NCBI RefSeq assembly: GCF_003065425.1
Contig: NZ_CP026949.1
Location: 1,612,001-1,676,000 of the forward strand
Reading direction: 5' to 3'
Origin: Mycetocola zhujimingii
GTDB taxonomy: Bacteria > Actinomycetota > Actinomycetes > Actinomycetales > Microbacteriaceae
DNA: 64,000 nt
Both the position numbers and the translations under genes were made by a program. The first letter of the stretch is position 1. Every line of letters starts with the position of its first letter. The notes under the pieces are model-generated. The model was not told the DNA's origin, searched no databases, and saw nothing but the letters and a program-made list of their open reading frames with translations. Shown in pieces: positions 1 to 64,000 of this stretch.

Positions 1-163
1 AGTCGAGGCCCGCTTTCCTTGCGGCGTCGGCGAGGGCCGCGCCGACAACAGCAGCTGTTTCGCCGGTGTCGGCGCTGCCCTTGTCGCCGCCGGGGTCGCC
101 GTCGAGGTTACTGGCGGGCGCGGCCTGCCCGGCCGTTGTGCTGTCCTCGTCGTGGCCCGGCAT
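1..163 (-). CDS. DUF3159-family protein, N-terminal part (cut by window start)
   Basis: The reading frame starts with ATG at 163 and runs off the left edge, so only about 54 N-terminal residues are present. They are acidic and Gly/Ala/Ser-rich and end in a segment reading A-x-A-D-A-A-R-K-A-G-L, which resembles the conserved start of DUF3159 (a multi-pass membrane family of unknown function). The start overlaps the stop of the upstream DUF3710 gene as TGATG, indicating translational coupling. The family call is inference from that short motif plus the usual actinobacterial order dut-DUF3710-DUF3159; the membrane part lies outside the window. Confidence 0.5.
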   Translation of the reverse strand, partial: MPGHDEDSTTAGQAAPASNLDGDPGGDKGSADTGETAAVVGAALADAARKAGLD

Positions 164-900
164 CAGTCCGTCCGAGCCGCCGTCGGCGGCATCACGAGCG
201 GGATCAGGTCGCGCGGAGGCATGGGTGCCGAACCGCGGACAACCACAACGCTGCGGAAGAGATCCTCGACGAGTGCAGCAGCTTCCTCCTGGGTCGCTGC
301 GTCACCGGCGATGACACCGCGGAGGAACCAGCGGGGACCGTCGACACCGACGAACCGTGCGATCCGTGTCCCTGGCGCTCCGCCGGCGCTGGCGACAACG
401 GGAACCTCGGCCAGCAGTTCCGGACCGAAAGCGCCATCGCGCTCCGTGACCGTTCCACCCTGCCTGGCGATCTGTTCCTGGATCTGCTCGCGGGTCTCGT
501 GCCACAGTCCCGTGCTGCGGGGCGCGGCGAACGGCTGGATCTGGAGGGTCGAACCTGCGTAGTCGAGTCCGACGGCAACAATGCGCTTCGTGCTCTCCTC
601 GACCTCGAGCCGGAGGTTGAGTCCATCGCGGGGAAGGATCTTTACACCGCCGAGATCGATGTACGGCCTGACCGGGTTGGCCTCTGACTCGTCGAACGGG
701 CCATCGCTTGCGCGGTTGTCCGGCGCGGACTTCGAGATATCGAGCGCGTCCGGCTCCTCGGCGTCCTCGGACTCCGCAAGTTCAGTCGATGGGTTTGAGT
801 CATCGACGTCGGCAACATCCACATCGGTCGACTCGGACTCATCCTGAACGTCGACGTCGGGATTGGCTGCCGCTTCGATGTTCTTTTTCTTCTTGCTCAT
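163..900 (-). CDS. DUF3710 domain-containing protein
   Basis: 245 residues. The first ~75 residues are low-complexity and acidic (Asp/Glu/Ser repeats after a poly-Lys start); the conserved DUF3710 body follows with 'VRPYIDLGGVKI', 'GSTLQIQPFAAPRSTGLW', and near the C-terminus 'GPRWFLRGVI' and a hydrophobic 'DLFRSVVVVRG' stretch. No enzymatic motif and no membrane helix are visible. The gene is sandwiched between dut and the DUF3159 gene with TGATG stop/start overlaps on both sides, so the three are one translationally coupled operon. Its function is unknown; the constant link with dUTPase is conserved in actinobacteria but not explained. Confidence 0.88.
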   Translation of the reverse strand: MSKKKKNIEAAANPDVDVQDESESTDVDVADVDDSNPSTELAESEDAEEPDALDISKSAPDNRASDGPFDESEANPVRPYIDLGGVKILPRDGLNLRLEVEESTKRIVAVGLDYAGSTLQIQPFAAPRSTGLWHETREQIQEQIARQGGTVTERDGAFGPELLAEVPVVASAGGAPGTRIARFVGVDGPRWFLRGVIAGDAATQEEAAALVEDLFRSVVVVRGSAPMPPRDLIPLVMPPTAARTD

Positions 901-1355
901 GACTGGGCTCCTGTCTGGATCGTGTCGTAACCGGTGGAACCGAAACCCCTGTCCCCGCGGAGGCTGCCCGGCAGCGTCTCGACCGGCACAAATCTGGCCT
1001 TCGAAACCGGCATGACGATCATCTGTGCGATCCTGTCCCCCGCCGAAATCGTGTACGGCTCGCTGCTGTCGGTGTTCAGCAGCGTCACGCGGATTTCGCC
1101 ACGGTATCCGGCGTCGACGGTACCCGGCGAATTGACGACGGTGATGCCGTGCTTGGACGCCAGGCCGGAACGGGGAACCACAAAGGCTACATAGCCGTCG
1201 GGAAGGGCGATCGATACGCCGGTTCCGACGACCCGTCGCTCGCCCGGCTGGAGTGTCAGGTCTTCAGTAGACTTGAGATCAGCGCCCGCATCGCCCGGGT
1301 GGGCGTAGTTGGGCAGTTCCGGGGCGACAATGAGTACGTCTACGCTTTCGGTCAC
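897..1355 (-). CDS. dut: dUTP diphosphatase (dUTPase)
   Basis: Hydrolyses dUTP to dUMP and pyrophosphate, keeping uracil out of DNA and supplying the dTMP precursor; a cytosolic homotrimer in the family. The five trimeric-dUTPase motifs are present in order: GDAGADL (motif 1), PRSGLA (2), the VDAGYRGEI substrate loop (3), GDRIAQMI (4) and the glycine-rich C-terminal RGDRGFGSTG (5). I chose the GTG at 1355 (152 residues, usual length) because the frame upstream is unlike any dUTPase; the annotated frame could be opened further to 1466. The stop overlaps the DUF3710 start as TGATG. Divergent from the DUF3093 gene. Confidence 0.95.
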   Translation of the reverse strand: MTESVDVLIVAPELPNYAHPGDAGADLKSTEDLTLQPGERRVVGTGVSIALPDGYVAFVVPRSGLASKHGITVVNSPGTVDAGYRGEIRVTLLNTDSSEPYTISAGDRIAQMIVMPVSKARFVPVETLPGSLRGDRGFGSTGYDTIQTGAQS

Positions 1356-1393
1356 GTGTCGAGGGTAGTGCAGAAGTCTGGATGAGAAGAGAC

Positions 1394-1855
1394 ATGGCCG
1401 AATATCGAGAACGTTTATGGCCTGCCGTGTGGATCGTCTGCGTGACGGCACTCGTGATCCCGGCAAGCCTGCTGGTGCTGGCTCCGATCTCAGTGGTCGC
1501 CGGCGCTGTCACCGGGGTGGTGCTTTACCTCGGCTGCCTTCTCCTCTTTATTTACGGTGCGCCGGTGATCGAGGTGAAGGACGGCATCCTCAGTGTCGGG
1601 CGCGCATCGATTCCCGTGCGGCTGATCGGAGATGCCCAAGCTTTCGACGGTGATGAAGCGACCCTCGAGCGAGGCCAGCGCCTCGACGCGCGAGCGTTCC
1701 TCGTCATCCGTGGCGGCATCCGCGGTGTCGTCAGGCTGCAGATCGTCGACCCGATCGACCCGACACCCTACTGGTTGCTGTCATCGCGCCACCCAACAAA
1801 ACTGGCCGCTGCGATCTCGCGATCACAACGGCCAGATGTTCCCATCAAGACTTAG
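1394..1855 (+). CDS. DUF3093 family membrane protein
   Basis: About 153 residues. It opens with AEYRERLWPAVW, typical for DUF3093, followed by two closely spaced hydrophobic helices (roughly residues 12-55: 'VWIVCVTALVIPASLLVLAP' and 'VAGAVTGVVLYLGCLLLFIY') and a soluble C-terminal domain of about 100 residues with 'VKDGILSVGRASIPVRLIG' style beta-strands, like a small bacterial PH fold. Function unknown. The start at 1394 is preferred over ATG 1382 because a purine-rich GAGAAGAG sits just upstream, but both are possible. Its TAG stop overlaps the stop of the convergent DUF4193 gene by 3 bases. Confidence 0.85.
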   Translation: MAEYRERLWPAVWIVCVTALVIPASLLVLAPISVVAGAVTGVVLYLGCLLLFIYGAPVIEVKDGILSVGRASIPVRLIGDAQAFDGDEATLERGQRLDARAFLVIRGGIRGVVRLQIVDPIDPTPYWLLSSRHPTKLAAAISRSQRPDVPIKT

Positions 1856-2145
1856 GCTGCGCACTCCAGGCAGACCGGTCCGAGCTTGGACTCGTGATCG
1901 ATCTGTGAGCGGTGCTTCACGAGGAAGCACTCAACGCAGGTGAACTCGTCAGCCTGCGGGGGCAACACAACAACGTCCAGGTCCAGGTCCGAAAGGTCGG
2001 CGCCCGGCAGATCGAAACCACCAGGATTGTCGGCATCTTCGTCGCCGACCGATCCTGACAGTTTGTCTGGCACGCGCTCCTTGAGGGCCTCAATCGACTC
2101 TGAATCGTCGTCGGTCTTCCTTGGGGCGTCGTAATCCGTTGCCAT
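1852..2145 (-). CDS. DUF4193 family small zinc-ribbon-like protein
   Basis: 97 residues starting MATDYDAPRK, the usual start of DUF4193 (an in-frame ATG lies two codons upstream at 2151). The N-terminal half is acidic and disordered; the C-terminal 40 residues hold two CxxC pairs, FTCVECFLV and VCLECAA at the very end, which look like a four-cysteine metal site. The family is an actinobacterial conserved hypothetical; a role in RNA polymerase or nucleic-acid binding would be speculation. Convergent with DUF3093 and divergent from sepH. Confidence 0.88.
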   Translation of the reverse strand: MATDYDAPRKTDDDSESIEALKERVPDKLSGSVGDEDADNPGGFDLPGADLSDLDLDVVVLPPQADEFTCVECFLVKHRSQIDHESKLGPVCLECAA

Positions 2146-2343
2146 TTCCATCCACTTCTTGTTGTCTTCCGATCGCTTCGGCGGCCACAGTTTGCATCAA
2201 TCTGGATCGAATAGCAAACCGGCTTTGGCCTCTGAGAAGCGACACGGTGTGGAACCCACGGCACGCCCACTGTATTCCCACGTAAATGGCACATGCCGTG
2301 ACACCATTTGGATAACAAATCACAGCCTGAGAGGCAGTTGATC

Positions 2344-3378
2344 ATGCACGATTTGAAGGTCATTGGCGTTGAAGACGGCGCCCTCATCGCCGCGACAGAG
2401 AGCGGCGAGCGTTTTCGTCTCGTTATCGACGAGGTTTTGCAGTCCCATGTGCGCCGCAGCCGCAAGGAGCCGTCACAGGGTCCAAAGCCGAGCCCGCGTG
2501 AGGTTCAGGCCCACATCAGGTCAGGGCTGTCGGCCGAGGAGGTCGCCGACATCACCGGTGCCGACCTCGAGTACGTTCAGCGCTTCGAGGGCCCTGTTCT
2601 CGCTGAGCGCGAACACATCGTCGGTGCTGCACTGAGTGTGCATGTCCTGACCACCATCGACCCGACGCGCGAGGACGACGACGACACCTTTGGCTCAGCC
2701 ATCAGGGCACGTCTCGAATCGCTCGGCGCGTCCGAGGAACGGTGGACCAGCTGGAAGGAGCCCTCGGGCGGCTGGGTGGTCAAGCTGGCGTTCACGGCCA
2801 GCGAGATCGACCACGATGCGCGGTGGAGCTTCGAGCCGAAGAAGCAGGCTCTCGCACCGATGAACAGTGAAGCGGTGACGCTGTCGAAGCAGGGCGAACT
2901 CCCACAGCAGGGCCTCATCCCCCGCCTTCGCGCCGTCGAGCGCGACGACTCACGTCCCGATGACAGCCGGTTCGACAGCGGAGCTTTCAACTTCCGCGAC
3001 AGCTCCGATGAGAGCCTCGACCTGTCACCGACCATCGACATCTCTGCGCTCGGCCGCCCGCAGGCATCCTCGAAGGCAGCCGCCGCAGCCGCGATCAACC
3101 GGGCGGAAGACGCCGGCTCGCAGTCGAACCAGACCGCTGATTTGCTCGAGGCGCTGCGTAAGCGCCGGGGCGAACGAGAATCCGCGCACACCGACGAAGC
3201 ACAGCTGGAAACAGCGAAGGCTCCGAGGGCTGATGCCCCTCTCCCCGACAAGCCGCAGCCGGCTCCGACGCCCGCCGAGGCACCGGTCACCCCGGCACGC
3301 GGCAGCGGCAAGCGCGGCCGCACGTCAATGCCGTCGTGGGACGAAATCGTCTTCGGGGCGCGTACCGACGAAGACTGA
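2344..3378 (+). CDS. sepH: Septation protein SepH (DUF3071)
   Basis: 344 residues from ATG 2344 (a GAGAGG lies about 10 bases upstream; the frame is open to 2308). SepH is an actinobacterial cell-division protein that binds FtsZ and stimulates its assembly. The N-terminal DUF3071 domain begins HDLKVIGVEDGALI and contains a helix-turn-helix-like segment around residues 50-80 (SPREVQAHIRSGLSAEEVAD ... VQRFEGPVLAERE). It is followed by a long, low-complexity, charged linker (~residues 160-330) and a short conserved C-terminal tail, RTSMPSWDEIVFGAR, characteristic of the family. Monocistronic by position, between DUF4193 and a convergent phosphodiesterase-like gene. Confidence 0.92.
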   Translation: MHDLKVIGVEDGALIAATESGERFRLVIDEVLQSHVRRSRKEPSQGPKPSPREVQAHIRSGLSAEEVADITGADLEYVQRFEGPVLAEREHIVGAALSVHVLTTIDPTREDDDDTFGSAIRARLESLGASEERWTSWKEPSGGWVVKLAFTASEIDHDARWSFEPKKQALAPMNSEAVTLSKQGELPQQGLIPRLRAVERDDSRPDDSRFDSGAFNFRDSSDESLDLSPTIDISALGRPQASSKAAAAAAINRAEDAGSQSNQTADLLEALRKRRGERESAHTDEAQLETAKAPRADAPLPDKPQPAPTPAEAPVTPARGSGKRGRTSMPSWDEIVFGARTDED

Positions 3379-3395
3379 GCGGGTCGGGCTCGTCG

Positions 3396-4535
3396 TCAGC
3401 GCTGAAAGGCGCCGAGCCTGATCAGCGGGATCGACCGTTCCTCGTGGGTCAGTGACCCGTGCTGGCCGATCATCTTGCGCGCTGACTGGTCAGCCGGCCG
3501 CGAGTCGTAGTACACGATCCGTTTGCGCGCTGCAACGATCACGTCTCCGATCCGTGGAAGAACCTCCGCGGAGACTTCCCCGAGCAGACCCGACGCCACG
3601 AGTTCTTCGCGGGTGGCCACCCAGGCACGCTGAGATTCGCTCTTTTCCCAGGTCCGCGCGAGGGTCTCCCGATCGGATGCCGTTGCACCCGGCTCAAGAT
3701 AGAGGTGCAGGCAGCGCGGTTCTCCCCCGACGTGCCGCACGCCGTCGATCAGCTCCGGTGCGGTGTCGAACAGCACGTGGGACGACGCCGGAACGTCAAC
3801 TGAGCCGTGGTCGGCGGTCACGAGAAGTCCCGTGCGGGCCGGGAGCTGCGAAGCCAGCGTGGACACCTCGGCGTCGACCGCTTCGAGCACTGACAGCCAC
3901 TGATCCGATTCCCACCCGTACTGGTGCGAGGCCCTATCGAGCTCGGGGATATAGAGGTAGGTCAGCGAACCGGGGTACTCACGCGCCACGCGCACAGCGG
4001 CCGCGCGTCGCTCGGCGATGGTGTTCGCGGACACATAGGTCGCGCCACGCAGGATGGCTCGGGTGAATCCAGACGCCGCGTACTTGGCCTGCCCGATCGC
4101 GAAGGTGCGGATGCCGTCATCGCCCGCCTTTTCGAAGACGGTCCGCTCGCGCTGCCAGGTCTCGGGAAGCATCCGGTCATCCCAGCCGTTCAACTGGTTC
4201 ACGACCCTGTCGTTGGCGGCATCGAGGGTGCGGTAGCCGACGAGTCCGTGTGTGCCGGGGAGCACGCCCGTCGCGAAGGTGGCCAGCGCGGCCGCCGTCG
4301 TCGACGGGAAGACGCTCACGATGGAGTCGCTCTTCGTAGACGTCAGGAAGCGTGCGTGTCCGGCGCGGGCCTGCAGCTGTGACCGCCCGAGTCCGTCGAC
4401 AACAACAACGACGACGGATTCAGCGGCGGGGAGCGAGAGGTCGTTTGGAATCCCCCTGAGCGCAGCGAGGGAATTCGGCAGAACATCGGCAAGGCTGCGG
4501 GCGCCGGCTTTGTCGGTGGGTAGCATTGTGGCCAT
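3396..4535 (-). CDS. Alkaline phosphatase superfamily protein (nucleotide pyrophosphatase/phosphodiesterase-like)
   Basis: 379 residues from ATG 4535 (ATG 4526 is an alternative). The fold is that of type I phosphodiesterase/nucleotide pyrophosphatases: the first metal-binding Asp in '[14 protein letters not shown]', the nucleophilic Thr in '[17 protein letters not shown]', 'PGTHGLVGY', and later '[12 protein letters not shown]' (metal D and H) and '[12 protein letters not shown]' (D-H pair). These are the expected residues for two Zn sites, so it should be catalytically active on a phosphodiester or pyrophosphate; the substrate cannot be read from sequence. No signal peptide is visible. Its 5' end faces the divergent parC with only ~90 bases between starts. 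Confidence 0.88.
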
Positions 4536-4624
4536 CGGGCCAAGTCTGGCACAGAGTCGCGAACGCGGCCCGCTTGCCCGACCGGCATCCGCCATCCTCC
4601 CTCTTCCTGCCCGAGAAACGCCGA

Positions 4625-7102
4625 ATGACCCCGAAGAAAACCCCCGCAGCTCCCGAGTCCTTCACCGAGCGCATCCAGGACGTCGACGTCTCCACAGAAA
4701 TGCAGGGCTCGTTCCTCGAGTACGCATACTCGGTGATCTATTCGCGCGCGCTTCCTGACGCTCGCGACGGGCTCAAGCCGGTCCAGCGTCGCATCCTCTA
4801 CATGATGACCGAGATGGGTCTTCGACCGGAGCGCGGGCACGTGAAGAGCGCTCGAGTGACCGGCGAAGTCATGGGAAAGCTCCACCCGCACGGAGACAGC
4901 GCGATCTACGACGCGCTCGTGCGGCTCGCCCAGTCGTTCACCATGCGTGTGCCCCTCATCGACGGCCACGGTAACTTCGGTTCTCTCGACGACGGTCCCG
5001 CCGCGGCACGGTACACAGAGGCACGCCTCGATGCCGCCGCACTGGCGATGACAGACGGCCTCGACGAAGACGTCGTCAACTTCATCCCGAACTACGACAA
5101 CCAGCTCACGCAGCCCGAGGTCCTCCCCGCCGCGTTCCCGAACCTCCTCGTCAACGGTGCGAGTGGTATCGCGGTCGGTATGGCGACGAACATGGTTCCG
5201 CACAACCTGGTCGAGGTCGTCGGAGCCGCCAGGCACCTGCTCGCCCATCCCGATGCGACCCTCGACGAACTGATGGAGTTCGTGCCAGGCCCTGACCTCC
5301 CCACCGGCGGCACCATCGTCGGACTCGCCGGAATCAAAGACGCGTATGCGACCGGTCGGGGAAGTTTCAAGACGCGGGCAAAGGTCTCGGTCGAGAGTCT
5401 CTCCGCGAGAAAGACCGGGCTCGTCTTTACCGAGCTGCCGTATCTGGTCGGCCCCGAGCGCGTGATCGAGAAGATCAAGGACGGCGTCACCAGCAAGAAG
5501 CTCAGTGGGATCTCGGATGTCACTGACCTCACTGACCGCATGCACGGTCTCCGCCTCGTCGTCGGCATCAAGACCGGGTTCAGCCCGGAGGCAGTGCTCG
5601 AGCAGCTCTACCGGTACACGCCGCTCGAAGACGGCTTCAGCATCAACAATGTGGCGCTTGTCGACGGCGGGCCGCAGACACTCGGTCTCCGCGAGCTGCT
5701 TCAGGTTTATGTGGATCACCGGATCGAGGTCGTGACGCGCCGCTCCTCGTACCGGCTCGCGCGCCGTCGTGAGCGGCTGCACCTCGTCGAGGGAATGCTC
5801 ATCGCGATCGTCGACATCGACGAGGTCATCCAGGTGATCCGGGCGAGCAACGACACCGACCAGGCCCGCACCCGTCTCATCGAAGTTTTCGACCTCTCGC
5901 AACTGCAGGCCGAGTACATCCTCGAACTGCGATTGCGCCGGCTGACCCGGTTCTCCCGGATCGAACTCGAGGCCGAACGCGACAAGCTCAAGGCAGAGAT
6001 CGCTGAGCTCGAACTGTTGCTCTCCAGCGAAGCGCTCATCCGCAAACAGGTGTCCGTCGAGCTCGCTGACGTCGCCGAGCGCTTCGGTACGCCCCGCCGT
6101 ACCCTGCTCACCGAGGCACGACCCAGCATCGCGACCGCCGCGGCCAAACGCCAGTCGGCCCAGCTCGAAGTTGCTGACGTGCCCTGCAGGGTCTACCTGT
6201 CATCGACGGGCCGCGCGCTCCGCATTGACCTGACCGAACGCGCCGAGGGCGAGGCGCCCGCCGGCAGCGCCCGCGCCCGGAGGCGCACGAAACACGACGC
6301 CATCCTGTCGACGCTCGAGACGACATCCCGCTCTGAGATCGGTGCTGTGACGTCACTCGGCCGCCTGATCAGGTTCAGCCCGGTCGACCTGCCCGTTGTG
6401 CCCGTCAACTCGCTGCAGCTGGGCGCTGGCGTGAAGATCGGCGATTACCTGGCGTTGCCGAACAAGGCCGAGCGCGTGCTCGCCCTCGTCTCGCTCGAGA
6501 GCACTGATGCGATAGCTCTCGGCACCCGGCACGGCGTGGTCAAGCGCGTGAGCCCCGGAGACTGGCCGAACAAGCCGGAGTTCGAGATCATCGGCCTCAA
6601 ACCCAAGGATGAGGTCGTCGGAGCCGTGCAGGCCCCCGAGTCAACGGATCTCGTCTTTGTCACCTCCGCGGCGCAACTGCTTCACTTCCCGGCATCCGCG
6701 GTTCGGCCGCAGGGCCGGCCGGCCGGAGGCATGGCGGGCATGACCCTTCCTGTGGACAGCCACGTGATCTTCTTCGGTGCGGTCGACCCGGGCGCAGACG
6801 TTTCTGTGGCCACCGTGTCGGTCAGCAGCGAGACAATTCCCGGCACTGACCCCGGTCGTGCGAAGGTGTCGGCATTCTCCGAGTACCCGGCAAAGGGCCG
6901 TGCGACAGGCGGAGTACGCACCCACACGTTCCTGAGGGGTGAGGACATGCTCGCCCTGGCCTGGGTGGGCCCGACCCCGGCGATGGCTGTGGGACCCGAT
7001 GGGTCAGCCAGGACGCTGCCTGAGGTCGGCGCGAAGCGTGACGCGTCTGGCACGATGATCGACTCGGTGATCGGCTTCATCGGCAGCGAGATCACGGTCT
7101 AG
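4625..7102 (+). CDS. parC: DNA topoisomerase IV / gyrase-type subunit A
   Basis: 825 residues. Type IIA topoisomerase breakage-reunion subunit: [20 protein letters not shown], the winged-helix segment with [15 protein letters not shown], and the catalytic tyrosine Tyr130 in AARYTEARL, followed by a coiled-coil (about 410-480) and a C-terminal beta-pinwheel with weak repeats (for example '[11 protein letters not shown]'). The GyrA-box is not evident, which fits a topoisomerase IV rather than a gyrase, and the partner parE is convergent just downstream. The ATG at 4625 was preferred because homology starts there; the frame is open to 4526. Confidence 0.93.
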
Positions 7103-7123
7103 GCCCACTCGCGGTCCGCTGCC

Positions 7124-7200
7124 CTCGAGAACACCTGTTCCGGTCGAGAACACCCGTTCCAACGGATGATCTCGACCGCTCTGGGTGATCTCGACTCTGG
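7124..7200. repeat. Tandem and inverted repeats between convergent parC and parE
   Basis: An 18-base unit (CTCGAGAACACCTGTTCC, 7124-7141) is repeated almost exactly 19 bases later (GTCGAGAACACCCGTTCC, 7143-7160). Immediately afterwards GATCTCGAC occurs twice (7168-7176 and 7187-7195), partly complementary to the first units, so GGTCGAGAACACCC (7142-7155) can pair imperfectly with GGGTGATCTCGAC. It fills most of the 120 bp between the two stop codons and may serve as a bidirectional terminator, but no T-tract follows. Confidence 0.5.
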
Positions 7201-7222
7201 GTGAGCTCGGCGAACCGCTCCG

Positions 7223-9304
7223 CTAAACGTCGATGCGGTCGCGGTTGAGCCGGTCAGAACTGTCGATGATGAACTCCTTGCGTGGCGCAACATCGTTGCC
7301 CATCAGCAGCTCGAACACCTGCGCGGCCTGCTCGGCGTCAGGAACCTGCACCCGGCGAAGCGTCCGGTGGCGTCGGTCCATCGTCGTGGTGGCCAGCTGG
7401 TCAGCATCCATCTCGCCGAGGCCCTTGTAGCGCTGAATCGGCTCGAGGTAGCGCTTGTTCGTCTTCTTAAGGTTCGCGAGCACGGCGTGCAGCTCCTGCT
7501 CGGAGTACGTGTAGATCGTGTCGTTCGGCTTTGAGCCGGGGTTGACGACGATCACCCTGTGGAGCGGCGGCACGGCGGCGAATACCCGTCCCTCGGCAAT
7601 CATGGGTCGCATGTACCGGAAGAACAGGGTGAGCAGCAGCGTACGGATGTGCGCACCGTCGACGTCGGCGTCGCTCATGATGATGACCTTGCCGTAGCGC
7701 GCGGCGGAGATGTCGAAGCTGCGGCCGGAGCCCGCTCCGATCACCTGGATGATCGAGGCACACTCGCTGTTCGACAGCATGTCGGACACGGATGCCTTCT
7801 GCACGTTGAGAATCTTTCCCCGGATCGGGAGGAGAGCCTGGTACTCGCTGTCTCGCGCGTTCTTTGCCGTGCCGAGCGCCGAGTCGCCCTCAACGATCAG
7901 CAACTCGCTGTTCGCCACGTCGTTCGACCGGCAGTCGACGAGCTTCGCCGGGAGCGTCGAGCTCTCGAGGGCATTTTTGCGCCTCTGGGTCTCCTTGTGC
8001 GCACGGGCGGAGATCCGCGACTTCATCTCGGAGACGACCTTGTCGAGCACGAGTGCGGTCTGTGCCTTGTCGTCGCGCTTAGGTGAGGAGAATCGTTCCT
8101 TCAGAGCCTTGGTCACAACGGCGGACACGATGTTACGTGCTGCCGGGGTGCCGAGGACCTCTTTGGTCTGGCCCTCGAACTGCGGCTCGGGCAGGCGCAC
8201 GGTCAGCACCGCCGTGAGGCCCGCAAGCACATCGTCCTTTTCGAGCTTGTCGTTGCCGACCTTGAGCCTGCGGGAGTTGAGTTCAACCTGCTGGCGCAGG
8301 AACTTGAGCAGTCCCTGGTCGAACCCGAGCTGGTGGGAACCACCCTTGGGGGTCGCGATGATGTTGACAAAGCTCTTGGTGACGGTGTCGTACCCGGTAC
8401 CCCAGCGCAGGGCGATATCGACTTCACAGGTGCGCTCGAGTTCGGTCGGCACCATGGCGCCGCTGTCATTCAGCACCGGTACCGTCTCGGTGAACGTGCC
8501 CGAGCCCTGGAGTCGCCAGACATCGGTGACCGGTGTGTCGGTGGCGAGGTGCTCGACGAACTCCGAGATGCCTCCCTCGTACTGGAACAGGTGCGAACCA
8601 GCGTCGGGTGAACGCCGGTCATCGATGGTGAGGGCGAGTCCGGGGATGAGGAACGCGGTCTGCCGGGCGCGGGCGACCAGATCGTCCATCTGGAACGCGG
8701 CCCCCTTGGTGAAGATCTGCCGGTCAGCCCAGTAGCGGACACGCGAACCTGTCACGCCCTTCTTGACCTTGCCGACCACGCGCAGTTCGCTTCCGAACTC
8801 GAACGGCGTGAACGGGGCATCCGGGCTCGGCTCGCGGCCCTTGTCGTCGAAGATCCCAGGCTCACCGCGGTGGAACGACATCGCCCATGTCTTGCCGTCA
8901 CGATCGACCTCGACGTCGAGTCGCTCGCTCAGCGCGTTGACGACAGAGGCGCCGACACCGTGGAGGCCACCGGACGCGGCGTACGACCCTGACCCGAACT
9001 TTCCACCGGCGTGAAGCTTCGTGAACACGACCTCGACACCACTCAGCCCGGTCTTCGGTTCGATGTCGACGGGGATGCCGCGGGCACGGTCGCGAACTTC
9101 GACGCTTCCGTCTTCGTGCAGCACAACATCGATGTGGTCCCCATGGCCGCCGAGCGCCTCATCGACCGAGTTGTCGATGATCTCCCAGAGACAGTGCATG
9201 AGACCGCGTGAGTCCGTGGACCCGATATACATTCCGGGACGCTTGCGCACGGCCTCGAGACCCTCGAGGACAGACAGGTGGCGGGCGGAATAGTCAGAAC
9301 TCAC
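7223..9304 (-). CDS. parE: DNA topoisomerase IV / gyrase-type subunit B
   Basis: 693 residues, typical length. GHKL ATPase domain at the N-terminus (VRKRPGMYIGSTDSRGL, IIDNSVDEALGG with the catalytic Glu/Asn, GGLHGVGASVVNALS), transducer domain, then a Toprim domain with LLIVEGDSALGTAKNARD (catalytic Glu) and the SDADVDGAHI metal motif. The protein ends shortly after RRHRTLRRVQV ... DVAPRKEFI. It pairs with the ParC encoded convergently, separated by only 120 bp; together they form the decatenase, or a second gyrase-like enzyme. ATG 9304. Confidence 0.94.
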   Translation of the reverse strand: MSSDYSARHLSVLEGLEAVRKRPGMYIGSTDSRGLMHCLWEIIDNSVDEALGGHGDHIDVVLHEDGSVEVRDRARGIPVDIEPKTGLSGVEVVFTKLHAGGKFGSGSYAASGGLHGVGASVVNALSERLDVEVDRDGKTWAMSFHRGEPGIFDDKGREPSPDAPFTPFEFGSELRVVGKVKKGVTGSRVRYWADRQIFTKGAAFQMDDLVARARQTAFLIPGLALTIDDRRSPDAGSHLFQYEGGISEFVEHLATDTPVTDVWRLQGSGTFTETVPVLNDSGAMVPTELERTCEVDIALRWGTGYDTVTKSFVNIIATPKGGSHQLGFDQGLLKFLRQQVELNSRRLKVGNDKLEKDDVLAGLTAVLTVRLPEPQFEGQTKEVLGTPAARNIVSAVVTKALKERFSSPKRDDKAQTALVLDKVVSEMKSRISARAHKETQRRKNALESSTLPAKLVDCRSNDVANSELLIVEGDSALGTAKNARDSEYQALLPIRGKILNVQKASVSDMLSNSECASIIQVIGAGSGRSFDISAARYGKVIIMSDADVDGAHIRTLLLTLFFRYMRPMIAEGRVFAAVPPLHRVIVVNPGSKPNDTIYTYSEQELHAVLANLKKTNKRYLEPIQRYKGLGEMDADQLATTTMDRRHRTLRRVQVPDAEQAAQVFELLMGNDVAPRKEFIIDSSDRLNRDRIDV

Positions 9305-9483
9305 CTCACAAGCCTATAGACGGTGAGACGGGAAACCGCCCAAGACACGAGAGGCATTCGCCTCCGTCTCCCCCGGTCTACGCGCAGAGCGAAATACCCG
9401 CGCGAGTGGGCCGATTCCCGGGTTCGCGTGGTTTCATTGGGTTACAAGGCATTTAGGTCGAAACGCGAGGTCAGGAGGAGCTC

Positions 9484-9729
9484 ATGTCAGAGGGAGAAAA
9501 CGGTACGGTCGGAAGAGAGACCGGCGCCGTTGACACGCTTGAGCCAAAGCTGACGGCGGCTGACCGCTGCGACAGCTGCGGTGCCCAGGCCTACATCCGT
9601 GTTGTCGTCAAGAGCGGCGAACTGCTGTTCTGCGCACACCACGGCAAGAAGTACCAGGAAAAGCTCAGTGCGATCGCACACAGCTGGCACGACGAGTCTT
9701 CGAGGCTTCTCGAAGACCAGCGCGCCTGA
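9484..9729 (+). CDS. DUF7455 small protein (Cys-pair protein near sigA)
   Basis: 81 residues, with a near-perfect ribosome-binding site (AGGAGGAG, 5 bases before ATG 9484). After ~25 variable residues the conserved core reads LTAADRCDSCGAQAYIRVV, LLFCAHHGKKYQEKL. The CxxC and the later C-x-H-H give a likely mononuclear Zn site. In actinobacteria this family sits next to the principal sigma factor gene, as here (convergent, with murT/gatD between). No function is established as far as I know. Followed by a strong bidirectional terminator. Confidence 0.85.
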   Translation: MSEGENGTVGRETGAVDTLEPKLTAADRCDSCGAQAYIRVVVKSGELLFCAHHGKKYQEKLSAIAHSWHDESSRLLEDQRA

Positions 9730-9754
9730 CTGCCGCCGTCTCGTACAGACACAT

Positions 9755-9788
9755 AAAAAACGCCGCCCGGAGCCGGGCGGCGTTTTTT
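9755..9788. terminator. Bidirectional intrinsic terminator
   Basis: Perfect 10-bp GC-rich stem CGCCGCCCGG (9761-9770), a 2-base AG loop and CCGGGCGGCG (9773-9782), flanked by A6 on the left and T6 on the right. It can end transcription of the DUF7455 gene from the left and of gatD from the right. Confidence 0.92.
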
Positions 9789-9818
9789 CGTGCTCCCGCC
9801 TGGTGGCGGGTTCACGGG

Positions 9819-10559
9819 TCAGTTCCTGGGCTTCTGCACACCCCCGGGCAGCTTATTGATGAGGATGGATCTCGCCAGCTCGACCGTCTTGTCGAGAGCG
9901 ACGTGCTCGTCGTTCTTCACGTAATCCTCGCCGGCCCGTGACGCTGCCAGCGCGATCAGGTGATCAGCCAGCGCGGGGTTCAGGACCAGTGCCGGGCCGT
10001 GGAGGTGCGTGCCGTAGCTGTTGAAGACGACGGCGCCATCGGTACCGTCGCCGTTCCCGACGCCGTTTCGCACACGCCCGAGTGGTTTCTGGTCAGGACG
10101 ACCGACGAAGACCGACGTGTGGTTCTCCGTTCCGACCAGCAGACCGAAGTCGCTCTCAACAGCGAACGCTTCGGTGATCGTGCGCGGCCGCGACGAGTCG
10201 ACCGAACCGGCGAACACGCCGGCCCCAGGAAGAACTTCGTCGGAACTGAACCGGACCGAACCGCTGAGGAGGTGGAAACCGGCCCCGGCGGCGAAGATCA
10301 CGACGCCGTCGGCAGACCACTCGGCGAGCCGCGGCGCAATTCGAGCGATGTCGAAGCCCAGTGAACGCTGGGCGCTCGATGTCCCCGTCCCGATGGTGAC
10401 GATGTCGGGGGTCTCCGGCAGCTCGTCACCCGGGTTGTACGCGTGTTCAGCGACGTCGAGGCCGGCGAGGCGCATCCGCCGCACCAGCGCAGTGCGGTTG
10501 CCGACGTCACCGTTCAGCGAGAGGTGGGCCGGGTAGAGTTCCAGAACCGAGATCGTCAT
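9819..10559 (-). CDS. gatD: GatD-like class I amidotransferase subunit, nucleophile Cys replaced by Gly
   Basis: 246 residues, partner of MurT (ATGA stop/start overlap). Normally GatD is the glutaminase that feeds ammonia to MurT to amidate the D-glutamate alpha-carboxyl of lipid II. The fold matches: start 'ISVLELYPAHLSLNGDVGN', 'VTIGTGTSSAQ', and the catalytic-His segment YGTHLHGPALVLNP (His187). But the nucleophile elbow, normally x-C-x-G-Y/F-Q, reads FAAGAGFHLL: Gly92 (codon GGG at 10286-10284) occupies the Cys position, and there is no cysteine anywhere in the protein. So glutamine hydrolysis by the standard mechanism should be impossible. The membership of the family is secure by operon and motifs; the inactive state is inferred from the alignment by eye. 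Confidence 0.88.
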   Translation of the reverse strand: MTISVLELYPAHLSLNGDVGNRTALVRRMRLAGLDVAEHAYNPGDELPETPDIVTIGTGTSSAQRSLGFDIARIAPRLAEWSADGVVIFAAGAGFHLLSGSVRFSSDEVLPGAGVFAGSVDSSRPRTITEAFAVESDFGLLVGTENHTSVFVGRPDQKPLGRVRNGVGNGDGTDGAVVFNSYGTHLHGPALVLNPALADHLIALAASRAGEDYVKNDEHVALDKTVELARSILINKLPGGVQKPRN

Positions 10560-11843
10560 GCTGCACCCGCTTCCAGGTCTTTGTAGCCGAGGTAGCGACG
10601 GGTCGCCATCATCTGGTCATAGTCGAGGAAGAACGTGTGGCGACCGCTCTTCGGCCGTGGGCCGTCGAGCATCCGTTGCACCGCCTTCGTGATGTCGGGT
10701 TCGATGACGCCGTAGTCCTTGCCCTCGTACGCCAGCCGAAGCGCCACGAAGGCACCCTTGGGTCCCGAGATGACGTCGACATGGTCGAGCCGGCTCAGGT
10801 CTGCGGCATAGAGCCAGGACGGGTCCTTGCTCGACTCGTCGTATGCGAACAGCACGGAGTCAGGCGTCTCCTGGAGGTAGTCCAGGTTCAGCTGGAGGCT
10901 CGCGAGGTTCTTGAGCATGAGGATTTCGATCTCAACGCCGTTGACCTGCAGGATCTCACCGCGACCGTAGACGGTCTTCGTTGTTTGCACAGCGGTGATC
11001 GCCCGGTGGATATCGAACTTGTCGCCGAGGGTCCGTGCGGCAAGGGTGAACGCCGCAGCGATGTCCACCGCGTAGTGCAGGCCGCGTGACGGCATCCGGA
11101 TGTCGTGCACAGTCCCCGCGAACGAGATCTGAGCGTCGTAACCGTCGGCACGAACGACCTCGGCAACAGCGGGACGCGTGAGCGTCGCTGCGGCGTCGGT
11201 GAAGTCACGAGCGGAGACCTGGCCGTGCGGGGCAGCGGCCTGTACCTCCGGCGTTGCGCCGAAGTAATCGACGGCGAGCCGGCCCTCGGCCTCAAGTTCG
11301 CTGCCGAGCTTGCCCAGGAAGTTGTCGTCGCGGTTGAGCACGATCGACGATCCGATTTCCGCGGCAATACCGCGGAACATCTGAGCGACCTTATCCGGCT
11401 CACCGAAGCGATAGATCTGGTCAACCAGCAGGTTGAGAATGACTGCCGTTTCAGGCTTCAGCTGCCTCGCGATGGCCGCCCCGTAACCCTCGTCGATCTC
11501 GAGGATCGCGATATCGGCATCCATGCGGCCGGTGAGGCTCGTCTCAGCGAGGATCGCCGATGCAATGCCCTGCGGCATGTTGGCGCCGGAGGGGTTCGTG
11601 AAGACGCGGAGACCGTGCTCGCGCATGATCGCGGAAAGCAGGTTTGTCGTTGTCGACTTGCCGTTCGAACCGAGGACGAACACGACCCCGTATGGCAGTT
11701 GTGAGGCGACGTCCCGCATGATGTGCGGCGCAAGCTTCTGCACCACGACGCCGGGCATCGCGCTTCCGCCTCCGCGCAGTCGCGTGACAAAGCGCGTCAC
11801 GCGACCGGCGGCAATGGGAAGGACGTAGTGCAGACCTGTCGGT

Positions 11844-11860
<17 letters not shown>
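10556..11860 (-). CDS. murT: MurT-like Mur ligase without the zinc ribbon
   Basis: 434 residues from GTG 11860, which overlaps the 3' end of sigA by 17 bases (TTG 11851 is an alternative). Mur-ligase central domain with the P-loop [10 protein letters not shown] (residues 64-73), 'ILEIDEGYG' and '[15 protein letters not shown]', then a C-terminal DUF1727 domain ([19 protein letters not shown]). Canonical MurT carries a Cys4 zinc ribbon inserted in the central domain; here the corresponding part after [10 protein letters not shown] contains no cysteine, and the whole protein has none. ATP-dependent activation of a carboxyl is expected to survive. Translationally coupled to gatD. See finding on the pair. 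Confidence 0.88.
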
Positions 11861-13115
<1,255 letters not shown>

Positions 13116-13341
13116 AAGAGCACCTTTCAGTCCCCCGAGCGAAAGAGTCGCCAGAACTCGCCCGCAGGTCCATATTGTTTTCGGACATTACGAGGACCCA
13201 TGTCAAGTCCGGGCGCTTCACTGCTCGCTTCACGACGTGCATGCCTCGGGAACCTGAACGGGTCCTTATGAGCATTATGCCACGTTTTCGTCAGCTACCC
13301 CGCCATGGGTCCTGTTACCCGGCGCCCGCCCTGTGGCGACC

Positions 13342-14658
13342 TCAGCGGCGGCGTCGGAATCTCTCTATAGCTGCAACCCACAAAGGCCCCACTTCAATTC
13401 CCTCGTCCATGACAATTCTGCGACGCGTCCGCTTGCGAGCACCGATCAGCATGACCACTCCAAATCCGATCACGAGGTACTGCACAAGGAACGCGATCTT
13501 GAAGGAGGAGATGCTGTAGAGCTCGGCGGTACCGGCTCCGGGGGCGGCCTGAAAATCGAGGATCACACCGATCAGGAACATCATGACAAAGCTCGCGAGG
13601 AATCCCCCGACATTGACGACGCCGTTGGCTGCGCCGAGCACGCGCACGGGATTGAAGGTCCTGGCGAAGTCGAATCCGATCAGGGACCCTGGACCGCCCG
13701 CGCCGAGGACGACGAGGAGGAGGATGAGCAGCCAGAGTGGGGGCACACCGGGCCAGCTCAGGAAGAGCGCCCACGCCGCGCCGATCACGAGCACGATCCC
13801 GAGAACGAGATTGCTTCGCCTGTACGGGAACCTCGCCGAGAGCAGGCCGAGGACAGGACCGATGATGACGCCGGATGCCACGACGACGAGAAGCATGGAC
13901 GCGGCAAGAGGCTCGTCGAGTCCCATGGCGTAGACCATGAACGGGTAGCCCCACAGCAGTGAGAACACTGTGCCGGACGACTGTGTCGAATAGTGGGCCC
14001 AGAAGCCCAGCTGGGTGCCGGGGCGCGCGAAGCTTGCCCGCAGTTCCCTGAGTGCCTCGCCGAGGGTCGCCACCCGGGGCTGCTCGGTCGAAGCGGCGGG
14101 GCGGTCGCGAATCACCGCGAGCGACAGGACGAGGGCAAGCGCGACGAAGGATGCTGCGGCAAGGAACGCTGACGTCCACCCTGCCTCGTGAAGAACCCAC
14201 GCGAATGGGATCGCCGAGAGGATCTGGCCGGCCTGGCCGAGGTTGCCCATCCACTGTGACAGTTGGGGAACCGTGCGCCCGGAGAACCACGACGTCACGA
14301 GTCGCATCACCGAGACAAAAATAGCCGCGTCACCGGCGCCAACCAGAACCCGCCCGAGGACGGCGACACCGATCGAGGGGGCGAAGGCAAGGACGACCTG
14401 CCCCGCAACCATGAGCGACAGTCCGCAGATGATGAGAAGGCGCGGGCCGAGCCGATCGATGAGAACACCGATGGGAACCTGAAGTGCTGCGTACACGATG
14501 AGTTGAACCACCGCGAGCGTACTCAGCGCTGACGCCGAGGCATCAAACCTCTCGACGGCGGATACGCCCGCAACACCCAGCGTTGACCGCTGCATCACCG
14601 CCGCGATGTAGGCGACAACACCGACCCAGAAGACGAACCAGGATCTGCGGGAATTCAC
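13342..14658 (-). CDS. MFS transporter
   Basis: 438 residues with about 12 hydrophobic helices and a short Arg-rich cytoplasmic tail. Major facilitator signature pieces are visible: 'VPIGVLIDRLGPRLLI' (motif A-like loop between TM2 and TM3), 'LGRVLVGAGDAAIFVSVMRLVTSWF', and a second-half counterpart. The first helices are 'WFVFWVGVVAYIAAVMQRSTLGVAG'. The substrate cannot be deduced; the sequence is of the general drug/metabolite/nitrate-type efflux branch. It lies between sigA and the PAC2 gene in the same orientation, separated by ~225 bp from sigA and ~25 bp from the PAC2 stop, without an obvious functional link. Confidence 0.88.
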   Translation of the reverse strand: MNSRRSWFVFWVGVVAYIAAVMQRSTLGVAGVSAVERFDASASALSTLAVVQLIVYAALQVPIGVLIDRLGPRLLIICGLSLMVAGQVVLAFAPSIGVAVLGRVLVGAGDAAIFVSVMRLVTSWFSGRTVPQLSQWMGNLGQAGQILSAIPFAWVLHEAGWTSAFLAAASFVALALVLSLAVIRDRPAASTEQPRVATLGEALRELRASFARPGTQLGFWAHYSTQSSGTVFSLLWGYPFMVYAMGLDEPLAASMLLVVVASGVIIGPVLGLLSARFPYRRSNLVLGIVLVIGAAWALFLSWPGVPPLWLLILLLVVLGAGGPGSLIGFDFARTFNPVRVLGAANGVVNVGGFLASFVMMFLIGVILDFQAAPGAGTAELYSISSFKIAFLVQYLVIGFGVVMLIGARKRTRRRIVMDEGIEVGPLWVAAIERFRRRR

Positions 14659-14683
14659 CCGTCAAGCCTAAGCCAGGCGGCGA

Positions 14684-15625
14684 TCAGGCTCGTGGGCCCT
14701 GGCTCCCTGACGGTCCGTCGTCGTGGCCCTTGCGTGCGGCCAGGAATTTCTCCAGTTCGTCCGCGATCTCATCGGCGCTCGGGAGTTCGCCGTCGGAGTC
14801 CATCAGTGGCGACTTCAGGGAGTTGTTCTCCATGTAGGCGTCGTAACGCTGCTCGAGGGTACCGACGAGGCGCTGAAGCTCCTCGTTGCCCTGGACCTGC
14901 TCGTCGATGCGAGAGACGAAGTCCCTGCCCTCTTCCCTGAGCTCGTCGGTCGGGAGGATGAGCCCCGTTGCGGCGCTGATGCTGTCGATCGTCGCGAGTG
15001 CCGCCGCGGGAAACTCGGTGTCGGCGAGGTAGTGCGGAATCAGCAGCGCAAAGCCAGCGACATCGGAGCCGCGTTCGGTGAGGCGGTACTCGAGCAGGTG
15101 AAGAACGTTCGCCGGGACCTGGGTGTGAGGACGCCAGACGCTCATCGCTTCAATCAGGTCTTCGCGCGTCCCGCTCACTGTGACGCCGATCGGGCGGGTG
15201 TGCGGCACCGGCATCGGGATCGCGTGGACCCACATCGTGCGGGCGACGCCGAAACGGTCGATCAGCGCGATGACATCCCGGACGAAGCGCTCCCACAGGA
15301 AGTCGGGTTCGTACCCGGTCAGCATGAGGAACGGCCGGTGCATGTCGTCCTCGGCCAGCGAGAGCTGGAGCGCCGGAGGTGAGTACTCGGTGAGGCGGTC
15401 CTCGTTGAAGTAGATGATCGGGCGCCGTGCGCGGTAGTCGAGCAACAGGTCGTTGTCAAAGACGGCGATCGGTTCGCTCGACACCGCCTCGCGGGAGTAC
15501 TCATTGAACTGGCCAGCCGCACCACCGGCATCGGAGAACCCGGTGAGTGCGATCACGAGGTCAAGCCCCTGGGGCACAGCGGATGCCGCTGGGGTCAGCT
15601 CGAACAGATCGCCGGAAACGCTCAT
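14684..15625 (-). CDS. PAC2 family protein (proteasome-assembly-chaperone-like)
   Basis: 313 residues. PAC2-type alpha/beta fold: 'LDLVIALTGFSDAGGAAGQ', 'VFDNDLLLDYRARRP', 'LMLTGYEPDFLWERFV', 'VHAIPMPVPHTRPIGVTVSG', 'GFALLIPHYLADTEFPAAA'. The C-terminus is a charged helical tail with EELQRLVGTLEQRYDAYM. Members are common in actinobacteria and archaea; archaeal relatives and eukaryotic PAC2 assist proteasome assembly, but no role is shown for this actinobacterial subgroup, and Microbacteriaceae often lack proteasomes. Divergent from pepA, with only ~115 bp between the starts. Confidence 0.88.
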   Translation of the reverse strand: MSVSGDLFELTPAASAVPQGLDLVIALTGFSDAGGAAGQFNEYSREAVSSEPIAVFDNDLLLDYRARRPIIYFNEDRLTEYSPPALQLSLAEDDMHRPFLMLTGYEPDFLWERFVRDVIALIDRFGVARTMWVHAIPMPVPHTRPIGVTVSGTREDLIEAMSVWRPHTQVPANVLHLLEYRLTERGSDVAGFALLIPHYLADTEFPAAALATIDSISAATGLILPTDELREEGRDFVSRIDEQVQGNEELQRLVGTLEQRYDAYMENNSLKSPLMDSDGELPSADEIADELEKFLAARKGHDDGPSGSQGPRA

Positions 15626-15740
15626 GCATCCACTCTAAACGGCGTCGAGCAGCGAACCTGCCGTGACGCGACGGCGAACGCGCGCCCAGAGCGAACAGGC
15701 CGGTGACTGCCGCACGGGTGCCACGGACTAGCATTAAGTA

Positions 15741-17240
15741 ATGGTCGCTCCCGAACTCTCCGTCTCCCGCTCCGCCTCCGATCTGACCGCCGACGTCCTC
15801 GTCGTCGGCGCGACCGCCGAGGGGAAGACACCCCGGCTGCACGCCCCGAACGGATTCGAGTTCCTTTCCGCCTCACTGAGCGCCGTCGGCGTCACTGGCG
15901 CGGTCGACCAGCTCGTTCGCGTGCCAGGCACCGCTGAATTTCCGACCGTCGCGATTATCGGCATCGGGGCAACCATCTCCCCCGATGCGCTTCGTCTCGC
16001 CGCGGGATCCGCGGTCAGGCAGCTCGCCGGCGCGACGTCGGTTGCCATCGCCCTCCCTCTCGATGACGCAGCCGCCCTGGCCGCTGTGCTTGAAGGATCC
16101 GCGCTCGGCGCGTACTCCTTTACCGCGTACAAGGGCACATCGATTGACAGCCAGAAGAGCCCCGTCGAGCGTGTGACCGTTGTCGCTGACCACGCACTGG
16201 CGGGCAGTGAAGAGGCAACCACCCTCACCGAGCGCGCACTCGTCATCGCCAGCGCCGTCGCTGAGGTCAAGGACCTCGCGGCGACGCCCGCCAACGACCT
16301 GTACCCGGAGACGCTCGCCACAGCGGCTGAGGCATCCGTTCGTGACCTGCCCATCGACGTGACCGTGTGGGACGAAGACGCCCTGAAGCGCGACGGCTTC
16401 GGTGGGATCCTCGGGGTCGGCCAGGGCTCGAGCCGCGGACCGCGTCTCGTGAAACTCGCATACGCACCGGAAGGCGCCGCCCGCCACCTCGCACTCGTCG
16501 GCAAGGGCATCACCTTCGACACCGGTGGACTGAGCCTCAAGCCCGCAGCCTCCATGCTCGGCATGAAAGATGACATGACCGGCGCGGCCACAGTCCTCGC
16601 CGTCGTTCGCGCGGCAGCCGAACTCAAGCTCAACGTTCGGGTCACCGCCTGGCTCTGCATCGCGGAGAACATGCCGTCAGGAACGGCCATTCGCCCCGGC
16701 GACGTACTTCGGATCAAGAACGGGACAACCGTCGAGGTCACCAACACCGACGCCGAAGGCCGGCTGGTCATGGCCGACGGCCTGGTTGCCGCGAGTGCCG
16801 AGATGCCGGATGCCATCGTCGATGTCGCAACACTGACCGGCGCCGCCGTCGTGGCGCTCGGCAACCGTTACTCGGGCGTGATGGGAAATGACGCGTTCGT
16901 CGCGCAGGTTCTGGATGCCGCGAAGGCGACAGGTGAAACGATGTGGCAGATGCCATTCGCCGAGGAACTCAAGGGGCTGCTTCGCTCAGATGTGGCCGAC
17001 CTCGTGAACGCCAAGGTCGGCAACCGTGCGGGCGGAATGCTCCTCGCCGGTCTGTTCCTGCGCGAGTTCATCGGAAAGACGAGCGATGAGCCCGACGCTC
17101 CATCGATCCCATGGGCCCACCTCGACATCGCCGGATCCGGCACCAACGGTGAATCCGCGTATGGATTCACCGGGACAGGCCCGACCGGAGTTGCCGTTCG
17201 ATCGCTTCTCCGGATGGCCGAAGACTTTTCCCGCCCGTAG
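15741..17240 (+). CDS. pepA: Leucyl aminopeptidase (M17)
   Basis: 499 residues, full length. Releases N-terminal amino acids (preferentially Leu) from peptides in the cytosol; hexameric, two-metal enzyme. The C-terminal catalytic domain shows the metal ligands and active-site residues in the expected order: KGITFDTGGLSLKP (about 253-266), MKDDMTGAATVL, and the M17 signature NTDAEGRL (about 334-341). The N-terminal M17 domain is less conserved, as usual. Single gene between PAC2 and lpd; about 95 bp separate its stop from the lpd start. Confidence 0.94.
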   Translation: MVAPELSVSRSASDLTADVLVVGATAEGKTPRLHAPNGFEFLSASLSAVGVTGAVDQLVRVPGTAEFPTVAIIGIGATISPDALRLAAGSAVRQLAGATSVAIALPLDDAAALAAVLEGSALGAYSFTAYKGTSIDSQKSPVERVTVVADHALAGSEEATTLTERALVIASAVAEVKDLAATPANDLYPETLATAAEASVRDLPIDVTVWDEDALKRDGFGGILGVGQGSSRGPRLVKLAYAPEGAARHLALVGKGITFDTGGLSLKPAASMLGMKDDMTGAATVLAVVRAAAELKLNVRVTAWLCIAENMPSGTAIRPGDVLRIKNGTTVEVTNTDAEGRLVMADGLVAASAEMPDAIVDVATLTGAAVVALGNRYSGVMGNDAFVAQVLDAAKATGETMWQMPFAEELKGLLRSDVADLVNAKVGNRAGGMLLAGLFLREFIGKTSDEPDAPSIPWAHLDIAGSGTNGESAYGFTGTGPTGVAVRSLLRMAEDFSRP

Positions 17241-17336
17241 TAAGGTCGTATGGGCAGTAAAACGCCTACCGCGTTACCACCCCGACCCAGGGACGGTGAC
17301 TTACGCATGAACCCAGATGCACGAGGGAGCAACTCA

Positions 17337-18710
17337 GTGTCGGAGCAGAATTTTGACATCGTCATTCTCGGTGGTGGAAGCGGCGGCTACGCAGCGGCAT
17401 TGCGCGCTAGCGAGCTCGGCTTCACCGTCGGACTTGTAGAGAAGGACAAGCTCGGTGGTACCTGCCTCCACCGCGGCTGCATTCCAACCAAAGCGCTTCT
17501 GCACTCGGCCGAGGTTGCCGACGTCTCGCGTGACTCGGCCAAGTACGGCGTGAAGGCCACGTTCGACAGCATCGATATCTCTGGCGTCACCGCGTACCGC
17601 GAAGGAATCGTCGCGAAGAAGTACAAGGGACTCCAGGGCCTGATCAAGGCCCGCGGAATCACGGTCATCGAAGGTGAAGGCCGACTGACGTCGCCGACGA
17701 CAGTACAGGTTGGCGACACGACGGTTACCGGCAAGAACGTCATCCTCGCCACGGGCTCATACAGCCGCTCGCTCCCCGGTCTCGACATCGGCGGTCGCGT
17801 CATCACGAGCGAAGAAGCACTCGAACTCGACTTCGTGCCCAAGAAGGTTGCCGTACTCGGCGGGGGCGTCATCGGCGTCGAATTCGCCAGCGTGTGGAAG
17901 TCGTTCGGCTCAGACGTCACGATCATCGAGGCTCTCCCGCACCTCGTCCCCAATGAGGACGAGGCGATGAGCAAGGGACTCGAGCGTGCGTTCCGCAAGC
18001 GCGGCATCAACTACTCGCTCGGCGTGCGCTTCCAGGGCGTGACCCAGGACGAGAACGGCGTGGTCATCACGCTCGAAAACGGAACGAGCATCGAGGCCGA
18101 GCTCCTTCTCGTCGCTGTCGGTCGTGGACCGTCAACGGCCAACCTCGGTTACGAAGAGGTCGGCGTCACCATGGACCGCGGGTTCGTCATCACCAACGAA
18201 CGCCTCGAGACCAACATCCCCGGCCTGTACGCGGTTGGCGATATCGTTCCCGGCCTGCAGCTCGCTCACCGCGGCTTCCAGCAGGGCATCTTCGCCGTCG
18301 AGGAGATCGCCGGACTCAACCCGGTCCTCATCCCCGACGTCAACATCCCCAAAGTCACCTACTGCGACCCCGAGGTCGCATCGGTCGGACTTAGCGAGGC
18401 GAAGGCTGCTGAGCAGTACGGCGCGGACAAGATCAAGGCGTACGACTTCAACCTCGCCGGCAACGGCAAGAGCGAGATCATCGGAACCGCCGGAAACGTC
18501 AAGGTCGTTCGCGTCATCGATGGCCCGGTTGTCGGCGTCCACATGATCGGCGCACGCGTCGGCGAACTCATCACTGAAGGCCAGCTCGCTGTGAACTGGG
18601 AAGCGTACCCGGAGGACCTCGCTCCTCTGATCCACGCCCACCCCACACAGAGCGAAGCGCTCGGCGAGGCGTTCCTCGCCCTCGCGGGAAAGCCCCTGCA
18701 CGCACTCTAG
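17337..18710 (+). CDS. lpd: Dihydrolipoyl dehydrogenase (E3)
   Basis: 457 residues from GTG 17337, chosen because GAGGGAG stands 8 bases before it and homology begins 'QNFDIVILGGGSGGYAAALRA' (FAD-binding GxGxxG). The frame is open to 17250, with an ATG at 17307. The redox disulfide is in GGTCLHRGCIPTKALL, the NAD domain in AVLGGGVIGVEFAS, and the catalytic His-Glu pair in HAHPTQSEALGEA at the C-terminus. It reoxidises the dihydrolipoyl groups of 2-oxoacid dehydrogenase complexes and sits 70 bp upstream of the E2 gene, an E3-E2 operon; the E1 (aceE) is 27 kb away. Confidence 0.95.
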   Translation: MSEQNFDIVILGGGSGGYAAALRASELGFTVGLVEKDKLGGTCLHRGCIPTKALLHSAEVADVSRDSAKYGVKATFDSIDISGVTAYREGIVAKKYKGLQGLIKARGITVIEGEGRLTSPTTVQVGDTTVTGKNVILATGSYSRSLPGLDIGGRVITSEEALELDFVPKKVAVLGGGVIGVEFASVWKSFGSDVTIIEALPHLVPNEDEAMSKGLERAFRKRGINYSLGVRFQGVTQDENGVVITLENGTSIEAELLLVAVGRGPSTANLGYEEVGVTMDRGFVITNERLETNIPGLYAVGDIVPGLQLAHRGFQQGIFAVEEIAGLNPVLIPDVNIPKVTYCDPEVASVGLSEAKAAEQYGADKIKAYDFNLAGNGKSEIIGTAGNVKVVRVIDGPVVGVHMIGARVGELITEGQLAVNWEAYPEDLAPLIHAHPTQSEALGEAFLALAGKPLHAL

Positions 18711-18781
18711 TTCTCGCCCGCCGCGGGCGCGTTCGTCACTAAGCTCATACAGCAAGAATTGGTTTCAAAGGAGACAAGGTC

Positions 18782-20266
18782 ATGTCAGAATCCGTAAGCC
18801 TTCCGGCACTCGGCGAGAGTGTCACCGAGGGTACGGTCACCCGCTGGCTGAAGAACGTCGGGGATCGGGTTGAGGTCGACGAACCGCTGCTCGAGGTATC
18901 GACCGATAAGGTCGACACCGAAATCCCGTCGCCAGTTGCCGGTGTGATCGAAGAGATCCTCGTGCAGGAAGACGAAACGGTCGAGGTCGGTACAGCTCTC
19001 GTCAAGATCGGTGACGGGTCATCCGCACCGGCCGGTGACGCAGAGCCTGCCGCCGAGGCAGAGCCTGCCGCTGAATCTGCTGAAGAGCAGCCGGCGGAAT
19101 CCGCGGAGGCGGAGACCAACGAGGCCGAGGCTCCGTCGGTCCAGCCGTCGACCGAGGTTCCTGAGGAAGCCCAGGCCGAACCGGCCGAGGCCCCCGCAGA
19201 CGCACCTGCTCCCCCGGCGCCCGCAGCACCGGAACCCGCGCCCGCCGCGGCTCCCGCCCCTGCAGCGCCTGCTCCCGCGACTCCATCGCCCGCAGCGCCT
19301 TCCGCACCGTCAGCACCTGCTCCGGCAGCACCGGCTCCGGCGAAGGCTCCCGCTGGCGGCGAATCGCTCGGCAGCGGATATGTCACGCCCCTGGTCCGGC
19401 GCCTCGCCAACCAGCAGGGTGTCGACCTGTCGACGATCACCGGTACCGGTGTCGGCGGCCGCATCCGCAAGGAAGACGTCCTGCAGGCTGGATCGTCGAA
19501 GGCATCCGCGTCCGACGCACCGGCGAAGGCCAAGCCGCTCGAGATCTCACCGCTCCGTGGAACCACGCAGCCGATGTCACGTCTTCGCAAGGTCGTCGCC
19601 GAGCGCGCCGTCCAGTCGATGCAGACCTCAGCTCAGCTCACCACGGTGATCGAGGTCGACGTAACCAACATTGCGACGCTCCGCGACAAGGTGAAGGGCG
19701 AGTTCCTGTCGAAGACGGGCAACAAGCTTTCCTTCCTTCCGTTCTTCGTCAAGGCAGCAGCCGAGGCACTCACCGCGTACCCGGTCGTCAACGCGACCAT
19801 CGACGGTGACTCGATCGTCTACCCTGACCACGAGAACGTCTCGATCGCCGTTGAAACCGAGCGCGGCCTGCTCACCCCTGTGGTGCGCAACGCAACCGAC
19901 CTCAACATCGCCGAGACCGCCGCACAGATCGCCGATCTCGCCGACCGGACCCGTGCCAACAAGCTCAAGCCAGACGAGCTTTCCGGTGGCACGTTCACGG
20001 TGACCAACACCGGTTCGCGTGGAGCGCTCTTCGACACCCCTGTCGTGTTCCTCCCGCAGTCCGCGATCCTCGGAACCGGCATCGTCGTGAAGCGTCCCGT
20101 CGTCGTGAAGGCAGCCGGCCAGGATGCCATCGCGATCCGTTCCATGGTTTACCTCGCACTGTCGTACGACCACCGCATCGTTGACGGTGCGGATGCTGCC
20201 GGCTACCTCGTCGCGGTCAAGAACCGTCTCGAAGCAGGCGCTTTCGAGGCCGACCTCGGCATCTAG
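18782..20266 (+). CDS. sucB: 2-oxoacid dehydrogenase E2 component (dihydrolipoamide acyltransferase)
   Basis: 494 residues with an AAGGAGA ribosome-binding site. Order: one lipoyl domain (1-77, lipoylated Lys43 in STDKVDTEIP), a very long Ala/Pro/Glu linker (~80-195), peripheral subunit-binding domain (about 200-235, TPLVRRLANQQGVD ... GVGGRIRKEDVL) and the catalytic domain with SYDHRIVDGADA near 460 (His and Asp of HxxxDG). It is usually annotated sucB. In actinobacteria the 2-oxoglutarate E2 function is fused to the E1 (Kgd/OdhA), so this stand-alone E2 probably serves pyruvate dehydrogenase (with AceE at 46 kb) and the mixed supercomplex; that is inference. Confidence 0.93.
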   Translation: MSESVSLPALGESVTEGTVTRWLKNVGDRVEVDEPLLEVSTDKVDTEIPSPVAGVIEEILVQEDETVEVGTALVKIGDGSSAPAGDAEPAAEAEPAAESAEEQPAESAEAETNEAEAPSVQPSTEVPEEAQAEPAEAPADAPAPPAPAAPEPAPAAAPAPAAPAPATPSPAAPSAPSAPAPAAPAPAKAPAGGESLGSGYVTPLVRRLANQQGVDLSTITGTGVGGRIRKEDVLQAGSSKASASDAPAKAKPLEISPLRGTTQPMSRLRKVVAERAVQSMQTSAQLTTVIEVDVTNIATLRDKVKGEFLSKTGNKLSFLPFFVKAAAEALTAYPVVNATIDGDSIVYPDHENVSIAVETERGLLTPVVRNATDLNIAETAAQIADLADRTRANKLKPDELSGGTFTVTNTGSRGALFDTPVVFLPQSAILGTGIVVKRPVVVKAAGQDAIAIRSMVYLALSYDHRIVDGADAAGYLVAVKNRLEAGAFEADLGI

Positions 20267-21838
20267 TCAGGAAAATCCGTCGGGCTCCGCAAGGTCCCGC
20301 AACAACCAGCCGGTGTTCGTCTTCATCACGAGGACGAGCACCGGCTGGTTTGTTGTGTCCGGTGCACCACCGACGCGAAACAACACGGCGTTCCCTGTGC
20401 GCTGGATCAGTTCCGTCTGCAGCCCCGCAACGCCGGTCGCGGGCAGGGCACTCAGCGGGGCAGTGTCATTCGACTCGATCGCGTGTACATCGGTGGCCTC
20501 CGCGGCTGATGCGTCCTCATCGACGAGCGCGACACAGTCCACGTTGCCGCTCGCGAGGCACCGCGCACGGACCCCAAGAAGCGCTCGAAGTGCGGCGTCC
20601 GGATCCTCAGCGCCGATGGCCGTGCGCTCGGCGTCGCTGAGTGCAACAGGTGCGTGCGCCGGAGCCGTCGGGGTCGGCTTCGGGGCTGCCGTCGAACCGG
20701 GGAGCATGCTCAACCCGCCCCAGACCGTAGTGATCGCGACCACCGTAGCGACCACGATAAGAGCCGCCCTCCCGCTGAGGGTTCGTCGGAGCCAGCCTCC
20801 AACACCGGCGGTTCTCTCCCTGATCAGCTTCGCCGGCGAGAATCCGTCGGCGAGATCGGCCACCAGATCAAGCCCGCTGCCGGTGAGGAGCCACGACAGC
20901 GAGCCGCCGCCCGCTCGCGCCTCGGGGTGCGCGCTGCGGGGAAACCCCGGACGCGCACCCACGGGGGCCTCCGGCACATCCGCTGCCGTTGTCCCCCGGC
21001 TGAAAGCGACGGGAAGGGGATCCGCCAGGGCGAAGAGCCGCAACTCCAACTGGCTGAAGAACACGGCGTCGGGAGAGTCAGCGACGGTCCGGTCGAACCA
21101 CCGCAGCAGCGACGGCACGGCATCGCCGACAGGGTACCCGCACCTGTCGAGTACGCCGCGGAGGATCTCACCGAAGGCCAGGCGATCCTGTTGCCACAGC
21201 GTCCCGGCTGTCGCCTTGTCGGGTGCGGGGGCGACCCGAACCCCGAGCCGGGTAATGACGGGACGACCGTCCGGTGTGAAGGCGACTGCATCCGTGGTGA
21301 GCGCGCCGTGCGGTATGCCCGCCCCGGTGAGTGCGGCGAGCCCGGCGGCGACCGGTGCGAGGATGGTGACCGCCTCCCCCAGCACGAGCGTCCTGCGTTC
21401 GGTGAGAAGCTCGGCGAGCGTGCGCTGCGTGCGCTCCGCGATGAGGATGACGGAACCTGTGTCATCGGTGGCCACGTCGATGGCGGCGTGAACGTAGGGT
21501 GAGAGCCCGGCCGCTGCTGCGGCGATACCCGACGGGGGCTGGCCCACGAGTCGCGTGAGCTCGATCGCGTCCGGCGTTGGCGGGCCGTCCGGTTCGAAGG
21601 TGCGTGCGGCTGTCTCGGCGGGTACCGCCAGCCACGTCGTCCCCTCAGCGGTGTGCGAGATGACGCGCACAAGGCGATACCCACACAGCACACCATCCTG
21701 GCCGGTCACAATTGCGCCGTGCTCCCGCTCCACATCCGTCGCTCCGAGATCGTGGGAGGGACCGACACCGCGCGCAGCTGCATCGGCGGTGCTGCGCGGT
21801 GTCGCCCATCCTCTGATCAGCGCGGTTCTGCTCGTCAT
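20267..21838 (-). CDS. Membrane-anchored protein-kinase-like protein, probable pseudokinase
   Basis: 523 residues from ATG 21838 (the open frame begins at 21961 but the extra part is Arg/Pro-rich). The N-terminal ~270 residues follow the bacterial Ser/Thr kinase layout with 'GYRLVRVISHTAEGTTWLAV' where the Gly-loop should be, and IPHGALTTDAVAFTPDG at the HRD position, but there is no HRD Asp/Lys-Asn set and no DFG (VITRLGV instead). After a variable linker a single membrane helix (ALIVVATVVAITTVWGGLSM, about residue 370) leads to an extracellular domain of ~120 residues. Its stop is directly adjacent to that of the E2 gene. Likely a sensory or scaffolding pseudokinase. Confidence 0.72.
   Translation of the reverse strand: MTSRTALIRGWATPRSTADAAARGVGPSHDLGATDVEREHGAIVTGQDGVLCGYRLVRVISHTAEGTTWLAVPAETAARTFEPDGPPTPDAIELTRLVGQPPSGIAAAAAGLSPYVHAAIDVATDDTGSVILIAERTQRTLAELLTERRTLVLGEAVTILAPVAAGLAALTGAGIPHGALTTDAVAFTPDGRPVITRLGVRVAPAPDKATAGTLWQQDRLAFGEILRGVLDRCGYPVGDAVPSLLRWFDRTVADSPDAVFFSQLELRLFALADPLPVAFSRGTTAADVPEAPVGARPGFPRSAHPEARAGGGSLSWLLTGSGLDLVADLADGFSPAKLIRERTAGVGGWLRRTLSGRAALIVVATVVAITTVWGGLSMLPGSTAAPKPTPTAPAHAPVALSDAERTAIGAEDPDAALRALLGVRARCLASGNVDCVALVDEDASAAEATDVHAIESNDTAPLSALPATGVAGLQTELIQRTGNAVLFRVGGAPDTTNQPVLVLVMKTNTGWLLRDLAEPDGFS
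20304..20350 (+). terminator. Long hairpin, candidate terminator of the lpd-E2 operon inside the convergent gene
   Basis: A perfect 12-bp inverted repeat, AACCAGCCGGTG (20304-20315) and CACCGGCTGGTT (20339-20350), with a further partial inner pairing TTCGTC/GACGAG, followed by TTGTTG. It lies 38 bases after the E2 stop but inside the last codons of the convergent pseudokinase gene, which leaves no intergenic space for a terminator. Confidence 0.6.
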
Positions 21839-22023
21839 CCGCCGATTCTCCCCGTGTGCCGACCCGCGCGGACCTGGAGCCTTCGAACGGCGGGGCCGGT
21901 CCCCCGGACCCGCGGGTGTGAGGGGTCCGGATGCATCGCGCCGGTGAGAGGCTTCGCCCACCGCGCAAAATCACGATCGACCGGGCACATCGGAGGCTTG
22001 CGGATGCCGGTATCCTTGATCCC

Positions 22024-22734
22024 ATGGCACGCAAAGAAAAGCCAGCTAAGGCTGCGAAGGAACCAGGCCGTTTGAAGCAAATGTGGCAGGTGTTCCAGAT
22101 GACCCGCCGCTACGACAAGACCGCCGTCTGGTGGATCCTCCTCGCGTTCTTCGGGAGCATCGCTGTTTCCGTCGCCCTCGCGATCCTCATCTCGGGCGGC
22201 AGCGTCTTCGGCCTTGTCCTCTGGATCATCGCGGGCGTGCTCGCCGGCATCCTCGCGGCAATGATCGTCCTCGGCCGCAAAGCCGAAAAAGCCGCGTACG
22301 GCCAGATCGCCGGGCAGCCCGGTGCCGTCGGTGCCGTGTTCCGCAGTTCACTCCCCCGCGGATGGCAGGGAAGCGAAATGCCCGTCAACGCGAATGCAAA
22401 AACCCAGGACGCCGTCTACCGCGCCGTCGGACGCGGCGGTGTCATCCTCGTCGGCGAGGGCCCTCGCTCGCGCGTCACCCGCCTCGTCGAAGACGAGAAG
22501 CGCAAGGTGAAGCGCGTGCTTCCCAACGTCCCCGTCACCGTTCTCTACGTCGGACCTGACGCTGATTCGATTCCGCTGCACAAGCTGCCCAAGACTGTCC
22601 GCAAGGTCAAGTCGACGCTGACCAAGCCAGAGGTGCTTGCCATCGTCAACCGCCTGTCGTCGCTGAGCTCGAATGGCCTGCCCATCCCGAAGGGCGTCGA
22701 CCCCTTCAAGGTCAAGCCGCAGCGCGCGCGGTAG
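22024..22734 (+). CDS. DUF4191 family membrane protein
   Basis: 236 residues from ATG 22024. A Lys-rich start (ARKEKPAKAAKEPGRLKQMW) precedes two hydrophobic helices (about residues 37-58 and 62-82: 'AVWWILLAFFGSIAVSVALAIL', 'FGLVLWIIAGVLAGILAAMIV'), then a soluble cytoplasmic domain with 'AVGRGGVILVGEGPRSRV' and 'KVKRVLPNVPVTVLYVG', typical of DUF4191. Function unknown; the family is restricted to actinobacteria and is encoded near lipoate/E2 and glnA genes, as here. Convergent with the RDD gene, with about 20 bases between the stops. Confidence 0.88.
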   Translation: MARKEKPAKAAKEPGRLKQMWQVFQMTRRYDKTAVWWILLAFFGSIAVSVALAILISGGSVFGLVLWIIAGVLAGILAAMIVLGRKAEKAAYGQIAGQPGAVGAVFRSSLPRGWQGSEMPVNANAKTQDAVYRAVGRGGVILVGEGPRSRVTRLVEDEKRKVKRVLPNVPVTVLYVGPDADSIPLHKLPKTVRKVKSTLTKPEVLAIVNRLSSLSSNGLPIPKGVDPFKVKPQRAR

Positions 22735-22754
22735 TCGTTATGCCCGGAACGTCC

Positions 22755-23183
22755 TCAGCCGCGAATGAGGACGGTTCCGGCGACCTTGTCGTGGAATCCG
22801 CGCTGGTCTGAGTCCCAGACCAGGGCGGGGACCACGATCACAAGCAGGGCGGTTCGGACGATCGGCCGCCAAACGCCGGCCCAGCCGCCGGTTACCCGGA
22901 TAAGCCGCAGACCAAACACGCGGTGTCCGATGCTCGCACCGATTGTCGGCAGAAAAACGATCTGGAGAACGGCGAAAACCAGCATGTTCGCCCACGCGTC
23001 CGCGTTGAAGAACATCGCCGAAACAAGCATCGCGATGATCCAGTCGACGGTCAGAGCGCCGAGTCTCCTTCCGAGCCGTGCCACGCTGTGCTGACCGCTC
23101 TCCGGAAGCCCGAGTCGCTCGCCGGGGTATCGGCTGGGAGCGATGTCGCCGGATGGGGCGTTGGGGCGGCTGTCTGCAGGCAT
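22755..23183 (-). CDS. RDD family membrane protein
   Basis: 142 residues. RDD domain: 'RLGRRLGALTVDWIIAML' (Arg and Asp of the family name in the first helix), then a hydrophobic helix, 'IGASIGHRVFGLRLIRVTGG' and a last hydrophobic segment 'PIVRTALLVIVVPALVWD', ending 'RGFHDKVAGTVLIRG' with the conserved D. Three membrane segments in all. Proteins of this family are small membrane proteins of unknown or transport-related role. It starts 137 bp upstream of glnA on the opposite strand, so the shared interval carries both promoters and the GlnR site. Confidence 0.88.
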   Translation of the reverse strand: MPADSRPNAPSGDIAPSRYPGERLGLPESGQHSVARLGRRLGALTVDWIIAMLVSAMFFNADAWANMLVFAVLQIVFLPTIGASIGHRVFGLRLIRVTGGWAGVWRPIVRTALLVIVVPALVWDSDQRGFHDKVAGTVLIRG

Positions 23184-23211
23184 TGTTAAATCCTACGTCG
23201 GCTTCAGACGT

Positions 23212-23249
23212 GTAACATGCCAGAAACATGGGTGTCACTGTCGGGTAAC
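23212..23249 (+). promoter_or_regulatory. GlnR-binding box upstream of glnA
   Basis: Reads GTAAC-N6-GAAAC-N6-GTCAC-N6-GTAAC with every spacer exactly 6 bases (23212-23216, 23223-23227, 23234-23238, 23245-23249). This is the two-site (a-site plus b-site) arrangement described for GlnR in streptomycetes and relatives. It ends 71 bp before the glnA start. GlnR itself is not in the window. Confidence 0.85.
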
Positions 23250-23320
23250 CCCGGCTGCATACCCTTCAAGAGGTTGCACGTTGCATCCTTCTCGGTTCCA
23301 ACCCTTTTGGAGTTCTCCAT

Positions 23321-24745
23321 ATGTTCAGCGATTCTTCCGAGGTGCTCAAGTTCATCAAGGACACGGACGTCAAGTTCGTCGACATCCGTTTCACGGACCT
23401 TCCCGGTGTACAGCAGCACTTCAACATCCCGGCATCGACCGTCGACGAGGAATTCTTCACGGTCGGGCAGCTGTTCGACGGCTCGTCCATCCGGGGATTC
23501 GCAAGCATCCACGAGTCCGACATGCAGCTGATTCCGGATGTGACGACGGCGTACATTGACCCGTTCCGCATCGAGCGCACGCTCATCATCGTCTTCGACA
23601 TCTACAACCCGCGCAACGGCGAGATCTACTCGAAGGACCCCCGCCAGGTCGCGAAGAAGGCTGAGAAGTACCTCGCGTCGACCGGCATCGCTGACACGGC
23701 GTTCTTCGCCCCTGAGGCGGAGTTCTACATCTTCGACGACGTGCGCTACGAAATCAACCAGCACTCGAGCTCGTACTCGGTCGACTCCAGCGAAGGTGCC
23801 TGGAACTCGGGCCGCGAAGAGCCCGGCGGAAACCTCGCCAACAAGACCCCGTACAAGGGCGGCTACTTCCCGGTCAGCCCCGTTGACCAGCACGCTGACC
23901 TCCGCGACGACATCTGCCTCAAGCTCATCGACGCTGGCCTGATCCTCGAGCGCAGCCACCACGAGGTCGGCACTGCCGGCCAGGGTGAGATCAACTACCG
24001 GTTCGACACGATGGTGCACTCGGCCGACGACATCCTCAAGTTCAAGTACATCGTCAAGAACACGGCACAGCAGTGGGGCAAGACCGCCACGTTCATGCCG
24101 AAGCCGCTCTTCGGTGACAACGGATCGGGAATGCACACCCACCAGTCGCTGTGGAACGGCGACACCCCGTTGTTCTACGACGAGGCAGGCTATGGCGGAC
24201 TCTCGGATGTCGCACGCTGGTACATCGGTGGACTGCTCAAGCACGCCCCCGCCGTCCTCGCTTTCACGAACCCGACGGTCAACAGCTACCACCGTCTCGT
24301 CCCCGGCTTCGAAGCACCGGTCAACCTCGTCTACTCGGCAGGAAACCGTTCGGCATCCATTCGTATCCCCATCACGGGAACGAACCCGAAGGCCAAGCGC
24401 ATCGAGTTCCGCGCCCCAGACGCATCAGGTAACCCGTACCTCGCGTTCGCCGCGCAGTTGATGGCAGGCCTCGACGGAATCAAAAACCGCATCGAGCCGC
24501 ACGAGCCGGTCGACAAGGACCTCTACGAACTGCCCCCGGAAGAAGCGAAGAGCATCCCCCAGGTTCCGTCATCGCTCGAGGGTGCCCTTCAGGCGCTCGA
24601 GGCAGACCACGAGTTCCTCCTTCAGGGCAACGTGTTCACGCGTGAACTGATCGAGACCTGGATCGACTTCAAGCGCGAGCACGAGATCAAGCCCCTCGCT
24701 CAGCGTCCGCACCCGTTCGAGTTTGAGCTCTACTACGGCGTGTAA
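23321..24745 (+). CDS. glnA: Glutamine synthetase type I (GlnA1)
   Basis: 474 residues, full length for GSI-beta. Condenses ammonia with glutamate using ATP, as a dodecamer in the cytosol. Landmarks: '[17 protein letters not shown]', the Glu metal ligands in [12 protein letters not shown] and [16 protein letters not shown], '[20 protein letters not shown]', '[19 protein letters not shown]', and the adenylylation site Tyr402 in [10 protein letters not shown]. The latter means it is the target of the GlnE encoded 2 kb downstream. Transcription is likely controlled by GlnR through the box at 23212-23249. A GC-rich hairpin follows the stop. Confidence 0.96.
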
Positions 24746-24757
24746 CCAGGAACGCAT

Positions 24758-24795
24758 GTGCGGGCCGTCCACCTCTCGGGGTGGGCGGCCCGCAC
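24758..24795 (+). terminator. Probable glnA terminator hairpin
   Basis: GTGCGGGCCGTCCACC (24758-24773) pairs with GGTGGGCGGCCCGCAC (24780-24795), leaving a CTCTCG-type loop, 13 bases after the glnA stop. The T-rich tail is weak (CTCGTTAA). Confidence 0.65.
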
Positions 24796-24813
24796 TCGTT
24801 AACCGTCTGGCGC

Positions 24814-24912
24814 CTGCTCGGCCAGAAACGGCGCAAGAATCCGCCACACTCGAGCCCTTCGTGGCCGAGCAACGTTCCGAGGCGCCCGACGCAACCCTTT
24901 CTGGCCGAGTAG
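24814..24912. repeat. Intergenic inverted repeat with an inner partial copy
   Basis: CTGCTCGGCCAGAAACG (24814-24830) is matched in inverse orientation by CTTTCTGGCCGAGTAG (24897-24912), and a third related copy GTGGCCGAGCAACG lies between them (from 24861). The rest of 24796-25038 contains no credible gene. This may be the remnant of a small mobile or repeat element at the edge of the TetR cassette. Confidence 0.4.
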
Positions 24913-25038
24913 CGCACATCGAGAGCGAAACCCGCGGGATGAGGGCGTGCGAGGGTGTGGTCGGGCGCCCATGGGCGCCGGCGTCGTTGAGCGGACGTCT
25001 GTGGATACGAGGTTTACCTGCAGGTCGATGGCAGCAGC

Positions 25039-25635
25039 TTATTTGCCGCAACTCCATCCGCGCAGCAGGAGCTCTAGTGCGCGCACTCCTAGTTGGCGTG
25101 CCTGGGTTGGTCCGATTGTTCCGAGGCGTCCGAGCGCGGCGATGCCGTACAAAGTCCCCCAGATGATCTCGTAAGCCTCTTTCGCTTCGAGTTCGACCCG
25201 ATGCCTTTCGGCCCAGTCGTCCACGAGCTTCGACAGGACGCCGATCGCCGGCCTGGCGGCGGCCAAACGCACGTCAGGAGGAAGGGCGGTGCCGTTCATC
25301 GCTTCGAAGAGGTGCTCGTTCTCAGCGGCGAACCGCAGGTATTCCGCCGCAACCGCGGAAAGGCGCGTGTCGGGGTCCGTGTCGTTGTGCGCCGCGTCCA
25401 AGCGAGCCACCAGTTCGCTGTACCCCTGTCGAACGAGTTCGCCGATCAGGTCGTCCTTGTTGGCGAAATGCTGGTAGACGACAGGTGCGGTGTAGTCCAT
25501 GGCTTCGGCCACCCGACGCATCGTCACACCCGAAGCACCTTCCGCCTTAAGCAGATTCATCGCCGACACCACGATCCGCTCGCGCACGGCAGTCTTCTCG
25601 TGATCTCGCCGCTGTTTGCTCGTCACCTCAGCCAC
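25039..25635 (-). CDS. TetR/AcrR family transcriptional regulator
   Basis: 198 residues. N-terminal helix-turn-helix: 'VRERIVVSAMNLLKAEGASG VTMRRVAEAMDYTAPVVYQHFANKDDLIGEL' (split here for length; residues about 17-65) is textbook TetR. The C-terminal domain (WHG-like: 'YEIIWGTLYGIAALGRLGTIG') binds an unknown ligand. Divergent from a Dabb-domain gene, with two copies of a palindromic operator between them, so it most likely represses itself and that gene. This small cassette separates glnA from glnE, which are normally adjacent. Confidence 0.9.
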   Translation of the reverse strand: MAEVTSKQRRDHEKTAVRERIVVSAMNLLKAEGASGVTMRRVAEAMDYTAPVVYQHFANKDDLIGELVRQGYSELVARLDAAHNDTDPDTRLSAVAAEYLRFAAENEHLFEAMNGTALPPDVRLAAARPAIGVLSKLVDDWAERHRVELEAKEAYEIIWGTLYGIAALGRLGTIGPTQARQLGVRALELLLRGWSCGK

Positions 25636-25691
25636 CTTCCCTCCTCCAGCACCGTATCCGACGCCGTTGATATTAAAGTCACATCATGTAC

Positions 25692-25724
25692 TCTAACAAC
25701 GTTATAGCATCTAACAACGTTAGA
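25692..25724. promoter_or_regulatory. Doubled TetR operator
   Basis: Two copies of TCTAACAACGTTAGA-type sites: TCTAACAACGTTATA (25692-25706) and TCTAACAACGTTAGA (25710-25724; perfect 6+3+6 palindrome), 18 bases apart start to start. They lie between the TetR start and the Dabb gene, just before that gene's ribosome-binding site. Confidence 0.75.
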
Positions 25725-25736
25725 CCGAGAGGCATC

Positions 25737-26141
25737 ATGATCTTTCACATCAACCGAGCGACACTGAAGCCCACGACGACCCCCGAGCAGATCGAGGCCG
25801 CACTGGCCGCCTGGCGCACGATGGGCGAGACCATTCCGTCGGTGAGATCGTACGTCGCGGGCCGCGACCACGGCGGTGACTACGAGTACAGCTGCATCTT
25901 CGTCCTCGACGACCTTGCGGGCTTGTTCGAGTTCCTGACTCACCGGGCGACCTACGCCATGGACGTAATCGGCCTCGAGCTCGTCGAACGTCTAGACATC
26001 TTTGATATCAGCGACGACAACGACCCCGAGCTCGGCACGAAGATCGAGGAACTGCACCGGCGCCGCAATGAGGACAACCCGAGCATCGCGGGCCTCCTCG
26101 CCGAGGTGCCCACGTTCCGCGGCGCTGGCCTCGAGTCCTGA
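25737..26141 (+). CDS. Dabb (stress-responsive alpha/beta-barrel) domain protein
   Basis: 134 residues from ATG 25737, preceded by CGAGAGGC (ribosome-binding site); the frame is open to 25686 but that part contains the operators. The Dabb-like fold starts 'IFHINRATLKPTTTPEQIEAAL' and continues 'IPSVRSYVAGRDHGGDYEYSCIFVLDDLAGLFEFLTHRATYAMD', a dimeric alpha+beta barrel pattern. Homologues are small stress-induced proteins or heme/aromatic-modifying barrels; the substrate is unknown. The C-terminal ~35 residues, charged, are outside the domain. Probably co-transcribed with the membrane protein that follows and repressed by the divergent TetR. Confidence 0.72.
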   Translation: MIFHINRATLKPTTTPEQIEAALAAWRTMGETIPSVRSYVAGRDHGGDYEYSCIFVLDDLAGLFEFLTHRATYAMDVIGLELVERLDIFDISDDNDPELGTKIEELHRRRNEDNPSIAGLLAEVPTFRGAGLES

Positions 26142-26245
26142 CCCGGCCCGCCTCTGGCGGCCCCCGAATCCCGGATCGATCTCGAAGCACGACACCACCT
26201 CGAGGGATCCCCCTCATTGAACACGACAAGAAAGAAGTGAACGAT

Positions 26246-26665
26246 ATGACTGACATACGCGCTCAAGCAGACTTCGGCCAGCGATCCGTCGTAGCCGACC
26301 GGATCGGCCGATCGCTGATGGGTTTCAACGCTCTCCTCACTGTCGGAGCGGTGATCTACGGGGTGACCCAGATGCTCCAGGCCTCACCTGACACTCTGGT
26401 CGTGGAAGCGTGGCGCACATTCGGGTTCCTGGTCTTCCTGTCCTTGAACCTCATGGTCGCCCTCTGGCCACGCAAGATCGCCGGAGCATGGGAACTCATC
26501 CTTCTCCACAAGATCGCCGTCACCGTATTCGCCATGGCCGTCGGAGGCGCGAACGAAGCCGAAGCGACCGCATGGATCGACGGATGGCTCGTCATCACGA
26601 CCATCCTCGCCTACGTCCTCACCCGCGGATGGCTCGCCTGGGAAACTCTCCGCAAGGCGCAGTAG
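26246..26665 (+). CDS. Small four-helix membrane protein of unknown function
   Basis: 139 residues from ATG 26246 (GAAAGAAG just upstream; GTG 26237 is an alternative). Four hydrophobic segments: about residues 24-45 (LMGFNALLTVGAVIYGVTQM), 58-75, 82-100 and 108-128, short loops and no catalytic motif. It resembles small DoxX-like or DUF-type integral membrane proteins, but I cannot assign a family firmly. It is 105 bases after the Dabb gene on the same strand and so likely part of the TetR-controlled operon. Confidence 0.65.
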   Translation: MTDIRAQADFGQRSVVADRIGRSLMGFNALLTVGAVIYGVTQMLQASPDTLVVEAWRTFGFLVFLSLNLMVALWPRKIAGAWELILLHKIAVTVFAMAVGGANEAEATAWIDGWLVITTILAYVLTRGWLAWETLRKAQ

Positions 26666-26715
26666 CCGTCATCGCTAATGCGGAACGTTCACGCGGCAAA
26701 GACCGCCAGACGGCC

Positions 26716-26733
26716 CGTCTGCTTGAGCAGACG
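26716..26733. terminator. Short stem-loop between convergent genes
   Basis: CGTCTGCT-TG-AGCAGACG is a perfect 8-bp inverted repeat 51 bases after the stop of the small membrane protein gene and before the convergent glnE stop at 26861. No T-tract. The rest of 26666-26860 holds nothing I can name. Confidence 0.4.
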
Positions 26734-26860
26734 TGCCGCGCTCAGTCAGCCCCCTGCCGCTCGGCGTCCGCTCAACGGCTTCTTCGATGAGCGTTACGCG
26801 GGCGAGGGAAGCCAGGTGCGGGGTGGGACATCCAGCTATCCCGCGGCGGCCGCGCGAACC

Positions 26861-29854
26861 CTACGGGGTCCCGTAGAACTGCTTCTCGAAGACGCTGCGC
26901 GCGCGGCGGGTCACGGCGAGGTAATCCTCCTCGAGCCGGGCGGCGGATGCCGGCGGGTACCCGAGAATCCGCGCGATGCCGTTCAACTGCATCCGGTCAC
27001 TCGGCAGGACATCTGTCGTGCGGTTCAACCACAGGGTCATGGCCGACCTGAGCCGGGACGCGAAGATCCATGCCGCCCGAAGGCGTTCTGCGCTCTCCGG
27101 CGTGACCAGGTCGTTCTCCACGGCTACCTGGAGCGCCCCCAGGGTACTCGTCGTCCTGAGGCCTGGGATCGCAGCACCGTGCTCAAGCTGGAGCAACTGC
27201 ACGAACCACTCAACGTCGCTCAACGACCCGCGGCCCAGTTTGACGTGCCTCGACGGGTCAGCGCCCTGCGGCAGCCGCTCGTTCTCGACCCTGGCTTTGA
27301 TGCGCTTGACCTCGCGCACCGCGGCATCCGAGATCTCCACTGGATAACGGATGGCGTCCGCCAGCGACTCGAAGTCGGTGATCAGTGCGTCGTCACCCGC
27401 GACACCGTCCGCGCGGAGCAATGCCTGTGCCTCCCAGGTGAGCGACCACCGCTCGTAATAGGCCCGGTAGGAGTCGAGCGAGCGGGTGACAGCGCCGTTC
27501 TTTCCCTCGGGGCGCAGCCCGACGTCGAGGTCGAGCGGCAACCGATGGTCTTCGCTCAGCCGGTTGAGCTCCGCCACGATACGGTTGGCCGCCCGGTGGG
27601 ACTGCTCGTTGTCCATGGCCGTCGCCCGGTAGACATACATGACGTCAGCGTCGGATCCGAAACCGAGTTCAGCGCCGCCATACCTGCCCATCCCGATCAC
27701 CGCGAACTCGAGGCTGTCCTCCCCAAGGCCATCGGTGCGTCGGATCAGGCGGACAAGCGCCCTGATGGTTCCCGTGGTGATGTCGGTGAGGCCGCGGCTG
27801 AGTTCGGGCAGTTCGATGACCCCGAGCACCGAGCCGAGTGCGAGGCGGAGAATCTCCCGGCGGCGCACGCGGCGAATAGCCTTCGCCGCTGCGGCATCCG
27901 TGTCGTGCCTCGCGAGAATCGCCCACATCTCGTCTTCGATGGCCGCGAGCGACCTGCCGTGAAGGTCGTTGTTGTCGGCGAGCCAGGCAGCGGCCTCGGG
28001 GATCTGGTCGAGGAGTTCACCGATGTAGCGGGAGCCGCTGAGCACCCGGGTGAGGCGTTCGGCCACCCCGGATGAGTCCCGGAGGGTTCGGAGGAACCAG
28101 TGGGTTCCTCCGAGCGATTCGCTCAGCCGGCGGAACGCGATGAGACCGTAGTCGGGGTCGGCGCCCTCGGCAAGCCAGCGAAGCATGACCGGCAGCAGGT
28201 GGCGTTGAATCGTCGCGCGCCTGGACACGCCCGCGGTGAGCGCTGCAATGTGCGACAGCGCGCCCTTCGGGTCCCTGAATCCGATGGCAGCGAGGCGCGC
28301 CTCTGCCTGTGCGGGGCTCAGCGCAACTTCCTCGTCGGGGAGGGCAGCAACCGCGGCCAGCAACGGACGGTAGAACAGCCGCTCGTGGAGGCTCCTCACC
28401 TCGTGCTTGGTACTTTCCCAGCGGGTGACGAGCGCATCGGCGTTGGGCGCGAGCGTCGACGCCCGCGCGAGCACGCGAAGTTCTTCCTTGTCACGGGGCA
28501 TCAGGTGGGTGCGGCGAAGGCCGGCAAGCTGCAACCGGTGTTCGAGGACCCGCAGGAAACGGTAGTCCGCGGCGAAGGCCGAGGCTTCCTCCCGCCCGAT
28601 GTAACTGTTGGCGCTCAGTGCGTCGAGCGCCAGCAGCGTGGAACGTTCGCGCACGCCGGCGTCAACGGCACCGTGCACCAGCTGGAGGAGCTGCACGGTG
28701 AACTCGATATCCCGGAGTCCGCCCGGCCCCAGCTTGAGTTGATAGTGAACCTCGTCGGCGGGAATGTGCTCGGTCACCCTCTCGCGCATCCGCTGCACGG
28801 AGTCGACGAAGCCCTCCCTGCCCGCGCTTGACCAGACAAACGGCGCTATCGCGTCGACGTACTGCTCGCCCAGTTCGGCGTCACCGGCGAACGCCCGCGC
28901 CTTGAGCAGTGCCTGGAACTCCCAGCTCTTCGCCCACCGTTCGTAGTACGCCAGATGGGACTCGAGGGTGCGAACGAGCGCTCCCTGCTTGCCCTCGGGC
29001 CGCAGGTTGGGATCCACCTCCCAGAGCTCGGGCTCGATACCCGACTGTCCGAGCCCGCGCATGGTCAGCATCGCCAGTCGCGTTGCCACATCGATGGCGC
29101 GCTGGTTCGACAGCCCGGCCGACTCGTCGCCCTCCGCCACGAAGATCACATCGACATCGCTGACGTAGTTGAGCTCGCCAGCGCCGGCCTTGCCCATCCC
29201 GATCACCGCAAACCGCGTCGCGCGCACCTCATCGGCCGAAAACAGCATCGGGCCGTTCCCCGGCTGGGTGACCTGGGTCCTGGCGACCGCGATGGATGCT
29301 TCAAATGCTGCGGATGCCGCGTCAGACAGGGCTCTGGCGACGGAGTCGAACACCGAGACCGGGTCGACCGCCCGCAGGTCGTGCGCGGCGATCCGTGCCA
29401 GCCAGCGCCGATAACGCACCCGGAGTCGGGTCCACGCCTCATCGTCGGTGACCTCGGCAAACCCGTTCTTCGCGCCGACAGAATCGAGCATGCTCTCGGT
29501 CAGTTCCGCGCGCGTCGGAAGCCGGCGGGGCCGGTCGGGGATGCGTTCGAGTTCGGCGGGATGCCGCTGGAAGAACTCAGCGAGGCCCGTCGACGCGCCC
29601 AGGAGCCTGATCAGAGTCTCCGTGCGCCCCGGGTTCGCGAATACCTCGTTGAGTTCGCTCGGGTGCATCCGCCCGATCCTGACCAGGCAGCCGAGCGCCT
29701 GGTCGGGATCTGCAGCGAGGCCGAACTGAGGAAGCAGCCCTGCCACATCGACGGTAACGACACCGTCGAGTTCGTCGAGAAGCGCCCTGACCCCGCTCAG
29801 CCCGGCGAAGCCGAGCCGAGCGAGTTCACTGAGCGTTGCCTGGTCGCGTCGCAT
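26861..29854 (-). CDS. glnE: Bifunctional glutamine synthetase adenylyltransferase / adenylyl-removing enzyme
   Basis: 997 residues, usual length. It attaches and removes AMP on Tyr402 of GlnA to switch it off and on. The two nucleotidyltransferase halves each show the G-S-x-D-x-D core: GELNYVSDVDVIFV (around residue 225-240, deadenylylating half) and GGAELGFGSDADVMYVY (around 725-740, adenylylating half), each followed by a helical GlnD-regulatory-type region (LRDIEFTVQLLQLVHG and LSDVEWFVQLLQLEHG). It stands downstream of glnA2 in the same orientation, with only 24 bp between, as in other actinobacteria. Confidence 0.95.
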   Translation of the reverse strand: MRRDQATLSELARLGFAGLSGVRALLDELDGVVTVDVAGLLPQFGLAADPDQALGCLVRIGRMHPSELNEVFANPGRTETLIRLLGASTGLAEFFQRHPAELERIPDRPRRLPTRAELTESMLDSVGAKNGFAEVTDDEAWTRLRVRYRRWLARIAAHDLRAVDPVSVFDSVARALSDAASAAFEASIAVARTQVTQPGNGPMLFSADEVRATRFAVIGMGKAGAGELNYVSDVDVIFVAEGDESAGLSNQRAIDVATRLAMLTMRGLGQSGIEPELWEVDPNLRPEGKQGALVRTLESHLAYYERWAKSWEFQALLKARAFAGDAELGEQYVDAIAPFVWSSAGREGFVDSVQRMRERVTEHIPADEVHYQLKLGPGGLRDIEFTVQLLQLVHGAVDAGVRERSTLLALDALSANSYIGREEASAFAADYRFLRVLEHRLQLAGLRRTHLMPRDKEELRVLARASTLAPNADALVTRWESTKHEVRSLHERLFYRPLLAAVAALPDEEVALSPAQAEARLAAIGFRDPKGALSHIAALTAGVSRRATIQRHLLPVMLRWLAEGADPDYGLIAFRRLSESLGGTHWFLRTLRDSSGVAERLTRVLSGSRYIGELLDQIPEAAAWLADNNDLHGRSLAAIEDEMWAILARHDTDAAAAKAIRRVRRREILRLALGSVLGVIELPELSRGLTDITTGTIRALVRLIRRTDGLGEDSLEFAVIGMGRYGGAELGFGSDADVMYVYRATAMDNEQSHRAANRIVAELNRLSEDHRLPLDLDVGLRPEGKNGAVTRSLDSYRAYYERWSLTWEAQALLRADGVAGDDALITDFESLADAIRYPVEISDAAVREVKRIKARVENERLPQGADPSRHVKLGRGSLSDVEWFVQLLQLEHGAAIPGLRTTSTLGALQVAVENDLVTPESAERLRAAWIFASRLRSAMTLWLNRTTDVLPSDRMQLNGIARILGYPPASAARLEEDYLAVTRRARSVFEKQFYGTP

Positions 29855-29878
29855 CGAGAGTCCCCGTTGCCGGACCGG

Positions 29879-31234
29879 TTAGAGGATCTCGAGGTTCTTC
29901 TCGAGCTCGTACGGGGTCACCTGCGCACGGTACTCGTGCCATTCCTGCCGTTTGTTGGCCAGAACGTAGTTGAAGACCTGCTCACCGAGCGTCTCCGCGA
30001 CGAGTTCCGACTCCTCCATCAACTGGATGGCGTGGTCGAGGCTCGCGGGCAGGGCCGAGTAGCCCAGTGCCCTGCGCTCAGAGTCGCTCAGGCTCCAGAC
30101 GTTGTCCTCAGCTTCTGGCGGGAGGTCATAGCCTTCCTCGATGCCCTTGAGTCCGGCGGCGAGGAGGAGCGAGTATGCGAGGTACGGGTTCGCGGCGGAG
30201 TCGATGGCGCGGTACTCGACACGGGCGCTTCCGCCCTTGTTGGGCTTGTACAGCGGAACGCGAACGAGCGCCGAACGGTTGTTGTGCCCCCAGGTGACGA
30301 AGCTCGGCGCTTCGGCAAGCCCGTTACGACCGACGGTGCCCCAGAGTCGCTTGTATGAGTTGACGAACTGGTTGGTCACCGCGGTGATCTCCGGCGCGTG
30401 GCGGAGCAACCCGGCGATGAACTGCCGGCCGACCTTGGAGAGCTGGTACTGGGCACCCGCCTCGTAGAACGCGTTGCTGTCGCCCTCGAACAGTGACATG
30501 TGCGTGTGCATGCCCGAGCCTGGCTGGTCAGAGAGCGGCTTCGGCATGAACGTCGCGTAGACGCCCTGCTCGATGGCCACCTCTTTGATCACCGTGCGGA
30601 ACGTCATGATGTTATCCGCCGTGGTGAGCGCGTCCGCATATCGCAGGTCGATTTCGTTCTGACCGGGTCCGGCCTCGTGGTGGCTGAACTCGACGGAAAT
30701 ACCGAGGTCTTCGAGCATCCGGACGCTGCGACGACGGAAGTCGTGTGCCGTTCCGCCGGGAACGTTGTCGAAGTAGCCCGCCGAGTCGACAGGAACCGGA
30801 CCCTCCTTGCCGAGCTTGGCCGACTTGAGCAGGTAGAACTCGATCTCGGGGTGCGTGTAGAAGGTGAAGCCTCTGTCGGCCGCTTTCTCCAGGGTCCGCT
30901 TGAGGACGTTGCGCGGGTCAGACACCGCCGGGAGACCGTCCGGCGTCGTGATGTCGCAGAACATGCGGGCGGTCGGGTCGATCTCGCCGCGCCAGGGAAG
31001 AAGCTGGAACGTTGTCGGGTCAGGTACAGCGAGCAGGTCCGATTCGTACGAGCGGCTCAGGCCCTCAATGGCTGACCCGTCGAAACCGAGACCCTCGGCA
31101 AAAGCACCCTCGACCTCGGCCGGGGCGATGGCCACTGACTTCAGGGTGCCGACGACGTCGGTGAACCACAGCCGGACGAACTTGACTCCCCGCTCCTCGA
31201 TAGTACGAAGAACGAAGTCGCGCTGCTTATCCAT
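29879..31234 (-). CDS. glnA2: Glutamine synthetase-like protein GlnA2
   Basis: 451 residues, shorter than GlnA1. GSI landmarks are kept: FVRLWFTDVVGTLKSV, GFDGSAIEGLSRSYESD, YTHPEIEFYLL, EFSHHEAGPGQNEIDLR, FMPKPLSDQPGSGMHTHMSL, and the Arg of 'NNRSALVRVP'. The segment equivalent to the adenylylation loop reads DNVWSLSDSE, with Trp where GlnA1 has Tyr402, so GlnE should not regulate it. In streptomycetes GlnA2 is a gamma-glutamylpolyamine synthetase rather than a glutamine synthetase; I infer the same here only as a possibility. Operon-like spacing of 24 bp to glnE. Confidence 0.92.
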   Translation of the reverse strand: MDKQRDFVLRTIEERGVKFVRLWFTDVVGTLKSVAIAPAEVEGAFAEGLGFDGSAIEGLSRSYESDLLAVPDPTTFQLLPWRGEIDPTARMFCDITTPDGLPAVSDPRNVLKRTLEKAADRGFTFYTHPEIEFYLLKSAKLGKEGPVPVDSAGYFDNVPGGTAHDFRRRSVRMLEDLGISVEFSHHEAGPGQNEIDLRYADALTTADNIMTFRTVIKEVAIEQGVYATFMPKPLSDQPGSGMHTHMSLFEGDSNAFYEAGAQYQLSKVGRQFIAGLLRHAPEITAVTNQFVNSYKRLWGTVGRNGLAEAPSFVTWGHNNRSALVRVPLYKPNKGGSARVEYRAIDSAANPYLAYSLLLAAGLKGIEEGYDLPPEAEDNVWSLSDSERRALGYSALPASLDHAIQLMEESELVAETLGEQVFNYVLANKRQEWHEYRAQVTPYELEKNLEIL

Positions 31235-31346
31235 CCACTCCCCTTAGGTGTCGTGCGTTGCCTGCTCATAGGCTATCCGTTCCTCGGGCCGTACGTTGGC
31301 AGGAACGGCACCTGAATTGGCGCGCCCGATCGATAGACTGGCGGGC

Positions 31347-32180
31347 ATGAGCGAGCCAATGAAGAGCGCACCGTCGTCCAGCCCTGCCCGAGTTCGCACA
31401 CGCCACTTCCAGCGTGCGAAAGAGCAGGGCATCAAGATCACCGGGCTCACCAGCTACGACATGCTCACCGCCCGGATTTTCGACGAGGCAGGCATCGACT
31501 TCCTCCTCGTCGGCGACTCCGCCGGAAACAACGTGCTCGGCTACGACACGACGCTTCCCGTCACCGTCGACGAACTCATCCCGCTCACCCGCGCTGTCGC
31601 CGGTGCGGCAAAACGTGCTCTCGTCGTCGCCGACATGCCCTTCGGATCTTACGAAAACGGTCCGGAGGATGCTCTCAAGACGGCACTGCGGTTCATGAAG
31701 GAAACCGGAGCGCAGGCCGTCAAGCTTGAAGGCGGAGAACGGAGCCACGACCAGATTCGTCGCATCGTGTCCGCCGGCATCCCCGTGATGGGTCACATCG
31801 GCTTCACGCCGCAGAGCGAGCACGGACTCGGCGGCCACATGATCCAGGGCCGCGGTGACGCGGTCGAACAGCTGCTGCGCGACGCGCGGTCGGTTCAGGA
31901 TGCCGGAGCGTTCGCGGTTGTCCTGGAAATGGTGCCGGCCGAGAGCGCGGATCTCGTCACGGCCGAACTCGACATTCCGACCATCGGTGTCGGCGCCGGA
32001 CCTCACGTTTCAGGGCAGCTGCTGGTCTGGACCGACTTCGCGGGACTCACCACGGGCCGTATCCCGTCGTTCGTCAAGAAATACGCCGACGTGCGCGGCG
32101 CGCTGACCGATGCGGTAGCCGCCTTCCGCACCGAGGTGTCCGACGGGATCTACCCCGGCGACGAGTACAGCTACCACTAG
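31347..32180 (+). CDS. panB: 3-methyl-2-oxobutanoate hydroxymethyltransferase
   Basis: 277 residues from ATG 31347 (open to 31296). First committed step of pantothenate synthesis: transfers a hydroxymethyl group from 5,10-methylene-THF to 2-oxoisovalerate to give ketopantoate; a Mg-dependent TIM barrel decamer. The family motifs are 'KITGLTSYDMLTARIFDEAG', LLVGDSAGNNVLGYDTT (metal Asp), 'AVKLEGG', 'PVMGHIGFTPQ' and the 'VLEMVPAE' region with the catalytic Glu, ending 'GIYPGDEYSYH'. Divergent from glnA2; the glnE-glnA2-panB order is conserved in mycobacteria too. Confidence 0.94.
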   Translation: MSEPMKSAPSSSPARVRTRHFQRAKEQGIKITGLTSYDMLTARIFDEAGIDFLLVGDSAGNNVLGYDTTLPVTVDELIPLTRAVAGAAKRALVVADMPFGSYENGPEDALKTALRFMKETGAQAVKLEGGERSHDQIRRIVSAGIPVMGHIGFTPQSEHGLGGHMIQGRGDAVEQLLRDARSVQDAGAFAVVLEMVPAESADLVTAELDIPTIGVGAGPHVSGQLLVWTDFAGLTTGRIPSFVKKYADVRGALTDAVAAFRTEVSDGIYPGDEYSYH

Positions 32181-32218
32181 ACCTCAGTGGGGTCTCCGCC
32201 GACGGAGCGGTACCAGGC

Positions 32219-32407
32219 TCAGTGGTCTTCCGCGGCCTCTTCATCGGCCCACTTGCGGCTGTTCTCGCGGAGCCGCTCAGGAGCGCGTGACGCTTCGGCC
32301 TCCGTCGCGAACGGTCCGGCGCGGTCGACAGACGGCGACTGGTAACCCCGTTCGACCTGACCGGTCTTGAGGTTGTACCAGAACTGCGTGGATGGATCTT
32401 GTGCCAC
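32219..32407 (-). CDS. SPOR-domain-like mini protein
   Basis: 62 residues: starts [20 protein letters not shown] and continues '[20 protein letters not shown]', a pattern known from short actinobacterial proteins annotated as SPOR domain-containing. The motif [11 protein letters not shown] (a W-Y-N core) and the GPF-x-T-x-x-E-A turn are conserved in it. No signal peptide or membrane helix, so peptidoglycan binding is unlikely in the cytosol. Convergent with panB and divergent from map, 35 bases apart. Confidence 0.75.
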
Positions 32408-32442
32408 AGGGGGCCCCTCTCTGGATCGCTAAGCTTGATCCT

Positions 32443-33324
32443 ATGCCTAAGGACCCGAACGGCCACCTGATCGCCGGCGTCAGATCCCCCGAGCGCCAGG
32501 TGCCGCCGCCGATCCGCCGGCCCGAGTATGTCGGCCGGAAATCGCCCGCGAAATACACGGGCTCCAACGTGTACTCGCCGACTGAGATCGAGCGAATCCG
32601 TACCGCCGGCCGAATTGCCGCGGATGCCATAGCCCTCGTTGGCGAGAACGTGCGGCCTGGGGTCACCACCGACGAGCTCGACGCGATCGGGCACCGCTAC
32701 CTCATCGAGCACGGTGCGTACCCGTCGACGCTCGGCTACCGGGGCTTTCCGAAGTCCGTGTGCAGTTCGGTCAACGAGGTCGTCTGCCACGGCATCCCCG
32801 ACAACACGGTGCTCGAGGACGGCGACATCGTCAACATCGACATCACCGCGTACCTCGACGGAATGCATGGCGACAGCAACAGGACCTTCATCGCCGGCAC
32901 GGCTGCCGAAGAGGTCAGGCTCCTCGTGGAACGCACTGAGGAATCCCTCAGGCGGGGCATCAAGGCAATCGCGCCCGGGCGACAGGTCAACGTGATCGGC
33001 AGAGCGATCGAATCGTACGCAAAACGATTCGGCTACGGCGTGATTCGCGACTTCACCGGTCACGGAGTGGGGAGCGCATTCCACTCCGGACTGATCATCC
33101 CCCACTACGACTCAGCACCCCAGTACGACACGGTGATGGAAGTCGGCATGGTCTTCACCATCGAGCCCATGCTCACCCTCGGCAGCCACGAGTGGGACCT
33201 GTGGGCCGACGACTGGACAGTGACAACAAAGGACAAGAGCATGACAGCGCAATTCGAGCACACCCTGGTCGTCACTGAAACCGGTGCGGACATCCTGACA
33301 CTGCCATCGGGAGCAGCAGTATGA
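32443..33324 (+). CDS. map: Methionine aminopeptidase, type I
   Basis: 293 residues from ATG 32443. Removes the initiator methionine. It carries an N-terminal extension of about 40 residues ([16 protein letters not shown]) typical of actinobacterial type Ib enzymes, then the pita-bread fold with the five metal ligands in order: '[23 protein letters not shown]' (two Asp), [13 protein letters not shown] (His), 'FTIEPML' (Glu) and [10 protein letters not shown] (Glu). The His of '[10 protein letters not shown]' is also present. The stop overlaps the ppgK start (ATGA), so the two genes are translationally coupled. Confidence 0.94.
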
Positions 33325-34091
33325 CCGCCCCGACGACCGCCGTCGGCATCGATATCGGTGGAACAGGGATCAAGGGCGCCGTCGTCGACCTGGCGACAGG
33401 CACGCTGCTGAGCGACCGGATCAAAGTGCCAACGCCCGAAGGCGGCACACCGGAAGACATCGTCGCGCAGACGGTGAAATTGGTCGAACAGCTCCAGGTG
33501 CACGACCCTGACGCACCGGTTGGCGTCTGCTTCCCCGCTGTCGTCAAGCACGGCGTCACACTGTCGGCCGCGAACATTTCGAAGCTGTGGATCGGACTCC
33601 AGGCCGAGACGTATTTCGAGGATGCCCTCGGCAGGGATATCACGTTCGTCAATGACGCGGATGCCGCTGGCTACGCCGAGGCCAGGTTCGGCGCGGCGAA
33701 GGGAATCGAGGGTGTCGCACTCATGACAACGCTCGGCACCGGGATCGGCACCGCGATTCTTCACAACGGCGTTCTCGTGCCCAACGCCGAGTTCGGGCAC
33801 ATCGAGATCGACGGGGTCGACGCTGAGACGCGAGCCTCGAACTCGGCGCGCGAGCGGGAGGGCCTGTCGTGGAAGGAGTGGGCGAAGCGGCTCCAGACCT
33901 ACTACTCCCGGCTGGAGGCGTACTTCTCCCCCGACCTCTTCATCGTCGGCGGCGGCGTGTCCAAGCACCATGAACAGTTCCTGCCGCGGCTCACGCTGAC
34001 GGCCCCGATTGTGCCGGCCGTCCACCGCAACAACGCGGGTATTCTCGGCGCCGCGTCGCTCGCGGTGCGCACGATCCCACCGCTCAGCTGA
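33321..34091 (+). CDS. ppgK: Polyphosphate glucokinase
   Basis: 256 residues. ROK-family enzyme using polyphosphate (and usually ATP) to phosphorylate glucose. The phosphate-1 loop is [15 protein letters not shown], the catalytic Asp is in [16 protein letters not shown], the phosphate-2 loop is [11 protein letters not shown], then the 'FGHIEIDG' sugar-binding segment. The characteristic PPGMK insertion is [18 protein letters not shown] before 'FIVGGGVSK'. Coupled to map by a 4-base overlap; glucose phosphorylation and the ABC sugar importer at the right end are functionally consistent but not linked. Confidence 0.93.
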
Positions 34092-34136
34092 GCCGGAAGC
34101 GGGCCCAGCGCGCTGCGCGGCATCCGTCGTGAAAAG

Positions 34137-34506
34137 GTGAATGGGCCGGCTGATACGCCGGGTTCTGTTCAGGCGCAGCTGCGCCCTGGACGACCATCTC
34201 TCTAGAGACTGCGTTACCGCAGCCTTCAAGCGGCCTACCCGAGAACGGGACGAGCAGCCCCATAGTCCTCTGTCTGACCTTGCTCCGGGCGAGGTTTACC
34301 GAGCCGGCCGGGTCACCCCGGTCGCTGGTGGTCTCTTACACCACCGTTTCACCCTTACCTGGCGCTTGCGCGCCCGGCGGTCTACTTTCTGTTGCACTGT
34401 CTCGCGGGTTACCCCGGGTGGGTGTTACCCACCGCCCTGCTCTGTGGAGCCCGGACGTTCCTCGGCACCATTACTGGCGACGCGGTCGTCTTGCCGACCC
34501 ATTCAC
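34137..34506 (-). ncRNA. rnpB: RNase P RNA (class A)
   Basis: The catalytic RNA of ribonuclease P, processing tRNA 5' ends. Read on the minus strand, the 5' and 3' ends pair to form P1: GTGAATGGGTCGGC (from 34506) with GCCGGCCCATTCAC (ending 34137). Diagnostic internal segments are the GAGGAACGTCCGGGCTCCAC stretch after P2-like helices, the central GGTAAACCTCGCCCGGAGCAAGG region, and the 3' CAGAACCCGGCGTATCAGCC. Length about 370 nt. Boundaries are set from P1 and are approximate by a few bases. Located between ppgK and the cdsZ-like gene. Confidence 0.93.
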
Positions 34507-34541
34507 ACCTCGAGCTTACCGGGCGGTGGGGAGCATCGCTG

Positions 34542-35279
34542 CTACCAGAGACCAGACTCCTCGGTGCGCACCATGATGGCGCCGCACTCAGGGCATTCGA
34601 GAACCTCATCGATCTCGGCGCTGCGTACCTTCACGAGTTCGTTTCCGGTGAGCGACATCGTGCACGCCCCGCAGGTCCCGGCACGGAACAGTGCGGCACC
34701 GGTGCCGGTCTTCGATCGCAGCTTCTCGTACAGCGCGAGAAGCTCGGGGGTTACCGAGTCCTCGAGGAGGTGACGCTGTGCCGTGAGCGTCGCGCGCTCC
34801 TGAGCGAGTTCGTCGAGCGCCGCACGGCGTCTCGTCCCGATCTCGTGGAGCTTCACCTCGAGGTCGCTGTCGAGGTCGCGAGTCGCGGAGAGCTGTGCCT
34901 CGGCGATCTCGACGCGTTCCATGACAACAAGTTCCATGTCCTCGAGGTTCGTTTTGCGCCGGTAGAGCGACTCGAGTTCAGACTCGAACGCGGCGACGTC
35001 TTTCGTGCTCGAGGTTGAGTTCATGCGCTCGGTGTCCCTCGCGATGCGAGCGTCGACCACGCCGGCATCGCTTTCCAGCCGGCCGAGTTCGGTCTTCGCG
35101 TCCTCGAGCTCACCGAGCTCTGCGGCGATGCGACCGCTGAGTTCCGTCCGCTCCCTGGACACTGCCGTGTACTCGGCGATCTCCGGCAGGCTCTTCTCCC
35201 GGTGGGCGATGCGGGCGAGCCCGGAATCGATGGTGTGCAATTCGAGCAGTTTCTTCTGCTCCGCGAGGCTGGATTTCAC
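34542..35279 (-). CDS. Coiled-coil zinc-ribbon protein (CdsZ/CT398-like)
   Basis: 245 residues from GTG 35279, with AAGGGA upstream; the frame is open to 35438. Residues ~1-190 form long alternating helices with heptad Leu/Glu (for example 'RTELSGRIAAELGELEDAKTEL'). A C-terminal zinc ribbon has two CxxC pairs: TCGACTMSLTGN and ECPECGAIMVR. In Chlamydia CT398/CdsZ and the actinobacterial relatives the coiled-coil plus zinc ribbon pair is conserved and often described as interacting with RNA polymerase or secretion. Here it is downstream of a Nif3-like gene in the same orientation, an arrangement common in Gram-positive bacteria. Confidence 0.85.
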   Translation of the reverse strand: MKSSLAEQKKLLELHTIDSGLARIAHREKSLPEIAEYTAVSRERTELSGRIAAELGELEDAKTELGRLESDAGVVDARIARDTERMNSTSSTKDVAAFESELESLYRRKTNLEDMELVVMERVEIAEAQLSATRDLDSDLEVKLHEIGTRRRAALDELAQERATLTAQRHLLEDSVTPELLALYEKLRSKTGTGAALFRAGTCGACTMSLTGNELVKVRSAEIDEVLECPECGAIMVRTEESGLW

Positions 35280-35326
35280 GTCGGTTCCCTTGTGATTCTG
35301 GTTTGGAGTTGTGTTGAGGCCTGGTG

Positions 35327-36145
35327 TCACTGTGTGACGACGAAGTCCCATGGGTCTGTGCGGATGTCGCTCACGGCGATCGAGAGATCCGGCAGGCGTT
35401 CGGCCAGCTGTGCGGCAGCGACGTCGAGCCACAGCCATTCGCTTGCCCAGTGTGAGACATCGATGAGTGCCGGTCCTTCGCCGAGGATGGCCTGCTCACG
35501 GGCTTCGGATGCAGGATGGTGGCGAAGGTCGCTTGTGATGTACACGTCGGCGCTCGTCACGGTATCCTCGCGAAGCAGTGAGTCACCGGCTCCCCCGCAG
35601 AGAGCCACTGTCCTGATCTCGGAGTCGTAATCACCGGAGACACGGATGCCGGTGGCCGTGGCCGGGAGAATTTTCGCGAGCGTGTGTGCGAGGTGGCCGA
35701 GCGATGTCGTGGCGGGCAACCGCCCGGCCCGCCCAATGCCACTGACGCCGTCGGCGGAGGGAACGAGTGGAACAACATCCGTCAGTCCCAGCAGCTTCGC
35801 GAGGACTCCAGAGGTTCCGTCAGCGACGACATCCGCGTTGGTGTGCGCGGCGAGCAGCGCGCAGTGTCCGCGAATCAGCCGGGTGAGGACTGAGCCCTTG
35901 TACGTGTCGCCGGCAATTGTCGTGACACCGCGGAGAAGAAGCGGGTGGTGCACGAGCAGCAGGTCGGTCTTCGACTCGACGGCTTGGGCCGCGGTCTCGG
36001 ACACGGCGTCGACGGCGAAGAGCACGCGGGAGATCTGATCATCCGGGTCACCGGCGATCAGGCCGGATGCATCCCATGACTCAGCGCCGGCCATCGGCCA
36101 CAGCGACTCGACAGTGTCGCGGACCTCGCGGAGTGAATATGGCAC
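35327..36145 (-). CDS. Nif3-like dinuclear metal-centre protein
   Basis: 272 residues from GTG 36145. DUF34/NIF3 family: GTP cyclohydrolase I type 2-related fold with two metal ions per subunit. Landmarks: 'AESWDASGLIAGDPDDQ', LLLVHHPLLLRG (His pair), LLAAHTNADVVADG (H, D), and at the C-terminus 'ALIDVSHWASEWLWL' with His and Glu. The function of the family is not established; proposals include nucleotide or iron handling. It overlaps nothing; its start is 72 bases before the stop of the upstream transglycosylase-like gene, with a hairpin in between. Confidence 0.9.
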   Translation of the reverse strand: MPYSLREVRDTVESLWPMAGAESWDASGLIAGDPDDQISRVLFAVDAVSETAAQAVESKTDLLLVHHPLLLRGVTTIAGDTYKGSVLTRLIRGHCALLAAHTNADVVADGTSGVLAKLLGLTDVVPLVPSADGVSGIGRAGRLPATTSLGHLAHTLAKILPATATGIRVSGDYDSEIRTVALCGGAGDSLLREDTVTSADVYITSDLRHHPASEAREQAILGEGPALIDVSHWASEWLWLDVAAAQLAERLPDLSIAVSDIRTDPWDFVVTQ

Positions 36146-36190
36146 AGAGCCAGCCTACAGAAAGCCTTTCGCTTTCTGGGCCGGCTCTGT
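36144..36190 (-). terminator. Nested stem-loop downstream of the transglycosylase-like gene
   Basis: Outer arms ACAGAGCCAGCC (36144-36155) and GGCCGGCTCTGT (36179-36190) pair with one mismatch; the inner arms CAGAAAG (36158-36164) and CTTTCTG (36172-36178) pair perfectly. It follows the stop at 36217 on the minus strand and ends at the first codon of the Nif3-like gene, so it could attenuate transcription or hide that start. No T-tract is seen. Confidence 0.5.
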
Positions 36191-36216
36191 AGCGCGGGAC
36201 GTCGGTTACGTACGGA

Positions 36217-36999
36217 TCAGTACCAGTTGACGGCCTGCGAGTGCGACCACGCTGAACACGGCGTGCCGTATGCACGGTCGATGTAGTCGAGGCCCCACGC
36301 AACCTGGGTGGAGGCGTTGGTTGCCCAGTCACTGCCTGCGGTTGCCATCTTGCTTCCTGGCAGAGCCTGCGGGATGCCGGTAGCACCGCTCGAGGCGTTG
36401 AACGCGCTCACGGACCAGCCGGACTCCTTCTGCCACAGCTTGTTGAGGCAGGAGAACTGGTCTTCGCCCCAGCCGTGCGTGGACTGGGCGAGGGCGCGGG
36501 CCGTTGCACGGGCGCCGTGAGGGGTGTTGGCTGCGGCCTGGGCTGCGGCGGCTGCCGCTGCTGCAGCGGCCTGTGCTTCGGCGGCCAGGCGGTCGGCCTC
36601 TGCCGCTTGAGCGCGCAGTTCAGCCGACGTCGCCTGCGTAGTCGATGCAAGTTCCATCACGGTGTCCTCGTCCTGGCTGGCGTAGGAAGCGAGAGACGCG
36701 ATCGAGGTGGTCAGCGGAGCCGTGTCGACTTTCTCCTGCACCTCGACGACGACCTGGTTTGCTTCGGCCAGTACCGCCTCAGCGTGCTTGTCGACTTTGG
36801 CCTTCGACACGAGGGCCGACGTGCCGGTCAGGGCGGTGGCGAGCTTGGTGCTCGAGCTTGCAATCTTGTCGCCCGTTGCGAAGCTCTGCGCACGGATGAC
36901 AGTGGCCTGGATGGTGAGGAATGAGGCGATGAGCACGCCGACGAGCACGAGTGATGCGATGAGTATTTGGGCGCGGGTGACTTTTTTAAGTAGAAGCAT
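36217..36999 (-). CDS. Membrane-anchored lytic-transglycosylase-like cell-wall protein
   Basis: 260 residues from ATG 36999 (open to 37068), GGAAAA upstream. A Lys-rich start precedes one hydrophobic signal/anchor helix (ILIASLVLVGVLIASFLTI, about 11-30), then coiled-coil stalk segments with Ala-rich runs (AEAQAAAAAAAAAAQAA), and a C-terminal ~90-residue domain (GWGEDQFSCLNKLWQKESGW with a Glu, ATGIPQALPGSKMA, WGLDYIDRAYGTPCSAW) ending directly after SQAVNWY. This is the compact transglycosylase-like domain found in actinobacterial surface and resuscitation-type proteins, with a disulfide pair C...C. Extracytoplasmic peptidoglycan remodelling is expected. Confidence 0.82.
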   Translation of the reverse strand: MLLLKKVTRAQILIASLVLVGVLIASFLTIQATVIRAQSFATGDKIASSSTKLATALTGTSALVSKAKVDKHAEAVLAEANQVVVEVQEKVDTAPLTTSIASLASYASQDEDTVMELASTTQATSAELRAQAAEADRLAAEAQAAAAAAAAAAQAAANTPHGARATARALAQSTHGWGEDQFSCLNKLWQKESGWSVSAFNASSGATGIPQALPGSKMATAGSDWATNASTQVAWGLDYIDRAYGTPCSAWSHSQAVNWY

Positions 37000-37390
37000 G
37001 TTTTCCGGGATTGGGCCGGCGCGCGTCAGTTCACGCCCAGCGTGAGCCTGGACACGGCTGCGCCGCACTCAATGGGGCGTCTGCCGTGTCGTAGCAAGCG
37101 GGCACTGTGTGCGGCCCGCTCTGCGGCTACGTGGATGACGGTCGATGTCGGGGAGACGCGAATCAGGTTCACGTCACGCCTGGCGATTCGGGCGCGCAGG
37201 CGACTGATTGGTCAAGTGTGCGCGGTCCAACTGGGAAACTCCGCTCCGAACCCTGTGCAAGTCGTGTGTGGACGTCGGACGGCGGGCGATAGTAGCCCTG
37301 CATTTCGCCCGCGTCCAGCCTCTGGTTCACCGCACCTAACGGGTGCAGAGTCAGAACTGCGAATCCGCAGATCATAAACAGGAGGTAGCA
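37000..37390. other. Non-coding interval between transglycosylase-like and Mn-catalase genes
   Basis: 391 bases carrying the divergent promoters. I looked on the minus strand for the ydaO/c-di-AMP riboswitch that often precedes actinobacterial cell-wall hydrolase genes and could not find its conserved segments. Short frames here are shadows with poor codon use. Nothing else recognisable except the AGGAGG ribosome-binding site of the catalase gene at its right end. Confidence 0.5.
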
Positions 37391-38350
37391 GTGTTTTTTC
37401 ACGTGCAACGACTGATCAACGAAATAGTGCCGGGCGAACCTGATCCCGCAGCAGCCAACGCGCTCCAGGAGGGGCTTGGCGGCCAATTCGGTGAAATGCG
37501 AACGATGATGCAATACCTGTTCCAGTCGATGAACTTCCGTGGTCCGAGCGCGAAACCGTACCGGGACCTGATCCAGGGAATTGGAACCGAAGAGATCAGT
37601 CACGTCGAACTGATCGGTACGACCATTTCGCGGCTGCTCGACGGGTCACCGGAATACTCGGGCAAGCCGACCGATCCTGTCGACAAGCCAGGTTCCGGGG
37701 GCGCGACACCGCTCAACATCGCCCTCTCTGAGAGCAACATTCACCACTACCTCGTTGGTGCGCAGGGTGCGCTTCCCGTCGACGCAGCGGGTAACCCGTG
37801 GAACGGGAGCTGGGTATACAACTCGGGCAACCTCGTTCTCGACCTGCTCTACAACCTCATGCTCGAGTCGACCGGCCGGCTGCAGAAGTGCCGCATCTAC
37901 GAGATGACCGACAACGTGACGGCGCGCTCTACTGTCGCGTACCTGATCGTTCGCGACCAGGCACACGAGAACGCCTACGCGAAGGCGTTGGAGACCCTCG
38001 GCGTGAACTGGAAGACGGCGCTGCCCATTCCGAAGACGAACGCCGAGAAGTTCCCCGAGGTCAAGAAACTGCTCGATCTGGGCCTCCAGAGCAAGCAGTA
38101 CACGTTCGACCTCACCGGGCAGTCGGAGGCGGGCAAGATCTTCCAGGGGCTCTCCCCCTCGAACGACGGTACAGAGCTCATCGCCAACGAGCAGGCACCG
38201 GCCGGGGTGCCCTCGACCATCGCGCCTGAGCGCTTTGAAGAGTTCTCCCCTGGACTCGACACCGATCTCCTGGCGCTCATCCAGGCAACCGCAGAGATGG
38301 AACTTGCCGACATCGAGGCGCTCTTCGCGCCGGTGCCGCCGACGAAGTAG
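37391..38350 (+). CDS. Manganese catalase
   Basis: 319 residues from GTG 37391, which has a perfect AGGAGG 5 bases upstream; the ATG 37343 reading is less likely. Dimanganese catalase converts peroxide to water and oxygen in the cytosol. Ferritin-like four-helix bundle with metal ligands Glu35 (GQFGEMRTMM), Glu68 and His71 (GTEEISHVEL), and the second Glu/His set in 'LESTGRLQKCRIYEMTDN' and RDQAHENAYAKAL. 'FRGPSAKPYRDLIQ' is the family signature. A strong terminator follows. No neighbouring oxidative-stress regulator is obvious. Confidence 0.9.
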   Translation: MFFHVQRLINEIVPGEPDPAAANALQEGLGGQFGEMRTMMQYLFQSMNFRGPSAKPYRDLIQGIGTEEISHVELIGTTISRLLDGSPEYSGKPTDPVDKPGSGGATPLNIALSESNIHHYLVGAQGALPVDAAGNPWNGSWVYNSGNLVLDLLYNLMLESTGRLQKCRIYEMTDNVTARSTVAYLIVRDQAHENAYAKALETLGVNWKTALPIPKTNAEKFPEVKKLLDLGLQSKQYTFDLTGQSEAGKIFQGLSPSNDGTELIANEQAPAGVPSTIAPERFEEFSPGLDTDLLALIQATAEMELADIEALFAPVPPTK

Positions 38351-38402
38351 TCACGGATGCCGCGACGGTGATGTTCTGAGATCCCCACCGTCACGACTGA
38401 GA

Positions 38403-38445
38403 AAAGGGAGGGCTGGCCACAATTGGTCAGCCCTCCCTTTGTTAT
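38403..38445 (+). terminator. Intrinsic terminator after the Mn-catalase gene
   Basis: AAAGGGAGGGCTG (38403-38415) and CAGCCCTCCCTTT (38428-38440) form a perfect 13-bp stem with extra pairing GCC/GGT inside; the run of T on the right arm gives the U-tract. It also faces the convergent small export protein gene. Confidence 0.88.
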
Positions 38446-38491
38446 GCGGCTTGTTATGCAGCGCCCGATTACACATGCGCCACTCCGTTCG

Positions 38492-39073
38492 TCAGATGCC
38501 GACGATGAACGTGAGTGCGGCCCAGGCCGAGACCGTGGCTGCGGTCGTCCACAGCGCGATCGCGACGGCCTGCCAGAGCAGGACCCAGCCGCGCGAGGCA
38601 CCGCCAGCAACGAAGATCGCGGAGGTGAACTGTGTCGGGATCGCCAGGGGGCCGAGGATGCTGGCTCCCGGCACGCCGAACCGCAGAAGCCAGCTCTTGA
38701 CCCGTTGCCGGCCCTTCGACTCAGGCTTCGCCGGGACTTCCTCGAGCGTCCCAACGTATCCACCCTCCGTGGCAGCGGATCCCCCCGCAGCAACGCTCAC
38801 GGTCTGGCGGCGCGCTGCCCGGCGATCCACCACAGCACCACGCGCCCTGGAACTCACAACGACGACGAGGAGGACGCTGAGGAAGTTGCCGGCTGCCGCT
38901 GCGACGCCGACGAGAATCGGGTTAAGCCCACCGATCATACCGACGAGCGCACCACCCTCACCCTCGACGAATGGGATCATCGACGCGAGCATCACGACGA
39001 ACGGTTGAACGAACTCGGGCACCTGGGCCACGAGCTCCTGGAAATTGCGGACGAGTTCCTCTGTGGGGTTCAT
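38492..39073 (-). CDS. Small multidrug export-type / DedA-like membrane protein
   Basis: 193 residues. Layout of the 'small multi-drug export protein' family: amphipathic N-terminus (ELVRNFQELVAQVPEFVQPF), re-entrant segment SMIPFVEGEGGALVGMIGG with the conserved Glu and Gly, a helix 'VGVAAAAGNFLSVLLVVVVSS', a cytosolic basic/acidic loop, and a symmetric second half 'FGVPGASILGPLAIPTQFTSAIFVAGG' plus a last helix. The inverted-repeat structure resembles DedA/VTT proteins. A true drug-export role is not established for the family. Convergent with the catalase and upstream of MerR in the same direction. Confidence 0.8.
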   Translation of the reverse strand: MNPTEELVRNFQELVAQVPEFVQPFVVMLASMIPFVEGEGGALVGMIGGLNPILVGVAAAAGNFLSVLLVVVVSSRARGAVVDRRAARRQTVSVAAGGSAATEGGYVGTLEEVPAKPESKGRQRVKSWLLRFGVPGASILGPLAIPTQFTSAIFVAGGASRGWVLLWQAVAIALWTTAATVSAWAALTFIVGI

Positions 39074-39151
39074 TTCTGTGGTTCCTCTCTGTTGTCAGGC
39101 GTCGAAGATGTCGACGTGCCGACCATTAGAGGCTGTGTTCCCAGAACACAG

Positions 39152-39970
39152 TCAAGCCCTGAGAGGTAGCGGTCGCCGGAGTCGGGGAGAGAGCGGATGT
39201 TCGTGGCGACGGCTGGACGCAGCTACCTCGCGGGCTGGGACCTCAGCCTGCAACTGCTGCGCGAGGGCACCCGCGCGAGCGAGCACATCAAGCTGTGCTG
39301 GGTTGTACAGCTCCGTGAGTGCTTCGACAAACGTCAGTCGCGCGACGCGTTCCCCTTTCGCGAGGTGCTCGGTCGGGTTTGCCAGCCAGGGGTATTCGGC
39401 CAGATTGCGCGCCAGGACCGGCGCCAGAGCTCCTGCAAGCCGCGCCCGCGTAGCTTCATCCGCGGCGGCCGGGAGCCTGTCGATCTCGTTCCCGACCTCG
39501 CCGGCATCCGAATCCAACTCCACCATCCGACGCAGGTCAGTCATCGCATCCCCGTCGTAGAGCCGGTTCCAGATGTGGACAATCGACCGGTCCGACTCCG
39601 ACAACCGCGACGCGACGGAGACGAAACCGAAGGGTGCGTCGGGTGGAGCGTCGTCACGAAGGACTGCTGCAATGTCGGCGCGGGCCTGCTGCAGCCGCTC
39701 GATACGCACAACAAGCTCTGCGTCCACTTCCTTCAGGGCAGCTTTCGCAGCCTGCCCACCCGCCCCGACATGAGCGATCTTCGCCAACGGCACACCAAGC
39801 CCAGCCAGCCGGAGGATCCGCAACAGGCACACCAGCTCCAGAACGCCGTACTGCTTGTATCCGTTGTACGTCCGTTCCGGTTCGTCCAGCAGGCCGATCC
39901 GGTGATAGTGCCGGATCGTGTTGACCGTCGTCCCGGCGAGCTCGGCGAGCTCGCGCGTACTCCACGCCAC
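39152..39970 (-). CDS. MerR family transcriptional regulator
   Basis: 272 residues from GTG 39970, with AGGAGG about 8 bases upstream. N-terminal MerR winged helix: WSTRELAELAGTTVNTIRHYHRIGLLDEP ... 'GYKQYGVLELVCLLRILRLAGLG' (residues 3-65), a dimerisation coiled coil and a long (~170 residue) C-terminal helical domain with no TipAS or multidrug-binding motif that I recognise. Read after a 68-codon frame that ends 4 bases before. It divides the window's accessory block and is divergent from the large LuxR-type regulator with a shared inverted repeat. Confidence 0.8.
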   Translation of the reverse strand: MAWSTRELAELAGTTVNTIRHYHRIGLLDEPERTYNGYKQYGVLELVCLLRILRLAGLGVPLAKIAHVGAGGQAAKAALKEVDAELVVRIERLQQARADIAAVLRDDAPPDAPFGFVSVASRLSESDRSIVHIWNRLYDGDAMTDLRRMVELDSDAGEVGNEIDRLPAAADEATRARLAGALAPVLARNLAEYPWLANPTEHLAKGERVARLTFVEALTELYNPAQLDVLARAGALAQQLQAEVPAREVAASSRRHEHPLSPRLRRPLPLRA

Positions 39971-39974
39971 GGTT

Positions 39975-40181
39975 CTATCCTCCTGACCGGCGCGTCCGCG
40001 CACCGGCGGAGCCGAGGCTCAGCATGATCGAGGCGAGAGCCGCAGCGAGGCTCACGGAGCCCTCCAGTGCCGTCTCCGAGTCCTCCGACGGTCGGCGGGA
40101 AGCTTGTCGCTGATCGGATCTGCACCGCGCGGTCTGCGCACCTGCATCGCAGACTTCTGTTCGAGGTATTTCGGTTCCCAC
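39975..40181 (-). CDS. Possible small ORF coupled to merR
   Basis: 68 residues from GTG 40181, with AGAGGAG 9 bases upstream. It stops only 4 bases before the merR start, and merR's AGGAGG lies within its end, so the two would be translationally coupled. The product is hydrophilic with two Cys and a Ser/Arg-rich part, then an Ala/Ser/Leu hydrophobic segment (VSLAAALASIMLSLGSAGA) near the C-terminus. Some rare codons (ATA, AGA) occur in the first half. It may be a small membrane peptide or just a fortuitous frame; no homologue is known to me. Confidence 0.35.
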   Translation of the reverse strand: MGTEIPRTEVCDAGAQTARCRSDQRQASRRPSEDSETALEGSVSLAAALASIMLSLGSAGARTRRSGG

Positions 40182-40301
40182 GGTCTTTCTCCTCTGCTCG
40201 AATGATTTTCAACCAAGGGCATCTCGTGACCGAACCTGCCCTGGTCATCAGCGTCGCCCGTGAGCGGTGGCCTCGCGTCGGTAGAAAACACTGAGATGGG
40301 C

Positions 40302-40349
40302 GCGATATGGCCGATCCGGGCGCTCAAGTGCCGCGATCGGTCATAATGC
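40302..40349. promoter_or_regulatory. Inverted repeat in the merR/LuxR divergent promoter
   Basis: GCGATATGGCCGATC (40302-40316) and GATCGGTCATAATGC (40335-40349) are complementary at 12 of 15 positions. The right arm includes CATAAT, a plausible -10 for the LuxR-type gene, and the left arm on the other strand holds CCATAT. Candidate operator for the MerR or LuxR regulator. Confidence 0.5.
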
Positions 40350-40407
40350 TGTGGTAGCCACAGGGTTTGGTTGTGGAAACAGTCGGTCTCTGAACGGAGC
40401 GAACCTG

Positions 40408-43140
40408 TTGAAGCTTCTGGGTAGGCGTCTGGAGCGCCGCCAGGTCGAACAGCTGCTGATCGAGGCGCACGCCGGCGGCAGCGCGGCCCTCGTGGTGCGC
40501 GGCGACGCGGGAATCGGCAAGACGGCACTGCTGGCGCATCTCGGCGATGTGGCCGCTGCCTCTGGATTCCGTGTGGAATCCTCGACCGGTATCGAAACGG
40601 AGACCCAGTTCGCGTTCGCGGGGCTTCATCAAATCTGCGCGCCGTTCCTCGATCATCTCAGCGCGCTACCCGAACCGCAGCAGGTGGCGCTCGGAGTGGC
40701 TCTGGGACTGAGAAGCGGTCCAGCACCGGACAGGTTCCTCATTGGACTGGCTACTCTCAACCTGATTGCCGAGGTCGCCGAGCACGGTCCGCTGCTTTGT
40801 CTGGTCGATGACGCGCAGTGGCTCGATCATGCTTCCGCCGAAGTGCTGGCATTCGTATCCCGCCGGGTAGATGCCGACCGGCTCGTCATGGTGTTCGGTG
40901 AGCGGGATATCAGCGGGCAGCGAACCCTCTTCCCCGGCTTGCCGGAGCTGAGGCTGACGGGACTTGACGGCGTCTCTGCGCGAAAGCTGTTGGACGCCGC
41001 TGTTCGGATTCCGCTGGACGACGACGTACGCGAGCGCATCATCGCGGAGGCACGGGGCAACCCTCTTGCGCTCCTTGAGCTCCCCGCAAGTGCGCCAGCA
41101 GTCCGACTCGCTGGCGGATTCCAGCTTCCTGACGTGTCGGATGTTCCTGGCCGAGTCGAGAGTGGATTCCAACGACGCTCGAGTGAGTTACCCGAGACGA
41201 CGCAGCTGCTGCTGCTCACCGCGGCGGCTGAGCCTACGGGAGACCCGGCTCTGCTGTGCCGTGCGGTCACCGAACTTGGTATGGGCTCGGAGTCCGCCGC
41301 TCCGGCGGAAGCCGCCGGACTGATCGAGATCGACTCGCTGGTGCGATTTCGCCACCCCCTGGTTCGCTCGGCGGTGTACCGGGCCGCCTTGCCAGCGGAT
41401 CGCCGCCGCGTGCACGGCGCGTTGGCCGCGGCCACCGATGCAACCCTCGACCCTGACCGGCGCGCCTGGCACTGCGCTCAAGCGATACTCGGCGTTGATG
41501 AGGAGGTTGCCGGCCAATTGGAGCGCTCCGCAGTGAGGGCGCGTGCGCGCGGCGGCCACGCCGCGGCAGGCGCGTTCCTGAGACGTGCGTCCGAGCTCAG
41601 CCCTGAGGTCGCCGATCGCACCAGGCGGGCGCTGGATGCCGCGCACTCGCTGGCCAACGCTGGCGCATTTGAGAACGCACTTGACCTGCTCGCGGTCGCC
41701 GGTGTTGGGCCGGCTGACTCGTTGGAACGCGCTCGCGTGACACTGCTGCGCGCCCAGATTGTATTCCAGCTCACCCGCGGTACTGACGTTCCGGGGATGC
41801 TGCTGGACGCTGCGGCGACGCTTGCCCCGTACGATCCCTCCCTGTCGCGTGAGACCTACCTGCACGCACTGGACACGGCAATCGTCAGCGGCGCCCCCAA
41901 TCTCGCGGTCGTCGCGCGAACGGTTCTCGCCGCACCGCAAGCTCAGTCCCCTCGGCCGGTGGACCTGCTTCTGGACGGGCTCGCGGTGACGATGGTCGAG
42001 GGCTATTCGCCGGGTGTCCCGGCTTTGCGGCTCGCGCTCGACGCACTGGGTGCGGCGACGCGCCCCGACGCCGTCCAGGACGATGTCAGCCAGTCGTGGC
42101 TTTGGCTCGCGGGCCGACTCGCGGTCGGCATCCTCGACGACGAACGCGCCCATCGCCTCGCGGAATGCGCTGGCGCCGTATCGCGCAGCACTGGCGCTCT
42201 GGCGAGGCTCCCCGCCGCTCTTAAACTCCACGCGAACATCCTGACCATCAGCGGGCAACTTCCCCGCGCGCGCGAGCTGACTTCTGAGGCGGAGGCGATC
42301 GCGGAGTCGATTGGCGGAGTAAAACTGCGCCACACCCAGGCCATCCTCGCCGCGTGGGGCGGTGACCAGGCAGCGGTAGAAGAGCTGAACAACCGCACCC
42401 TCCTCGAACCCGGTAACCCCGATGGCAGCGTGGAGGCAGCGATGGCGCACTACGCAAGCGCCGTGCTCTACAACGGGCTCGGCGAGTATTCGGCCGCGCA
42501 GGGAGCGGCGGTTAAGGCATCCGACGCTGCCGAGCTCTCCCTGAGCACGATCGGCCTGCCCGAGTTGATCGAGGCAGCTGTACGCGCTGGCGACACGGAG
42601 ACCGCTGCGCATGCTCTCGCGCGCTTGTCCGTGCGCGCGCGTGCCAGTGGCACGGACTGGGCGCTCGGGCTTGAGGCACGATCTCGAGCACTGACGATCG
42701 CGGGCCCCGCGGCGGAGGACTCGTATCTGCAAGCGATCGCGCACCTCAGCAGGTCACGCATTGCTGGCGAGGCCGCGCGTGCCCAGCTGCTCTACGGCGA
42801 ATGGTTACGCCGTGAGGGACGCCGCCAGGAGGCACGTGGCCAATTGCGAACGGCCCACGAACGCTTCTCGGAGATGGGCGCGGAAGCCTTCGCCGCCCGA
42901 GCCGCGCGTGAGCTGCAGGCCACCGGCGAGCATCCGAGAAAGCGCACCGCCCGACGAACCGACGAACTCACGGCGCAAGAGCTGCACATTGCTCGACTGG
43001 TAGCCACCGGCGCGACATCGCGGGAGGTCGGTGCGCAGCTTTTCCTGAGTCCGCGAACTGTTGAATCCCACCTGCGCAGCATCTTTCAGAAACTCGATAT
43101 CTCGTCACGCAGGCAGCTCAAGGAGCTGCAGCTCGCCTGA
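40408..43140 (+). CDS. Large ATP-binding LuxR-family (LAL) regulator
   Basis: 910 residues from TTG 40408 (GGAG upstream; homology starts KLLGRRLERRQVE). GTG 40351 is an alternative but would sit at the expected transcription start. Domain order: AAA-type NTPase with Walker A GDAGIGKTALL (about 40-60) and Walker B LLCLVDDAQWLD (about 135), a long TPR-like helical sensor region (~350-830) and a C-terminal LuxR HTH: 'ELTAQELHIARLVATGATSREVGAQLFLS' then PRTVESHLRSIFQKLDI. MalT-like STAND regulator; activates in response to an unknown ligand. Divergent from merR. Confidence 0.9.
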   Translation: MKLLGRRLERRQVEQLLIEAHAGGSAALVVRGDAGIGKTALLAHLGDVAAASGFRVESSTGIETETQFAFAGLHQICAPFLDHLSALPEPQQVALGVALGLRSGPAPDRFLIGLATLNLIAEVAEHGPLLCLVDDAQWLDHASAEVLAFVSRRVDADRLVMVFGERDISGQRTLFPGLPELRLTGLDGVSARKLLDAAVRIPLDDDVRERIIAEARGNPLALLELPASAPAVRLAGGFQLPDVSDVPGRVESGFQRRSSELPETTQLLLLTAAAEPTGDPALLCRAVTELGMGSESAAPAEAAGLIEIDSLVRFRHPLVRSAVYRAALPADRRRVHGALAAATDATLDPDRRAWHCAQAILGVDEEVAGQLERSAVRARARGGHAAAGAFLRRASELSPEVADRTRRALDAAHSLANAGAFENALDLLAVAGVGPADSLERARVTLLRAQIVFQLTRGTDVPGMLLDAAATLAPYDPSLSRETYLHALDTAIVSGAPNLAVVARTVLAAPQAQSPRPVDLLLDGLAVTMVEGYSPGVPALRLALDALGAATRPDAVQDDVSQSWLWLAGRLAVGILDDERAHRLAECAGAVSRSTGALARLPAALKLHANILTISGQLPRARELTSEAEAIAESIGGVKLRHTQAILAAWGGDQAAVEELNNRTLLEPGNPDGSVEAAMAHYASAVLYNGLGEYSAAQGAAVKASDAAELSLSTIGLPELIEAAVRAGDTETAAHALARLSVRARASGTDWALGLEARSRALTIAGPAAEDSYLQAIAHLSRSRIAGEAARAQLLYGEWLRREGRRQEARGQLRTAHERFSEMGAEAFAARAARELQATGEHPRKRTARRTDELTAQELHIARLVATGATSREVGAQLFLSPRTVESHLRSIFQKLDISSRRQLKELQLA

Positions 43141-43148
43141 CGACAATG

Positions 43149-43787
43149 TCAGGAGCCGCGATTCTCGACGCCCATGTCGCCCGTCGACGGAATTGAACCC
43201 TTAGACCGGTAACGCAGGAGAACCGTGCCCTTTTCGGACGCACTCTCCGCGGCGAGAAGTTCGAGGGACGCTGGCGGGCCGTCATCGGGAAAGAGGCGTT
43301 TGCCCGCGCCGACGACGATCGGGTACACCCACAGGTTCAACTGATCGAACAGGTTCTCGGTGACGAGGGTGCGGGAGAGGTCGATGCTGCCGATGACGTG
43401 AATCTCCCGGTGTCGATCGCGGAGCGCCGATATCTCCGCCCTGAGGTCACCACCGAGCAGGTGCGAGTCGCGCCAGCTGAGTTCCGGCGTTCCCCGCGAC
43501 ACGACGTACTTGGGGATCGCGTCAAACTTACGGGCGATGTCGGCATCAGGCCCGTCGAGGTGGTGCGGCCAGTACGCGGCGAAAATATCGTAGGTGCGAC
43601 GCCCCAGAAGCAGGGCGTCCATGCCCTTTATCCCCGCGTCGACCTGAGCTCCGTCAGTACTGTCGATGAGGGGCGCCTGCCAGCCCCCGAACGCGAATCC
43701 GCCGTCGGTATCTTCGTCTGGTGCTCCTGGCGCCTGTGCGACACCGTCGAGCGTTGTGAAGTGGTCGATGTGTATCCGGCCCGACAT
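43149..43787 (-). CDS. Dihydrofolate reductase / RibD C-terminal-like protein
   Basis: 212 residues from ATG 43787, preceded by AAAGGAGC. Fold of DHFR/RibD reductases: starts 'GRIHIDHFTTLDGVAQAPG', 'MDALLLGRRTYDIFAAYW' (the NADPH arginine-type motif G-R-x-T-Y), 'KYVVSRG', 'LLGGDLRAEISALRDR', 'VIGSIDLSRTLVTENLFDQL' and 'VYPIVVGAGKRLF'. The bacterial family is widely annotated as dihydrofolate reductase family protein; the real substrate is not known and riboflavin or folate synthesis is not implied by context. Convergent with the LAL regulator, 8 bases between stops. Confidence 0.85.
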   Translation of the reverse strand: MSGRIHIDHFTTLDGVAQAPGAPDEDTDGGFAFGGWQAPLIDSTDGAQVDAGIKGMDALLLGRRTYDIFAAYWPHHLDGPDADIARKFDAIPKYVVSRGTPELSWRDSHLLGGDLRAEISALRDRHREIHVIGSIDLSRTLVTENLFDQLNLWVYPIVVGAGKRLFPDDGPPASLELLAAESASEKGTVLLRYRSKGSIPSTGDMGVENRGS

Positions 43788-43991
43788 GGCGAGCTCCTTT
43801 CGGCGCTGTCCGAAGCCCTCAGCGATGCCCGCACGCGCCAGGCGACAGCTCCGCCGCTGATGACGATACGCCGAACATCGCGGTTCCACCATGGGTTTTG
43901 TCAGCGGCTCTCGCGCCGCGCGACGCGCTCCGCGAACGCAAAAACCGCGGCCTGGCTAGGACGGACCGCGTTCTGACAGGGCGTCTGCTCT

Positions 43992-44621
43992 TTACGGTAC
44001 GGGGGCCGCCGGAGAGATCTTTGCGCGAAGCGCTTCGACCACACGACCCAAATGTGTAGTACTCGGACCGAACATGTCAGTCCACACACCTCGCACCACG
44101 ACAAGTTCGATGACCAGACCGTCCGTGAATGTCAGGGTAAGGAGAGGCGCGAACCCCAGTCCGGGGAGTTTTCTCTCGCATCCCACTGTGACGATGTCGG
44201 TTAGCGGACCAACGACCAATGGCTTTCTTGCTTCCGGTCCTGCCCACAGTTGTAGCTCGGTCTCGGTTGCCAACAGCACACCGCGGCTGTACATCTCGAT
44301 GGAGGGCGTGGCAGGTGCGGACGAACCGTCGACATACGAAGCGCCGCGCGAGAACGCGACGCCGACCGCCTCGTTTCCTTCGGTGGACACCAGTTCCCGC
44401 GCCCAGGCCGCCACGCTGGCATAGCGGTGCCGGGCTGCTAAAGCGACACCGAATGGAACCACTAACCCCCAGAAGGCCCAGAAGGCCTTCTCTCCAGGGG
44501 CCATTGGCGAAAGGAGCATCGCGACGACGACCGCGTCGATCATGAGGACGCCAGTAACGAGCATCCATCCATTCCAGCGTGACGCTGGGAGGACAGTAAT
44601 CTTCCACGGCGACCTTGTCAT
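43992..44621 (-). CDS. Hypothetical membrane protein with two helices
   Basis: 209 residues. Two hydrophobic helices at about 17-40 (NGWMLVTGVLMIDAVVVAMLL) and 45-63 (FWAFWGLVVPFGVALAA), then a soluble domain of ~140 residues with alternating beta-strand pattern (VLLATETELQLWAG, LLTLTFTDGLVIELVVV). Codon usage is more relaxed (many third-position A/T) than in the neighbouring core genes, suggesting recent acquisition. I do not recognise a family. Its ATG follows a broken gene by 1-3 bases. Confidence 0.65.
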   Translation of the reverse strand: MTRSPWKITVLPASRWNGWMLVTGVLMIDAVVVAMLLSPMAPGEKAFWAFWGLVVPFGVALAARHRYASVAAWARELVSTEGNEAVGVAFSRGASYVDGSSAPATPSIEMYSRGVLLATETELQLWAGPEARKPLVVGPLTDIVTVGCERKLPGLGFAPLLTLTFTDGLVIELVVVRGVWTDMFGPSTTHLGRVVEALRAKISPAAPVP

Positions 44622-44980
44622 TTACTCGAAACCCCCGGGTTGGTAAAGGAATCGGCGGCGACCAGATGGGCGTCGAAGATGAAACCTGCAGGGTGCCACC
44701 TCCATCGCCGGAGATCATTAGGCATGTTCCACCAACGAGAAGAGAAGCTTTGCACTGGCCGTCGACAGCGTACGCGGCACACTCGGGAATCGTTGCCGAC
44801 ACGCCAGTCCAGACGGCGGCTGCCGCCTCATATTGGGCGCGCGCGCACTATGCCCGCCGCAAGCGGATGCGGCGCCACCGACGCCACGATGAGGAATAAG
44901 ACGGAAGCCGCTACAAGTCCAACCGGTACTAGTGCGTGCGCCGCGACTCGAAGGGGACGCCTGGGGGACGCGGCGTGCAT
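44622..44980 (-). pseudogene. Frameshifted small membrane/secreted protein gene
   Basis: From ATG 44980 a 50-codon frame encodes a basic start and a hydrophobic helix (LVPVGLVAASVLFLIVASVA) like a signal/anchor sequence and then stops at 44828. The continuation is in another frame: 'AQYEAAAAVWTGVSATIPECAAYAVDGQ...' and Cys/Gly/Ser-rich residues up to about 44640. Adding one GC dinucleotide in the (GC)5 tract at 44837-44846 joins the two frames. In addition, removing one C from the C5 run at 44632-44636 gives a stop immediately before the next gene's ATG. So two indels separate it from an intact ~115-residue protein. Whether mutation, slippage or sequencing error cannot be decided here. Confidence 0.5.
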
Positions 44981-45047
44981 TTCAAACGGAAAACGTTCAA
45001 AACTTTGCGCGCCGCCAGCCCCTGGCTCTACACGGGATTTTCAACTG

Positions 45048-45120
45048 TGGGCCCTACCGGGATCGAACCGATGACATCCACGGTGTAAACGTGGCGCTCT
45101 ACCAGCTGAGCTAAAGGCCC
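45048..45120 (-). tRNA. tRNA-Val (UAC anticodon)
   Basis: 73 nt on the minus strand. Acceptor GGGCCTT/AGGGCCC with discriminator A, D-arm TAGCTCAGCTGGTAGAGC, anticodon stem CCACG/CGTGG with loop TTTACAC (anticodon UAC, Val), T-loop GGTTCGATCCC. No encoded CCA. Boundaries follow from the acceptor pairing. Confidence 0.95.
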
Positions 45121-45187
45121 CTCACTGCCGATGGCAGCGTGATCATGTTACACACTTTCCGGCCACGACCTGAAACCGGATGCCCGC

Positions 45188-45661
45188 TCAGGCGGGCTGG
45201 CGCTGCAGGTTCTCGACAGCTGTGCGATAGGCGTCGAGCGAGCGGGCTTCGCCAGGAGCGGTGATGAAGCTGGCGCGGATGATTCCATCCACGTCGATCA
45301 CGAACGTCGCCCGATTGGCGAATCCCTTCGAGTCGAGGAACACACCGTATTCCTTGCTGACCTGCCCGTGGGGCCAGAAGTCAGACAGCAGAGTGAACTC
45401 GTAACCCTCCTGCTCGGCCCATGCCCTGAGTGCGGACTTGGAGTCAACGGAGATGCCGATGAGTTCGATCCCGGCATCCTGGAACAGCGAGAGGTTGTCG
45501 CGGAGTTCACACAACTCGCTCGTGCACCTGCCAGAGAAAGCAAGCGGGAAAAAGACCAGTGCGACGGCCCGTTTTCCACGGAAGCTGCCCAGTTGCACCG
45601 TCTCACCAAACTGGTTGACGAGCGCGAAGTCGGGAGCCCTGGTGTCGTTCTCGAGAGCCAT
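45188..45661 (-). CDS. Peroxiredoxin (AhpE/BCP type)
   Basis: 157 residues from ATG 45661; the frame upstream (to 47104) is antisense to aceE and discarded. Reduces hydroperoxides using a peroxidatic cysteine, Cys46 in FPLAFSGRCTSELCELRD, a second Cys51 being a possible resolving residue. Start 'APDFALVNQFGETVQLGSFRGK' and 'LIGISVDSKSALRAWAEQEG' and 'TFVIDVDGIIRA' fit the AhpE-like subfamily of actinobacteria. It sits between tRNA-Val and aceE, divergent from the latter, as in other Microbacteriaceae. Confidence 0.9.
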   Translation of the reverse strand: MALENDTRAPDFALVNQFGETVQLGSFRGKRAVALVFFPLAFSGRCTSELCELRDNLSLFQDAGIELIGISVDSKSALRAWAEQEGYEFTLLSDFWPHGQVSKEYGVFLDSKGFANRATFVIDVDGIIRASFITAPGEARSLDAYRTAVENLQRQPA

Positions 45662-45940
45662 CTGTGTGCGTCCTTTCCGGAATGGTCCTGCCTCGGCTGC
45701 GCGAGGATCCCGATCCAAACCAGTGACACACACTAGACCCGCGCTTCCCCAACACCAAACGATCGCCCGGGAGTTAGCGCACACCCGCACGCTCACGTCG
45801 GCCTTTGCTGTGGAAGTCGCCAGTAGCCCGCGTAAGTCGCTAGGCTGATCTGAGGTGCCTGCGCGCGTCGTAACCCGACCCTGTCTGACATTTGCACCTC
45901 GGAAAACCAGGCACGATCTGCCCATACAGAAAGGTCGACG

Positions 45941-48667
45941 GTGACTGTAAACGACCAGGACCCATACTCGGTTGACAACTTCGATGCTGACCCCGAAGAA
46001 ACCGCGGAATGGCAAGAGTCGCTCGATCAGCTCGTCGCTACCCACGGTCACGGCCGTGCTCGCGAAATCATGCTGAGCCTGCTGAAGCGCTCCCGTGAAC
46101 TTCACCTCGGCGTTCCGATGGTGCCGACGACGGACTACATCAACACGATCGCGCCCGAGAACGAGCCTGAATTCCCCGGAAACGAGGACATCGAGCGTCG
46201 TTACCGCGCCTGGATCCGCTGGAATGCCGCGATCACCGTGCACCGCGCCCAGCGCCCCGGGATCGGTGTCGGCGGACACATCTCCACCTACGCATCGTCC
46301 GCTGCGTTGTACGAGGTCGGATTCAACCACTTCTTCCGCGGCCAGGATCACCCCGGCGGCGGTGACCAGATTTTCATCCAGGGTCACGCCTCCCCCGGCA
46401 CCTACGCGCGCGCCTTCCTCGAAGGACGACTGTCCACGGACCAGCTCGACGGATTCCGCCAGGAGAAGTCCCGCGCGCCACACGGCATCTCGTCCTACCC
46501 GCACCCGCGACTCATGCCGGAGTTCTGGCAGTTCCCGACGGTATCGATGGGTCTCGGCCCGATCAACGCCATCTATCAGGCGCAGGCCAACAAGTACCTG
46601 ACCAACCGCGGGATCAAGGATGCGAGCGACCAGCAGGTCTGGGCGTTCCTCGGCGACGGTGAAATGGACGAGGTCGAAAGCCGTGGCCAGCTTCAGGTGG
46701 CCGCCAACGAGGGACTCGACAACCTCAACTTCGTCATCAACTGCAACCTGCAGCGCCTCGATGGCCCGGTGCGTGGAAACGGCAAGATCATCCAGGAGCT
46801 CGAGAGCTTCTTCCGCGGCGCAGGCTGGAACGTCATCAAGGTCGTCTGGGGCCGCGAGTGGGACGACCTGCTCGCGAAGGACTCGAGCGGTGCTCTCCTC
46901 AACCTCATGAACGCCACCCCCGACGGTGACTACCAGACCTACAAGGCCGAAAGCGGAGCCTTCGTCCGTGAAAACTTCTTCGGTCGCGACGAGCGCACGC
47001 TCAAGCTGGTCGAGGACTACTCCGACGACCAGATCTGGAACCTCAAGCGCGGTGGCCACGACTACCGCAAGGTATACGCCGCCTTCAAGGCCGCGTCGGA
47101 GCACAAGGGCCAGCCGACCGTCATCCTCGCCAAGACCGTCAAGGGTTACGGTCTCGGCCCGTCATTTGAGGGGCGCAACGCGACCCACCAGATGAAGAAG
47201 ATGACGCTCGACAACCTCAAGATGTTCCGCGACGAGATGCGCGTGCCGATCACGGACGCTCAGCTCGAGGAGAACCCGTACCAGCCGCCGTACTACCACC
47301 CCGGTGTCGAGGACGAAGCCATCCAGTACCTGCACGAACGCCGCACGGCGCTCGGCGGTTACGTCCCCGAACGCAGGTCGAAGTACACCGACATCAAGCT
47401 GCCGGAAGATTCCACCTACGCGATCTCGAAGAAGGGCTCCGGCACGCAGGAGATCGCCACAACCATGGCGTTCGTCCGACTGCTCAAGGACCTGATCCGT
47501 TCGAAGGACTTCGGCAACCGGATCGTCCCGATCATCCCGGACGAGGCGCGGACCTTCGGCATCGACGCGTTTTTCCCGACCGCGAAGATCTACAACCCGA
47601 ACGGACAGCACTACACCTCCGTCGACCGCGAACTCCTCCTCGCATACAAGGAGAGCCCGCAGGGCCAGATCCTGCACGTCGGCATCAACGAGGCGGGTGG
47701 CGCTGCCGCGTTCACCAACATCGGAACCACGTACTCGACCCAGGGCGAGCCGCTGATCCCGATTTACGTCTTCTACTCGATGTTCGGGTACCAGCGCACG
47801 GGAGACGCACTGTGGGCCGCCGGCGACCAGATGGCCCGAGGCTTCATCATCGGCGCAACGGCTGGCCGCACGACACTCACGGGAGAGGGTCTCCAGCACG
47901 CTGACGGCCACTCCCCCCTCCTCGCGTCGACCAACCCGGCCACGGTCACCTACGACCCGGCATACGGCTACGAAATCGGTCACATCGTGCGCGCCGGTCT
48001 CGAGCGGATGTACGGCGGCAAGCACGAAGACCCCAACGTGATGTACTACATCACGGTCTACAACGAGCCGATCGTGCAGCCCGCTGAGCCCGAGAACCTC
48101 GACGTCGACGGACTGCTCCGCGGCATCTACAAGGTGAAGGGCTCTGAGACCGAAGGACCGAGGGCTCAGCTCCTCGCTTCGGGCGTTTCGGTGCCGTGGG
48201 CGATCGAAGCCCAGCAGCTGCTGGCTGAGGACTGGGGAGTATCTGCCGACGTCTGGTCGGTCACCTCCTGGTCGGAGCTGCGTCGCGACGGCATCCGTGC
48301 GGAGGAGTACAACTTCCTCAACCCGGACGCTGAGCCGCAGGTGCCGTACGTGACCGAGCGACTGAAGGATGAGCAGGGACCGTTCATCGCGGTTACCGAC
48401 TACATGCACGCCGTGCCAGACCAGATCCGTCAGTTCGTGCCGGGAGACTTCGCGACACTCGGTGCAGACAACTTCGGTTTCTCCGACACCCGTGCGGCCG
48501 CTCGTCGGTACTTCAAGATCGATGGACCATCGATGGTTGTTCGTGCACTGGAGTTGCTTGCCGCCCGCGGCGAGGTCGACGCTTCGCTGCCCGGCCGCGC
48601 CATCGACAAGTACAACCTTCTCGACGTCAACGCTGGAACCACCGGCAATGCCGGTGGTGAAAGCTAG
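45941..48667 (+). CDS. aceE: Pyruvate dehydrogenase E1 component, homodimeric
   Basis: 908 residues from GTG 45941, AAAGG upstream. Thiamine-diphosphate enzyme that decarboxylates pyruvate and reductively acetylates the lipoyl group of E2. Landmarks: the conserved His region '[22 protein letters not shown]', the ThDP motif [12 protein letters not shown] (GDG...; Mg-binding through N of '[18 protein letters not shown]'), '[14 protein letters not shown]', and the second-half '[14 protein letters not shown]' with catalytic Glu and aromatic '[14 protein letters not shown]'. It works with the lipoyl E2 at 18.8 kb and E3 at 17.3 kb. Confidence 0.95.
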
Positions 48668-48685
48668 ACCATCACAACGCCGGCC

Positions 48686-49882
48686 GTGCCGCGCTCGAAG
48701 GCTGAAACGCTCGCCTGGCTTCGACGACTGTCGGGCGAGCTCGCCACCACAACGCTGAAGCAGCTCGAAGACACGCTGCCCTGGTATGCAGAAATGCCGC
48801 CAGGGCGGCGGTCGGCGGTCGGGTTGGTTGCCCAGGCGGGCATCACCTCGTTCATCGCCTGGTTCGACGACCCGAAGTCCACTCCGTGGATCGCGGCGGA
48901 TGTCTTCGGCGCTGCCCCGAGGGAACTCCTGCGTTCGGTGAGCCTGCAGCAGACGCTTCAGCTCATTCGCGTCACGGTCGAAGTCGTTGAAGAACGAATC
49001 AAGGACGGCGGCGAGGACCTCCGCGAGGCGATCCTGCTGTACTCCAGGGAGATCGCGTTCGCCGCGGCCGACGTCTACGCCAGGGCAGCCGAGGCACGTG
49101 GGCTCTGGGATGCCAGGCTCGAAGCGCTCGTTGTCGACTCCATCCTCTCCGGTGAAGCAGATGACGAACTGCCGAGCCGGATTGCCGCCCTCGGCTGGCA
49201 CGGACACGGTGAAGTAGCCGTTCTCGTCGGCACGACACCTCCACAGCTCGACGTCGATCAGTTGCGACGAACAGCACGTCACATGGCAGCGGATGTCCTC
49301 ATCGGCGTGCAGGGCGGCCGACTCGTCCTCGTCATCGGACGCGCCGAGACAAGCCACGGTGTCGACGACGAAGAGATCGGCACAGCCGCATCCCTGAGCT
49401 TCGTTGAGATCGCCACGCACCTCGAGCCGGGGTTCGGCCCCGGTTATCTCGTACTCGGTCACGCGGTGCCGACCCTCGTTGAAGCGTCAAGGAGTGCACG
49501 CGCCGCCCTCGCCGGATTCGCCGTCGCGCGGGCCTGGCGCCATGCCCCGAGGCCGGTACAGGCGGACGACCTTCTGCCTGAGCGCGCACTGGCCGGCGAT
49601 TCCCTCGCTCGTACCACGCTCATCGAACGCATCTACAAGCCCCTTCACGCGCACTCGACCGAGCTGGTCACGACGCTGTGGTGCTATCTCGACAACGGCC
49701 GGTCGCTCGAGGCCACCGCACGCGAGCTTTTCGTGCACCCCAATACCGTCCGGTACCGCCTCAAGCGCGTGTCCGACGTGATCGGGTGGGACGCGACCGG
49801 CGCCAGGGAGGCGCTCATCCTTCAGGCCGCGCTGATCCTCGGCTCGATCGCAGAGCCCGACGGATTCAAACGCCGGCGGTAG
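48686..49882 (+). CDS. fasR: PucR-type regulator, FasR-like (fatty acid synthase operon)
   Basis: 398 residues from GTG 48686. N-terminal ~290 residues are a helical/alpha-beta sensory region; the C-terminal PucR/CdaR helix-turn-helix reads SLEATARELFVHPNTVRYRL (HTH_30). Proteins of this architecture encoded directly upstream of fabD-fabH-acpP-fabF are the fatty-acid-synthesis activators (FasR in Streptomyces coelicolor). It stands 18 bases after aceE and 99 bp before fabD, where an inverted repeat probably forms its binding site. The name is inferred from position and architecture. Confidence 0.82.
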   Translation: MPRSKAETLAWLRRLSGELATTTLKQLEDTLPWYAEMPPGRRSAVGLVAQAGITSFIAWFDDPKSTPWIAADVFGAAPRELLRSVSLQQTLQLIRVTVEVVEERIKDGGEDLREAILLYSREIAFAAADVYARAAEARGLWDARLEALVVDSILSGEADDELPSRIAALGWHGHGEVAVLVGTTPPQLDVDQLRRTARHMAADVLIGVQGGRLVLVIGRAETSHGVDDEEIGTAASLSFVEIATHLEPGFGPGYLVLGHAVPTLVEASRSARAALAGFAVARAWRHAPRPVQADDLLPERALAGDSLARTTLIERIYKPLHAHSTELVTTLWCYLDNGRSLEATARELFVHPNTVRYRLKRVSDVIGWDATGAREALILQAALILGSIAEPDGFKRRR

Positions 49883-49899
49883 GGAGACCCCCATGGCTA

Positions 49900-49947
49900 T
49901 GTGGAACATGCACAAGTGATTCGCGGATTCTTGTGACGTGTTCAACA
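49900..49947. promoter_or_regulatory. Candidate FasR operator upstream of fabD
   Basis: Inverted repeat GAACATGCACAAG (49904-49916) and CTTGTGACGTGTTC (49930-49943), imperfect by one base, flanked by TGTG (49900-49903) and CACA (49944-49947 region). It lies 38 bp before the fabD start. Confidence 0.6.
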
Positions 49948-49981
49948 CAGCCGCCGCACAGTCTGTTGGCAGACTAGGACC

Positions 49982-50896
49982 GTGATCGTTCTCGTTTGCC
50001 CCGGACAGGGCTCCCAGACCCCCGGCTTCCTCTCCCCCTGGCTTGAAAACACCGACTACCTGCGACTGGTCGAGCAGTACTCGGAAGCCGCAGGACTTGA
50101 CCTGGTGAAGCACGGCACCGAATCCGACCAGGAGACGATCCGTGACACCGCCGTCGCGCAGCCCCTGATCGTTGCTGCCGGGCTGCTCACCCTGCACGCA
50201 CTCGCCGAGGTCGGCCACCCCGCCACGGTCCCCGGCATCGCCGGTCACTCCGTTGGGGAGATCACCGCTGCCGTCGGCGCCGGCGTGCTCACCGAGGATG
50301 CCGCCATGCGGTTCGTTGCCGCCCGTGCGACGGCGATGGCGGCTGCGGCGAAAGCGACGCCAACGGGAATGAGCGCCGTGATCGGTGGAGACGTCGACGC
50401 GTTGCTCGCGCGGCTGACCGACCTCGGGCTCGAGCCAGCGAACTTCAACGGCGGCGGCCAGATCGTGGTTGCCGGTGCTCTTGACGCGCTCGCACAGCTG
50501 GCGGCCGATCCGGTCAAAGGCACGCGCGTGATCCCCCTGCAGGTCGCGGGAGCATTCCACACCAGGTACATGGCACCGGCCCGCGACGCGCTCGCGACCG
50601 TCGCCGCCGGCCTGACGGCATCCGACCCCGAACTCCGCCTGTGGACGAACCGCGACGGCAGCGTCGTCGACTCCGGTTCGCAATTCGTCGAACTCCTCGT
50701 CGGACAGGTGGCGTCGCCGGTACGCTGGGACCTCTGCATGGACGCGTTCGCGGCCGATGGGGTCACCGGCATCGTCGAGGTCGCGCCGGCGGGCGCCCTC
50801 ACGGGGCTCGCGAAACGCGGGCTGAAGGGAACGCCGTCGGTGGCGATCAAGACACCCGACGACATTCCTGCAGCGCTCGAACTGCTTCACGCTTAG
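49982..50896 (+). CDS. fabD: Malonyl-CoA:ACP transacylase
   Basis: 304 residues from GTG 49982. Loads malonyl from CoA onto acyl carrier protein. Catalytic Ser90 in GIAGHSVGEITA and His193 in AGAFHTRYM; the substrate Arg sits in the 'AARATAMAAAA' helix and the opening 'VLVCPGQGSQ' is invariant. First gene of the fabD-fabH-acpP-fabF operon; 27 bp to fabH. Regulated probably through the inverted repeat upstream. Slightly short at the C-terminus compared with E. coli FabD (309) but complete. Confidence 0.95.
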   Translation: MIVLVCPGQGSQTPGFLSPWLENTDYLRLVEQYSEAAGLDLVKHGTESDQETIRDTAVAQPLIVAAGLLTLHALAEVGHPATVPGIAGHSVGEITAAVGAGVLTEDAAMRFVAARATAMAAAAKATPTGMSAVIGGDVDALLARLTDLGLEPANFNGGGQIVVAGALDALAQLAADPVKGTRVIPLQVAGAFHTRYMAPARDALATVAAGLTASDPELRLWTNRDGSVVDSGSQFVELLVGQVASPVRWDLCMDAFAADGVTGIVEVAPAGALTGLAKRGLKGTPSVAIKTPDDIPAALELLHA

Positions 50897-50923
50897 ACAA
50901 TCTCCGCTATCCGAGAGAGACGA

Positions 50924-51928
50924 ATGACCAGACCTACCCTCAACCAGTCCCAGGGACCGGCGTTCACGCGCATCCTGGGCATGGGTGCCGCTCGCGGTGA
51001 CCTGTCAGTGCCGAACGACGACCTCGTCGGACCGATCAACTCCTCAGACGAGTGGATCCGCCAGCGCACCGGAATCATCGAACGCAAACGTGCGAGTCAG
51101 GATGTGCTCGCCGTGGACCTGGCAACTGACGCCGCTCGTGAGGCGATCGAAGCATCGGGAGTGGACCCCGCCGAGGTCGACGCCGTCATCATTGCGACCA
51201 TCAGCAACATCCAGCAGACGCCTTCCATGGCGGCGGTCGTGGCCGATCGTGTCGGTGCGAACCCCGCAGCAGCGTACGATGTCAACGCCGCGTGCGCCGG
51301 GTACCCGTACGCCATCGCGCAGGCCGATTCACTCATCCGCACCGGTGTCGCCAAGTACGCGCTCGTGATCGGCGCCGAGAAGCTGTCGGATGTTGTCGAC
51401 CCCGAAGACAGGTCGATCTCCTTCCTGCTCGGTGACGGTGCGGGCGCCGCCCTGATCGGGCCGAGCGACTTCCCCGGCATCTCACCCACCGTCTGGGGCT
51501 CCGACGGCTCCAAGGCGGGCGCCGTCGGCATGAACGCGACGCTCCAGGAGTACCGCAGGGGCGAAGCGCCGTGGCCCACCCTCCGCCAGGAAGGGCAGAC
51601 CGTCTTCCGCTGGGCGGTATGGGACATGGCCAAGGTGGCCAAGGAAGCGCTGGAAAAGGCCGGCGTCACCGCCGACCAGCTGTCGGCCTTCATCCCGCAC
51701 CAGGCCAACATGCGCATCATCGACGAGTTCGCCAAGCAGCTGCGGCTCCCCGAGAGCGTCGTCATCGCCCGTGACATCGCCACAACCGGCAACACCAGCG
51801 CCGCTTCGATCCCTCTTGCGACGCACAGGCTGCTGCAGGAACACCCTGAAGTGTCCGGCGGACTCGCACTGCAGATCGGATTCGGGGCCGGACTCGTCTT
51901 TGCCGCCCAGGTCGTCGTACTTCCCTAG
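50924..51928 (+). CDS. fabH: 3-oxoacyl-ACP synthase III
   Basis: 334 residues. Initiates fatty acid chains by condensing an acyl-CoA primer with malonyl-ACP; in actinobacteria this gives branched-chain starters. Cys124 in VNAACAGYPYA, His259 in FIPHQANMRI and Asn290 in ATTGNTSAAS form the thiolase-fold triad. Operon position two; the intergenic spacing to acpP is 83 bp and includes a strong AAGGAGAT ribosome-binding site for that gene. Standard length and no odd features. Confidence 0.95.
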   Translation: MTRPTLNQSQGPAFTRILGMGAARGDLSVPNDDLVGPINSSDEWIRQRTGIIERKRASQDVLAVDLATDAAREAIEASGVDPAEVDAVIIATISNIQQTPSMAAVVADRVGANPAAAYDVNAACAGYPYAIAQADSLIRTGVAKYALVIGAEKLSDVVDPEDRSISFLLGDGAGAALIGPSDFPGISPTVWGSDGSKAGAVGMNATLQEYRRGEAPWPTLRQEGQTVFRWAVWDMAKVAKEALEKAGVTADQLSAFIPHQANMRIIDEFAKQLRLPESVVIARDIATTGNTSAASIPLATHRLLQEHPEVSGGLALQIGFGAGLVFAAQVVVLP

Positions 51929-52011
51929 CCACACCCCTCGCGTGCCAGTACCGGGCGCAACCACCCCCATAGACTGTTTCACGGTCAATCGATACTCAAG
52001 GAGATAACACC

Positions 52012-52260
52012 ATGGCACTGTCCACTGAAGAAGTCCTCGCCGGCCTGGCCGAGCTCGTCAACGACGAGACCGGAATTGCTGCAGACACCGTCGAGCTCGA
52101 CAAGTCCTTCACCGACGACCTCGACATCGACTCGATCTCGATGATGACCATCGTTGTCAACGCAGAAGAGAAGTTCGACGTCAAGATCCCGGACGAGGAA
52201 GTCAAGAACCTCAAGACAGTCGGCGACGCCGTCGACTTCATCGTCAAAGCACAGGGCTAA
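52012..52260 (+). CDS. acpP: Acyl carrier protein
   Basis: 82 residues, acidic, four-helix ACP. The 4'-phosphopantetheine attachment Ser41 is in DLDIDSISMMTIV. Well-placed AAGGAGAT ribosome-binding site before ATG 52012. Third gene of the fab operon, carrying growing acyl chains for FabD, FabH and FabF. Confidence 0.95.
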   Translation: MALSTEEVLAGLAELVNDETGIAADTVELDKSFTDDLDIDSISMMTIVVNAEEKFDVKIPDEEVKNLKTVGDAVDFIVKAQG

Positions 52261-52380
52261 CACCCTGCGTCGATGAGGACCGGGTCGCGGCCCACACCGA
52301 CACCCGGTCCCTCATCACGCCGCACGAGCCATCCCTGAGATCGCTTGAAATCGTGACCAGCACCAAGAGAGTTTCATCGA

Positions 52381-53616
52381 ATGACCAAAAGAATTGTCGT
52401 TACAGGGATTGGTGCGACGTCACCGATCGGTGGCACAGCCCAGGAATCCTGGGATAACCTCCTCGCGGGCGCATCGGGAGTTCGCACTCTCGAGCAGGAC
52501 TGGGTAGCCAAGTATGAGCTCCCCATCACCATCGCCGGCCAGGCCGCCGTGCCTGCCACCGACGTCCTCCCCCGCATGGAGACCAAGCGTCTCGACCCGT
52601 CCAGCCAGTTCGCGCTCATCGCTGCGCGCGAGGCGTGGGCGGATGCCGGAACGCCCGGCGTCGATCCTGAGCGACTCGGTGTCGACTGGGCAACCGGAAT
52701 CGGCGGAGTCTGGACACTGCTCGACGCGTGGGACACCCTGCGCGAGCGCGGGCCACGCCGCGTATTGCCCATGACCGTGCCGATGCTCATGCCCAACGGT
52801 CCCGCTGCGGCCATCGGCATGGACCTCGGCGCGCGCGCCGGGGAACGCACCGTCGTATCGGCCTGCGCATCCAGCACCGAGTCCATCGCCAACGCGTTTG
52901 AACACCTGCAGGCGGGGCTGGCGGATGTCATCATCGCCGGTGGCTCCGAGGCAGCCATTCACCCGCTGCCCATCGCATCGTTCGCAGCGATGCAGGCGCT
53001 CTCGAAGCGCAGCGACAACCCCGCGACCGCGTCACGCCCCTACGACGTCAGCCGTGATGGATTCGTCCTCGGTGAGGGTGCAGCCGCACTGGTCCTGGAA
53101 ACCCTCGAGCACGCCGAGGCCCGTGGCGCCCGGATCTACGCCGAGGTTCTCGGCGGCGCAGTCACCAGCGACGCGTACCATATCACCGCTCCGGACCCCG
53201 AAGGATCAGCAGCGGCCCGTGCGATGATCGCCGCCATCGAGAACGCCGGCCTCGCGCTCACCGATGTTGTCCACGTGAACGCACACGCGACGAGCACTCC
53301 CGTTGGCGACATCGCGGAGTACTACGCGCTCAGGCGTGTCTTCGGCGACCACCTCGAGTCGATTGCCGTCAGCGCGACCAAGGCGTCCACCGGGCACCTG
53401 CTCGGCGGCGCCGGCGCGATCGAGGCGCTGTTCACGGTGAAGGCGCTGCACGAGCGCGTCGCTCCCCCAACCATCAACCTCGAGAACCAGGACCCGGCGA
53501 TCCCGCTCGACGTCGTGACGACGCCCCGCGACCTCGGAACCGGCGACCTCCTCGCGATCAGCAACTCCTTCGGGTTCGGCGGCCACAACGCCGTCGCCGC
53601 GTTCCGGAGCTTCTGA
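52381..53616 (+). CDS. fabF: 3-oxoacyl-ACP synthase II
   Basis: 411 residues. Elongates acyl-ACP with malonyl-ACP in fatty acid synthesis. Nucleophile Cys162 in VSACASSTESIANAF and the two catalytic His, His302 in VNAHATSTPVGD and His339 in KASTGHLLGGAGAIEA, plus 'NSFGFGGHNA' near the C-terminus. Last gene of the operon, 120 bp after acpP with a weak ribosome-binding site; followed 17 bases later by an excellent terminator. Typical length. Confidence 0.95.
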   Translation: MTKRIVVTGIGATSPIGGTAQESWDNLLAGASGVRTLEQDWVAKYELPITIAGQAAVPATDVLPRMETKRLDPSSQFALIAAREAWADAGTPGVDPERLGVDWATGIGGVWTLLDAWDTLRERGPRRVLPMTVPMLMPNGPAAAIGMDLGARAGERTVVSACASSTESIANAFEHLQAGLADVIIAGGSEAAIHPLPIASFAAMQALSKRSDNPATASRPYDVSRDGFVLGEGAAALVLETLEHAEARGARIYAEVLGGAVTSDAYHITAPDPEGSAAARAMIAAIENAGLALTDVVHVNAHATSTPVGDIAEYYALRRVFGDHLESIAVSATKASTGHLLGGAGAIEALFTVKALHERVAPPTINLENQDPAIPLDVVTTPRDLGTGDLLAISNSFGFGGHNAVAAFRSF

Positions 53617-53633
53617 GTTCGCTGCAGCACGCG

Positions 53634-53670
53634 AAAACCCCGCACGCCGAACGGCGTGCGGGGTTTTCTT
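53634..53670 (+). terminator. Intrinsic terminator of the fab operon
   Basis: AAAACCCCGCACGCCG, loop AA, CGGCGTGCGGGGTTTT (53634-53667), a perfect 16-bp stem followed by C-TTTC. It closes the fabD-fabF operon. Confidence 0.95.
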
Positions 53671-53775
53671 TCGAAGCAGGGCCTGTCGATTTCACTGTCC
53701 GCGCCAGCCGGGAGGAGTCACCGACCTGCGCAGCGTGCCACCGATTGTGGCCCTGGGCTTACACGGGCGACGCGC

Positions 53776-54279
53776 CTACCCGACCTTGTGCAGCCAGATC
53801 ACACTCGAGTCATCCGACGCGTACCGGAACGGCTCGAGCTCGTCGTCCCAGGCCTGGCCGAGGGCGATCCGGAGTTCGCGCTGCAGTTCGGCCGGGTTCG
53901 AACCCGCGGTCTCCATGGCGTAGCGGATGCGGTCCTCCGGCACGACGACGTTGCCCGCAGAATCGGTCTGCGCGTAGAAGATCCCGAGGTCGGGTGTATG
54001 CAGCCAGCGTCCACCATCGGCGCCGGGCGATGCGTCTTCGGTCACCTCGAAACGGAGGTGCTCCCACCCGCGAAGCGAGGAAGCGATGGCCGCCCCCATG
54101 CCCTGGTGGCCCTCCCAGTAGTACTCAGCGCGCTGGGCGCCCTTCAGCACCGGCTGCTCGACCCAGGCGAAATTCACAGCACGACCAAGAGCGCGACCTG
54201 CAGCCCACTCGACATGCGGGCACAGAGCGCGCGGTGAAGAGTGAACCAAAATCACTCCGCGTGCGACAGATGCCACCAT
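53776..54279 (-). CDS. DUF3145 family protein
   Basis: 167 residues from ATG 54279, preceded by AAGGAGGAG; the ATG at 54297 is upstream of that ribosome-binding site. The DUF3145 motifs 'ARGVILVHSSPRALCPHVEWAAGRALG', 'QRAEYYWEGHQGMGAAIASSLRGW', 'IRYAMETAG' and 'LGQAWDDELEPFRYASDD' are all present. The family is actinobacterial, of unknown function, and often close to the fab operon. No membrane helix. Convergent with fabF and divergent from the PadR gene. Confidence 0.9.
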   Translation of the reverse strand: MVASVARGVILVHSSPRALCPHVEWAAGRALGRAVNFAWVEQPVLKGAQRAEYYWEGHQGMGAAIASSLRGWEHLRFEVTEDASPGADGGRWLHTPDLGIFYAQTDSAGNVVVPEDRIRYAMETAGSNPAELQRELRIALGQAWDDELEPFRYASDDSSVIWLHKVG

Positions 54280-54443
54280 TTTCTCCTCCTTGTTCACCGT
54301 GGTACGTCTTCCCCAACGACCCGTGAAAAAAAGTGAGATGCAGCATCCGGTATTCAGTTGTCCGGCAGAGCGCCGTCCTCGTCATTATGCCCCAGATAGC
54401 ACAGGAATCACAACGATGTGATTATGCTGACCCGGCGTGTCGC

Positions 54444-54470
54444 CGAATCTCTATACTGGGTAGAGATTCG
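54444..54470. promoter_or_regulatory. PadR autoregulatory operator over the -10
   Basis: Perfect 10-bp inverted repeat CGAATCTCTA-N7-TAGAGATTCG (54444-54453, 54461-54470). The likely -10, TATACT, lies at 54452-54457 within the left arm/spacer, so binding would block polymerase. It is 34 bp upstream of the padR start. Confidence 0.78.
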
Positions 54471-54503
54471 ATATGCCGGATCGTCGTTACCGGAGGGAAC
54501 CCC

Positions 54504-55091
54504 ATGGCGGTGAAGGATGCGATCCTCGCGATCCTCACTCTCGGTTCCGCATACGGGCTCCAGCTCCGCGACGAACTCGCTGCCCGCGCCCCTCACCGTG
54601 CCGGCGTGAACGTCGGCCAGATCTACTCAACGCTCGACCGGCTCGTGCGCGACGGCCTGATCAGGTCAGACACCGCAACCGACGACAACCTGCCGCTCTA
54701 CACGCTCACGCCGACAGGCCACGCCGCCGCAAGCGACTGGCTCGGCGTACCGACAGCACCCGACGTCCGCAACTGGGCCGACATGGCCGACCAGGTTCTC
54801 GTCGCATCGAGCCTGCCCGGCTCCGGGTGGCGGAAGGTCATCGCCATGCAGCTCGATTCATGGACAGCGTCGCTGGCGGATGCGGTGCCGAGCGGCGACG
54901 ACAGCGGTTCGCCCGCTCTGCGGGTCGAGCTTGCCCGCTCCGCCGATGAGCGCATCGCTCGCGCCGCCATCGACTGGCTCGGCGATGTCGATGCCCGCCT
55001 CACCGCGGCGGGAGATCCGAGCGTCCCCCTCCGAAGCACCCGCCCGCTCCGCGGCCGCAGGCCGGGACCGATGTTGAACGATCACGCGTGA
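54504..55091 (+). CDS. PadR family transcriptional regulator
   Basis: 195 residues from ATG 54504, with GGAGGG upstream (the frame opens earlier at 54333). The N-terminal winged helix reads 'AVKDAILAILTLGSAYGLQLRDELA' ... 'NVGQIYSTLDRLVRDGLIRSD' ... 'LYTLTPTGHAAASDWL' (PadR layout), followed by a C-terminal helical domain of about 90 residues. Probably self-repressing through the palindrome at 54444-54470. It precedes ligD by 25 bp on the same strand, suggesting co-transcription. Ligand unknown. Confidence 0.85.
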   Translation: MAVKDAILAILTLGSAYGLQLRDELAARAPHRAGVNVGQIYSTLDRLVRDGLIRSDTATDDNLPLYTLTPTGHAAASDWLGVPTAPDVRNWADMADQVLVASSLPGSGWRKVIAMQLDSWTASLADAVPSGDDSGSPALRVELARSADERIARAAIDWLGDVDARLTAAGDPSVPLRSTRPLRGRRPGPMLNDHA

Positions 55092-55116
55092 GCGTGCCGC
55101 TCGGAAGGACCGGGTA

Positions 55117-57618
55117 ATGGCGAAGTCAGGCTCCCGCCAGACCGTCGACGTCGATGGCCGGCGAATTACACTCACCAACCTGGACAAGGTGCTCTACCCC
55201 GAGACCGGGACGACCAAGGCAGACGTTCTGCGCTACTACGCCGAGATCGCCGATGTCATGGTGCCGTACACGGCGGGCCGACCCGCAACGCGCAAGCGCT
55301 GGGTCCACGGCGTCGGCACCCCCGACAAGCCGGGCGAGGTGTTCTATCAGAAGAACCTCGACGACTCGACGCCGGAGTGGGTTGCGCGCCGCTCGATCGA
55401 GCACAGCAGCAGGAACAATGACTATCCGCTCGTCAACGACAGGGCGACGCTGGCCTGGCTCGCGCAAATCGCAGCCCTCGAGATTCACGTACCGCAGTGG
55501 CAGTTCGAGCGCACCGGTGGCGCACGCAACCCCGACCGCCTGGTGCTCGACCTGGACCCGGGCGAGGGTCTCACCCTGGCGGACTGTGCGGCTGTCGCCT
55601 TCCTCGCGCGGGACATCCTCTCCGATATGGGGTTGAATCCCCTGCCGGTGACCAGCGGCAGCAAGGGAATTCACCTCTACGCGGCGCTCGACGGCTCACT
55701 GCCGAGCGACACCGTGTCGAGTGTTGCGCACGAACTGGCGCGGGCGCTCGAAGCGGATCATCCGGATCTCATCGTGAGCGACATGAAGAAGTCGCTTCGC
55801 GTCGGTAAAGTGCTCATCGACTGGAGCCAGAACAACAGCGCCAAGACCACGATCGCACCCTATTCGCTCAGGGGGCGGTTCACTCCGACGGTGGCGGCAC
55901 CACGTTCGTGGGAGGAACTGGAGTCCCCGACGCTCGCGCAACTCGATTTTGAGGAGGTTCTCGAGCGTGTCGCTCGCGACGGTGACCTTCTCGCACCGCT
56001 GGCATCCGCCCGCACCGGCGGACTTGAGCCGACACCGGATCACATGGCGCGGTTCGAGAGCACGGCGGAGGCCACGGACCGGCTGGCCAAGTACCGCAGC
56101 ATGCGCGACGGGACGAAAACCCCCGAACCGGTGCCCGAAGCGGTCGCCGCGCTGACCTCGGGCAACTCGTTCGTCATCCAGGAGCATCACGCCCGCCGCC
56201 TGCACTACGACTTTCGGCTCGAGCACGACGGAGTCCTCGTGTCGTGGGCTGTGCCGAAGGGCCCGCCGCTCACGAGCGACGAGAATCACCTGGCGGTTCA
56301 GACCGAAGACCACCCGCTCGAGTACGGAACGTTCGAGGGGCGCATCCCCAAGGGGGAGTACGGTGCTGGCGAGGTCACCATCTGGGACTCGGGCACATTC
56401 GAACTGGAGAAGTGGCGAGAAGACAAGGAAGTCATCGTGACACTCTCCGGTCAGGACGACGGCGGGCTCGGAGGGGTCCCGCGCAAGTACGCGCTGATTC
56501 ACACCAAACGCCCGGGTGCCGAGAACAACTGGCTCATCCACCTCATGGACCCGGCGGCAAAGAAAAGCGGGAGTGGGCACGCGCCGACGCGGGAACGGGC
56601 TCCCGACCCAGCACCGGCAGCGCCAGAGCGCCGCTCGTCGATCACCGCGCCCGCAACCCCGCTTGGGCGCGAGATCATCCGCCCGATGCTCGCCGCCAAC
56701 GGGAACGCGTCCGACATCGACGATGAGCACGAATGGGCATTCGAGATGAAGTGGGACGGTTATCGTGCCGTCGTGTACATCGACGGCGGCGCCGTTCGCC
56801 TCCTGAGCCGCAACGGCAACGACCTCACCGACACGTTCCCCGAACTTGCCGGCCCGCTCGGCAAAGCCATCGGTGCGACCTCTGCTGTACTCGACGGCGA
56901 AATCGTCGCGATGGACAAGACGGGCAGGCCGAACTTCCACCTCCTGCAGTCGCGCGCCGGGCTGAGTGACGACGAGGCCGCGGCTCGAACTGCGAACATC
57001 GAGCTCATGCTCTTCGACCTGCTCGAACTCGAGGGCCACGACATCACCGGCGAGGAGTATGACGTGCGACGCGCTGCCCTCGACAGGACGGTGACCCCGA
57101 CCGGGCCGGTGCAGGTGCCACCGGAGTTCGACGGTGACGTCGAGGCAGCGATCGCGTCGAGCCTCGAACTCGGCCTTGAGGGCATCGTCGCGAAGGAACG
57201 CGACAGCCCGTACCTCCCCGGTAAGAGGTCGAGGTCATGGATCAAGGTCAAGCACGCGAAGACGCAGGAAGTAATCGTCGTCGGCTGGCGCCCGGGTGCG
57301 GGCAGCGCGGCAAACGCCGTCGGTTCGCTCGTGCTCGGGATTCCCGACGCCGACGGCATCCGCTATGCCGGCCGGGTAGGCACAGGATTCACCGACAAAG
57401 ACCGGCGATCCTTCCTGAAGAAGTTCGCATCGATGGGCGTCGACTCCCCACCGGTGCACGATGCGCCGAGCGACGAACTGACGCACGCGAAGTGGATCCG
57501 GCCCGAACTCGTCGGCGAGGTCACATTCCTCCAGTGGACATCGACGGGAGCACTGCGCCATTCGTCGTGGCGTGGCTGGCGGCCGGACAAGTCGCCGGAA
57601 GACGTGGTCGTCGAGTAA
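55117..57618 (+). CDS. ligD: Multi-domain ATP-dependent DNA ligase LigD
   Basis: 833 residues with three domains: polymerase/primase (residues ~5-275; 'TLTNLDKVLYPETGTTKADVLRYY', 'VLDLDPGEG', 'SGSKGIHLY'), 3'-phosphoesterase (~345-500; 'SFVIQEHHARRLHYDFRLEHDG', 'FEGRIPKGEYGAGEV') and ligase (~520-830) with nucleophile Lys545 in EMKWDGYRA, and 'DGEIVAMDKTG', 'LEGIVAKERDSPYLPGKRSRSWIKVK'. Pol-PE-Lig order is the mycobacterial one and serves non-homologous end joining with Ku; no ku gene is in the window. Co-located with padR; the 3' end overlaps a convergent Cys-rich gene. Confidence 0.93.
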   Translation: MAKSGSRQTVDVDGRRITLTNLDKVLYPETGTTKADVLRYYAEIADVMVPYTAGRPATRKRWVHGVGTPDKPGEVFYQKNLDDSTPEWVARRSIEHSSRNNDYPLVNDRATLAWLAQIAALEIHVPQWQFERTGGARNPDRLVLDLDPGEGLTLADCAAVAFLARDILSDMGLNPLPVTSGSKGIHLYAALDGSLPSDTVSSVAHELARALEADHPDLIVSDMKKSLRVGKVLIDWSQNNSAKTTIAPYSLRGRFTPTVAAPRSWEELESPTLAQLDFEEVLERVARDGDLLAPLASARTGGLEPTPDHMARFESTAEATDRLAKYRSMRDGTKTPEPVPEAVAALTSGNSFVIQEHHARRLHYDFRLEHDGVLVSWAVPKGPPLTSDENHLAVQTEDHPLEYGTFEGRIPKGEYGAGEVTIWDSGTFELEKWREDKEVIVTLSGQDDGGLGGVPRKYALIHTKRPGAENNWLIHLMDPAAKKSGSGHAPTRERAPDPAPAAPERRSSITAPATPLGREIIRPMLAANGNASDIDDEHEWAFEMKWDGYRAVVYIDGGAVRLLSRNGNDLTDTFPELAGPLGKAIGATSAVLDGEIVAMDKTGRPNFHLLQSRAGLSDDEAAARTANIELMLFDLLELEGHDITGEEYDVRRAALDRTVTPTGPVQVPPEFDGDVEAAIASSLELGLEGIVAKERDSPYLPGKRSRSWIKVKHAKTQEVIVVGWRPGAGSAANAVGSLVLGIPDADGIRYAGRVGTGFTDKDRRSFLKKFASMGVDSPPVHDAPSDELTHAKWIRPELVGEVTFLQWTSTGALRHSSWRGWRPDKSPEDVVVE

Positions 57619-58048
57619 GACCCGCGCGCTGGGCGTCGCAGAGTCCCGCGCTACATCTCGCGCGCTCGCAGGCCGCCTCAGTGCGCCGACACGCCTCAGC
57701 GCACACCCTGCAGTGCCTGTGCGCCTCGGCGAACCGCTCACACTGTTCGGCGCACAAAGCACTCGCGGCACGGCAGGCCGCGAGGAGCGCACGGCGGAGG
57801 TTGGCGTCATACCCCGGATGCCGTGACAGCACCTTCGCCGTGGTGCCGGCGACATCCGAGCAGTCGAGCGATGCCCTGATGCACTCGGCGAGCTCCGGCA
57901 GATCTGGCTCAGACAGGCAGGCTTCAGCGCAGGCGGTCGCGATCTGGGCCGACTCCATACACGCCTCGATGCACTCGGTGAGCGCGATCCTGTCGACATG
58001 CGGGAGCGGCCCGGGGTAGGCGAGAAGCATTGACTCTGCAAAACCCAT
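57521..58048 (-). CDS. Cys-rich four-helix-bundle copper-binding-like protein
   Basis: Frame of 175 residues from ATG 58048, AGGGGTAGG upstream. Residues 1-135 have the DUF326/Csp pattern: 'LTECIEACMESAQIATACAEACLSEP', 'LAECIRASLDCSDVAGTTAKVLSRH', 'RAALLAACRAASALCAEQCERFAEAHRHCRVCAEACRRTEAACE', that is repeated C-x3-C pairs on helices able to bind copper(I). The last ~40 residues, RARCSAGLCDAQRAG..., are unlike the family and lie antisense within the end of ligD (98 bases overlap). Either an original stop was lost or the extension is recent. Confidence 0.7.
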   Translation of the reverse strand: MGFAESMLLAYPGPLPHVDRIALTECIEACMESAQIATACAEACLSEPDLPELAECIRASLDCSDVAGTTAKVLSRHPGYDANLRRALLAACRAASALCAEQCERFAEAHRHCRVCAEACRRTEAACERARCSAGLCDAQRAGLTRRPRLPATCPAASHATTNGAVLPSMSTGGM

Positions 58049-58185
58049 GTCGCCTACCCCTTAGCTCGCGGTGCGACCGCCGAACTTGCCGGACATCAGG
58101 GGTGTCGCACGTGGCCCCGTGACCACCAGAGTAGGTTCCGGATGCCGTGTGCGCCAGTGGCTCGGAGCATGAAGTGCCCCGAGTG

Positions 58186-59292
58186 TCAGACCGGAACCGT
58201 CAGTTCGGTGAGCGGTACCGCCCGCGGTCGTTCGCAGGTGCTCTCGACCGTAACCGCCTGCCCGGTGTGCGCAGAGCGGAGTACCGACTCCATCACCTCG
58301 AGGGCGTGGAACGCGAGAGTCGCGCTTGCTCGCGGAGCGGCATCCGTACCGGACATGGCCAGGTCCTGGAGGCCGATCCCCCGGCTCGCGTCGACATAAC
58401 CCGCCGACACCGGCAGTGTCTCCCACTCCGTCGAAGCCAGCGTACGCAGTTTCACGTCGCCATCGAACCGGTTCGGGTCAGGGACGATCAGCGACCCCGT
58501 CTCGCCGTGGATCTCGATGTTCGCCGCTTGCGTCGCGACAGCGTCGAAACTCATCACAAGCGTTGACAGCGCACCGGATTCGTGGACGAGGACGCCGGTG
58601 ACATGGGTGTCGGTTGAGACGGGAATCGACTCCCCCTGCCGTGTTCCGGAGCCGATCGTGCGCGAGGCACGAGTGTGGCTTGCCGCACCGATCACCGACG
58701 CTACCGGACCGAGAAGGGTGATGAGCGCGGAGATGTAGTACGGCCCCATGTCGAGCAGCGGGCCACCGCCCGGCACGTAGTAGAAGTCAGGGTTGGGGTG
58801 CCAGCGCTCGTGGCCAGGCGTCATCATCGTGGCCGTCGCGGAGATCGGGGTTCCGATGAGTCCGTCGTCGATGGCCCGGCGAGCGGTTTGCGTGCCCGTA
58901 CCGAGCACGGTGTCCGGAGCGCAGGCGATCGTCACACCCGCCTCCTTCGCGGCCTCGAGGACGGCGGATGCCTGCTCCGTATTGGCGGCGAGCGGCTTCT
59001 CCCCGTACACCTGCTTGCCAGCGGCGATCGCCTGAAGCGCGACCTGTGCGTGAGCAGCGGGGATCGTCAGGTTGAGCACGAGCTCGACCTCATCGTCGGC
59101 CATCAACTCGTCGACGCTGAGCGACCGAACGCCGGGGTGAGCGTCCGCGATGGCATCCGCGCGGGAGCGGTCGAGATCGGCCACAGCGACGAGTCGAACC
59201 GCGTCGAGCTTGGGGAACGTCTCGAGGTACGCGGCGATGATGTTGCCCGCGCCGACGATACCGACCTTGAGTGGTTCTAGCGGCTTGCCCAC
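58186..59292 (-). CDS. Gfo/Idh/MocA family oxidoreductase
   Basis: 368 residues. NAD(P)-dependent sugar-related dehydrogenase: Rossmann GIVGAGNIIAAYLETF, 'VAVADLDRSRADAIA', the EKP signature in VYGEKPLAANTEQA, and the substrate domain with 'GGGPLLDMGPYYISALI' (catalytic Asp/Tyr-like H/Y set). Last gene of the ABC-importer operon; its start overlaps the ThuA stop by 16 bases. Probably oxidises the imported sugar or its derivative together with ThuA. Confidence 0.88.
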   Translation of the reverse strand: MGKPLEPLKVGIVGAGNIIAAYLETFPKLDAVRLVAVADLDRSRADAIADAHPGVRSLSVDELMADDEVELVLNLTIPAAHAQVALQAIAAGKQVYGEKPLAANTEQASAVLEAAKEAGVTIACAPDTVLGTGTQTARRAIDDGLIGTPISATATMMTPGHERWHPNPDFYYVPGGGPLLDMGPYYISALITLLGPVASVIGAASHTRASRTIGSGTRQGESIPVSTDTHVTGVLVHESGALSTLVMSFDAVATQAANIEIHGETGSLIVPDPNRFDGDVKLRTLASTEWETLPVSAGYVDASRGIGLQDLAMSGTDAAPRASATLAFHALEVMESVLRSAHTGQAVTVESTCERPRAVPLTELTVPV

Positions 59293-59975
59293 AGCATGCC
59301 CCTTTCAATGATTGTCCTGACGTTCTCGTCCTGCAGGACGTCAACCGAGTGGCCCGGCGTGGCGACGAAGATCCTGCCTGCACCCCACTGCCTGGTCCAG
59401 ACCGCCGGCGAGGTGACCGGGCGGTTCCACGCGTCCCACTCGCGCGCGGCGAGTGTCGTCGTGGCGAGAACGTCGATGTAGTCGTCGTTGAGCACCCAGT
59501 ACTGTTCTGTGGTCAGGTCGAAGTCCGAGATGCCTTCCGTAATCGGGTGCGCGGCAGCGGCATCCGTCATTTCGATCCGGTAATCGATGAAGTTGTCCGA
59601 TGCGTCGCCGATGCGCTCATCAGGGTGCTTGCCGGGGTGGCACGCGAACTGCCCGCCGATGAGGTGCAGGTAGTCGGAGTTGTTGCGGTACGAGTCAGCG
59701 ATTCCGCCGTGCCAGCCTGCCATTCCTGTGCCGGACTCGATCGCTGCCCTCAGGCCGGCGAATTCCTCTTTTTCGATGGTATTCATCGTGTTGCACTGGA
59801 CAATCAGGTCGACCGTCGCCATGTAGTCGGCGTCGGCGTATACCGCCGGGCTCTCGTCGACCCTCACGGTGAAACCGTTGGCTTCGAGGTGAGGGATGAA
59901 GAGATTGGTCGCCTCGACGGGCTGATGACCGTCCCAACCTCCACGGACTACGAGAGCGGTGCGGGCATTCGTCAT
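59277..59975 (-). CDS. ThuA domain protein
   Basis: 232 residues. ThuA/class I glutamine-amidotransferase-like fold: 'RTALVVRGGWDGHQPVEATNLFIPHL', 'VQCNTMNTIEKEEFAGLRAAIESGTGMAGWHGG', 'AAHPITEGISDFDLTTEQYWVL', 'RIFVATPGHSVDVLQ'. In rhizobia ThuA takes part in trehalose/sucrose/maltitol use, modifying the 3-keto sugar made by ThuB (an oxidoreductase). Here it is next to a Gfo/Idh/MocA oxidoreductase, which fits a ThuA-ThuB-like pathway. Lies between the permease and oxidoreductase genes. Confidence 0.85.
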   Translation of the reverse strand: MTNARTALVVRGGWDGHQPVEATNLFIPHLEANGFTVRVDESPAVYADADYMATVDLIVQCNTMNTIEKEEFAGLRAAIESGTGMAGWHGGIADSYRNNSDYLHLIGGQFACHPGKHPDERIGDASDNFIDYRIEMTDAAAAHPITEGISDFDLTTEQYWVLNDDYIDVLATTTLAAREWDAWNRPVTSPAVWTRQWGAGRIFVATPGHSVDVLQDENVRTIIERGMLWASR

Positions 59976-60008
59976 GTGTTACTTCCTTACTGGGTTGTTA
60001 CGTGGTTC

Positions 60009-60896
60009 TTATTTACTGAAGCCTGCGGTCAGCCCGGCGAGGAGCTGGCGTCGGCCGATGATATACAGGACAAGAATAGGGAGCGTCGTCAGCACAACGC
60101 AGGCGAGAACCGCCGGAATGTTCACGCTGAATTCGCCCTGGAAGTTCCAGAGCGCGAGGGGCAGCACCCGCAGGTCGGGGCTCTGGGTGAGAACCAGCGG
60201 CAGCAGGAAGCCGTTCCACACGCCGAGGCCGTTGTAGATGGCGACCGTAACGATCGCGGGTTTGGTGAGCGGGAGCGCCAGACGCCACAGGGTCTGCCAC
60301 TCGCTGCAACCGTCGAGCCTCATTGATTCGAAGAGTTCTTTAGGGACATCCCGGATGAAGTTCGACAGGATCAGCACGCTGAGTGGGATGGCAAACGCGA
60401 TCGACGGCAGGATGATGGCGAGCAGGCTGTCGTAGAGGCTCAGCCTGATGATGATGAGGTAGACCGGGATGATCGTCGCCTGCAGCGGGATGGCGAGCCC
60501 CATCAGGAACAGTGCGTTGACGCCCTTGAGGAACTTTCCGTTACCCCGCACTATCGCGAATGCCGCCATGAACGACACAGCGAGTGTCGGAACGACCGCT
60601 CCGATGGTGATGATCGCGCTATTCAGGAAATAGCGGGCGAAGTCCGCTTCGAGCACCATGACGTAGTTCTCGAGGGTCGGCGACAGTGGCGGCAGCAGTG
60701 GATTCTGCCCGAAGTATCCTGCCTGGGTCTTGAGGCTCGTGATCACCACGTAGTAGATCGGGATGATGATGATCGCGAGCCAGATCCAGCCGGCGAGCCC
60801 ACCGGGGATATTCAGTCGCCGGAACCGGCGTTGTGAGCGAGCGGATGCCTGCGGTTGCGTGGTGACGGGAGCGTCTGCGTCCACGGTGCTGGTCAT
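60009..60896 (-). CDS. Carbohydrate ABC transporter permease (MalG-like)
   Basis: 295 residues with six membrane helices starting after a Ser/Gln-rich N-terminus of about 30 residues. The EAA loop for ATPase contact is visible as 'KELFESMRLDGCSEWQTLWRLALPLTKPAI' (E-A-A replaced by E-S-M, G kept). CUT1 family. It works with the partner permease (4 bases upstream) and the binding protein; no ATPase gene is in the operon, so a shared MsmK-type ATPase encoded elsewhere would be needed. Confidence 0.9.
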   Translation of the reverse strand: MTSTVDADAPVTTQPQASARSQRRFRRLNIPGGLAGWIWLAIIIIPIYYVVITSLKTQAGYFGQNPLLPPLSPTLENYVMVLEADFARYFLNSAIITIGAVVPTLAVSFMAAFAIVRGNGKFLKGVNALFLMGLAIPLQATIIPVYLIIIRLSLYDSLLAIILPSIAFAIPLSVLILSNFIRDVPKELFESMRLDGCSEWQTLWRLALPLTKPAIVTVAIYNGLGVWNGFLLPLVLTQSPDLRVLPLALWNFQGEFSVNIPAVLACVVLTTLPILVLYIIGRRQLLAGLTAGFSK

Positions 60897-60900
60897 GTCA

Positions 60901-61830
60901 TCACATCCCTTCGAGCTGTGACGCCGAGTTGTCCTTGCCGCCGAGGCGCTGAAGGAACAGGGCGAGTGCCAGGCCGATGACCACGAGGATGACCGCGATC
61001 ACGCTCGCCGGACCCATGAGGTTGGCCCGGAACCCGAGCAGGTACATGTCGAGCGGCAGGATCCGGGTCGCGTTGGCCGGGCCGCCGCCGGTGAGCACGA
61101 AGATCAGGTCGAAGTACGTGAGCGCCCCAACAGTCATCAGTGTTGACGACGTGATGATCGTGTACTTCAGTTGGGGAATGGTGATCAGGAAGAACTGCTT
61201 GACGCGCCCTGCTCCGTCGATCTCCGCCGCCTCGTAGATGGACCGCGGGATCTGCCGCACTCCGCCCTGGTAGATCAGGGTGTGGAACGGGATGAACTGC
61301 CAGGCGATGACGAAGATGACGACGCCGAAGGCCAGTTGGGGGTTGCCGAGCCAGTCCTGGGAGAGGAACGGCAGTCCGAGCCCGGCACCGAGTCCGAAGT
61401 TCGGGTCGAGCAGCGCTTTGTACGCGACAGCGATGGCAGCTGACGACAAGAGGAGCGGCAGGAAGTACAGCACGGCGAGAACCGTGCGGTACTTCTGGGT
61501 TCCGGCGGTGAAGACACCGAGCAGGAGGCTCATCGGCGTCTGCACGAGCCACGAGAGCACCATGACCAGCAGCGTCAACCCAAGCGCGTGCAGCATGTCC
61601 GGATCGACAAGCACCGACGCCCAGTTCGCGAAGCCAGCCGGCGTGATGGCGCCGATACCGTCCCAGTTCGTGAAGCTGAGGAGCAGCACCCCGACAAGCG
61701 GAACGACGGCGAAGGCGACAAAGAAGACGAGAGCGGGGAGCGCGAGCCACGCGATCCTGCCGGTACTGCCACCGGCGACGGGCGCCGCGTTCTCACGCAG
61801 CGCCCGCCGCGCGGGGATCGTTGCAGTCAT
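60901..61830 (-). CDS. Carbohydrate ABC transporter permease (MalF-like)
   Basis: 309 residues, about six helices. First part 'GRIAWLALPALVFFVAFAVVPLVGVLLLSFTNWDG' typical for CUT1 permeases; the EAA motif reads SIYEAAEIDGAGRVKQFFLITIPQL (E-A-A-x3-G). The start overlaps the stop of the binding-protein gene as ATGA. Directly followed by the MalG-like permease. Confidence 0.92.
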   Translation of the reverse strand: MTATIPARRALRENAAPVAGGSTGRIAWLALPALVFFVAFAVVPLVGVLLLSFTNWDGIGAITPAGFANWASVLVDPDMLHALGLTLLVMVLSWLVQTPMSLLLGVFTAGTQKYRTVLAVLYFLPLLLSSAAIAVAYKALLDPNFGLGAGLGLPFLSQDWLGNPQLAFGVVIFVIAWQFIPFHTLIYQGGVRQIPRSIYEAAEIDGAGRVKQFFLITIPQLKYTIITSSTLMTVGALTYFDLIFVLTGGGPANATRILPLDMYLLGFRANLMGPASVIAVILVVIGLALALFLQRLGGKDNSASQLEGM

Positions 61831-63155
61831 TTTCCGAGCGTCTCGTTCATGTTCGTTGCGAACTGCTCCGGGGTGATCGAGAGGACGAACAGCTGGTCGA
61901 TGTTGTTGAGCAATTCCTCAGCGGCGGTCGGGCTCAACGCCTGGTCCCAGGACTGCTGGAACGCGGGAGCGTTGGCGCCGAGTTCGTAGACGTGGCTCAG
62001 GAATTCGCTCTCTTCGGTCTCCTGGATCATGTCTTCGATGCCGTTCACCACGGGAACCGCACCCGTTTCGATGAAGGCGGCAACCTCATCGTCGTTGGAG
62101 AGCGACTCGGCGAAGTATTTCTTCGCGGTCTCCTTCTCCTCATCGGATGCTTTCGACGAGATGGAGAGGAAGTTGGAGGGGTTCCCGACAGCATTCTTCG
62201 GGTCGCCGAGTCCGCCCTCAACGGCCGGGAAAGGCACCCAGCCGAGCTTGCCGTCCTGAACGAAGCTGCCGCCGTCGTTCTTCATGCCGCCGTAGGTCCA
62301 GGAGCCATGCAGCATCATCGCCGCCTTGCCGGTATAGAGGAGGGCCTGGTCGGCGTTGCTGTCGGCGGTGATCGAGTTGAAGCCCTTGATGAATCCGTCG
62401 GCCTTCACGAGCTCCTGGATCTTGGTGAGCGCATCGATGGCTGCCGGGTGCGACCAGGCGTCCGGCTTGCCCTCGAAGATGTCGGTGAACACCTGAGGCC
62501 CACCCACGCGATCGAACATGTACTGAAGCCACATCATTGACGTCCAGCGTGACTGGCCACCGAGCGAGAATGGAGCGATGCCGCGTTCGTTGAACGTCGT
62601 GACGAGGCTCATCACATCCGACCAGGTCTGGGGAGGTTCGGCTCCGGCCTGCTCGAAGAGTTCCTTGTTGTAGAAGAAAATAATGGGCTGGACCGTCTGG
62701 ATCGGAATGGCGTAAATCTTGCCGTCGATCGTTCCCGCACCGAAAGCGCCGGCAAACAGGCGCTCCTTGACCTCGGGGTTCTCCTCGAACCAGCTGGTCA
62801 GGTCGTCCACCTGGCCGCCGTCGACGTATGACTTGAGCGTTCCGCCGCCCCAGCCGTAGATCATCGTCGGTGCCTGCCCGGCGCCGATGGCCGTCTTAAT
62901 CTTGGTTTTGTACGCGTCGTTCTGGAAGAACGTGAGTCCGAGCGGAGTCTTGGGGTTCGCCTTGTTGAAGGCGTCCACCGAGTTCTTGCGGATGGTTTCG
63001 TTCGGATCGCCCGAGAGTGCCCAGAGCGATGCACCTCCCGCGGAGCCGCCGCCGGGGCCGGTGGTACCGCACGAGGTGAGACCCCATGTCAGCAGCGGGG
63101 CCGCGATCGCGAGCGAGATGAAGGTGCGGCGTGACGGTGTGGCCTTGGTTTCCAT
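61827..63155 (-). CDS. Sugar ABC transporter substrate-binding lipoprotein
   Basis: 442 residues from ATG 63155, preceded by GGAGATAG (ATG 63167 is upstream). N-terminal export signal: SRRTFISLAIAAPLLTWGLTSCG, with a twin-arginine (SRRTF) and lipobox LTSC, hence probably a Tat-exported lipoprotein. Family 1 (CUT1) solute-binding protein: 'FNKANPKTPLGLTFFQNDAYKTKIK', 'PTMIYGWGGGTLKSYVDGGQVDDLT', 'YAIPIQTVQPIIFFYNK', 'QALLYTGKAAMMLHGSW'. First gene of the importer operon, divergent from a LacI regulator with palindromes in between. Confidence 0.9.
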   Translation of the reverse strand: METKATPSRRTFISLAIAAPLLTWGLTSCGTTGPGGGSAGGASLWALSGDPNETIRKNSVDAFNKANPKTPLGLTFFQNDAYKTKIKTAIGAGQAPTMIYGWGGGTLKSYVDGGQVDDLTSWFEENPEVKERLFAGAFGAGTIDGKIYAIPIQTVQPIIFFYNKELFEQAGAEPPQTWSDVMSLVTTFNERGIAPFSLGGQSRWTSMMWLQYMFDRVGGPQVFTDIFEGKPDAWSHPAAIDALTKIQELVKADGFIKGFNSITADSNADQALLYTGKAAMMLHGSWTYGGMKNDGGSFVQDGKLGWVPFPAVEGGLGDPKNAVGNPSNFLSISSKASDEEKETAKKYFAESLSNDDEVAAFIETGAVPVVNGIEDMIQETEESEFLSHVYELGANAPAFQQSWDQALSPTAAEELLNNIDQLFVLSITPEQFATNMNETLGK

Positions 63156-63202
63156 TTCTATCTCCATTGATAAATGAGGCAGTACCTGTCGGCGATGCCA
63201 CG

Positions 63203-63226
63203 TTCTTTCGACATCTTTCGAAAGAA
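63203..63226. promoter_or_regulatory. LacI-type operator, importer promoter
   Basis: TTCTTTCGA (63203-63211) and TCGAAAGAA (63218-63226) are exact reverse complements, with the perfect 10-bp palindrome CTTTCGAAAG (63215-63224) as the right half. It sits 48 bp upstream of the binding-protein start. Confidence 0.65.
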
Positions 63227-63328
63227 ATCGTGACTGTGCCCCCAAATGTAGCTACCGGCAACAAATAAAGTCAAGTACTCGCCGGCCTGTATTGCCCGGC
63301 GGGGCGGGCGTGGTGCAGACTGAACTTC

Positions 63329-63342
63329 CCGAAACATTTCGG
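63329..63342. promoter_or_regulatory. LacI-type operator, regulator promoter
   Basis: CCGAAA-CA-TTTCGG is a perfect 14-base palindrome with the same CGAAA/TTTCG half-sites as the site at 63203-63226. It lies 24 bp before the lacI-type start and probably mediates autoregulation. Confidence 0.6.
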
Positions 63343-63365
63343 CCCGCCGACGGCAAGGTACAGAC

Positions 63366-64000
63366 ATGACTTCACGATCCACGCCCGTTCTCGCGACGGT
63401 CGCTGAGCTGGCCGGAGTATCGGCGCCCACGGTGTCCAAAGTGATCAATGGCAGGGACGACGTCGCCGAGGCCACCCGGGTGCGGGTTCAGGCCGCCCTC
63501 GATCAGGTCGGATACCGCTCGCCCTCGCAACGCCGCATCCGTTCGACAGGACCGGCAATGGTCGATCTGGTGATCGGTGTGCACGATGGCGCCTATTCCA
63601 TGGAAGTACTTCGCGGCATCCTCGATTACGCCGTGACGGTCGACGTTGACGTCGTCGTGAGCAGCCACACCCCGAACAAGCTCTCGCGGGTCGACCACGA
63701 GGAGTGGGCGCAGCGGATGAAGGAGTCGGGTCGCACCGGCATCATCTTTGTGACCTCGCAGGTGTCCAGCGATCAGGTCCGCGCCTTCAGTCAGAGGGGC
63801 ATCGCCGTCGTGGTCATCGATCCGCTCAACCCTCCCCCGCCGGGCGGGTATGCGAGCGTCGGCGCCACGAACTGGGCAGGGGGCAAGGCCGCGACCGAGC
63901 ACCTGCTCTCACTGGGCCACGAACGTGTCGCGTTCCTGGGCGGGCCGGTGGCTGCCGAGTGCAGCATCGCCCGGCTGCACGGTTATCTCGCAGCGCTGAT
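63366..64000 (+). CDS. LacI family transcriptional regulator (3' end cut by window)
   Basis: About 211 residues present. N-terminal LacI HTH: 'VLATVAELAGVSAPTVSKVINGRDDVAEATRVRVQAALDQVGYR' (VSAPTVSKVING is the recognition helix region), then the periplasmic-binding-protein-like domain 'VDLVIGVHDGAYSMEVLRGILDYA', 'GRTGIIFVTSQVSSDQV', 'GIAVVVIDP', 'ATEHLLSLGHERVAFLGG'. It begins at ATG 63366 just after the palindrome at 63329-63342. Divergent from the importer operon, whose repressor it most likely is. Confidence 0.9.
   Translation, partial: MTSRSTPVLATVAELAGVSAPTVSKVINGRDDVAEATRVRVQAALDQVGYRSPSQRRIRSTGPAMVDLVIGVHDGAYSMEVLRGILDYAVTVDVDVVVSSHTPNKLSRVDHEEWAQRMKESGRTGIIFVTSQVSSDQVRAFSQRGIAVVVIDPLNPPPPGGYASVGATNWAGGKAATEHLLSLGHERVAFLGGPVAAECSIARLHGYLAAL

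Follow-up and report, generated by a model that had tools for sequence, protein, structure and literature searches.

The ordinary MurT/GatD pair turns a glutamate of the cell wall into glutamine; before this amidation, MurT activates the α-carboxyl group of D-Glu. The bridge of group B walls runs from the D-Glu of one stem to the D-Ala of another. In the open-access literature, we found no paper naming the enzyme that starts this cross-bridge (subscription journals were outside the search). The walls of some Microbacteriaceae are of type B and contain D-Orn or Dab, as stated in the available parts of two reports (PMC10757982, PMC4156110).

In S. aureus, the change of GatD Cys94 to Gly abolishes the use of glutamine; the complex of MurT and GatD C94G uses NH3 at pH 8.5 and, within the excerpt of that report, none of the donors tested at pH 7.5 (PMC3266927). 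GatD C94S is dead and MurT D349N is severely impaired, according to part of another study (PMC6113224). For the S. pneumoniae proteins, excerpts of PMC6085368 describe GatD Tyr30 as placed like the ammonia-channel plug residue of another amidotransferase, MurT Arg135 as flanking an opening that faces GatD, and MurT Asn85 as the counterpart of residues binding the acceptor carboxylate. According to the same excerpts, S. pneumoniae tolerates the Y30A plug mutation of GatD in vivo. Therefore, a missing plug is weak evidence on its own and need not end amidation.

The gene pair in the window

We analyzed a 64,000-nt stretch of the Mycetocola zhujimingii genome, which is called the window here. A gatD-like gene (9819..10559, reverse strand) encodes 246 amino acid residues, and its product scores 48.3 bits with GATase_3 (cut-off 27). 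The adjoining murT-like gene (10556..11851, reverse strand) starts with TTG and encodes a protein of the Mur ligase fold, which scores 42.3 bits with Mur_ligase_M (cut-off 24) and 20.3 bits with MurT_C, below the Pfam cut-off of 25. The start of gatD and the stop of murT share an ATGA overlap; thus, the coupling described in the sequence-only reading is borne out by the gene coordinates. Directly upstream of murT is a gene that we take from its likeness to be sigA (11844..13115, reverse strand), the end of which overlaps the TTG start of murT by 8 nt. On the other side, beyond a small ORF on the strand opposite to gatD and murT (9484-9729), is presumably gyrB or parE (7223..9304, reverse strand). 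These two genes are the edges of the slot that holds the pair.

The scores of the window proteins in the NCBIfam families of isoglutaminyl synthase were 68.3 of 450 and 53.4 of 400 for GatD, and 108 of 800 and 104.4 of 800 for MurT, with cut-offs that were set on Firmicutes-type members and may not suit actinobacterial pairs. The predicted structure of GatD (pLDDT 96.2) matches S. aureus GatD with a TM value of 0.85. The predicted structure of MurT (pLDDT 92.0) superposes poorly on whole MurT crystals (TM 0.47-0.62), and the domain orientation in the model is perhaps the cause.

Both proteins contain no cysteine. When the window GatD was aligned with solved GatD proteins, Gly92 (codon GGG, 10284..10286, reverse strand) was found at the position of the nucleophile Cys, and no other Cys occupied this position. 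His187 in the LHGP motif is kept (codon 9999..10001, reverse strand). All of these features had been read correctly from the sequence. By alignment, Asn16 (codon 10512..10514, reverse strand) stands where Cys-bearing pairs have the tyrosine plug of GatD, and Val143 of MurT (codon 11423..11425, reverse strand) stands where they have the gate arginine, which was placed by the S. pneumoniae numbering (Arg135). MurT keeps its P-loop (11654..11671, reverse strand) and Asp343, the triad Asp equivalent to S. aureus D349 (codon 10823..10825, reverse strand). The P-loop had been described as perfect; it is indeed kept, but its sequence is GSNGKS and not the canonical GTNGKT. From the residue test and from the S. 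aureus mutants, as given in the excerpts cited above, the window GatD is predicted to lack glutaminase activity, and a GatD without this activity is still able to support MurT.

The sequence-only reading also pointed to the loss of the zinc ribbon of MurT. The absence is real. However, it is not specific to this pair, as CxxC pairs are missing from most actinobacterial MurT proteins of the same order that accompany a Cys-bearing GatD. Furthermore, the ribbon is mostly kept in a second type of pair (clade Z, see below) although this type is Cys-less. We therefore rejected the ribbon loss as a sign of a new function.

A second, canonical murT/gatD set, which the sequence-only reading had named as a possible objection, was not found in the M. 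zhujimingii genome: the MurT_C search gave one match, and the GATase_3 search gave four including the window gatD; among the other three (L003, L004 and L005), the one that was read, L003, has a different Cys/His motif. In this genome, a ligase that we take to be murE-like (G000:C1:945799, L383) lies outside the dcw cluster (L384), which otherwise has genes presumed from their likeness to be murF, murD and murC.

Distribution and ancestry of the Cys-less pairs

In the following, a Cys pair is a murT/gatD pair whose GatD has the nucleophile Cys, clade M is the Cys-less clade of the window and clade Z is the second Cys-less type. The window GatD matches in 108 of 149 Microbacteriaceae genomes. 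A broader MurT alignment matches 122 of them at E ≤ 1e-20, and the remaining 27 have no MurT at this threshold. GatD was read in 120 genomes (two MurT-matching genomes, G035 and G141, were left out): 92 have clade M only, three combine clade M with a Cys pair, 11 have clade Z only and 14 have a Cys pair only. The Cys-less pair is thus present in 106 of the 120 genomes, and the family survey proposed in the sequence-only reading shows a widespread and old trait. When the genomes, sorted by family and not by wall type, were counted for a Cys-less pair or a replacement gene in the slot, 106 + 20 of the 149 had one. Four named relatives (Okibacterium sp. HSC-33S16, Mycetocola zhadangensis, Mycetocola miduiensis and Microbacterium sp. 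STN6) all have Gly at the nucleophile position; a contig scan with one protein gave five loci only.

In other families, the search of the order gave Cys in 27 of 27 loci among the matches listed (the best 30 loci, three of which belong to Microbacteriaceae), and the four further order loci fetched later all have Cys. GatD is present in 48 of 120 genomes from the family of genome G198; 24 new loci were read in addition to six earlier ones, and no Cys-less pair was found, all 24 new loci having Cys. Micrococcus luteus bears glycine on D-Glu. In another class, the genera g213 and g276 have Cys-less pairs related to clade Z, and other members of g213 have Cys pairs. Altogether, the loci yield 217 distinct pairs, of which 118 are Cys-less and 99 have the Cys.

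One Cys-less pair, that of genome G005 (L387:14566-16634), is AT-rich: the GC content of the surrounding 4.7 kb is 41.5%, as compared with 55-58% at the pairs of its genus mates. Genes like ruvC and yebC adjoin it. Because of the low GC content and these neighbors, a recent transfer of the G005 pair is likely.

The nucleophile Cys is replaced in all 97 clade-M loci read (G in 71, A in 17, S in four, N in three and T in two), and the catalytic His is retained in 65 of them. The Tyr plug of GatD is present in 78/78 Cys pairs, 0/73 clade-M pairs and 1/18 clade-Z pairs; for the gate Arg of MurT, the corresponding values are 78/78, 0/73 and 14/18. On the ligase side, the equivalents of acceptor Asn85, hinge Arg304 and Asp136 are present in all 169 MurT proteins, the Mg-binding Glu in all 73 of clade M, and the middle domain is conserved. 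The GSNGKS form of the P-loop, as compared with the canonical GTNGKT, is found in most of the Cys-less clade. Asn322 (codon 10886..10888 in the window, reverse strand) is invariant in clade M (73/73) and variable in the sister clade. These counts support a joint loss of nucleophile, plug and gate in clade M, with the ligase half kept. The retention of the gate Arg in clade Z speaks for two different routes of glutaminase loss. The triad Asp of MurT is present in 73/73 of clade M and lost in 18/18 of clade Z; its retention in clade M suggests a role in MurT itself.

On a quick maximum-likelihood tree of 169 MurT proteins (91 Cys-less and 78 Cys), two changes of Cys state are required. The sister of clade M (73 rows, SH-aLRT 100) is the Cys clade without the ribbon, which comes from ordinary actinobacteria (48 rows). 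Clade Z, with 18 rows and an SH-aLRT of 98, is placed apart. Because the tree is midpoint-rooted and contains several long rows, the direction of the change of Cys state is only inferred. Clade M has two main branches, one of 43 rows (mostly DE..DPSW round the triad Asp) and one of 30 rows (mostly DVRDPSY), which may use different amino acids. In a wider scan, racemase-like ORFs were observed beside clade-M pairs of the 43-row branch only.

The dN/dS values of six comparisons for each gene, rough because dS is near saturation, were 0.06-0.39 for GatD and 0.04-0.17 for MurT. Both genes are under purifying selection, as had been supposed from the sequence. Because 97 of 97 clade-M loci lack the Cys while both genes are under purifying selection, the absence of Cys is not a matter of chance. 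GatD has 11 columns conserved at 93% or more in clade M as compared with 67 in the sister Cys clade, and MurT has 57 as compared with 113. Relative to the sister clade, eight newly fixed residues were found in MurT of clade M and none in GatD. Dividing GatD by MurT distances gives 1.42 for clade M, as compared with 0.96 for Cys pairs and 1.01 for clade Z.

The slot between sigA and gyrB

What is new here is that the pair occupies a slot of variable content between sigA and gyrB. sigA is upstream on the same strand in 100 of the 118 distinct Cys-less pairs, and in 96 of these at most 56 nt separate it from the first murT codon matched. In the 99 Cys pairs, 45 of which had more than 700 nt upstream to inspect, sigA was upstream of none. 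Eight type III (clade Z) pairs of Microbacteriaceae occupy the same slot.

Most of the genomes without MurT have other genes at this place. An F420-ligase-like gene (PF01996) stands there in 20 of the 27 (L307-L319, L321-L324, L334, L335 and L352): it follows sigA immediately in 19 genomes and is separated from it by one gene in G018. Two of the proteins were tested and scored 47.9 and 29.6 bits with PF01996 (cut-off 25). The gene is absent behind sigA in G017, G047, G108 and G110, which were read to gyrB, and in the stretches read in G045 (1500 nt), G057 (981 nt) and G040 (186 nt), the last two genomes being barely testable. Three genomes that have the canonical pair only were inspected and have no such gene behind sigA. 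In two Microbacteriaceae genomes, an F420-ligase-like gene also lies upstream of a type IV murT, and in another class one lies downstream of a type III gatD. The F420-ligase-like protein is a possible wall ligase. The comparison of the protein with solved CofE structures (E about 0.1) was too weak to use. We mostly rejected the possibility that MurT-less genomes use an additional Mur ligase as a substitute: of 19 genomes searched, 16 have five Mur_ligase_M matches and three have six.

ATP-grasp genes are present in 13 of the 19 MurT-less regions read towards gyrB. PF14397 was found in the three ATP-grasp proteins tested, in one of them below the cut-off; a single weak match of an ATP-grasp protein was disregarded. 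A gene that we take to be MurJ-like (L338:2629-4215) lies between the F420-ligase-like and ATP-grasp genes of one MurT-less slot. Two of the 19 MurT-less slots contain an EctB-type diaminobutyrate transaminase gene adjoining the F420-ligase-like gene (L343:5405-6670 and L352:1945-3264); the products score 603 and 601.8 bits with TIGR02407 (cut-off 552.2).

Racemase-fold genes were found in 8 of 19 MurT-less slots and 6 of 18 clade-M slots. The slot of the window itself has neither a racemase nor a transaminase gene, and the same holds for its relatives L368-L370. Racemase-fold genes were compared in 15 slots, and in 14 of these they are arranged as a tandem pair (L120, L337, L338, L341-L343, L345, L354 and L357-L362). 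The first type of tandem gene keeps the VSYG tyrosine motif, and its PLP lysine is R, G or S or no lysine motif is recognizable. In its partner, the lysine motif is kept and the tyrosine motif is missing. In the fifteenth slot (L344), the first gene has no tyrosine motif; the stand-alone racemase of M. zhujimingii has both motifs. In alanine racemase, the two bases of one active site come from different subunits. Because the losses in the tandem genes are complementary, we predict by analogy that they encode an obligate heterodimer, which possibly acts on diamino acids.

Ornithine racemase was rejected as a general partner, since MurT/GatD adjoins only one of the 30 Orr loci read. This unique case is in G553, a genome of another class (L380:8004-11224), where a Cys-less murT-gatD pair with a type IV gatD precedes an ornithine-racemase-like gene by 3 nt (NF040742, 423.3 bits; cut-off 480).

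Proposed function and comparison with known systems

Because the activation by MurT is kept, the ammonia supply is lost and the slot contains ligase-like and diamino-acid genes, we propose that the pair is probably an amino-acid ligase. A bridge bond on D-Glu requires activation of the D-Glu α-carboxyl group, and thus the step of MurT that precedes amidation fits. MurT would use ATP to form an acyl phosphate at the D-Glu α-carboxyl group of the wall precursor, as in ordinary MurT/GatD. This intermediate would then be attacked not by ammonia but by the amino group of an amino acid, either glycine or a diamino acid (for example D-Orn, D-Dab or Lys), and the amino acid placed on D-Glu would start the group B bridge. 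GatD would no longer hydrolyze glutamine and would be kept as a scaffold for MurT. We infer the reaction, the acceptor and the scaffold role. The acceptor is probably shared with the glutamine-dependent amidotransferases. Judged by residue tests, the pair is not itself a member of these enzymes, though it is descended from them. The recruitment to the bridge proposed in the sequence-only reading gains partial support from the glutaminase loss, the kept ligase half and slot contents of the predicted kind; its zinc-ribbon argument falls.

Several observations count against an amino-acid ligase. Seven MurT-less genomes have no F420-ligase-like gene, and 14 of 120 genomes have the canonical pair only. 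His187 and the triad Asp of MurT are kept in the window, and its own slot is without racemase and transaminase genes. Because 27 of 149 genomes are without MurT and 14 of 120 are canonical-only, the Cys-less pair is not the only way in which this family makes its wall. For the slot as a whole, we give an even chance to a group B bridge locus with interchangeable D-Glu ligases (MurT/GatD types that became glutaminase-dead independently, or an F420-ligase-like protein with an ATP-grasp protein), some of them accompanied by a diaminobutyrate transaminase and a heterodimeric racemase in which each subunit would supply one base.

MurT might instead amidate D-Glu with free ammonia while the dead GatD serves as a scaffold, as the S. 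aureus complex with GatD C94G does at pH 8.5 (PMC3266927). Because amidated D-Glu is reported among Clavibacter muropeptides in the accessible part of PMC9603630, amidation does occur in Microbacteriaceae. We nevertheless consider an ammonia-dependent amidase unlikely: the S. aureus complex, in the excerpt available, uses no tested donor at pH 7.5, the residues of the ammonia path are also lost, and the racemase, transaminase and other ligase-like genes of the slot are left unexplained. The pair could also be a wall amide ligase for another bond, for example at the second bridge residue or at an acceptor other than the D-Glu α-carboxyl group. Only homology and Asn85 point to the acceptor, and the ATP-grasp genes indicate that the slot may encode two or more ligation steps; however, with Asn85 invariant (169/169) and the middle domain of MurT conserved, another bond seems quite improbable. 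A structural or regulatory remnant without a catalytic role is very improbable, because the P-loop, the Glu and Asp of the ATP site and the hinge and acceptor residues of MurT are kept and dN/dS is low for both genes, although GatD has lost most of its conserved columns (11 versus 67).

If the pair is an amino-acid ligase, it would show clearly how an enzyme complex can retain an inactive half as a scaffold, and a single assay could address a long-standing question of wall chemistry. The automatic names "lipid II isoglutaminyl synthase" and "glutamine amidotransferase" would then mislead for most Microbacteriaceae.

The window pair shares with the MurT/GatD isoglutaminyl synthases (S. aureus 6gs2, S. 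pneumoniae 6fqb and S. pyogenes 9sq9) the GatD fold (TM 0.85), the murT-gatD order with overlap, the ATP site, the acceptor Asn, the hinge Arg and the triad Asp. In contrast to them, it possesses neither the nucleophile Cys nor the tyrosine plug nor the gate arginine, has a GSNGKS P-loop and scores far below the family cut-offs. MurC to MurF belong to the same ligase superfamily as MurT, and structures of MurF and MurC are among the matches of the MurT model. Their attacking group is an amino acid, the chemistry proposed here for the window pair. However, MurT has no counterpart of their N-terminal domain, has GatD as a partner and acts on a side carboxyl group of the finished stem. CofE (F420-0:gamma-glutamyl ligase, PF01996) represents the family of the slot gene in 20 of the 27 MurT-less genomes, but it is unrelated to MurT and the slot protein is far below the CofE equivalog (30.3 of 180.65 bits). 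The archaeal MurT-like proteins, as described in part of PMC11915815, are MurT relatives without a glutaminase partner. In contrast, the window pair keeps the gatD gene, and the catalytic site alone is gone.
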